Shown here: one piece after another, positions 1-33,082 of the stretch | Numbering within the stretch: the stretch's first letter is position 1 | Layout of the letters: the number at the start of each line of letters is the position of its first letter | Assembly: GCA_016792665.1 (NCBI GenBank) | Contig: JAEUKJ010000726.1 | Span: 1 to 33,082 of the forward strand | Source of the DNA: Deltaproteobacteria bacterium | GTDB lineage: Bacteria > Myxococcota_A > UBA9042 > PHBI01 | Direction: 5' to 3' | Length of the DNA: 33,082 nt | Made by a program: the position numbers and the translations under genes | Notes under the pieces: generated by a model | What the model was told of the DNA's origin: nothing | What the model saw: the letters and a program-made list of their open reading frames with translations, nothing else | The model's database searches: none

Positions 1-600
1 CACGTACGCGCCGCCGGCCGTGCACGAGCCCAGCACGCAGGCGATCTGCGGGACGTCGGCGGCCGAGAGGCGGGCCTGGTTGTAGAAGATGCGGCCGAAG
101 TGGTCGCGGTCGGGGAAGACCTCGGACTGCATCGGCAAGAAGGCCCCGCCCGAGTCGACGAGGTAGATGCAGGGCAGGCGGTTCTCGAGCGCGACCTCTT
201 GAGCGCGAAGGTGCTTCTTCACGGTCATCGGGAAGTAGGTGCCGCCCTTGACACTCGCGTCGTTGGCCACGATGACGCACTCGGTCCCGCACACGAGGCC
301 GATGCCGGTGACGATGCCGGCCGAAGGCGCCGCATCATCATAGAGGCCATCGGCGGCGAGCGACCCGAGCTCGAGGAAGGGCGTGCCGGGATCGAGCAGG
401 AGCTCGACGCGCTCGCGGGCGAGCAGCTTGCCGAGCTCGCGCTGGCGCGCCACCCCTTCCCCGCCGGAGCGTGCGCGGCCGACCTTCGTGCGCAGCGTCT
501 CGACCAGCGTCTCCATCGCGCGCTGATTGTCGCGGAAGGTCGCGCCCGCCGTGTCGATCTGGCTCTCCCAGGTGTCGAAGGGGTCATCGAAATGGGACAT
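1..600 (-). CDS. Methylcrotonyl-CoA carboxylase beta (carboxyltransferase) subunit, 5' part only
   Basis: The minus strand from ATG 600 is open for 200 codons to the window edge, so the C-terminal part is missing. The product begins [14 protein letters not shown] and contains [18 protein letters not shown] (about residues 116-133), [30 protein letters not shown] and [10 protein letters not shown]. These blocks are typical of the biotin-dependent acyl-CoA carboxyltransferase family. The [15 protein letters not shown] and [13 protein letters not shown] blocks point to the 3-methylcrotonyl-CoA branch (leucine degradation) rather than propionyl-CoA carboxylase. Family knowledge: this subunit moves the carboxyl group from carboxybiotin to the acyl-CoA and works in the cytoplasm with a biotin-carrying alpha subunit, which is not in this window. 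An AGGAG site (606-610) lies 5 bases before the ATG. The paralogous geranyl-CoA carboxylase subunit cannot be excluded. Confidence 0.93.
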
Positions 601-674
601 CGTCGCTCCTGTCCGCGGGGTTCCGACTGGCCGCGGGGCCCTGCCTCGCTGCGCGCGCGCCGCAACGGACGCGC

Positions 675-703
675 GACATAGCAGCCTCCCACGCGGCCCG
701 CAA
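675..703 (-). promoter_or_regulatory. Candidate promoter of the carboxylase gene
   Basis: On the minus strand TTGCGG (703-698) is followed after exactly 17 bases by TATGTC (680-675). Transcription would begin near 668, leaving a leader of about 70 bases that contains the AGGAG site. This is pattern reading only; no conserved operator was recognised. Confidence 0.35.
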
Positions 704-891
704 CGGCATCCGCGGCCGTCGACATCGGCGAGGCGGCGCGCGGCTCTGTGCCCTCGGCCATCTTCCTTTCTTGACGCGGGGCCGTTTGGACACGAGGTTT
801 CGCGCGAGCGCCTTGGGCGGAGTCGCTGGCAGCCTGGCTGGGTCAGGCCGACGGCGCATCGCGAGGCGCGGGCGGGACGGGGGCAACGGAC

Positions 892-1917
892 GTGGTGGCG
901 AATACGGCGCGAACGAAATCGCAGAGGGCCTCGCGCGGCGACGCGGGCGCGCGCGGCGCGAAGTCCGAGCTGACCGGGCTCGGCCCCTGGCGTCTCGTCG
1001 AGGCGATCGGCGCCGGTGAGCGCGCCACCGTCTATCGCGCGACGCACGTCGGCGGGCATGGCACCAACGAGGCCCGGGCGGTGAAGGTCCTGCACGGGCT
1101 CCTCGCGCACGACCCCGACGCGGCCAAGGCCTTCGAGGTCCGTCTCCAGGCCCACGCGCAGCTCTCGCGCCTGGACCACCCCAACATCGTCCACTGCCAT
1201 GGCGTCGAGATCACCGCGGGTCGACCGTACGCCGTGCTCGACCTGGTGGATGCGGTGAGCCTCGACAAGCTCATGCCCGAGCGCGGGCGCGCCAAGGTCT
1301 CGGTCGAGGCGGGCGCCAACCTCGTCATCGCCATCCTCGATGCGCTCGCGGCCGCAGCCAACGAGAAGATCGCGCACGGCCGCCTCGCCGCCAACGACGT
1401 CCTGGTCCACCCGGACGGCATGGTGCAGGTCACGGGCTTCGGGCAGGCCGGCGACCTGCGCATGGACTTCCTGGCGGTCCATCGCCTCATCCAGTCGCTG
1501 AACACCCCGTGGCCGCCCGAGGTCGACGCGTGGCTCGATGCCCTCTCGGCCGAGCGCTCTGCCTGGAAGGATCTCCGCGCGGCGCGCGCGGCCTTTCCGC
1601 TGGCGACCACGGAGGCCGGGCGCAAGGCCCTCGAGCGCAGCGTGCGCAACCGCCGCAAGAAGGAACAGAAGGCCCTCGAAGAAGCCCAGGCCGAGGCCGA
1701 GGCGGGCGAGGAGGCGGAGGTCGAGGACGCCGCGGACGAAGAGGAGGTCGAGGAGACCGAGCGGCGCCCGAAGAAGAAGGCGCGGGTCCAGAAGCCGGTC
1801 GCGGTGCGCCGGGCCGAGGCGCTCCAGGCACTGCGTCAGGCCCGCATCACGGCGCTGGCGGCGCTGGCCATCGTGCTGGTCGCGCTGGCGATGGAAGTGC
1901 TGGGCGTCGGGAAGTAG
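892..1917 (+). CDS. Tail-anchored protein kinase-like protein, predicted pseudokinase
   Basis: This 341-residue protein has a protein-kinase fold signature: a glycine-rich loop [12 protein letters not shown] (residues 39-50), a VAIK-type lysine in AVKVLH (K65), and [11 protein letters not shown]. The catalytic elements are altered. The HRDLKPxN loop reads [11 protein letters not shown] (162-172), so the catalytic Asp is Arg164 and the following Lys is Ala166. DFG reads GFG (182-184). The C-lobe is short. Residues 245-305 are rich in Glu, Lys and Arg and probably form a charged coil. A single hydrophobic segment (about 319-337) ends the protein, so it is likely anchored in the membrane by its tail with the kinase-like domain in the cytoplasm. 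The start is GTG 892 or GTG 895; no good ribosome site decides between them. Phosphotransfer is unlikely, and a scaffold or regulatory role is inferred. The partner is unknown. Confidence 0.85.
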
Positions 1918-1947
1918 CGGCGTCGTGCGATAGGGCACCCGTGGTCA

Positions 1948-1976
1948 TTGTGCCGATGCGCGAGCGACGCTAGGTT
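1948..1976 (+). promoter_or_regulatory. Candidate promoter giving a leaderless metallophosphoesterase mRNA
   Basis: TTGTGC (1948-1953), a 17-base spacer and TAGGTT (1971-1976) end 7 bases before ATG 1984. No Shine-Dalgarno site precedes that ATG. The same TAGGTT-N7-start layout with a 17-base spacer recurs before the ABC transporter gene at 28640. Transcription would begin at or next to the start codon. Confidence 0.45.
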
Positions 1977-1983
1977 GTCGCGC

Positions 1984-3891
1984 ATGTTTCGCCGCTGTTT
2001 CGTCGTGCCCGCGGGGCGCTCACGGGTGCTCGCCCTTGTCGTGATGCTCGCCGCCTGTGGCGAGGATGGGGTCAAGGACCCGGTCGACACCTTCGAGGTC
2101 ACGCCGGACACCGCGCCCGACATCACGCCGGACACGGCCCCCGAGGTCGAGGCGGACACCGAGCCCGACGTCGCGCTGGACACGGCCCCCGAGGTCGAGG
2201 TCGATACCACCCCGCCCCCGCCGGTCGACCCGTTCGAGGCGGTCGATCCGACCCCGCCGTTCCTACCCGAGGAAGAAGCGCCGCCGGCCGCGCTGAGCTG
2301 TCCGCGGCTCGTCAACGCCGGGGCCGAGGCGGGCGATCTCACTGGCTGGCAGGTCGCCGAGGGGACCTTCGAGGCGGCCGACAACTTCCCGATCCCCTAC
2401 GCCGGCGGCTGGCAGTTCCGGGCCGGGCGCTCTTCGCGATCGCGCCTCACGCAGACCCATCACCTGGGCAGCGTGGTCGCGGGGCCGCGCACCGCGGTGC
2501 TGCGCACGATGGTGCGGAGCGACGACAGCGTCGACGAGGCATGGATGGCGGTCGCGGCCCTCGACGACCGCGGCATCGAGCTGGCGACGCGGAGGAACGG
2601 CCCGTACACGAGCAGCGACTGGCGGGAAGGCGAGGTCGCGCTGGCGCTGCCCGCGGGCACGACCCAGCTGCGCATCACCTTGGAAGGGGTGCGGCTCAAG
2701 GGCACCGACAACGATGCCTACTTCGATGACGTCGAGGTCTGCCTCTACGACCGCACGCCGCAGGCCCTGACCTCCGAGATGCCCGGTCCGCCGTTCCTCA
2801 TGAACGTGACACCAAACGCTGTCACGGTCATCTTCGAGACCCGGCTCGCGACGACCGCGGTCGTCGAGTACGGCCTCGACCCGAGCGCCCTCGACAAGGT
2901 CGCGACCTCGCCGGTGGCCAAGCAGATCCACAAGGTGCGCCTGACCGGCCTCGAGCCGTTCACGCGCTACTACTATCGTGTGCGCTACGCCGACCTCGCG
3001 CTGCCGCCGTACGACTTCCTCACGGCGCGCGCCCCCGACGACGATGGGCGTATCGAGTTCATCATGTTCGCCGACAACCAGGACGGCCCGAACGTGTTTC
3101 GCGGGCTCGCCAAGCAGATGGCCGCGTGGGACCCGGACTTCATCCTGCACGGTGGCGACGTGGTGCAGAACGGGACGCCCTGGGACTATCGCGAGACGTT
3201 CTTCGGACCGTACTTCGGCCTCGGCAACCACGCCGCCATCGTCATGGGGCCGGGCAACCACGAGACCTACTCGAGCACCATCCTGACCAGCGACGTCGCG
3301 CGGGCCCTCTGGGACACCTACGTCGACCAGCCCGGCGACAAGCACTGCTTCGGGTGGCGCTGGGGCTCGCTGTTCGTGATGGTCATCGACACCGAGAGGC
3401 CGCACGGCATCGGGACGGCGCAGTACGGGTGTATCGAGCAGACCCTGGGCTCGGAGCTCGCGCAGTCGGCGACGTTCCGCGTGGCCTTGTTCCATCGCGC
3501 GCCCCTCATCGAGTACTGGAGCTCGATCGCGGGCGAGCCCTCCGACGTGACCTTCTTCACCTTCGGTATGGACGCCCCCGACGTGCGCACCTACCTCGCG
3601 CCGCTGTTCCAGCGCATGCGCGTGCAGCTCGTCATGAACGGCCACAACCACCTCTACCAGTTCATCCCGCGCTGGCCCGAGTTCACGGCCTGGGTCATCT
3701 CGGGCGGTGGCGGCGGCGGGCTCGAGACGGGCGATCCGAGCACGCGCGTCAACGACTGGTCGGCCTTCGTCGAGAAGCAGACCTTCGGCCGCTTCCACTA
3801 CCTACGCGGCATCATCGAGGACGGGCGCTTGTGGGTGCGGGCCATCGGCGACCGCGGCGACGTGATCCACGCTTTTGAGATCGACCCCTGA
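1984..3891 (+). CDS. Exported metallophosphoesterase lipoprotein (purple acid phosphatase-like)
   Basis: ATG 1984 is chosen because it begins a lipoprotein signal peptide ending LAAC (C25); the TTG at 1948 would only add 12 unrelated residues. The 635-residue product has an acidic D/T/P/E-rich linker (30-100), a beta-sandwich-like segment with NAGAEAGDLTGWQV (about 106-256) resembling carbohydrate-binding modules, and a fibronectin-III-like segment (270-347). A calcineurin-type metallophosphoesterase domain follows. Its metal motifs are visible: DNQ (364-366), GDVVQNG (391-397), GNHE (424-427), FHRAP (503-507) and GHNH (553-556). The first motif is D-x-Q rather than the usual D-x-H. The layout resembles purple acid phosphatases. 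The substrate is unknown; a phosphoester or nucleotide handled at the cell surface is likely. The next gene also encodes a lipoprotein, 68 bases downstream. Confidence 0.88.
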   Translation: MFRRCFVVPAGRSRVLALVVMLAACGEDGVKDPVDTFEVTPDTAPDITPDTAPEVEADTEPDVALDTAPEVEVDTTPPPPVDPFEAVDPTPPFLPEEEAPPAALSCPRLVNAGAEAGDLTGWQVAEGTFEAADNFPIPYAGGWQFRAGRSSRSRLTQTHHLGSVVAGPRTAVLRTMVRSDDSVDEAWMAVAALDDRGIELATRRNGPYTSSDWREGEVALALPAGTTQLRITLEGVRLKGTDNDAYFDDVEVCLYDRTPQALTSEMPGPPFLMNVTPNAVTVIFETRLATTAVVEYGLDPSALDKVATSPVAKQIHKVRLTGLEPFTRYYYRVRYADLALPPYDFLTARAPDDDGRIEFIMFADNQDGPNVFRGLAKQMAAWDPDFILHGGDVVQNGTPWDYRETFFGPYFGLGNHAAIVMGPGNHETYSSTILTSDVARALWDTYVDQPGDKHCFGWRWGSLFVMVIDTERPHGIGTAQYGCIEQTLGSELAQSATFRVALFHRAPLIEYWSSIAGEPSDVTFFTFGMDAPDVRTYLAPLFQRMRVQLVMNGHNHLYQFIPRWPEFTAWVISGGGGGGLETGDPSTRVNDWSAFVEKQTFGRFHYLRGIIEDGRLWVRAIGDRGDVIHAFEIDP

Positions 3892-3908
3892 GCTTCGTAT
3901 CTCGCAAG

Positions 3909-3937
3909 TTGCGCGGGACCATGCGTTGAGCTAGAGG
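3909..3937 (+). promoter_or_regulatory. Weak candidate promoter for the beta-propeller lipoprotein
   Basis: TTGCGC (3909-3914), 17 bases, then TAGAGG (3932-3937). The gene also has GGAGG (3947-3951) 8 bases before ATG 3960, so a short leader is expected. The -10 match is poor; read-through from the upstream gene is also possible. Confidence 0.25.
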
Positions 3938-3959
3938 GCCGCGCCTGGAGGTCCTGCAT

Positions 3960-5117
3960 ATGTCGATTCGCTCCTCACTCTTCATCTCCCTCTTCCCGGC
4001 TCTCGTCCTCGGTTCGGCCTGCGGCAAGAAGACGCCGCCCCCCGAGCCCGTCAAGGCCGACGCGACCGAGCCCGCCAAGGCCGACGCGACCGAGCCTGCC
4101 AAGGCCGACGCGACCGAGCCTGCCAAGGCCGACGCGACCGAGCCCGCCAAGGCCGACGCAGCCCCGGCTGGTGATGCGGCCCCGGCGGCTGGTGATGCGG
4201 CCCCGGCGGCTGGTGATGCGGCCCCGGCTGGTGATGCGGCCCCGGCAGCTGGTGATGCGGCCCCGGCTGGCGACGTCGCGGCGGCGGGTCCGACCCCGGT
4301 GTTCGACACCGAGGGCTTCGCGACGCCCGAGTCGGTCTTCGTCGATGGCGAGACCTACTACGTCAGCAACATCAACGGTGCGCCGCTGGACAAGGACGAC
4401 AACGGCTTCATCTCGAAGCTCGGGGCCGACGGCAAGATCGTCGAGCTCAAATGGATCGACGCGTCCAAGGCCGACGTCGAGCTGAACGCCCCCAAGGGCA
4501 TGGGTGTCCTCGACGGCGTCCTCTACGTGGCCGACATCGACGTCGTCCGGAAGTTCGACGTCAAGACCGGCGCCCCGCTCGGCGCCATCACCGTCCCGAA
4601 CGCGTCCTTCCTGAACGACATCGTGGTCAGCGCCAAGTCGAAGACGGTCTACGTCAGCGACTCGGCCATCGGCGCCGACTTCAAGCCCAAGGGCACCCCG
4701 GCGATCTACGCGATCGGCGCCGACGGGACCCCGAAGGCCATCGAGGCGACGGTCACGGGCGGACCGAACGGCCTCGCGGTCGAGGCGGCCGACGGCGGCG
4801 ACATCCTCTACTGGGTCGGCTTCGACGACGCCGCGGCCATCGTGTCCTACGACTTCGGCAAGAAGGCCGCGGGCGCGAACGTGACCGTGCCGGCTGGTGG
4901 CCTCGACGGCCTCGCGATCGTCGAGCTGGACGGCGCCAAGTCCTTCGTCGTGTCGAGCTGGAAGGCCGGCTCGGTCTTCAAGATCGGCGCGGACGGCAAG
5001 GCGACCGTCCTGGCCAGCGGCTTCGAGGGCCCCGCCGACTTCGGCGTGGACCTCGCGAAGAAGCTCGTGGTCGTCCCGCACTTCATGAAGAACAAGGTCG
5101 CGGCCTTCTCGCTGTGA
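3960..5117 (+). CDS. Lipoprotein with tandem-repeat linker and SMP-30/NHL-like beta-propeller
   Basis: The 385-residue product starts with a signal peptide ending VLGSAC (C21; the -3 residue is Gly, off the classical lipobox). A long linker follows, made of five KADATEP-type repeats and then six GDAAPA/GDAAPAA repeats (about 31-110). From residue 115 on, blades of the type GFATPESVFVDGETYYVSN, LNAPKGMGVLDGVLYVAD, FLNDIVVS and GPNGLAVEA are typical of the SMP-30/gluconolactonase/NHL beta-propeller superfamily. No catalytic set could be assigned, so a binding role is as likely as a lactonase. The protein is expected at the outer or inner membrane surface. GGAGG (3947-3951) lies 8 bases from the ATG. 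A strong terminator follows at 5189-5231. Confidence 0.85.
   Translation: MSIRSSLFISLFPALVLGSACGKKTPPPEPVKADATEPAKADATEPAKADATEPAKADATEPAKADAAPAGDAAPAAGDAAPAAGDAAPAGDAAPAAGDAAPAGDVAAAGPTPVFDTEGFATPESVFVDGETYYVSNINGAPLDKDDNGFISKLGADGKIVELKWIDASKADVELNAPKGMGVLDGVLYVADIDVVRKFDVKTGAPLGAITVPNASFLNDIVVSAKSKTVYVSDSAIGADFKPKGTPAIYAIGADGTPKAIEATVTGGPNGLAVEAADGGDILYWVGFDDAAAIVSYDFGKKAAGANVTVPAGGLDGLAIVELDGAKSFVVSSWKAGSVFKIGADGKATVLASGFEGPADFGVDLAKKLVVVPHFMKNKVAAFSL
4047..4272 (+). repeat. Two in-frame tandem repeat blocks inside the lipoprotein gene
   Basis: Block 1 (4047-4162) has four full 24-base units plus a partial fifth and encodes PAKADATE. Units differ at only one or two bases. Block 2 (about 4164-4272) alternates 18- and 21-base units encoding GDAAPA and GDAAPAA. 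All units are multiples of three, so copy-number change would alter linker length but not frame. Confidence 0.9.
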
Positions 5118-5188
5118 GCGGTTCGCCGAGCGGCGCGTCGACCCCGTGAGCCCGGGCTCGCGGCCGACGACATCGTGAGGTAAAGATG

Positions 5189-5231
5189 CGCCTCGGGATA
5201 GGGACCAGGGTCCTTGTCCCGGGGCGTTTTT
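5189..5231 (+). terminator. Rho-independent terminator after the beta-propeller lipoprotein
   Basis: Bases 5189-5205 pair with 5210-5226 to give a 17-bp stem that includes three G-T wobbles, with loop CAGG, followed directly by five T (5227-5231). This is a textbook intrinsic terminator. It lies between the lipoprotein stop (5117) and ATG 5267, so the DUF350 gene should have its own promoter. It also argues against the upstream in-frame ATG at 5186 as a start. Confidence 0.85.
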
Positions 5232-5266
5232 GTTCTCGCCCACCCCAACCCCATGAGGATCCCGCG

Positions 5267-6145
5267 ATGACCACGATCCTGGCCTTTAGCCCGACCCTCT
5301 TCGAGCCCGACAACCTCATCCGGACGAGCCTCTTCTTCATCGGCTCCGTCGCGCTGGTGGCCGGTGCCAAGTATCTGCGCGAGCTGCTCGCGGCGCGGCG
5401 CGGCTTCAAGCTGAGCTCGCTCATCGCCGACCGCGACAACACGCCGGTCGCGGTCGAGATGGCGAGCTTCGTCCTCGCCATGGTCATCGGCCTCCTGGGG
5501 TCACTCGTGGTGCAGGGCACCGAGTGGTACGAGCAGGCCCTCGACCTCGTGGGCACTGGCCTCCTCGTGCTCCTCGTGCTGTTGGCCAATGATCAGGTGA
5601 CCTCGCGCCTCATCCTGCGCGGCATCGACTGCAACCGTGCCGTCGCCGACGACCACAACCTCGCGGTCGCCATCGTGCGCGGCGCCTCGAACATCGCCTC
5701 GGCCTTCGTCATCAAGGCCGCCCTGGGCCACCCCTCGGTCCTGTGGGAGCGCGTCATCTGGCTTGCGATCGGGCAGGCAGTCCTCGTCCTCATGTCGCTC
5801 GGCTACCAGCTCCTGACCCCGTACGACGACCTCGCCGAGGTGCGCAGAAAGAACATCGCTGCGGCGCTGCCGATGGCCGGGATCCTGCTGGCGGTAGGCC
5901 TCGTGGTGGGCTCGGCCCTGGCCGGTCAGGGCGAGGGCTGGGGCGCGGATCTGGCCTCGCTGGGGATCGACATCGGCATCTCGGCCGTGCTCGTCTTCGT
6001 CCTGCGCTGGGCCGGCGACAAGCTGCTCCTGCCGGGCTCGACCTTCCACGAGGAGATCGCGCGCGACCAGAACCCGGGCGCCGGCTTCATCGAGGCGTGC
6101 ACCTACGTGGCAGGCGCTCTGGCGGTCACCTACTTCCTCAACTGA
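5267..6145 (+). CDS. DUF350 family inner-membrane protein, two tandem units
   Basis: The 292-residue protein is very hydrophobic, with about eight predicted membrane segments arranged as two DUF350-like halves. The charged end motif EIARDQNPGAGFIEACTYVAG (about 263-283, quoted in part: IARDQNPGAGF) is typical of the DUF350/UPF0719 family, and a matching DRDNTPVAVEMASF lies in the first half (about 47-60). The family has no firmly assigned biochemical function. ATG 5267 is chosen because GAGG (5255-5258) lies 8 bases upstream and because the longer frame would start inside the terminator. It converges on the DUF1517 gene, which is itself a membrane-anchored protein of unknown role. Confidence 0.85.
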   Translation: MTTILAFSPTLFEPDNLIRTSLFFIGSVALVAGAKYLRELLAARRGFKLSSLIADRDNTPVAVEMASFVLAMVIGLLGSLVVQGTEWYEQALDLVGTGLLVLLVLLANDQVTSRLILRGIDCNRAVADDHNLAVAIVRGASNIASAFVIKAALGHPSVLWERVIWLAIGQAVLVLMSLGYQLLTPYDDLAEVRRKNIAAALPMAGILLAVGLVVGSALAGQGEGWGADLASLGIDIGISAVLVFVLRWAGDKLLLPGSTFHEEIARDQNPGAGFIEACTYVAGALAVTYFLN

Positions 6146-6200
6146 ACAGCGGCTCTCGTGTGCGTGGGCCCGCTTCGCTCGACTCTGTGAGGCGCGCCCC

Positions 6201-7166
6201 TCAAAGGGGAGCGAGGTAGGGCAGGTCGCTCAAGAGCTCGTCGCGCGTGAGGATGTCGCTCTCGGCGGCCGGGGTCCAGATGACCTCGAAGCCGACCATG
6301 GCCTGGCTCGTGATGGCCAGCATCGCCTGCAGCGACAACCGCACGTCTTCGGGGCCGGAGAGCTTCTCGGGCAGGCCGAGGGTCGTCGACTGGACGGCCA
6401 TCACCAGGGTCACGACGAAGAGCTCGTCGATGCCGAACTGGCCGTCCTCGTCGGTGAGCTCGTTGGCCTTGGACGAGTTGCGCTGCGTCTCGACCATCCC
6501 GCGCCCGTCGCGCCGCACGATCTCGCGGTCGAAAAAGGCACGGGCCTCGCCGGCCAGCGCGTTGAAGCGCGCCTCGCCGGGCGTGGGGGCGAGCCCCTTG
6601 TCCTCGCTGAAGTGGGCGTAGGCGACGTGGTCCTGGAAGGTCACTGTCGTGTGCAGGACGGTGCGCGCCATGCGGAAGATCCCGAACGAGGTCGACGTGT
6701 CGGCGGTGCGGACCGCGTCCTCGATGCGCGCGCGCAGGCCCTTGCTCGCGACCGCGTCGAAGGCGAGCTGCACGCGCCCGACGCACAGCGCCTCGGCCTT
6801 GCGCTGCTGCGCCTTCTTGATGATCGCCGCGATGAGGGCCCAGACGACGATCAGCAAGAAGACGATGCCGATCCCCGTCATGCAGCCGGGCGACAGCCGA
6901 ATCGAGCCTCCTCCTCCGCCGTAGTAGCCGCCGCTCGAGGAGGACCGCGACCCCGACGAGCTCGACGAGCGCGAGCCGCTCGAGCTGCGTGAGCCCCCCG
7001 AGCTGCGCGAGCCGCCCGAGCTGCTGCGCGAGAACCCGCCGCCGCTGCCGCCGGAGCGCGCCTCGGCCTGCGGTGCCTCGAGGGCGAGGGTCACGGACAC
7101 GGTCGTCGGCCAGGCGATGGCGAGGGCGACGAGGAACCAGCGGCGGCGCAGTCGCGAAGAGGTCAT
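6201..7166 (-). CDS. DUF1517 family membrane protein with Ser/Gly-rich segment
   Basis: This 321-residue protein starts with a basic N terminus and a hydrophobic export-type segment (10-30). An almost pure Ser/Gly/Arg stretch (38-88) and a transmembrane helix (about 97-116) follow. The C-terminal region (128-321) carries the DUF1517 hallmarks: ADTSTSFGIFRMARTVLHT, a RFNALAGEAR stretch, FVVTLVMAVQ, and FEVIWTPAAESDILTRDELL near the end. DUF1517 proteins are known from cyanobacteria, plants and other bacteria without a settled function. ATG 7166 is preferred to the upstream ATG 7217, because the -10-like TATGAA lies 6 bases before it and the extra 17 residues would precede an already complete signal segment. 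It may be co-transcribed from the MotA/ExbB-like gene ending at 7221. Confidence 0.85.
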   Translation of the reverse strand: MTSSRLRRRWFLVALAIAWPTTVSVTLALEAPQAEARSGGSGGGFSRSSSGGSRSSGGSRSSSGSRSSSSSGSRSSSSGGYYGGGGGSIRLSPGCMTGIGIVFLLIVVWALIAAIIKKAQQRKAEALCVGRVQLAFDAVASKGLRARIEDAVRTADTSTSFGIFRMARTVLHTTVTFQDHVAYAHFSEDKGLAPTPGEARFNALAGEARAFFDREIVRRDGRGMVETQRNSSKANELTDEDGQFGIDELFVVTLVMAVQSTTLGLPEKLSGPEDVRLSLQAMLAITSQAMVGFEVIWTPAAESDILTRDELLSDLPYLAPL

Positions 7167-7172
7167 GGCGCG

Positions 7173-7201
7173 TTCATAGCCGAACACGCCGGGCCTGTCC
7201 T
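7173..7201 (-). promoter_or_regulatory. Candidate leaderless promoter of the DUF1517 gene
   Basis: On the minus strand AGGACA (7201-7196), 17 bases, then TATGAA (7178-7173), which ends 6 bases before ATG 7166. There is no Shine-Dalgarno site. AGGACA matches the sigma-70 -35 consensus at four positions and TATGAA matches the -10 at four. Confidence 0.45.
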
Positions 7202-7220
7202 CTGCGCTCGGTCTCACACG

Positions 7221-7589
7221 TCAGGCCCCACGCGCCTCGCGCGCGGCGAGTCGGCGCAGGCCGACGGCGATGACGAGCCAGGTCAGGGCGAGCAGCGAGA
7301 GCCCGAGGATGAGGTTGGCGGACGACTCGGCGAAGCCCTGCATGAAGTAGACGTGCCAGTTCGAGGCCTCGGCGGGCGGCAACTGGACGCAGGCACGCAG
7401 CGTCGTCGCGACGGCTCCGATGAAGCCCGACAGCGACGCGAAGAAGGTGGCCCAGGACATCGCGCGCAGTGCCCCGAGCCGGAGCTCGTCCGGGCGCACG
7501 GCGAAGAAGATGGCGCCGCCCAGGGCCGCCAGCCCGAACGCCAGGATGAACCACATGGGCATGCCGCCCGACTGAAAGAACTCGATCAT
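7221..7589 (-). CDS. MotA/TolQ/ExbB-like small membrane protein
   Basis: The 122-residue protein has three predicted membrane helices (about 10-30, 42-65 and 86-113). The second helix is preceded by AMSWATFFASLSGFIGAVATT and the third lies in SANLILGLSLLALTWLVIAVG (both shown only as anchors), resembling the MotA/TolQ/ExbB proton-channel fold. It is shorter than MotA or ExbB and lacks a recognisable cytoplasmic loop, so a true channel is uncertain. ATG 7589 is firmly supported by AGGAGG 7 bases upstream. It is divergent from the ECF sigma gene and only 54 bases from the DUF1517 gene on the same strand. No MotB/ExbD partner is present. Confidence 0.7.
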   Translation of the reverse strand: MIEFFQSGGMPMWFILAFGLAALGGAIFFAVRPDELRLGALRAMSWATFFASLSGFIGAVATTLRACVQLPPAEASNWHVYFMQGFAESSANLILGLSLLALTWLVIAVGLRRLAAREARGA

Positions 7590-7723
7590 GACACAGCCTC
7601 CTGAGGTGTTTCGGGCGCGGTGTCGCCCGCGCAGAGAAGGAAACGCGGCGGGGCTCGCGCTGTGACACGTGGTCGCGAGAAGTTTGCGAGGCGGCCCGGC
7701 GGATCCCGAAATCGGCGCGACGT

Positions 7724-7752
7724 TTGTCACATCCGTCGCCCTCGTGCATTTC
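7724..7752 (+). promoter_or_regulatory. Candidate promoter of the ECF sigma gene
   Basis: TTGTCA (7724-7729, five of six to consensus), 17 bases, then CATTTC (7747-7752, weak), which ends 6 bases before GTG 7759. The geometry matches the other leaderless candidates in this window. It suggests housekeeping control of the sigma gene, though an ECF autoregulatory site may also exist and was not recognised. Confidence 0.35.
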
Positions 7753-7758
7753 CTGGTC

Positions 7759-8319
7759 GTGCACGAAGGACCTCCGTCACCGCCGCCCGAGGATGCGCGC
7801 CTCGTCGAGCGCTTGCGCGCAGGCGACGTCCAGGCCTTCGACGTCCTCTATCGTCGCTACGAGCGTCGCCTGGCCGGCTTTGTTGCGCGCCTCCACGGTC
7901 GTCGCGAAGGGCTCGAAGACGTCCTCCAGGAGACCTGGCTGCGCCTCGCCCAGAACGCCGGCCGCCTGCGCCCCGACACCCAGCTCCTGCCGTGGCTCTT
8001 CACGGTGGCGCGGAACCTCGTCATCGGGCGTCACCGCTGGCGCATCCTCGATGCCGACCGTCTCTTCGCGTGGAGCCGCATGACCGCTGCCGACAACCCG
8101 ACACCCTTCGATCTGCACCTGGCCAGCGAGGCCGAGCGACGCCTCGAGCTGGCGCTGCTCGAGCTGCCGCTGAAGTACCGCGAGGTGCTCCTCCTCGTCG
8201 CGGTCGAGGGTCTCTCTCAGAAGGATGCGGCCGCGGTCCTCGACCTCACCCACGATGCCGCGCGCCAGAGGCTCGCTCGCGCCCGTCAGATGATGCAGAC
8301 TCTCCTGGAGGCACCATGA
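7759..8319 (+). CDS. ECF-family RNA polymerase sigma factor
   Basis: With GTG 7759 as start the protein has 186 residues, a usual ECF length. Region 2 spans about residues 14-92 (LVERLRAGDVQAFDVLYRRY, EDVLQETWLRL, LLPWLFTVARNLVI). Region 4 spans about 128-182 (ELPLKYREVLLLVAVEGLS, AAAVLDLTHDAARQRLARA). There is no sigma-3 domain. It would direct RNA polymerase to a small regulon. The frame is open upstream to GTG 7669 (216 residues), but those extra residues do not look like region 2, and a promoter-like element ends 6 bases before 7759. GTG 7744 is another candidate. The stop overlaps the next gene's start (ATGA), as is common for sigma/anti-sigma pairs. Confidence 0.9.
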   Translation: MHEGPPSPPPEDARLVERLRAGDVQAFDVLYRRYERRLAGFVARLHGRREGLEDVLQETWLRLAQNAGRLRPDTQLLPWLFTVARNLVIGRHRWRILDADRLFAWSRMTAADNPTPFDLHLASEAERRLELALLELPLKYREVLLLVAVEGLSQKDAAAVLDLTHDAARQRLARARQMMQTLLEAP

Positions 8320-8591
8320 GCCCAGACCTCCATCCCCATGATCGCGACGACACGCAGCGCGCAGACCCGCTCACGGCCGCGCTGGGGGCCCTGCCCGAGC
8401 GTCCCCTGGATCCCGTCCTGGCCGAGCGCATCCGCCTGCGCGCGCGCATCTCCATCCGTCCCGATCGCCACGGCGCCTTGTCCAGCCGCGCCGCGTGGGC
8501 CTGGTATCGGGTCGAGCCGGTGGTCACCGCGGGCGTCGTCGTCGGCTTCCTCGTCTGGACCTTCGACGCGATCGCGATCCTGTTCTCTTAG
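8316..8591 (+). CDS. Small single-pass membrane protein coupled to the sigma factor; possible anti-sigma
   Basis: The 91-residue product begins at ATG 8316, which overlaps the sigma stop by 4 bases; GGAGG (8307-8311) sits 4 bases upstream. Residues 1-67 are polar and contain a predicted helix (LDPVLAERIRLRARISI). Residues about 70-90 form one transmembrane helix at the C terminus. No zinc anti-sigma motif (HxxxCxxC) is present and no domain is recognised. The tight coupling suggests it controls or localises the sigma factor; this is inference from position. It meets the kinase gene tail to tail with 3 bases between. Confidence 0.8.
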   Translation: MSPDLHPHDRDDTQRADPLTAALGALPERPLDPVLAERIRLRARISIRPDRHGALSSRAAWAWYRVEPVVTAGVVVGFLVWTFDAIAILFS

Positions 8592-8594
8592 GTC

Positions 8595-11500
8595 TCAGGC
8601 GTGGAGCTCGCTCGGGCCGAGCCGCTCGAGCTCGACCCGGGCCTGTCGCACGCGCTCCATGAGCAGCGCATCGACGCTGGCGCGGGCCGCCTCGTGGGCC
8701 TCCTGCAGCGACTTCTGTGCGCGCCGCGGCTCGCCGAGCCCGACGTGGGCCTCGGCCTCGGCCAGGAAGGACCGCGCCGCGATCGACGCGCTGCGCGAGT
8801 TGGCGCGGGCACGTTCGGCGTAGCGGAAGACGTCGGCCCACAGGCGCCGCGCGACCATGGCCCGCGCCATGCCGAGGGACACGCGCGCGATGAGGACCTC
8901 TTCGGCGTCCTCGGCACTCACGCGACGCAGCGCGGAGCGCAGGCGGGTGCTGCCCTCGTCGAGCTCGCCGCTCAAGAGCTCGGCCTCGCCCAGGCCGACC
9001 TCGGCCATGAGCTCTTCGCGGTGGAGGCCGGCCGTGGCGGCCAGTCGGGACGCGGCCCGGAAGGTGTCGGTGGCGCGCTTGAGATCGCGCACCTCGAGCT
9101 CGACCTCGCCCAGCGCGACGAGGCAACGCAGTGCGTCGCCGGTCAGCCCCAGGTCGCGGAGGGCGTCGCGAGCCTGGCGGAAGTTGGTGCGCGCGGCCTC
9201 GCGGTCGCCGGTCGCCAGGGCGAGCTCGGCCCGCGCCTCCTGCACCAGCGCCGAGAGCCCACGCGCCCCGCGTGCGTCGCTGCGCGCCATGGCGTCGGCC
9301 AGGTCGCGAGCCCGCTGGAGGCAGCCGCCGGTGCCGCTGAGATCGCCGCGCACGAGGGCCGCCTTGGCCTTCAGCACGAACCACTCACCGGTCGTCTTGG
9401 CGTGCTTCAGGTCTTTGGCAGCGCCACTCTCCTCGAGGCTCGACTGCACGAGATCGAGGGCCTGGGCCGCGCGCTCGCTGTCACCGAGCCCGAGCAGGGT
9501 CCGGGCAAAGCGCAGGAGCGCGGTCGGACGTCGCTCGCCGCCCGAGCGGGCCGAGGCGTCGAAGCTCTGGATGGCGCCCGAGAGATCGCCCGCTTTGGCG
9601 CGCAGGCTGGCGATTTCCAGTTCGCGTGAACCACGTTCACTTTGCGGTGAGAGCGGCAGCGCGGCCTCGACCTCGAGGGCCGCCAGCCGGAAGAGGCCGA
9701 GGCGCTCGTGGCGGCCCGCGCGTCGCGTCGCGTCCTCGACACTCGGCTCGCGGAAGGCCTGGGCGAGTGCGTCGGTGGCCGGCCCGAGGCGCGCCAGGCG
9801 ATCGCTCACCCACGCCGCCAGATCCTTGGGCAGTTCCTTCTCGAGGTGCATGCGCGCGGCTTGCGTGAGCGCGTCTTCTGCCAGCGGCCCTTCGCCGAGT
9901 GCCGCCTCGAGCCACGCCCGCTCGGCATCGCGCGGGTCCGCGCCGCGCAAGAGTCCGGTCAAGAGCCAGGCGAGGCAGCCTTCACCGAGCTGGTGGAGTT
10001 GCTGCGGGACCTCCTGCCCTTCGGTCATGCGCGCCAGCATGCGCAGCGCGAGCGGGTTCCCGGCCGCCGCCGCGAGCAGCGCGTGACGTTGACGCGGCGC
10101 GACCTTCAGCGACTCGGCGAGCTGGTTCATCGCGCGCAGACCCAGGGGGCGGAGCTCGATGCGCGCCTGGTCCGCGAGCATCGTCTCGGGCTTCACGACG
10201 CGCGCCGTGGCCACGAAGCACCAGGGCCGCGACTGCGACTGGGCGAGCTTCACGACGAGCTGGAGGACATCCTTGCTGGCGCGATCGAGGAAGTGCACGT
10301 CGTCCATGACGATGACCAGCGGGCCCTCGCCAGCGCGCCGCGAGAGGGCATCGAAGACCAGGCGGGCCAGGGCGCGCAGGGTCGGCGGCTCGATCGCCGG
10401 GCGGTCGAGGAGGAGGAGCTCGAGCAGCTCGCGCTCGCGATCGCCGAGGTCGTGGTGGACGAGGCTGTCGAGATCGCTGACCTTGCCGCGCGGGGCCGGC
10501 AAGCGATAGGCGGCGGCGACCAGGCTCGCGAGCGCATGACCGGGAGACGCGTTGGCGGCCGGCGAGACGCGCACGGCCAGCGCGTTCCGGCCGTTGATGA
10601 AGGCCTGGACGAGCGCGCTCTTGCCCATGCCGCGAGCGCCCTGGACGAGCGCCATGGTGGGCCCGTGGCGCATCGACTCGTCGCCGATCTGTCCAAGGCG
10701 GCGGAGCTGGAGCCCGCGGCCCCAGAGGAGTCCGGCCTCGCCGAGGTCGGCGTCATCACCATCCTCACGCAGGGGCTCGGCCACCGGACGGCCGGCCACC
10801 GCACCGCCCCCGGTGAAGCGCGCGGCGGTCGGGGTACCTGGACCCTGAGCGCGGGCGGGCGTGGCGACGCGTCGCAGCACCGCGCACTCGAGGGACTGGC
10901 CGTCGGGCAGGAAGACCGTCGTCTGCGGGCGCACGGCGAGGCCGGCCCGACCCGCGAGCGTAGCCGGCACGGCGACCTGACCGTGGGTGGTCGCGACCGC
11001 GATGCGGCGCGCGAGGTCGATGGCCTGGGTGACCTGAGACGGCGCCTCGACCGCCGCGAGGCCGATGCGCAGCCCGAGGTTGGCCGCCAGGGCGCGCGTC
11101 TGCAGCGCCAGGAGATCGGCCGCGAAGGCCTGGACGAGCTCGACGCCCGCCTGGTTCCGCCCGGCCTTCGGCCCGCTCGGCAGCGACGCTTCACGGCGCT
11201 CGTCGCCCGCGACCTTGATCAGGGCGCGGCGATCTTCGCGCACGACCTCGAGCCCCTCGCCTTCCTTCTGCACGAGCCAGCGCGCGAGCTCGCCCGAGGT
11301 CAGGGCGCCGGGGTGCTCGGCGACGATCATCGCGACCGCGAGCGGTGCCTTGGCGGTCGCCGCGCGAGGGGCCGCGACATCGCTCATCGAGCGCCCGCCG
11401 GAGACGTAGGGTGCGACCTTCTTGGCGTCGACGCGCTGGAGCGCGCTCGCCCCCATCAGCGCGGTCGGCTCGGGCCCGCGGGTCTTGCGCTCGGCCGCTT

Positions 11501-12734
11501 CGCTCCGCGTGGTGGCCGTGCCCTGGGCGCTGTCGGCGGCCCGTGCGAAGGCCTCGGCTTGGCTCGTGCCGCGCGGCTGGACCTCGGTCTGTCCGCGCGC
11601 GATGCCACCGCGGGGGACCTCGACCCCGAAGCTCGGCTCCATCTGCACGGTCTTGTCGGGGACCTGCGCGAGCTCGGCGCGCGTGGTCTTCTGGCCGAGT
11701 CCGCGCGGTGCTCCGGGCACGGCCTCGGTCGACGGGACGCTGAACGGGAAGGACGACTCGGGGCAGCGCTGGACGATCGCCTCGAGGTCGGTCGCGCGCG
11801 CGGGCCGCTCCTCGGGCTGCTTCGCGAGCAGGCTCGCGACGAGCCGCTCGAGGGGCTCCGAGACCTGCTGGAAGGTCCCGACGCGCGGCGCGGGCTCGGA
11901 GAGCTGCTTCATGCAGAGGGCGACCGAGCTCGGGTCGTCGAAGGGGCGCTGACGGGTCAGCATCTCGAAGAGGATGATGCCGAGCGAGTAGAGGTCGCTG
12001 CGCGGGTCGGGCTCTTTGCCGAGGATCTGCTCGGGGCTCATGTAGGCCGGCGTGCCCGCGATCTCCACGGTCGAGTGGCGGTTGTCGAGCCCCTTCGGAT
12101 CGCCCGGCTCACGCACGATACGCGCGATGCCGAAGTCGAGGACCTTGGCCCACAGGCCGTCTTCGGTCGACGTGAGGATGATGTTGTCGGGCTTCAGGTC
12201 CCGATGGACCAGGCGCTGCCGGTGCGCCTCGGAAAGGGCGTCGGCGACCTGCGACACGATGGCCAGCGCCAGGGCCGGCGCCAGCGGCGCGCGGTAGTGG
12301 ATGAGGTCGCCGAGCGTCATCCCCTCGAGGAGCTCCATCACCATGTAGAGGTGCCCTTCGACCGACCGGCCGAAGTCATAGACGGTGACGACGTGCGGGT
12401 GGATGAGGCGGCTCGCGGCCTGCGCCTCGCGAAAGAAGCGCTTCACGGCGCGCGGCTCGTGGGCGTAGCGCGGGTGCAGCACCTTGATCGCCACCTCGCG
12501 CTCCATGCCGCGTTGGCGCGCGCGATAGACGGTGCCCATGCCGCCGGTGCCGACGACGCCCTCGATGTCGTAGCGCAGGTCGAGGGTCGTGCCCGAGAGG
12601 ATCGGGGCATCGGGGATCTCGAGGAGCCCCGTGCCGCAGCGGTCGCACACCAGCACTGCCGCGTCGTAGATCGCGTTACAAGCCGGGCAGATGTTGCGCG
12701 AGTCCGCGGTGCTCGGGTCGGGATTCCTGGCCAT
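8595..12734 (-). CDS. Multidomain Ser/Thr protein kinase with zinc ribbon, cyclase-like, AAA ATPase and TPR regions
   Basis: The start is ATG 12734, preceded by AGGAG at 7 bases; the frame remains open upstream but adds no domain. The 1379-residue protein has a CxxC-CxxC zinc ribbon (C16, C19, C30, C33) and an intact kinase domain (55-325): GTGGMGTVY loop, K84, E103, HRDLKPDN (177-184), DFG (200-202), GTPAYMSPEQ. A low-complexity linker (330-460) follows. Residues about 463-625 resemble a class III nucleotide-cyclase fold (LGLRIGLAAVEA, IDLARRIAVATTHGQVAVP) without the metal-binding Asp residues. An AAA/NTPase domain follows, with Walker A GARGMGKS (699-706) and Walker B LVIVMDD (806-812), and then many TPR-like helical repeats to the end. 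The layout resembles known kinase-cyclase-ATPase-TPR regulators. Substrates are unknown. It is divergent from the DUF2914-GH57-galT operon. Confidence 0.92.
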   Translation of the reverse strand: MARNPDPSTADSRNICPACNAIYDAAVLVCDRCGTGLLEIPDAPILSGTTLDLRYDIEGVVGTGGMGTVYRARQRGMEREVAIKVLHPRYAHEPRAVKRFFREAQAASRLIHPHVVTVYDFGRSVEGHLYMVMELLEGMTLGDLIHYRAPLAPALALAIVSQVADALSEAHRQRLVHRDLKPDNIILTSTEDGLWAKVLDFGIARIVREPGDPKGLDNRHSTVEIAGTPAYMSPEQILGKEPDPRSDLYSLGIILFEMLTRQRPFDDPSSVALCMKQLSEPAPRVGTFQQVSEPLERLVASLLAKQPEERPARATDLEAIVQRCPESSFPFSVPSTEAVPGAPRGLGQKTTRAELAQVPDKTVQMEPSFGVEVPRGGIARGQTEVQPRGTSQAEAFARAADSAQGTATTRSEAAERKTRGPEPTALMGASALQRVDAKKVAPYVSGGRSMSDVAAPRAATAKAPLAVAMIVAEHPGALTSGELARWLVQKEGEGLEVVREDRRALIKVAGDERREASLPSGPKAGRNQAGVELVQAFAADLLALQTRALAANLGLRIGLAAVEAPSQVTQAIDLARRIAVATTHGQVAVPATLAGRAGLAVRPQTTVFLPDGQSLECAVLRRVATPARAQGPGTPTAARFTGGGAVAGRPVAEPLREDGDDADLGEAGLLWGRGLQLRRLGQIGDESMRHGPTMALVQGARGMGKSALVQAFINGRNALAVRVSPAANASPGHALASLVAAAYRLPAPRGKVSDLDSLVHHDLGDRERELLELLLLDRPAIEPPTLRALARLVFDALSRRAGEGPLVIVMDDVHFLDRASKDVLQLVVKLAQSQSRPWCFVATARVVKPETMLADQARIELRPLGLRAMNQLAESLKVAPRQRHALLAAAAGNPLALRMLARMTEGQEVPQQLHQLGEGCLAWLLTGLLRGADPRDAERAWLEAALGEGPLAEDALTQAARMHLEKELPKDLAAWVSDRLARLGPATDALAQAFREPSVEDATRRAGRHERLGLFRLAALEVEAALPLSPQSERGSRELEIASLRAKAGDLSGAIQSFDASARSGGERRPTALLRFARTLLGLGDSERAAQALDLVQSSLEESGAAKDLKHAKTTGEWFVLKAKAALVRGDLSGTGGCLQRARDLADAMARSDARGARGLSALVQEARAELALATGDREAARTNFRQARDALRDLGLTGDALRCLVALGEVELEVRDLKRATDTFRAASRLAATAGLHREELMAEVGLGEAELLSGELDEGSTRLRSALRRVSAEDAEEVLIARVSLGMARAMVARRLWADVFRYAERARANSRSASIAARSFLAEAEAHVGLGEPRRAQKSLQEAHEAARASVDALLMERVRQARVELERLGPSELHA

Positions 12735-12765
12735 CGCGATGCTCCTCTCGAGGTGTCGACAGCCG

Positions 12766-12794
12766 AGCGTATGACGCCGCGCGAAGCCTGTCGA
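12766..12794 (-). promoter_or_regulatory. Candidate promoter of the kinase gene
   Basis: On the minus strand TCGACA (12794-12789, five of six to the -35 consensus), 17 bases, then TACGCT (12771-12766). The leader would be about 25-30 bases and carries AGGAG. Its -35 overlaps that of the divergent DUF2914 promoter. Confidence 0.45.
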
Positions 12795-12819
12795 AAAAAC
12801 CCGCGCCCTCGGATATGGT
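12791..12819 (+). promoter_or_regulatory. Candidate leaderless promoter of the DUF2914-GH57-galT operon
   Basis: TCGAAA (12791-12796), 17 bases, then TATGGT (12814-12819), which ends 6 bases before ATG 12826. There is no Shine-Dalgarno site before that ATG. The two divergent -35 elements overlap by 4 bases, so polymerase binding on one side could exclude the other. Confidence 0.45.
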
Positions 12820-12825
12820 CTTCCA

Positions 12826-13644
12826 ATGAATATCGCGGGGCTCGCCCTCCCCACAGCGCTCCTCACCCTGACCCGCGTCGCTCGCTCACCCAAGGGCGCC
12901 GCTACCGTCGTCGCGGTGACGTGGGGCCTCCTCGGCGCGAGCTGCGAGAACGGCGAGCAACGCGGCCCCGCGACCGTCGGCTCGTCGGGGGCCTCGGCCT
13001 CTGCGGGCTCAACGGAAGACCAGGCCGCGGCGCGGGCCGCCCTCGAGAAAGAGCTCCGCCCCATCGTCCGGGCCGAGCTGCGCGCCGAGCTCATGCCCCA
13101 GGTCCGGGCCGAGCTCAGGTCCGAGCTCGGCGGTGCCGGTGCCGGGTCGTCGGACAGCGGCTCGGCGGGTCGCTCGCCGCGCCCACCCCAGCCGGGCAGC
13201 GACGACCCGGACGCGCGTGGCGCGAACGAGCCCGAGGTCCTGGGCGGACCCTCGGCCCCGGGCCAGGACGCCGATATCTGGTCTTCGCCGGGCTCGAAGA
13301 TCTGGCCGAGCTCGGGCGGCTTCCGCCTGGTCGAGCTGGTCGTCGGCACGACCCTCGAGGACAAGCTGCCGGTCGACATCCGCACCCACTACCCGAACGT
13401 TCCTGAAATCCTCTATTGTTACACGGTCTTCGAGAACCCCGACAGCGACACCAACGTGACCCACATCTGGCGCCGCGGCAGCCGCCTCGTCTCGCGCGTC
13501 GAGCTCGAGGTCGGCAAGAGCCCGAAGTGGCGCACCTGGTCGAAGCAGCGGACCCAGCCCCACTGGACGGGTCTCTGGAGCTGTGAGGTCCTCGGGCCCG
13601 ACGGTCAGCAGCTCGGGCTCACCGTCTTCCAGATCGGAGGCTAG
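12826..13644 (+). CDS. DUF2914 domain protein, probable lipoprotein
   Basis: The 272-residue product has an N-terminal hydrophobic stretch ending LLGASC (C40), an off-consensus lipobox with Gly at -3. A charged helix of 11-residue repeats (RAELRAELMPQVRAELRSEL, about 82-101) and a Pro/Ser/Gly linker follow. The C-terminal region (about 166-271) fits DUF2914: LYCYTVFENP, THIWRRGSRL, KWRTWSKQRT, GLWSCEVLGPDGQQL and LTVFQI. In known proteins this beta-sandwich domain is often fused to envelope or regulatory modules; its ligand is unknown. It is the first gene of an operon: the GH57 start lies 4 bases after its stop. The long n-region before the Cys makes the exact export signal uncertain. Confidence 0.85.
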   Translation: MNIAGLALPTALLTLTRVARSPKGAATVVAVTWGLLGASCENGEQRGPATVGSSGASASAGSTEDQAAARAALEKELRPIVRAELRAELMPQVRAELRSELGGAGAGSSDSGSAGRSPRPPQPGSDDPDARGANEPEVLGGPSAPGQDADIWSSPGSKIWPSSGGFRLVELVVGTTLEDKLPVDIRTHYPNVPEILYCYTVFENPDSDTNVTHIWRRGSRLVSRVELEVGKSPKWRTWSKQRTQPHWTGLWSCEVLGPDGQQLGLTVFQIGG

Positions 13645-13648
13645 CGGG

Positions 13649-15847
13649 ATGCCCGTCGGACGAAGCGCCTTCCCCTTCGATGGCCGTTCGTCGGCGCCCA
13701 GCGCGCACGAGCCGCGGCTGCACGTCGCCTTCCTCTGGCACATGCACCAGCCCAGCTATCGCGACCCGGTCACGGGCGAGGTCCTCCTGCCGTGGGTCCG
13801 CCTCCACGGGGTCAAGGACTACACCGACATGGCCGCGGCCCTGGACGAGGTCCCGGGCGCGCGCACCACCGTGAACTGGGTACCGGGCCTCCTGGACCAG
13901 TGCGAGGCCCTGGCCAGCCCCGATTATGGCCAGCGCGAGCGCTTCTGGCGCCTCACCGAGAGGCCTGCGGCCGACCTGTCCGCGGTCGAGATCGAGACGC
14001 TGCGCCAGCACTTCTTCTCGCTCTCGCACGCCAACATGCTCGAGCCCTACCCGCGCTACCGCGAGCTGCGCGACCGCGTGCGCCAGGCCCAGGCGCTCAC
14101 GACTTCGGAGCTGCGCGATCTCCAGGTGTGGTTCAACCTCGCGTGGACCGGCGTGACCGTGCGGCGCGAGCCCGAGGTCGCGCGCCTCTTCGCCAAGGGC
14201 CGCGACTTCGAAGAGGCCGACAAGCGCCCCCTCCTCGAGGTCCAGCGCAAGGCCGTCCTCGGCCTCGTCTCGCGCTGGCGTGCCCTGTCCGAGCGCGGCC
14301 AGGTCGAGCTCTCGGCGAGCCCGCAGTACCACCCGATCCTGCCGTTGCTCATCGACAGTGACCTCGCGCGCGCTGCCGATCCCTCGACCCCGCTCCCGTC
14401 GCTGCGCTTCCGCTGGAAGGGCGACGCCGAGCTCCAGATCCGCCGCGCGACCCTCTCGCACGCCGAGCGCTTCGGCGCCCCTCCCCGCGGCATGTGGCCG
14501 TCGGAGGGCTCGGTCACGGCCGAGCTCTTGCCCCTCATCCGCGAGAGCGGCCTCGACTGGATCGTCACCGACGAGGCGATCCTCTGGAAGACGCAGGCCG
14601 GCGCGGCGATGCGCGGCGCGGGGGCCGACAAGTTCCGGCCCTGGACGCTGGACGGCGTGACCCTCTTCTTCCGCGACCACGGCCTCTCCGACAAGATCGG
14701 CTTCGTGTACGCGACCTGGCCGCGCGAGCGGGCCTACGCGGACTTCGTCGGGTCGCTGCGCGAGATCCGCAAGGTCGCCCTGGCGCAGAGCCCAGGGCAG
14801 GACGCGGTCGTGACCATCGCGCTCGACGGCGAGAACTGCTGGGAGCACTACCCGGGCGGCATCACGGCCTTCTTGCCCGGGCTGCTCCGCGCCATCGAGG
14901 CGACCCCCGGGCTCCAGCTCTCGACGCTCAGCGAGGCGCGCGCCGCGGTCCCCGCCTCGCCGCTCCCCGGCCTCGGCACGGGCTCGTGGATCGATGGCAC
15001 CTTCCGCACCTGGCTCGGCGACCCGGTGAAGAACAAGGCCTGGGAGCTGCTCACAGCCGCTCGCCAGGCGGTCCGGAGGCCCATCGCCGAGGTCATGCGC
15101 GAGGAGCCGGGGCTGGCCGATCTGGTGCTGCGCGCCGAGGCCTCCGACTGGTGGTGGTGGTTTGGCGAGGGACACTCGAGCTCGTTCGATGCCGAGTTCG
15201 ATGCCCTCTTCCGCGCGCACCTGATGGCGATCTGGGTGGCGCTCGGCAAGGCCGCCCCCGACAACCTCCAGAAGCCCGTCCACGTCCTGGCCGGCCCTGG
15301 CGCCGTCGGGCCCCAGACCCAGCGCCACAAGCGCCCGATGACGCAGATCGAGCCCGAGCTCGATGGCTCGCGAGGGTGGTACTTCAAGTGGCTCGGGGCC
15401 GGCGAGATCCTGCAGAGCTTCGGCGCCATCCACCGGGCCGAGAGCCTCTTCTCGCGCATCCTCTACGGCAACGACGACCGCGCCGTGTTCCTGCGCGTGG
15501 ACGCGCGTGAGCGCTGTGACCGCGCCCTGGCGGCCTTGGGCGACGGCCTCCAGAGCGGAGCCGCCGCGCGCGTCGAGCTCACCGTGCAGGGCGCCGATCG
15601 GCCGCGCACCCTCACCCTGTGGCCGCCGGATCCCGCGATGGGGATCGAGGCCGCGCTCGGCGAGGTCCTGGAGATCCGCATTCCGCTCGAGTCCCTCGCC
15701 ATCGGCGCCCTGCCCGTCCGGCTGCGCGGCCACCTGGACCTCATGGCGCCTGGCGGCGACGTCGTGCTCGAGCGCTTCCCTGGCAACGGCGACCTCGAGC
15801 TCGAGCTGGTCTCGGCGCTGGATGCCGCGTTGAACATCGGAGTCTGA
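13649..15847 (+). CDS. GH57 family alpha-glucan hydrolase (alpha-amylase/amylopullulanase type)
   Basis: The start ATG 13649 has GGAGG (13636-13640) 8 bases upstream. The 732-residue protein shows the GH57 conserved regions: HMHQPSYRDP (31-40); SASPQYHPILPLLID (222-236); GMWPSEGSV (281-289) with likely nucleophile E286; FRDHGLSDKIGF (341-352); and ALDGENCWEHY (391-401) with likely acid/base D393. WWWWFGEGHSSSFDAEFD, typical of the COG1449 subgroup, lies at about residues 508-525. There is no signal peptide, so it should act on intracellular alpha-glucan such as glycogen. Residues after 600 form a beta-rich C-terminal domain. It is flanked by DUF2914 (4-base gap) and galT-like (74-base gap) genes, consistent with storage-polysaccharide or maltodextrin turnover. 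Whether it hydrolyses or transfers glucan chains cannot be read from the sequence. Confidence 0.93.
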   Translation: MPVGRSAFPFDGRSSAPSAHEPRLHVAFLWHMHQPSYRDPVTGEVLLPWVRLHGVKDYTDMAAALDEVPGARTTVNWVPGLLDQCEALASPDYGQRERFWRLTERPAADLSAVEIETLRQHFFSLSHANMLEPYPRYRELRDRVRQAQALTTSELRDLQVWFNLAWTGVTVRREPEVARLFAKGRDFEEADKRPLLEVQRKAVLGLVSRWRALSERGQVELSASPQYHPILPLLIDSDLARAADPSTPLPSLRFRWKGDAELQIRRATLSHAERFGAPPRGMWPSEGSVTAELLPLIRESGLDWIVTDEAILWKTQAGAAMRGAGADKFRPWTLDGVTLFFRDHGLSDKIGFVYATWPRERAYADFVGSLREIRKVALAQSPGQDAVVTIALDGENCWEHYPGGITAFLPGLLRAIEATPGLQLSTLSEARAAVPASPLPGLGTGSWIDGTFRTWLGDPVKNKAWELLTAARQAVRRPIAEVMREEPGLADLVLRAEASDWWWWFGEGHSSSFDAEFDALFRAHLMAIWVALGKAAPDNLQKPVHVLAGPGAVGPQTQRHKRPMTQIEPELDGSRGWYFKWLGAGEILQSFGAIHRAESLFSRILYGNDDRAVFLRVDARERCDRALAALGDGLQSGAAARVELTVQGADRPRTLTLWPPDPAMGIEAALGEVLEIRIPLESLAIGALPVRLRGHLDLMAPGGDVVLERFPGNGDLELELVSALDAALNIGV

Positions 15848-15921
15848 GATGGTCGCGCGCGCTCATCGTCTCGCAGGGGGCTGGGCTCCAAGGCCCTCGC
15901 CATCGACTCGTGGAGGGTCTC

Positions 15922-16956
15922 GTGTCTGAGCTGCGCTGGGATCCTCTCGACCGCGTCTGGTCGCTCATCGCCACCGAGCGCGGACGTCGCCCCACCGACT
16001 TCCTGCCGCCGCCGCGAAAGCCGGTCGACCGCCAGCGCCACCCCTGCCCGTTCTGCCTCATCATCGCGGGGCACGGCCCCTCGACGCGCATCCACGAACG
16101 CAAGGTCGTCGTCGATCGACGCGTCGTCGACCGCGTGCTGGTCGTCGCCAACCGCTTCCCGGCCCTCTCCATCGAGAGCCCGACCGAGCGGCGCCAGGTC
16201 GGCCCGTACGACAGCATCTCGGGGGTCGGGGCGCACGAGGTCGTGCTCGAGACGGGCCAGCACGACCTGCCCTTCCGGCGCTTCTCGGCCGAGCAGATCG
16301 CCGCGGTGCTCCTGACCTGGCGCGACCGCGTCGCGGACCTCATGCGCGACCGCCGCGTGCAGCACGTGCAGGTCTTCCAGAACGACGGGCCGCGCGCGGG
16401 GGCCACCCTCGAGCACGCGCACTCGCAGATCGTCGCGACCCCGGTGCGCCCACCGCGTCTCGTCCGGCAGCTCGAGGCCGCGCGCTCGCACTGGCTCGAG
16501 AAAGAGCGCTGCCTGCTCTGCGACATCCTCGCATACGAGACCGCCGACACCTCGCGCCGCGTGGCCGAAGACCCGAGCTTCTTCGCCTTCTGCCCCTACG
16601 CGAGCCGCCACCCGTTCGAGGTCCACATCGCCCCGCGCCGCCACTCGGCGCACTTCACGGCGCTCTCCGAGGACGACGCGCTCGGCCTCGGCCGCGTCAT
16701 GCAGAAGGTGATGACGGCGCTTGGCGCGGCCCTTCGCGATGCCGACATGAACATCTGCCTCACGCTCGCGCCCAGCACCCAGAGCTTCACGCGTGACCGC
16801 CTCGGTCTCGAGCAGCTCGACCTCTTCTGGCACTGGCGTCTCGAGATCCTGCCGCGCGTCGTGAGCTACGGCGGCTACGAGCTCGGCAGCGAGATCGTCA
16901 TCAACCCGACCTCACCCGAGGACGCGGCCCTGCATCTCCGGACCCTCCTCGATTGA
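15922..16956 (+). CDS. galT: Galactose-1-phosphate uridylyltransferase family protein
   Basis: Start GTG 15922 has GGAGGG (15912-15917) 4 bases upstream. The 344-residue protein opens with the family pattern SELRWDPLDRVWSLIATER. It has zinc-site cysteines CPFC (42-45) and CLLC (197-200), and the active-site HIT motif LEHAHSQ (163-169), in which H167 would be the nucleotidylated histidine. The family exchanges UMP between UDP-glucose and galactose-1-phosphate (Leloir pathway); some members are ADP-glucose phosphorylases. Its place directly after a GH57 glycosidase favours a role in glucan or sugar-phosphate metabolism, so the exact sugar is uncertain. It meets the yciO-type gene tail to tail at 16957-17000. 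Confidence 0.9.
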   Translation: MSELRWDPLDRVWSLIATERGRRPTDFLPPPRKPVDRQRHPCPFCLIIAGHGPSTRIHERKVVVDRRVVDRVLVVANRFPALSIESPTERRQVGPYDSISGVGAHEVVLETGQHDLPFRRFSAEQIAAVLLTWRDRVADLMRDRRVQHVQVFQNDGPRAGATLEHAHSQIVATPVRPPRLVRQLEAARSHWLEKERCLLCDILAYETADTSRRVAEDPSFFAFCPYASRHPFEVHIAPRRHSAHFTALSEDDALGLGRVMQKVMTALGAALRDADMNICLTLAPSTQSFTRDRLGLEQLDLFWHWRLEILPRVVSYGGYELGSEIVINPTSPEDAALHLRTLLD

Positions 16957-16958
16957 AG

Positions 16959-16979
16959 TCGCTCTCGGCAGGCGAGCGA
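16959..16979. terminator. Possible hairpin between convergent galT and yciO-type genes
   Basis: TCGCTC (16959-16964) and GAGCGA (16974-16979) form a 6-bp stem with a 9-base loop. There is no T-run on either side, so it is at best a weak or Rho-assisted terminator. Confidence 0.25.
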
Positions 16980-17000
16980 ACCGTCCCGGTGCCGCCGGCC

Positions 17001-17615
17001 CTACTCGACCCAGTCGACAGGGCCCTTGCCCATGCGCACCAGCTCGGGCGGATCGACCGAGAAGTCGAGCACGGTCGACGGGTCGGCGATCTGCGGGCCC
17101 TGGTCCAGGACGAGATCGGGCCGCACGGCCAAGCGCTCGGCGATAGCGACGGGATCGAGCTCGTCACCGGCCAGCCAGGCGGGCACCGACGTCACGAGCA
17201 GGGGCTTGCCGAAGTCCTCGACCAGGGTCAGCGGCACTGGATGATCGGGCATGCGCACGCCGATCTGCTTGCGCTTGCCGGTGGCCTCTTTCGGCAGGTC
17301 GCGCGACGCCTTGAGCAGCACCGTGTATGGCCCCGGGAAGTGCCGGCGCATGAAGTGGAAGGCGGCGTCGGAGACCGCGCGCGCGACCGAGGCGACCTGC
17401 TTGAGATCCCCACAGATGACCGAGCAGCGATGGTTCTCGGTCATGCCCTTGGCGGTGTAGAGCTTGTCGACCGCCTTGCGATCGAAGGGGTCACAGCCCA
17501 GCGCGTAGACCGAGTCGGTCGGGAACAGGATGAGGCCGCCCTTCCTCACGACGTCGATGGCCGGCCCGATGAGCCAGGTCTCGGGGACGTCCCGATCGAG
17601 GGAGATGACCTTCAC
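17001..17615 (-). CDS. YciO-type YrdC/Sua5 domain protein
   Basis: The 204-residue protein matches the YciO branch of the YrdC/Sua5 family: AIDVVRKGGLILFPTDSVYALGC is the core (key part FPTDSVYALGC, 31-41), followed by ENHRCSVICGDLKQ (60-73), RRHFPGPYTVLLKAS, IGVRMPDHP and TSVPAWLAG. Relatives in the YrdC/TsaC branch make threonylcarbamoyl-AMP for tRNA t6A; YciO proteins share the RNA-binding fold, but their activity is less clear. The start is GTG 17615, forming a GTGA overlap with the stop of the upstream unknown gene, so translation is probably coupled. It ends convergently with the galT-like gene. Confidence 0.88.
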   Translation of the reverse strand: MKVISLDRDVPETWLIGPAIDVVRKGGLILFPTDSVYALGCDPFDRKAVDKLYTAKGMTENHRCSVICGDLKQVASVARAVSDAAFHFMRRHFPGPYTVLLKASRDLPKEATGKRKQIGVRMPDHPVPLTLVEDFGKPLLVTSVPAWLAGDELDPVAIAERLAVRPDLVLDQGPQIADPSTVLDFSVDPPELVRMGKGPVDWVE

Positions 17616-18496
17616 GTCGCGGACGTATGCCCGAGCGCCTGCGCGTAGGCAAGCATCCGCGCGTCGGCGCCCGCCGCGATCAAGGCCTGGCCGAGCTCCA
17701 GGCCGAAGCCCTTGGCCATCGCCAGCAGCGCCAGGGCCGTGCGGTCGAGGCTGCCCTTGGCGTGGTCGCGGGCCTCGGGGTCGGTGGCCTGGGCCTTTTC
17801 GTACTCGATCTTCGCCAGCGCCGCGTGCCGGACGATGGCCTTGGCGACGTTGTCCGGACGGGCCGGGTTGAGCCCGTTGATGACGTCATAGATCGCCTTG
17901 ATGCGCGCGATGCCACCCTGAGCGACGCCACCCAGGAGGTGCCCTATGTCGTCCAGCAAGCGCAGCGCGCGCCGCCGCGCGGCGTCGAAGGCCTCGGCGT
18001 CCTGGTCGGCCACGGCCGCGAGCATGAGCCAGTAGTAGAGCGCCAGCGCGCCCGCGAGATCGATCGGGTCCTTGGCGGAGCCGGTCTTGAAGTGGTCGGT
18101 GATGGCGGCGACCTCGGCCGTGATCTCGTCGGGCTCGATGCCCGCGAACAGCACCATCGGGTCGAGACCGACGCGCTTGGTGATGGCCTTCAAGACGTCG
18201 GGATCGCCCGCGATGAGCGCGACCTCGAGGGGCTCCAGGCGCCGTCGCCGGATCTGCTGGGCCGGCCACTTGGTCAGGAAGATCCCGCCGTGGGTCGCGA
18301 ACACCTTGGCCGCGAGCCAGAGCTCGCGCAGCACCTCGGCCGGCGCGGCCCCGAGCGTGTGGCGCGCGTCGGCGCGGCCGAGGTAGATCGGCAGGTAGCT
18401 CATGTGCTCGGGGTCGATGAAGACCCGGAGCTCGGCATCGGTCGCCGCGAGGTAGTTCGTCAGGGACTCGGACTGGCTCGTCGAAGGCGCTTCCAT
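17612..18496 (-). CDS. Unrecognised mostly alpha-helical protein
   Basis: I do not recognise this 294-residue protein. ATG 18496 is taken because the longer frame (to 18637) would read through a repeat-bearing gap and the end of the neighbouring gene. The sequence looks cytoplasmic and helical, with a hydrophobic patch (about 150-165, LAGALALYYWLMLAAVA) that is probably a buried helix rather than a membrane span. Motifs that could anchor a family search are YLPIYLGRADARHTLG (34-49) and GGIFLTKWPAQQIRRRRLEP (70-89). No catalytic signature is seen. It overlaps the yciO-type gene by 4 bases (GTGA) and follows the MalT-like TPR gene by 109 bases. A CATAGG hexamer ends 6 bases before the ATG, and there is no Shine-Dalgarno site. 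Confidence 0.75.
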   Translation of the reverse strand: MEAPSTSQSESLTNYLAATDAELRVFIDPEHMSYLPIYLGRADARHTLGAAPAEVLRELWLAAKVFATHGGIFLTKWPAQQIRRRRLEPLEVALIAGDPDVLKAITKRVGLDPMVLFAGIEPDEITAEVAAITDHFKTGSAKDPIDLAGALALYYWLMLAAVADQDAEAFDAARRRALRLLDDIGHLLGGVAQGGIARIKAIYDVINGLNPARPDNVAKAIVRHAALAKIEYEKAQATDPEARDHAKGSLDRTALALLAMAKGFGLELGQALIAAGADARMLAYAQALGHTSAT

Positions 18497-18537
18497 GCCG
18501 AACCTATGGCACAGCAACGCGCCCTCGGGAAAGGGGC

Positions 18538-18611
18538 CCCACCCTCGATGGGCGGAGCTCAGTCCCACGCGATGGGTGGAACTCAGATGAGCCCACCCTC
18601 GATGGTCACTC
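18538..18611. repeat. Three degenerate ~27-base tandem units with small dyads
   Basis: Units start at 18538, 18564 and 18592 (periods 26 and 28). Units 1 and 3 share CCCACCCTCGATGG; units 1 and 2 share GATGGGYGGARCTCAG. Units 1 and 2 contain CCCA-N5/7-TGGG dyads (18538-18552 and 18564-18576); in the shortened third unit the dyad is incomplete. The block lies between the TPR gene's stop (unit 3 covers it) and the unknown gene's start, about 40 bases upstream of ATG 18496. It could be an operator array, an RNA hairpin set or decayed repeat DNA. Confidence 0.7.
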
Positions 18612-20318
18612 CTGCGCGGGCTCGCTCGCGATGGCATCGACGGCGGACTCGGGCGCGCCCTCGTCGTTGGCCGACGCGTCCACTGCGCCCGCCTCCGAGG
18701 CGACCTGGCTCGTCTGGATGAGCGCCGAGGTGCTCGCGGCCCGCGGCGCGCCCCGATCGCCGCGATCCTTGGGCGCCCCGGCGAGCGGCGGCACGAGGGC
18801 CTGCACCGAGTTCAGGAGATCGGACTCGATCCCGAGCTCGGCCGCGATCACGTCGAGGCCGCGGCACAAGAGCGCCGAGCGATAACCCGTGGCCGCCGCG
18901 CCATCCAATGCCGCGAGCAGCGCCGCCCGCGCCCCCTCGCGCTGATTGGCGCCGTAGTGGCCGAGCGCCAGCGCGACGAGACTGTCCAGAGCCAGGGCTC
19001 GGTGGCCGATCTCCTCGGCGAAGGCCAGCGCCTGGTTGGCCGCGACGACCGCCGCCTCGGGCTGATGCAGCCCCGCGCGCACCATCGCCTCGGTCACCTT
19101 GAGCTTCGCCTCGATCGGCGACGCCAGTCCGTGCTTCGCCTCGCCGGCGGAACGCGCATCGCGCATGCTCTGCTGCTGGAGCCAGCGCTTGGCCTGCGAC
19201 TCGTCCTTCTTCAGGAGGGCCGTGCGCGCGCGCTGCGCCGCGAGCAGCTCGAGGGGCCAGCGGATCTGATGCCCGCCGAGCACGCGCTCCAGCTGGTCCA
19301 GCGTGAGCCGCGCCTCGTCGTATTCGCCGCGCATCGCAGCCAGCGCGGCGCGCGCGAGCTCGCCCTCGAGCGTCACGCGGATCGGATCGGCGGCTGTCGA
19401 CTCGGCCGCACGCACGACCGCCAGGTGCCGATCCGCCGCGGCGAGATCGAGCTGCGCCAGCGCCAGACGCGCGAGGCCCACCTCGGCCGCGAGGCGCTGC
19501 ACCTCGAGCCCCTCGCGCAGGTCGACCAGCACCGCCTGGTAGGCGGCCGTCGCCGCGCCGAGCATGCCACGTGCCTCGGCCACGCGACCGATCAGCACGG
19601 CCGCGTCGGCAGCGACTCTGGCCGCGCGGATGCCGCGGGCTTCCTTCGCGAGGATGTGGGCCGTCTCCAGGTCCGAGCTCGCGCCCGCGAAGTCGCCTGC
19701 CAGGTAGCGGCAGCGCCCGAGGATGACGAGGGCCCCCGCGCGCCAGAGCGGGTGGTCGGCCGACGCCGGGATCATGATGTCCTCGACCTGCGCGGGCAGC
19801 TTCCCGCCCGCGTCCGAGACCGCGCGCAGGTGCAGCCGGATCGCGTTCAGGGACTGCTCGAGCTCGGCAAAGGGGCGCAGCTCGACCTCGTCCGCGTCGC
19901 GCGTCACCTCGGCCAGCTTCATCTGCTGGAGGGCGCGCTCGGCCTGCGACAGGTGGCGCAGCGCCTCCTGGTAGTGCTGGTCGTAGATGCGCACCCACGC
20001 GCAGAGCGCCGAGAGCTTGGCGCTCTTCTGGCGATGGTCGTCGGGCAGGGCCATGAGCCAGCCCGCCAGCTCGCGCACGCCGCCATCGAGGAGGATGCGC
20101 TCGCCGTGCAGGGTCAGGAGGTCCGCGGCCCGCGCCCAGCGCTCGGTCTCGATGGCCGCCGCGATCTGCTCGTCCGGGGCCGACGCGAGCAGCGCCTCGG
20201 CACGTAGCGAGCGGGTGGCGCCCGAGCGGACCGCGCCGCGCGTCGGCGTCGCCGCAACCTGCGAATCCGTCGAAGGATTCTGGGAGTCTTGGGTGGTATC
20301 GGGGTCGGTAGTCACCAT
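18606..20318 (-). CDS. MalT-like TPR repeat protein without ATPase or DNA-binding domain
   Basis: ATG 20318 has AAGGAGG 4 bases upstream. The 570-residue protein starts with a Thr/Ser/Asp/Gln-rich tail (1-45), then consists almost wholly of helical repeats. The segment HGERILLDGGVRELAGWLMALPDD (part shown: GVRELAGWLMALPDD) matches the entry motif of the TPR array in MalT/LuxR-type regulators (COG2909 style). Later repeats such as AEVGLARLALAQLDLAAADRH and AALLAALDGAAATGYRSALL continue it. The C terminus (about 510-570) is Ala/Glu/Asp-rich and disordered. MalT itself also has an NTPase domain and a C-terminal HTH; both are absent here. It may bind partner proteins or small ligands. The large kinase at 8595-12734 carries a related TPR half, so common partners are possible but unproven. 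Confidence 0.85.
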   Translation of the reverse strand: MVTTDPDTTQDSQNPSTDSQVAATPTRGAVRSGATRSLRAEALLASAPDEQIAAAIETERWARAADLLTLHGERILLDGGVRELAGWLMALPDDHRQKSAKLSALCAWVRIYDQHYQEALRHLSQAERALQQMKLAEVTRDADEVELRPFAELEQSLNAIRLHLRAVSDAGGKLPAQVEDIMIPASADHPLWRAGALVILGRCRYLAGDFAGASSDLETAHILAKEARGIRAARVAADAAVLIGRVAEARGMLGAATAAYQAVLVDLREGLEVQRLAAEVGLARLALAQLDLAAADRHLAVVRAAESTAADPIRVTLEGELARAALAAMRGEYDEARLTLDQLERVLGGHQIRWPLELLAAQRARTALLKKDESQAKRWLQQQSMRDARSAGEAKHGLASPIEAKLKVTEAMVRAGLHQPEAAVVAANQALAFAEEIGHRALALDSLVALALGHYGANQREGARAALLAALDGAAATGYRSALLCRGLDVIAAELGIESDLLNSVQALVPPLAGAPKDRGDRGAPRAASTSALIQTSQVASEAGAVDASANDEGAPESAVDAIASEPAQE

Positions 20319-20430
20319 CTGCCTCCTTGCTGGGGACAGTGGACCACAATCAGCATGGTCGACGCAAGACAGCGGCGCCATGGCCGCCACTCACGGCGCC
20401 ATGGGCGAACGCTCATGAGGTCTCGCGCGC

Positions 20431-21558
20431 TCAGGTCGACGGGCGGAGGCGCTCGAAGCTCGCCAGGAAGTTCGCGCCGAGCGCCTTCACGATGAGCGGC
20501 TCGGGCCATTTGCGATCGAGCATCTTCTGGACGAGGCGCACGTACGAGACGCCCGAGCGCAGGTCGCTCGGCGGGATGATGGCGCCGTCGTAGTCGGTGC
20601 CCAGCGCGACGGCATCGTCGCCGCCGATCTTGCGGACGTGGTCCAGGTGATCGACGACCATGCCCGCGTCGTCGGGCGCGCCCCGGGTCCTCAAGAACGC
20701 CCGCGAGTAGATGACGCCCACCACCCCGCCCGAGTCGGCGATGGCCTTCACCTGTGCGTCGTCGAGGTTGCGCCAGTGCGGCTTCACGCCCGAGACGCCG
20801 GTGTGGGTCGCGATGAGCGGCAGGCTCTTGTCGTGGACCTCGACGGCGTCCCAGAAGCCGCGCGTGTTGATGTGCGCGAGGTCGACGAAGACGCGGCGCT
20901 CGTCCAGGTGGCGCACGAAGTCGCGGCCGACGTCGGTGAGTCCGCGCTTGCCCTTCCAGAGGCGGAACGGGCTCGACGTGATGCCGTAGGCCGCGTTGGT
21001 CAGGTGGACCAGCGTAACGCGCGTGACCACGTGCGGGCGTGCGCCGCGCTGTGGATCGGCCACCGCGTCGAGGCCGCTCGGCGAGCGCTCGAAGGCGTTG
21101 CCGCCCTGGACGCTCAAGAAGATGGCGTGCGCCCCGCGCGCCCTGGCGGCGCGATACTCGGCCTGGGTGCGGACGAGCTCCAGGTGCCCATCGGTCGCCG
21201 CGACCATGGCGTGGAAGCGCTCGAGGTTCTTCTGGAAGACCACCCAGCGCCGCGTCGCGCGTCGGAACGGGTTGGTCGTGATGGACCACATCGCGCCGGT
21301 GAGCCCCGACTCGAGGACGCGCGGGATGTCGAGGTGCCCGAAGAAGCGGCCCCCCAGGAAGCCGCGCTCGTGCCGCTTCATGAGGTCGTAGCGCACCAGC
21401 GGGAGGCGCGGCGGGATGAAGGTGTCGATGTGGAGGTCGATGAGATCGGCGCCGAGCAGCAGCTCGGCCGCGGCCAGCGAGACCCCCTGCGAGGCCGCGA
21501 GCTGGGCGGCGGTCGGCTTCGGGACGGCGAGCGACGACGGACCCGGGGTCGCGGTCAT
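20431..21558 (-). CDS. Membrane dipeptidase family (peptidase M19) protein with a changed metal ligand
   Basis: The 375-residue protein has the amidohydrolase-type M19 motifs: DLHIDTF (H43, D45), VDLAHIN (H229), IATHTG (H252) and GTDYDG (D322, D324). At the position of the metal-bridging glutamate (GVEGGH in renal dipeptidase) it reads SVQGGN, so Gln151 replaces Glu. Family members cleave dipeptides, D-amino-acid dipeptides or related amides with two zinc ions. With the bridging ligand changed, metal occupancy or activity may differ. No signal peptide is seen, so it is probably cytoplasmic. ATG 21558 overlaps the upstream lipoprotein gene's stop by 4 bases. It is the last gene of the transketolase operon. 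Confidence 0.88.
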   Translation of the reverse strand: MTATPGPSSLAVPKPTAAQLAASQGVSLAAAELLLGADLIDLHIDTFIPPRLPLVRYDLMKRHERGFLGGRFFGHLDIPRVLESGLTGAMWSITTNPFRRATRRWVVFQKNLERFHAMVAATDGHLELVRTQAEYRAARARGAHAIFLSVQGGNAFERSPSGLDAVADPQRGARPHVVTRVTLVHLTNAAYGITSSPFRLWKGKRGLTDVGRDFVRHLDERRVFVDLAHINTRGFWDAVEVHDKSLPLIATHTGVSGVKPHWRNLDDAQVKAIADSGGVVGVIYSRAFLRTRGAPDDAGMVVDHLDHVRKIGGDDAVALGTDYDGAIIPPSDLRSGVSYVRLVQKMLDRKWPEPLIVKALGANFLASFERLRPST

Positions 21559-22298
21559 TGGGGGACTCCCGGGCTCCCCGCGGCGCCCGTCACCTGGACG
21601 GCGACCGAGCCGCGGCAGGTGAAGCCGACGGGCTCGCCGAAGGCCGACGCGTGGACCGCGCCGAGCACGCACTGCTGGAGCTCGGTGTCGCGGCTCGAGG
21701 CCGGGGTCGCGGCGGCGCGCAGCACGTCGCCGTGCGGGTCGACCTCGAACAGGACCTCGATGCTGCCGCGCACTGCGGGGCGCTCGTAGAGGACTCGCTT
21801 GGCGCAGGTGATCGCGCGCGCGCGGGCGTCTTTCAAGGCCGCCTCGAAGCCGGCCTGGGTGCAGACCGGAACGGCGCTCGGGCCGGCAGAATCCCCGCCC
21901 GGCCCCCCGGTCGAGGTCGACGCTTGAGCCCGGACGATGCCGAGCCCCAGCCAGACCTTGCGCCACGCGTCCTCGGCGCGCTCCAGGAGCAGCATCTCCG
22001 CCCCGTGCCGCGCGGCCTCGGCCCGCATGTCGGCGACCACGCCAGCGGGGGCGGTCGCGGGCAGGGCCTCGTTCGGGTCGACATCCCAGGTCGAGAAGCT
22101 GACAATCTGATAGGGACTCTCAAAACCCGTGGTCCGCACCTCGACCAGGGTCTCGTCTTTCGCCGCGGCCCCGCCCCCGCGGGTCGCGTGGCGCACGCCA
22201 CCGCAGGCCGAGAGCGCGAGCGCGAGACTGGCGCCAGCATGGAGCCACGGCGCGCCGACGAGGAAGCCGCGCGCGCGCTGCGAGAGGGGTCCGATCAT
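21555..22298 (-). CDS. Lipoprotein with AgmX/PglI-like C-terminal region
   Basis: The 247-residue product has a signal peptide ending LALALSAC (C32), a good lipobox. Residues about 50-125 contain VEVRTTGFESPYQIVSFSTW and a helix EMLLLERAEDAWRKVWLGLG. The C-terminal part has RGSIEVLFEVDPHGDVLRAAA (key residues GSIEVLFEVDPHGDV), SSRDTELQQCVLGAV and SAFGEP, the pattern of the AgmX/PglI C-terminal domain seen in TonB-like and myxobacterial gliding-related proteins (in the family, V..C....I..W.FP). Four cysteines after C32 could form disulfides in the periplasm. Both ends overlap neighbouring genes by 4 bases (ATGA). Its role is unknown; an envelope-spanning scaffold is plausible. Confidence 0.8.
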   Translation of the reverse strand: MIGPLSQRARGFLVGAPWLHAGASLALALSACGGVRHATRGGGAAAKDETLVEVRTTGFESPYQIVSFSTWDVDPNEALPATAPAGVVADMRAEAARHGAEMLLLERAEDAWRKVWLGLGIVRAQASTSTGGPGGDSAGPSAVPVCTQAGFEAALKDARARAITCAKRVLYERPAVRGSIEVLFEVDPHGDVLRAAATPASSRDTELQQCVLGAVHASAFGEPVGFTCRGSVAVQVTGAAGSPGVPQ

Positions 22299-22867
22299 GG
22301 CGGGAAGTCTCCGGGGCGAGAGCCATCGGGGGCAGGCAGGACTCGGATATCGCGGCCCTGGCCTGGGACGTCGAGGCGGCGCGCGACGAGGTCCACGCGG
22401 CGATAGATGGCGGCCGTGGTGATGACGACCAGGCGCTGTGTGCGGTCGTCGGGGACCATGCGCAGCTCGTCGCCGGTGGCGCCGGCGATCTCGTCGAGCT
22501 CCTTCGCGAGCTCGCTCGGCAAGAGGTAGGCGACCGGGCGGATGTAGATGCGTCGGGCCGCGGCACCCTTCCGGTCCAGCGCCGCGATGAGGGTGTGGAA
22601 GCGGGCCAGGCGCTCGGGGCTGTCTTTGACGACGACCACGTTGGGCTCGCGGCCCTTGACGATCGTCGCCTCGGGGGCGGGCCCGATGACCTTGTCCCAG
22701 AGGACGATGGCGCGATCGGCGTCGACTTCCTGGAGGAAGATGACCTCGGTCTTGAGCGAGCTCGCGCGGGCCGGTTCGGCGCCAGCGAGAAGAGAGCCCA
22801 GCGTCAGGACGAGCACGACGCCCGTCCACGCCCGGAGGCCTCTACGGGCTGGGACCGTGCCCCTCAA
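22295..22867 (-). CDS. Exported secretin N-domain-like protein without pore domain
   Basis: Start TTG 22867 overlaps the transketolase stop (TTGA), and GAAGGAG lies 8 bases upstream inside the transketolase end. The 190-residue product has a signal peptide (about 10-36) and two alpha/beta modules. The first (38-100) includes [21 protein letters not shown]; the second (105-170) includes [37 protein letters not shown] and a closing LDVP. These match the N1/N2 (NolW-like) domains of GspD/PilQ secretins. The beta-barrel pore domain is absent, so it cannot be a secretin by itself. It probably forms a periplasmic ring or adaptor, possibly with the AgmX-like lipoprotein encoded next. Confidence 0.8.
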
Positions 22868-24891
22868 CCGAGGCGCTCCTTCAGGGCCGCGACGCTCGCC
22901 GGGAGGGCGTCCCAGGCGGCCTTGGCGACGGTCGCTACGTGCTCGGCCGTGAAGCCGAAGTGCTCGGCCAGGACCTCGGCCGGGGCCGACTCGCCAAAGC
23001 GATCGAGGCCGACCGAGACCCCGAGGGGGCCGACCACGCGCTCCCAGCCCAACGTGCGCCCGGCCTCGACAGAGATGCGCAAGAGCAGCTTCGGGGGCAG
23101 GACGGTGTCACGGTACTCGGCGGGCTCGGCGAAGAAGCGCTCGATCGACGGCATCGAGACCACCCGCGCCGTGACCCCCTGGGCGGCCAGCAGCGCGGCC
23201 GCGCCCGTGCACAGGTGCAGCTCCGAGCCGGTCCCGATGAGGACGAGATCGGGGTTCGGCGGGTCGCTCACGATGTAGCCGCCGCGCTGGAGTCCGGCGC
23301 CGGTGCCGGGGATGGCCGGCAGATCCTGGCGCGTGAGTAGCAGCGCGGTCGGGCCCTGGTGGGCGACTGCGAAGAGCCATGCCGCGGCCGTCTCCCGCGC
23401 GTCGCCCGGCCGCATGACGGTGAGCCCGGGGATGAGGCGGAGCGCCATCGCGTGCTCGACCGACTGGTGGGTCGGGCCGTCTTCGCCGAGGAAGATCGAG
23501 TCGTGGGTGAGGACCAGGATGACCTTCTGCTGCATCAGCGCCGAGAGCCGGATGGCGCCGCGCATGTAGTCGGAGAAGGTCAGGAACGTCGCGCCGTACG
23601 GGATGATGCCGCCATGCAGCGCCATGCCGTTGAGGATCGCGCCCATGCCGTGCTCGCGGATACCGAAGTGGAGGTTTCGCCCGGAGCGATCGTGGCGCGT
23701 GAAGTCGCTGGCCTTGTCGATGAGCGTCTTGGTCGAGCCGGCGAGATCGGCCGAGCCGCCCCACAGCTCGGGTAGGTGCGGGGCCAGGGCGTTCAACACC
23801 TTGCCCGACGACACGCGCGTGGCCATCGGTTTGTCGCCGAGGTCGGGGATCTTCGCGGCCAGGTCGGCCGGCAGCTCGCCGCGGAGGATGCGCTCGAGCT
23901 CGGCCGCGAGCTCGGGGTAGGCGGCCTTGTAGTGGGAGAACGTCTCTTCCCAGTGCGAGCGGGCCAGGGCGCCACGGGCGCGCAGGGCGTCGAAGGCGGC
24001 GACCGCCTCGTCCGGCACGATGAAGTCCGGGCTCTCGGGCCAGGGCGGCACCATGAGGGACTTGGTGAGGCGGATCTCTTCCTTGCCGAGCGGCGACCCG
24101 TGCGACGAGGCCGAGTCCTGCTTGTTCGGCGAGCCGTGCCCGATGTGGGTCTTGCACGCGATGAGCGAGGGGCGCTGCGTCTCGGCGCGGGCCGCGGTGA
24201 GCGCCAGCAGCACCGCGTGGCGGTCGTGGCCGTCGACGGTCTGGACGTGCCAGCCGTAGGCCTCGAAGCGCTTGGGCACGTCCTCGGACCAGGCGAGGTC
24301 GGTCTTGCCCTCGATGGTGATGCTGTTGTCGTCGTAGAGGAAGACGAGCTTGCCGAGGCCGAGGTGGCCAGCCAGCGACGCGGCCTCGGAGGCGATGCCC
24401 TCGTGCAGGTCACCGTCGGAGCAGATGCCCCAGGTCATGTGGTCGACGACCTTGAACTCGCCGCGGTTGTAGCGTGCGGCGAGGTGCGCCTCGGCCATGG
24501 CCATGCCGACCGCATTGGCGATCCCCTGGCCGAGGGGGCCGGTCGTGGTCTCGACGCCCGGGGTCAGGCCGTGCTCCGGGTGGCCGGGGGTCTTGCTGCC
24601 CCACTGCCGGAAGCGCTTGAGCTCGGCCAGGTCGAGCGGGAAGCCGGCCAGGTGGAGGAGCCCGTAGAGCAGCATCGAGCCGTGCCCGGCGGAAAGCACG
24701 AAGCGATCGCGGTCGGCCCAGGCGGGCTGCGCCGGATCGACCTTCAGGAAGTCGGCCCAGAGGACGCTGGCCGCATCGGCCATGCCCATCGGCATGCCGG
24801 GGTGCCCCGAGTCCGCCTTCTGGACAGCGTCCATGGCGAGCGTCTTGATCGTGTTGACGAGTACTTCGTTGGTCGAGGTCTGCGGCTCCAT
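22864..24891 (-). CDS. tkt: Transketolase
   Basis: The 675-residue protein has full transketolase length and motifs: H30 and H70 ([15 protein letters not shown]), [17 protein letters not shown], the thiamine-diphosphate motif [13 protein letters not shown] (158-170) ending with D187-D188-N189, the catalytic glutamate in GIREHGM, and [14 protein letters not shown]. It transfers two-carbon ketol units between pentose-phosphate and Calvin-type sugars in the cytoplasm. ATG 24891 is chosen: GAGG lies 6 bases upstream, and the alternative ATG 24903 would lie inside the -10-like TATGAG. It heads a four-gene unit with 4-base overlaps into a secretin-like gene, an AgmX-like lipoprotein gene and a dipeptidase gene, an unusual context for this enzyme. 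It lies 43 bases after the ABC transporter pair on the same strand. Confidence 0.96.
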
Positions 24892-24898
24892 GCGGAAC

Positions 24899-24927
24899 CT
24901 CATACACCGAGGCGCGCGTGGAGACGA
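24899..24927 (-). promoter_or_regulatory. Candidate promoter before transketolase
   Basis: On the minus strand TCGTCT (24927-24922, weak), 17 bases, then TATGAG (24904-24899), which ends 7 bases before ATG 24891. The GAGG in this hexamer region also reads as a ribosome site, so either use is possible. The operon may also receive transcripts from the ABC genes. Confidence 0.35.
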
Positions 24928-24934
24928 GTACCCT

Positions 24935-26764
24935 TCAGAGGGCGAAGCCGGTCTCGACCAGGGTCTTGTAGCGCCCGCCCTGCGCCATGAGCTCGGCGTG
25001 GGTCCCGGCCTCGACAACCTCGCCCTGGTGCAGGACCACGATGCGATCGGCGCGCTGGATGGTCTGCAGGCGGTGGGCGATGACCAGCACCGTGCGCTCG
25101 GCGAAGAGCGCCGAGAGGGCCTCGTCGATCTTCTTCTCGGTCATCGAGTCGACGCTGGCGGTCGCCTCGTCGAGGATGACGATCGGGGCCTTGCGAGCCA
25201 GGGCGCGCGCAATGGAAAGCAGCTGGCGCTGGCCGGTCGAGAGGTTCTTGCCGCGCTCGGTCAGCGCCGTCTGCCACCCTTCCGGCAGGGTGTCGACGAA
25301 GTCCGAACAGCGCGAGAGGCGCCCGGCCCGCTCGATGTCGGCGTCGCTGATGGTCGGATCGCCGAGCCTCACGTTGTCGGCGAGCGTGCCCTCCATGAGC
25401 CAGACGTCTTGCTGGACGACCGTCACGGCGGCGCGCACCGCGGCGCACGAGAGCGCCTCGATGGGCTTGCCGTCGAGCGTGATGCTGCCCTCGAAGCCCG
25501 AGTACATGCGCGTCAGGAGCTTGCCGATGGTGGACTTGCCGGACCCGGTCGCGCCGACGACCGCGACCACCTCGCCCGGGCGCAGCGTGAGGTCGATCCC
25601 CTTCAGGACCTCGGGCCGCTCGGGCGCGTAGCGGAAGCGGACGCCGCGCAAGACGACCTCGATCCCGCGGGGCCTCGCGGCGACCGAGGTCCCATCCCCC
25701 GTGGGCGTAGCGGCATCGGTGCCGAGGCTCAGCGTGCCGTCGGGGATCTTCTCGTTGGTGTCGAGGAGGCGGAAGATCTTCTCGAGCGCGGCGAAGCTCC
25801 GCTGGAGGGTCGCGATCTGCCCGGACAGCTCGCGGATCGGCACGAAGATGCGGCCGTGGTAGTCGATGAAGGCGACCAGGAGGCCGATGGTCATCGCCTG
25901 CTCGCCGCTCGTGAACTGCACCGAGACGAACCACACCACGGCACCGGTGGCGATGGCGCTCATGCCGTCCATGACCGCGTAGAGGCCGGCGTCGAGCCAG
26001 TTCGAACGGTGATAGGCCAACATGTAGGCGCGGCTCATGTCGTCGAAGGTCTTGGCCGAGACGGCCTCGGCCCCGTAGAGCTGGACCACGGTCATGCCGA
26101 AGATGCGCTCGGCGAAGTAGCCGTTGAGTCGCGACAGGGTCTCGCGGATCTCCAGCGAGATCGGCCTCAAGCGCTTCCGGAACCAGCCGACGATGAACCA
26201 GATCACCGGCGAGAAGAGGAACGCGACCAGCGTCAGCCCCGGGTCGAGGACGAGCATCGCGACCAGCATCCCCGCGATGGTGAGGAAGTTGGTCATGAGC
26301 TGGATGGCGCCGCGCGCGAGCGACTCGTAGACCGCGTCGACATCGTTGATGGTGCGCGTCATGAGGCTGCCCGCGTGGCGCCGATCGAAGAAGCGCGCCC
26401 CCTGCCCCATCACGTGCGCAAAGATCGCCGAGCGGAGCCGCGCCAGCCCGCGCAGCGAGACGCGCTGGAGGGCGTGATAGCCGAGCGAGCTCGAGAGCCA
26501 CGCGAAGAAGACGGTCACCGCGAACCAGAGCGCGACGATGCCCAGGCCGCCGAGGTCTTCCTTGGCGATGTGATCGTCGATGCCGATCTTCATCAGCACG
26601 GGCTGGATGACCTCGGCCGCGACCCCGAGCGGGGTCAGGAAGAGGACCAGCCAGAACCACGCGCGGTCTTCCTTCGTGTACTGGAAGACGCGCTTGACGA
26701 GCGACCAGTCCGAGCCCTTCTGCGGCCCGTCGTCGTCGAAGTTGTCGCGCTTGGCGTCAGCCAT
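24935..26764 (-). CDS. ABC transporter half (permease-ATPase), MdlB-like subunit of a heterodimer
   Basis: The 609-residue protein has a six-helix exporter membrane domain (about 35-315) followed by an ATPase domain (about 368-605): Walker A GATGSGKS (404-411), Q-loop [11 protein letters not shown] (449-459), Walker B VILDE with catalytic E533, and H-loop H564. The signature motif reads LSTGQ (508-512) instead of LSGGQ. In heterodimeric exporters (MdlAB, TM287/288, BmrCD types) this altered signature belongs to the degenerate site formed with the partner's Walker motifs. The partner gene overlaps its start by 8 bases. It exports an unknown lipid, drug or peptide substrate from the inner membrane. 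Confidence 0.93.
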
Positions 26765-28640
26765 GGGGCACCTCGCTCGGCGCGGTCGTGGGGAGTCCGT
26801 CGGCGGGGAGCCCCTCGGCCTCGCGTTCCTGTTGGAGGCGCCATGCTCGCCAATACGGGCCTGCGTGGTCGCGCAAGAGGGCCTCGTGCGTGCCGCGCGC
26901 GATGACGCGCCCGCGCTCCATCACAAGGATCAGATCGGCGTGCCTGAGCGCCGAGACCCGGTGCGACACGATGAGCGTGGTGGCGCCCTTCCTGCGCGCG
27001 TAGATGGCGTCGATGAGGCGCTTCTCGGTCGCGTGGTCCACCGCCGAGAGCACGTCGTCGAGCAGGAGGACCTCGAAGTCGCGGTAGAAGGCGCGGGCCA
27101 GGGCCGCGCGCTGGCGCTGCCCACCGGAGAGCATCACGCCGCGCTCGCCGACCCGCGTCTCGAGGCCTTCCGGAAGGGCGCCGAGGTCATCGCCCAGGGC
27201 CGCCGCCATGACGGCCTCTTCCACCCGGCGATCGTCGCGCGTCTCTTTCGAGTCGGCGAGTGCCACGTTCTCGCGCAGCGTCTGCGAGAAGAGGTGCGCG
27301 TCCTGCGGGACGTACGCCGTGGCCTTGCGGAAGGCCTTGAGATCCACCGTGCGCACGTCGACGCCGTCGATGAAGACGGTGCCAGGAGGCGGCTCGTGCA
27401 CGCGCGAGAGCAGGTCGAGCAGCGTCGTCTTGCCGGCCCCGGTCTCGCCGAAGATGCCGAGGGTGCCGCCCGGCGCGAGCTCGAAGCTCACGTCCGACAG
27501 CGCGGGCTCGCGCGCCTCGGCCGGCACCAGCGTCTGCGATGCGGCGCCCGGCGTCTTGCCGTCGAGGCGCCCGGGATGTTCGAAGGTCAGGTTGCGGACC
27601 GACACCGCGTGCCCCTTGTCGTCGGCCGAGACGCTGGGCGGCATGGCCCCGGTCCCGAGCCCCGCCGCGTCCAGCGCGACCGGTGCGTCGATGACCTCGT
27701 ACACGCGGCCGAGCGAGATCCAGCCGCGCTGGAGCGCATTGACGAGCCAGCCGAGCGAGTTCAGCCCGCCCGCGACGATGCGGATGAGCACCGCGAAGGC
27801 CGCGAGCTCGCCCGGGGTCAGCGTCTTGTCGATGACCATCTGTCCGCCGACGAACAAGAGCAGGACGAGGCAGGCGTTGCCGACCACGTCGACCACCGGG
27901 AGGAGCCAGGCGATGACAAAGGCCAGGCGCTGCCCGACCCCGAGCAGCGCGGAGTTGCGCTCCTCGAAGCGGTCGGTCGCCATCGGCACCGCGTTCATCG
28001 ACTGCAGCACGGTCGCGCCGCCGTAGGTCTCGAGCACGCGCGAGCTCAGGTGGCCGAGCTCTTCCTGGGTGCGCCGCGTCAGCGTGAACATCTCGCGGAT
28101 GGCGCGCCTCAGGACCATGACCGCCAGGAGCAGCGGCACCAGCACCCACAAGGTCAGGCGCCAGTCGGTGACCACCATCTTGCCGATGGTGAGCAGCAGG
28201 GTCAGCGCGACGTTGAACACCTGGAGCGACCCGAAGCCGATGAAGCCGCGCACGGCCTGGGCATCGTTGGTCCCGCGCGACACGATCTCACCGGGGCGCA
28301 TACGGTCGTAATACGCGCGCGGCAGCTCGGTCAGATGCCGGAAGAGATCCGACTTCAGGTGATACTCGATGACGCGGCCGGGGTTGAAGAACAACACCCG
28401 GGACAGCGTGCGCACGACCATCACGCCGATTCCGGCCGCGATGATGGCCCACGCGAAGGTCACCGCCGAGGCCGCCCCCGCCGCGTCGCGGTGGAGCGTC
28501 ATGGCGTCGACCGCGTACTGCACGAAGGTCGGGATGGCGACCGTCAGCGCGGTGGTCGCCAGCAGGAAGAAGAGGCCGCCGAGATACGAGCGCGTGTGAG
28601 GCGCGGCGTAGCGCCGGATGAAGCGGGTCAGGAGGTTCAC
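26757..28640 (-). CDS. ABC transporter half (permease-ATPase), MdlA-like subunit of a heterodimer
   Basis: From GTG 28640 the protein has 627 residues. Membrane helices fill about 18-300. The ATPase domain has Walker A GETGAGKT (398-405), Q-loop YVPQDAHLFSQ, a normal signature LSGGQ (504-508), Walker B VLLLDD and H-loop H560. The residue after Walker B is Asp529 rather than the catalytic Glu, the hallmark of the degenerate site in heterodimeric exporters. Together with LSTGQ in the next gene this gives one complete and one degenerate site. GTG 28640 is preferred to TTG 28676, because that TTG lies in a near-consensus -35 (TTGACC) and TAGGTT ends 7 bases before 28640. It is divergent from the lipoprotein gene at 28887. 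Confidence 0.92.
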   Translation of the reverse strand: MNLLTRFIRRYAAPHTRSYLGGLFFLLATTALTVAIPTFVQYAVDAMTLHRDAAGAASAVTFAWAIIAAGIGVMVVRTLSRVLFFNPGRVIEYHLKSDLFRHLTELPRAYYDRMRPGEIVSRGTNDAQAVRGFIGFGSLQVFNVALTLLLTIGKMVVTDWRLTLWVLVPLLLAVMVLRRAIREMFTLTRRTQEELGHLSSRVLETYGGATVLQSMNAVPMATDRFEERNSALLGVGQRLAFVIAWLLPVVDVVGNACLVLLLFVGGQMVIDKTLTPGELAAFAVLIRIVAGGLNSLGWLVNALQRGWISLGRVYEVIDAPVALDAAGLGTGAMPPSVSADDKGHAVSVRNLTFEHPGRLDGKTPGAASQTLVPAEAREPALSDVSFELAPGGTLGIFGETGAGKTTLLDLLSRVHEPPPGTVFIDGVDVRTVDLKAFRKATAYVPQDAHLFSQTLRENVALADSKETRDDRRVEEAVMAAALGDDLGALPEGLETRVGERGVMLSGGQRQRAALARAFYRDFEVLLLDDVLSAVDHATEKRLIDAIYARRKGATTLIVSHRVSALRHADLILVMERGRVIARGTHEALLRDHAGPYWRAWRLQQEREAEGLPADGLPTTAPSEVPHG

Positions 28641-28647
28641 CGGGCGG

Positions 28648-28676
28648 AACCTAGAGGGAGCCTCTGAGGGGGTCAA
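28648..28676 (-). promoter_or_regulatory. Promoter of the ABC transporter pair, probably leaderless
   Basis: On the minus strand TTGACC (28676-28671; five of six to consensus), exactly 17 bases, then TAGGTT (28653-28648), with 7 bases to GTG 28640. No Shine-Dalgarno site is present. This is the best promoter match in the window and repeats the layout seen before ATG 1984. Confidence 0.55.
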
Positions 28677-28886
28677 CCCGGCCGCATGGTCAGGTCGAAG
28701 CCCGCGCCGCGGGGATGCGAGAGCCCTGGAGGCCAGCGGTCAGTGACTGCCCAAGGGGCGTAAAGTAAGTGGTCGGCTGTGACGCGGACGGCGGGCCCTG
28801 GCCGAGGTCAGGCCGCTCGGGCCCGCATGGCAGGCGGTTTCCAAGCAGTCGCGCACGGCGGCTCGGACTTTGCTACCCTCCCGCCC

Positions 28887-30185
28887 GTGAACCGCTCCCG
28901 CCTCCACCTCTTCCTCGCGCTGGCCGCCTCCCTCGGGCTCGCCCCGGCCTGTGGCGACGACAGCTCGCTCGCGGGCACCCCCGACACGAGCATCGCCGAC
29001 ACCTCGAGCGACACGTCGGTCCAGGACAGCATCACCGGCGACACCTCGTTTCCGACCGACACCAACGTCAACGACACGTCGCTCGACACCGGGCCGAGCG
29101 ACACCACCAGCGACACGCGCGACCCCGAGGGGCCGCTGAATGGCCTGAAGGAAGACCCGCGCTTCCTCGTGCCGGGCAACCGCGCCGCCAAGTCGCAGAT
29201 CGCCGCGGCCGGCACCCTGGTCGCGTGGGTCGAGGACGTCCCCGACGGCAACGACACGATCCCCGCCCTGGTCGTCTGGAACCTGGTCGACCCGACGGTC
29301 GCGCCGCGCGTCTACGCCCCACCGAACCTCGCCAACCCGCGCTCGCTCGTGCTCGGCCCGGGGCTCCTCGTGTACGTCGACGACCGCTACGGCGACCCCG
29401 ACCTCTTCGCGGTCGACCTCGAGCGCGGCACCGAGCGCGCCGTCGTCACGCGTCCCGGCGCCCAGGAGCACCCGGCCCTGTCGGGCAACCGCCTGGCCTA
29501 CGAGGACTGCTCGAGCTGCGTGACCGGCGACGCCGAGGTCGGCCGCGAGCCGGCCCGCGCGGTCGTGGTGCGTGCTTTGGACAGCGGGCTCGAGGAGCGC
29601 TTCGACGGCCTCGACGCCGACCGCCGCCCTACCTTCGGGACCCTCGACGACCGGCCGGTCCTGGCGTGGATCTCGGGGCGCGCCCTCGCGCTGAAGCGCC
29701 TCGACAGCGTCGACCCCGAGCTCACGATCGACCTCGGCGCATCGCTCGGTGCCGAGGCCGAGGTCGCCGCGGTCGCCGTGTGGCGCGACGCCCTCGCCTT
29801 CCGGCCGAAACCGCTGATCGTCAACCCCGACTCGATGATCGTGAACCCGGACAGCATGTACCCGAGCGACGTCTTCGTGGCCGCCCTCGACGGCAGCGTC
29901 ACGCGCCTCACGACTCACGCCGAGCTCGCTCAGGGCATGGACCCCACGCTGCGCGTTCCCGGCCTCTCTGGCGCGGCCGATGCGGCTCTCACCTGGCTCG
30001 AGTCGACCCCGGGCGACCCAGCGCTCGGCCGCTTGAGGGTCTGGCGCAGCGCGGCCTCGACCGTGGTCGAGCTCCGCGGCCTGGACGCCTTCGCGGTCGG
30101 CACGAGCCTCCTCGCCTTCACCGCGCCGCGCGCCGACAACGACGGCGCGAGCGACGTCCACGTCTTGCTCGGCGAGCTGCCCTGA
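28887..30185 (+). CDS. Lipoprotein with Asp/Thr-rich linker and beta-propeller-like domain
   Basis: GTG 28887 starts a signal peptide ending LAPAC (C22; Ala at -3, off-consensus lipobox). The 432-residue protein has a linker (23-75) made of repeated D-T/S pairs, like the linker of the lipoprotein at 1984. From about residue 85 the repeats IAAAGTLVAWVEDV, LVLGPGLLVYVDDRYGDPDLFAVDL and HPALSGNRLAYEDCSSC follow the blade pattern of TolB/WD-like propellers. A CSSC pair suggests a disulfide. No enzyme motif is visible. A short duplication encodes IVNPDSM twice (29817-29858). TACCCT (28874-28879) ends 7 bases before the start, but no -35 could be matched. It should be exposed on an envelope surface. 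Confidence 0.85.
   Translation: MNRSRLHLFLALAASLGLAPACGDDSSLAGTPDTSIADTSSDTSVQDSITGDTSFPTDTNVNDTSLDTGPSDTTSDTRDPEGPLNGLKEDPRFLVPGNRAAKSQIAAAGTLVAWVEDVPDGNDTIPALVVWNLVDPTVAPRVYAPPNLANPRSLVLGPGLLVYVDDRYGDPDLFAVDLERGTERAVVTRPGAQEHPALSGNRLAYEDCSSCVTGDAEVGREPARAVVVRALDSGLEERFDGLDADRRPTFGTLDDRPVLAWISGRALALKRLDSVDPELTIDLGASLGAEAEVAAVAVWRDALAFRPKPLIVNPDSMIVNPDSMYPSDVFVAALDGSVTRLTTHAELAQGMDPTLRVPGLSGAADAALTWLESTPGDPALGRLRVWRSAASTVVELRGLDAFAVGTSLLAFTAPRADNDGASDVHVLLGELP
29817..29858 (+). repeat. 21-base tandem duplication inside the lipoprotein gene
   Basis: Two adjacent 21-base copies both encode IVNPDSM but differ at several bases, mostly synonymous, so the duplication is old and its protein sequence seems conserved. 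Confidence 0.7.
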
Positions 30186-30219
30186 GGTCGCGGCGGGCTG
30201 CGGTGCGTGGGACCGGCCC

Positions 30220-30248
30220 TTGTCGCTGCGCCCGCCTTGGGCCATAGC
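30220..30248 (+). promoter_or_regulatory. Candidate leaderless promoter of the oxygenase-like gene
   Basis: TTGTCG (30220-30225), 17 bases, then CATAGC (30243-30248), with 6 bases to ATG 30255. No Shine-Dalgarno site is present. The -10 match is modest. Confidence 0.35.
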
Positions 30249-30254
30249 TCGATC

Positions 30255-31271
30255 ATGGCGTATCTCCCGAACCCTGGCGCTACCGTCGATCCCCTGGCCA
30301 GCGGCGTCGAGGGCCTGACGCTGGTCGCGCCTGTGCCGGGCCGCGGGCTCGTGCGCTCGATCTGGGCCGCGACCGATCCCCTGTTCATGGCGGCCCTCGG
30401 GCTCATGGGGCAGACCCTCCCGCTCGGGCTCGACGCGGCCTCGACCGAGCGCCTCGTCGCCGCGGGGCTCCTGCTCGAGGCCACGAGCGGGACGCAGGGC
30501 CCCCGCTTCCGACCGACCGTGTCCGCCGCGGAGGGCTTCGTGCCGTGCCCGCGGCCGCGCGCCCTCGCGTCCTTCGGTCGCCTCGGGGCCGTCACCGACA
30601 CCGATCTGGAGGCCCTCTTCGGCGACGACCTCGCCTGGGCCACCGACCCGCGCACCGGCTTCGCCCTGCCCTTCGCGCCGTCCGCGTCGCCACCCGAGGC
30701 CGGGCACCCAGACCTGGATTTCGCGGCCCCGCTCGTCGCCGAGATCGGCCCGCTCGGCGAGGCGATGCGCCGCGACGGCTTCGTGCACCTGCCCCCGCTC
30801 TTCGGGGCGGCCCTTCCGGCCGCTGGCGCGGCGTACTACGAGGCCCTCGCCCAGTCGGGGGGCCTCGGCTTCGATGCCCGCACGCGCCGCCTCTCGGCCA
30901 ACGACGAAGCCTTGGGGGTGTTCTGGCATCGGGCCTTCACGCCGCTGCTCGAGCGCGTGGTCGGCGAGCCGGTGTGCGCGACGTTCTCGTACGTGGCGGC
31001 CTACGTCGATGATGCCGTCCTCCCGCCGCACACCGATCGCGACGCCTGCACCTGGACCCTCTCGTGGATGCTCGCCGAAGAGACCGCGGGCGGCGACCCC
31101 TGGCCCCTCTGGGTGCGCGACCTCCACGGCGTCGACCACGCCCTGCCGCTGCGCCCCGGCGAAGGCGCGCTGATGCGCGGCCAGGAGCTCGTCCACTGGC
31201 GCGACCCGATCGGCCCAGGCCGGCGCGCGACGCTGCTCATCTTCTGCTGGGTCCCCGCCTCCGAGGCCTGA
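30255..31271 (+). CDS. 2-oxoglutarate/Fe(II)-dependent oxygenase-like protein
   Basis: The 338-residue protein has a C-terminal double-stranded beta-helix pattern of the prolyl-hydroxylase type. It contains YVAAYVDDAVLPPHTDRDAC, with metal ligands H259 and D261 in HTD, and GALMRGQELVHWRDPIGPGRR, with distal ligand H314 and a 2-oxoglutarate-binding Arg at 323 or 324, then LLIFCWV. The first 150 residues are not recognised and may bind a partner or substrate. Such enzymes hydroxylate protein or small-molecule side chains using O2 and 2-oxoglutarate; the target is unknown. ATG 30255 is chosen over the longer frame (30207), which adds only 16 low-information residues and would start upstream of the promoter-like element. 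It ends tail to tail with the next gene. Confidence 0.8.
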   Translation: MAYLPNPGATVDPLASGVEGLTLVAPVPGRGLVRSIWAATDPLFMAALGLMGQTLPLGLDAASTERLVAAGLLLEATSGTQGPRFRPTVSAAEGFVPCPRPRALASFGRLGAVTDTDLEALFGDDLAWATDPRTGFALPFAPSASPPEAGHPDLDFAAPLVAEIGPLGEAMRRDGFVHLPPLFGAALPAAGAAYYEALAQSGGLGFDARTRRLSANDEALGVFWHRAFTPLLERVVGEPVCATFSYVAAYVDDAVLPPHTDRDACTWTLSWMLAEETAGGDPWPLWVRDLHGVDHALPLRPGEGALMRGQELVHWRDPIGPGRRATLLIFCWVPASEA

Positions 31272-31286
31272 CGCGAGGGCCTCAGG
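31261..31286. terminator. Hairpin spanning both stop codons of a convergent gene pair
   Basis: GAGGCC (31263-31268) pairs with GGCCTC (31278-31283); the stem extends by two C-G pairs (31261-31262 with 31285-31286) around one bulged A. The loop holds the plus-strand stop, and the 3' arm holds most of the minus-strand stop. There is no T-run, so terminator function is possible but unproven. Confidence 0.35.
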
Positions 31287-32013
31287 TCACGTGGAGCAAG
31301 AGCTCGACGCTCATCGTCGAGGTCGCGAGCCTGACCTCGAAGTCGTCCTCGTCGCCCCAGCGCACGATGACCCAAATCCGGTCGTGGCCGCGACGCTCGG
31401 GGCGTCGCACATCGAAGCCGATGACGCCGCGCGCGAGCAGGCGGATCTCGCGCGCCGCGACGAGCTCGAGCGTCGCCCCGGGGCTCGCCACGAGCCGGTC
31501 GAGCATCGCGCCCACGGTGCGAGCACCGAGGGTGCGGTCGCCGAGCACCCCACTGACGTGTCGATGACGTGCGTAGGCCTCGAGGACGCGGAGGCCCAGG
31601 GCGCGCCCGCGCTCACTCGCTGCCAGCGTCTCGAGGCGCGCATCGGCAGGGACGACGCCCGCGAGGAAGGCCTCGGCGACCCGTGCGGAAGCGCAGACTC
31701 CGGCCAGGAACCAACCGCCGTCCTCTTCGGCCAGGAGCCACACGCGGCGCTCGTGGGCGCCGGCCTTGGTGACGCGCATGGCCACGGCCCCTCGGCGCTG
31801 ACGGCAGGTCGCTGTCCCATCCTGGGCGAGGGCATAGCCGTGACGGATGGCGTCGGCAAAGAGGGCTCCCGGGGTCTCGCCGCGCCCTCGCCCATGGTGG
31901 GTGCAGAGCGCGTGGGCGGTGTCGGGGTCGCGGCGCGCGATGGCCTCGGCGAAGGCGCTGGCCAGGGTCGCGACGGTGGTCTCGTCGGTCGGGCCAGCGC
32001 GGCTCACAACCAC
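31282..32013 (-). CDS. Unrecognised protein, possibly with an NTF2-like N-terminal half
   Basis: The 243-residue protein is not recognised with confidence. The first half (LASAFAEAIARRDPDTAHALC, then RRVWLLAEEDGGWFLAGVCAS at about 90-110) has the helix-then-curved-sheet pattern of NTF2/SnoaL-like domains, a weak suggestion only. The second half (about 160-243) ends in a beta-rich stretch, DRIWVIVRWGDEDDFEVRLAT. No signal peptide or membrane segment is seen. The start is GTG 32013 (GGGAG 5 bases upstream) or GTG 32007, which would give a GTGA overlap with the stop of the upstream gene. Either way the two genes are probably co-translated. Confidence 0.7.
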   Translation of the reverse strand: MVVSRAGPTDETTVATLASAFAEAIARRDPDTAHALCTHHGRGRGETPGALFADAIRHGYALAQDGTATCRQRRGAVAMRVTKAGAHERRVWLLAEEDGGWFLAGVCASARVAEAFLAGVVPADARLETLAASERGRALGLRVLEAYARHRHVSGVLGDRTLGARTVGAMLDRLVASPGATLELVAAREIRLLARGVIGFDVRRPERRGHDRIWVIVRWGDEDDFEVRLATSTMSVELLLHVT

Positions 32014-33035
32014 CCGTGCTCCCAGTCCCGATCGTCCGCGTGGTCGAGGTCGTCGAAGATCTCCTCGGCCAGCTCGAGGTCCTCCTCGCTCTCATGCTCG
32101 TCGTCGCGGTCCTGGCCCTCTTGATCGTCGTCGGGGGGCTGCTCGAGGGCCGCGTCGACCCGCGTCGCAAGTGCCTCGAGGCGCAGGTCCCGGAGTGCCG
32201 TGCTCTTGGCCCGGGCAGCGCTCTTGGCCTCCTTCGCGGCCGCCTCGAGGGTCTTCACGTGGCCCCCCCATTGGCCGTCCAGGAAGCAGGCCTCGAGCTC
32301 GATACTGCCCAGGCCGGCGACCTCCGCCGTGACGATGCCGTGCGCGCTGACCGAGCCGTTCGTCTCGACGCGCACGTGTAGGACGCCAGCGCTCACGGCG
32401 ATCTCGTCCGAGAGTCGCAGCGACTCGGCGCTCACCGTGCCAGCACCCCACACGCCCTCGGGGCCCACGCTGAGATCCAGGTGCGCGCGCAGCCCCTCGC
32501 CGAGATCCGCTTGCAGTCCGCGGATGTCGGCGCCGATGCGGCCGTCGTCGAAGACCTCGAGGGTGACCGAGGCACGCAGGTAGGGCTCGATGCTCACGGC
32601 CGCCCGGAGCTCGCCGCGCAGGACGCGCAGGTCGGCGTCGAGCTCGAGCTCCGCCCGCTCGAGCGAGAGGGCAGCGAAGGGCGATGGGTTCTCGTCGAAG
32701 ACGACCTCGACCTTGCCCTGGGCCTGCGCCTCGGGGACCTCGACGCGGATGACTCGACCCGCGAGGCGGAGGTCGATCGCCTTCTTGCCGGCCTTGGGCT
32801 CGCGTCGCGGCACCTCGCGCAGCGGCTCGAACGCCGCGCGCTGCGGGTCGCCTTCGGGCCAGCGTGGATCGTCTTCGTCACGGCTCGGCGCGATGGACGA
32901 CGGCGTCTCGGGCGGTGCGCGCGGAACATCCTCGGCCACGCCATCGCGCTTGCCCTCGCCATCGGCCTCGCGCTCGCCCTCGGCCTCGGCCTCGACCGCG
33001 TCGTCCCCGCGCGGGGCGGCTCGCGCCGTGGCCAT
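32004..33035 (-). CDS. Unrecognised beta-repeat protein with acidic tail, possibly continuing beyond the window
   Basis: ATG 33035 gives 343 residues, but the frame stays open to the window edge and only a poor ribosome site precedes the ATG, so the true start may lie outside. Residues 1-85 are charged and disordered. Residues about 88-262 show alternating amphipathic strands of similar length (IDLRLAGRVIRVEV, LSLERAELELDADL, ELRAAVSIEPYLRASVTLEV, VSAGVLHVRVETNGSVSAHG), as in a long beta-helix or stacked sheet. A helical stretch of Ala/Lys/Arg (about 266-298) and a strongly acidic C terminus (300-343) follow. No family is assigned. It overlaps the next gene by up to 10 bases. Confidence 0.7.
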   Translation of the reverse strand: MATARAAPRGDDAVEAEAEGEREADGEGKRDGVAEDVPRAPPETPSSIAPSRDEDDPRWPEGDPQRAAFEPLREVPRREPKAGKKAIDLRLAGRVIRVEVPEAQAQGKVEVVFDENPSPFAALSLERAELELDADLRVLRGELRAAVSIEPYLRASVTLEVFDDGRIGADIRGLQADLGEGLRAHLDLSVGPEGVWGAGTVSAESLRLSDEIAVSAGVLHVRVETNGSVSAHGIVTAEVAGLGSIELEACFLDGQWGGHVKTLEAAAKEAKSAARAKSTALRDLRLEALATRVDAALEQPPDDDQEGQDRDDEHESEEDLELAEEIFDDLDHADDRDWEHGWL

Positions 33036-33082
33036 CGCCTTCGGTCCGCAGCGCTGGAGGGCGTGCTCGGGTTCGGCGTGCA

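Follow-up and report, generated by a model that had tools for sequence, protein, structure and literature searches.

The gene at positions 892..1917 (+) of the window, the 33,082-nucleotide stretch of DNA that we analyzed, encodes a 341-residue protein that looks like a tail-anchored pseudokinase. As aligned with active kinases, it has retained structural residues of the fold (the HRD His, the αF Asp and the F-G of GFG) and lost the catalytic ones. On the evidence of its sequences, it represents a new form of the bacterial membrane pseudokinase, one restricted to a single lineage. We consider it probable that this Hanks-type domain, which would be catalytically dead, serves on the inner membrane as a binding platform or allosteric partner and not as an enzyme.

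Pfam recognized the kinase domain above the gathering score (PF07714, E 5e-15, residues 35–207; PF00069, E 1.3e-10). With the five orthologues as input, AlphaFold2 predicted, at a mean pLDDT of 77.8, the N-lobe of a kinase with a short C-lobe, followed by a long helix at residues 241–281 (1612..1734, +), a weakly predicted charged linker and a terminal helix at residues 303–336. Foldseek placed PknI of Mycobacterium tuberculosis as the top match of the model (E 1e-11), with PknB of that species also among the best, and VIA gave a Z score of 20.6 to PknB (1mru_B; rmsd 2.2 Å over 207 residues), which human GLK ties. The best sequence match among solved structures, from a phmmer alignment, was StkP. 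Pfam, Foldseek and VIA all point to the kinase fold expected of a bacterial Ser/Thr pseudokinase. The original prediction had called for a structure model and had named the lack of a kinase fold as grounds for giving it up; such a fold is predicted, so those grounds do not apply. PknB and StkP are both catalytically active and carry PASTA domains outside the cell, and PknI reportedly adopts a pseudokinase-like conformation.

Translation is read from a GTG codon, and the true start may lie further in. Residues 1 to about 24 have no counterpart in the orthologues and a pLDDT below 50, and G+C at the second codon position is 0.74 in this N-terminal stretch versus 0.47 in the rest of the gene (a comparison that involves only 23 codons). 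For these reasons we regard the start as unsure.

The substitutions originally read from the sequence (HRD to HGR, LKPxN to LAAND and DFG to GFG) are exact, and phmmer sets HRDLKPQN of StkP against HGRLAAND and DFG against GFG. The catalytic-loop remnant HGRLAAND spans H162 to D169 (1375..1398, +). HGR is found in all five orthologues, and no other fully invariant run of their alignment is as long. The Asn position of the loop is Asn in two orthologues and Asp in three, and the Asp of HGR[LV]D is present in four and is Ala in the window protein. GFG at residues 182–184 (1435..1443, +) is GFG in 4/5 and SFG in 1/5. Pseudokinases are defined by the loss of at least one of the β3 Lys, the HRD Asp and the DFG Asp; here the HRD Asp is replaced by Arg, and the DFG Asp by Gly or Ser, in every orthologue.

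The claim that the ATP-site lysine and the glycine loop remain holds in part. The lysine, K65 in AVKVL (1084..1086, +; placed by the StkP alignment), is present, and the β3 Lys is kept in four orthologues and is Ala in the fifth (genome G004). The glycine-loop region, G40 to V47 (GAGERATV; 1009..1032, +), reads GxGE and not GxGG, with Glu for the third Gly in all five; the second Gly is kept in all five. The αC Glu, the partner of the lysine, has also been lost in at least 4/5 orthologues, since the profile alignment places Arg there in the four other than the window protein. MAFFT and phmmer place R84 (1141..1143, +) at this position in the window protein and the profile places a Glu there, an ambiguity that stems from a 3-residue insertion.

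The C-lobe is indeed short, as was proposed, chiefly because the activation segment is missing. Only seven residues (1444..1467, +) separate GFG from the αF Asp, D192, which is invariant in all orthologues; the spacing is 7–8 residues in 5/5, so about 30 residues of the segment are gone. Among 56 other kinases, the patterns used could score 46, and in these the same spacing is 34–44 (median 37). As a yardstick, and not a random sample, we took the kinases from the fetched loci that were gathered with an active-kinase profile and cover the Lys-to-DFG columns. All 86 keep the αC Glu, the HRD Asp, the loop Asn and the DFG Asp; the Lys is kept in 85 and the APE Glu in 82.

The charged coil and single C-terminal membrane helix of the original prediction are borne out. 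The helix spans residues 321–339 (1852..1908, +) with a hydropathy of 2.58, a value matched in the last 30 residues by just 5 of 20,000 permutations of the protein, and we rejected a chance origin on this basis. A hydropathy of 1.6 was reached in the last 30 residues by 362 of 20,000. The helix is present in 4/5 orthologues, that is, in all with a complete end, and all four carry a Glu at the same place within it (E335 in the window protein). Basic residues (RQAR) lie right before the helix in three of these four, and only 2–4 residues follow it, so the positive-inside rule would put the kinase-like N-terminal domain in the cytoplasm, at the inner membrane. That this plan is unusual was an overstatement: YabT of Bacillus subtilis is a known kinase whose only membrane helix is C-terminal (PMC6333020), and 14 kinases of the same class with intact motifs share the plan.

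The order is a group of uncultured bacteria, and each of its five genomes, which span three families and are all drafts, has exactly one orthologue. These scored 381–472 bits in a search with the family alignment, and the next kinase in the order scored 84 bits or less. The window protein is 30–45% identical to the others, one of which (G002) is cut by a contig end. Among up to 43 best candidates per genome, the 47 genomes of the class outside the order (52 in all) held no comparable match, the best reaching 109 bits. In the phylum (377 genomes, up to five best candidates each), no genome stood out apart from these five. A scan of species genomes with one glycine-loop peptide pattern returned the four other orthologues and one weak match in a Pirellulales record. 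The orthologue search that had been suggested as a check thus found HGR in 5/5, [G/S]FG in 5/5 and the tail helix wherever the end is complete. Conserved HRD and DFG in orthologues would have marked the window gene as a decaying copy; none of the five keeps either motif, and a single orthologue with the same losses in every genome of the order argues against decay. The gene is thus a single copy kept across three families, in cells with many Hanks kinases: the window’s own genome has 51 kinase matches at E 1e-35 or better.

Kinases with the same tail plan and intact motifs occur in sister families. We found 14 short kinases in the class (loci L070–L074, L079, L085, L089, L100–L104 and L106, but not L105) that carry HRD[VI][ST]P[QRHE]N and one membrane helix ending 1–11 residues from the C-terminus. 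They are 355–402 residues long from the start of the domain and lie in genomes of five families outside the order (f5, f8, f10, f11 and f12). They differ from the pseudokinase in that all keep HRD, D[F/Y]G (13 DFG and one DYG) and [A/S]PE. Nine of the ten best out-of-order matches to the pseudokinase profile were likewise short HRD[VI]SP[QR]N kinases with a single C-terminal membrane helix.

Trees were built from 61 kinases, from which L007, L008, L010, L025, L028 and L029 (profile score below 60) and L080 and L083 (judged partial) were dropped. The five pseudokinases group together with 100/100 support, and their branch is long. No link to the tail-anchored kinases showed in the first tree (53 rows), which came with a warning that long branches meet. 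When L024 and L005 were left out, the unrooted 51-row tree put the pseudokinases on the side of the HRD[VI][ST]PxN kinases, a placement (73/99) that is not firm. In a comparison of pseudokinase loci with tail-anchored-kinase loci (ORFs of at least 100 residues, E 1e-12), only the kinase genes matched, with no shared non-kinase neighbour.

A profile of six tail-anchored kinases reached 535 bits (G009) and 380 bits (G018) outside the order and at most 319 bits within it, where 220 matches were counted in the five genomes; several of the weaker order matches (306 bits or less) extend to positions 343–374 of the 381 in the profile. We looked at 35 order kinases. In 13, the fetched stretch ended before the gene did; of the 22 with a complete end, none carried, 11 or fewer residues from its C-terminus, a helix with a hydropathy of at least 1.6. 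In two order kinases (L161 and L162), the chain continues for about 35 residues beyond a membrane helix near its end; this near-tail plan differs from that of the pseudokinase. Descent of the pseudokinase from a tail-anchored active kinase is plausible from these comparisons. Paired with it, the intact-motif relatives in sister families would offer a natural way to ask how a scaffold arises from a kinase.

At the head of the pseudokinase gene lies a gene that runs off the contig (1..600, −; Pfam Carboxyl_trans), which we read as an acyl-CoA carboxylase carboxyltransferase of the methylcrotonyl-CoA type. The two genes are head to head in the window, G002 and G004; in G003 the carboxyltransferase gene starts about 2.6 kb away, and it was not found on the 30-kb contig of G001. 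Behind it in G002 and G003 are genes for enoyl-CoA hydratase and biotin carboxylase; G002 also has an HMGL-like gene there, and G003 the start of one. We read these genes as a leucine-degradation set. Elsewhere in the window are genes for a metallophosphoesterase with a purple-acid-phosphatase N-terminal domain and an Asp/Thr/Pro-rich start (1948–3891, +), a protein with a DUF350 domain in two stretches (5186–6145, +) and a 1596-residue protein (8595–13385, −) that combines a complete protein kinase domain, in which HRD and DFG are intact, with an AAA_16 ATPase region. A defence role was considered and set aside: the PADLOC matches (PD-T4-6, best E 3.7e-23) resemble those that any kinase might give, and the NCBIfam matches are far below the cut-off.

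On the tail side, the pseudokinase adjoins a gene that we call C (P0002; about 200–236 residues, four predicted membrane helices) in G001, G003 and G004, which represent three families. A second gene, B (P0003), whose product has a signal-peptide-like start and is predicted to be secreted, directly neighbours C in G001 and G003; in G004 it is one gene away. The three genes share a strand in G001, with 3 bases between C and the pseudokinase; in G003 and G004, C converges on the pseudokinase and the frames overlap at their ends. Among the 52 genomes of the class, C occurs in four and B in three, all within the order; C was not found in G002, nor B in G002 or the window’s genome (G000). Neither C nor B has a Pfam family above the cut-off, and the model of C was poor (mean pLDDT 62.5). 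Since three families keep the pseudokinase near C in two orientations, a functional link is suggested, from a small number of genomes. The restriction of the pseudokinase, B and C to the order may only reflect descent among five genomes.

In the window’s genome, C is on a contig without the pseudokinase (C666). The gene order at this locus (L067, 2004–4303, −), namely C, a gene for a secreted-looking protein and what we read as an acetyltransferase-like gene, matches that on G001:C90, except that the pseudokinase and gene B are missing. An order-restricted pair of unnamed proteins was seen at L040:10745–11868 (−), L042:1520–2628 (−) and L043:3032–5340 (+). One is a membrane protein (GRWxxR...GxRLxGxW), the other small and secreted-looking (HVxW, TAGSG), and neither is above the Pfam cut-off.

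Taken together, the family would hold a Hanks-type kinase domain at the cytoplasmic face of the inner membrane by one C-terminal helix. The domain is predicted to be unable to transfer phosphate, because both catalytic acids, the αC Glu (in at least 4/5) and the activation segment are gone, so the conserved surface that remains would have to serve binding. What it would recruit is a partner, and the likeliest partners may be an active Hanks kinase of the same cell or the protein of gene C, paired with it inside the membrane; in the window’s genome, C is on a separate contig. More tentatively, the pseudokinase, C and B might be an unrecognized trans-envelope module confined to one order, an idea to which we give a rather low probability. 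A dead kinase derived from a tail-anchored active kinase would then gate C from the cytoplasm and B would read the periplasm, with gating through intramembrane contact between the conserved Glu in the tail helix and the one in the last helix of C.

The original prediction left two roles open at the membrane, nucleotide sensing and scaffolding, and we favor the second. A sensor would use K65 and the glycine loop to bind a nucleotide (ATP or another) in the absence of Mg and would change conformation at the membrane. Pseudokinases can bind nucleotide without the DFG Asp, and K65 (4/5) and the second loop Gly (5/5) are kept. The inference that the retained lysine suggests sensing does not carry over to the family, however: the lysine is Ala in G004, its αC Glu partner is Arg in at least 4/5, the loop Asn survives in 2/5, the DFG Asp is lost and the third Gly is Glu in all five. 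Because the lysine is lost in one orthologue and its partner is not kept, we regard sensing as unlikely as a conserved function.

Somewhat less likely still is a DNA tether of the YabT kind, in which DNA would be tied to the membrane through its binding to a basic juxtamembrane linker, with the dead kinase domain serving just for dimerization. The domain plan is the same, the basic juxtamembrane segment of YabT binds DNA (PMC6333020), and in the window protein and the G004 orthologue the 40 linker residues before the helix include 11 Lys+Arg. In G003, though, the linker is not basic (5 Lys+Arg versus 7 Asp+Glu), and that of the window protein also has 8 acidic residues. We give yet smaller odds to an atypical enzyme that uses the kinase fold for other chemistry, like AMPylation by SelO or glutamylation by SidJ. 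SelO and SidJ retain metal-binding acidic residues; here the metal sites have no conserved acidic residue, and the window protein has Ala where the other four have the Asp of HGR[LV]D. The invariant HGR, which a pure scaffold need not keep, would fit an enzyme, and the review of bacterial pseudokinases names SidJ and SelO among proteins so called that catalyze other reactions (PMC12599244). Finally, the gene could be a functionless, decaying duplicate of a tail-anchored kinase. Points in favor are that five other families of the class have such kinases in intact form and that the plan is absent from the 22 complete-end order kinases. We consider this highly improbable: the frame is uninterrupted (one copy is cut by a contig end) and single in all five genomes of three families, and every orthologue shows the deletion together with substitutions of a like kind. 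This conservation disfavors a pseudogene, and a membrane scaffold is the reading that we carry forward.

Bacterial pseudokinases are largely unexplored by experiment (PMC12599244). In our literature search, which covered few subscription journals, we recognized no publication that treats this family. Among the features that the review describes for bacterial pseudokinase families are motif degradation, loss of the activation loop and a membrane region at the C-terminus (PMC12599244). There is a likeness to M. tuberculosis MviN and the ActPs3 group, mainly from actinobacteria, whose hallmark is an activation-loop deletion and many of whose members have a C-terminal membrane region; our family shows the deletion (7–8 versus 34–44 residues). 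All catalytic motifs are degraded in ActPs3, the members listed lose the β3 Lys (VALT), and the MviN pocket contains aromatic residues (PMC12599244), whereas here the lysine is kept in 4/5 and HGR...GFG is still recognizable, so the loss of motifs is not complete. MviN has a scaffold role, recruiting FhaA after phosphorylation of its tail (PMC12599244), and a scaffold for a polysaccharide co-polymerase is the role proposed for EcpK of Myxococcus xanthus, a pseudokinase of the bacterial tyrosine kinase type (PMC12004946). By analogy, both may be taken as precedents for a scaffold role of a pseudokinase, not as evidence for one here.

EssB/YukC of type VII secretion is also membrane-tethered, with a shortened activation loop and a structural role. 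It differs as part of a secretion system with a degraded glycine loop, in which the HRD and DFG remnants are unrecognizable (PMC12599244); in our family the remnants can still be recognized. The remaining groups are set apart by single features. ActPs1 substitutes all three catalytic residues, and here the β3 Lys is kept in 4/5. ActPs2 has Arg for the β3 Lys and Asn for the HRD Asp, in contrast to Lys in 4/5 (Ala in 1/5) and Arg in 5/5 in our family. GLW has GLW at the HRD position and Leu or Trp at the Lys, where we find HGR and mostly Lys, and CP1 and DLHK have no transmembrane region, unlike the orthologues with a complete end. As far as the descriptions in the review go, the HGR...GFG set with a mostly kept lysine therefore appears to fit none of ActPs1–3, GLW, CP1, DLHK, EssB/YukC and MviN (DYD aside) (PMC12599244). 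In overall plan the window protein matches YabT, with a kinase domain, a juxtamembrane linker, one C-terminal membrane helix and no sensor or other domain. The difference lies in activity: YabT is a DNA-stimulated active kinase (PMC6333020), and the active catalytic motifs of kinases with its plan are absent from the pseudokinase family.
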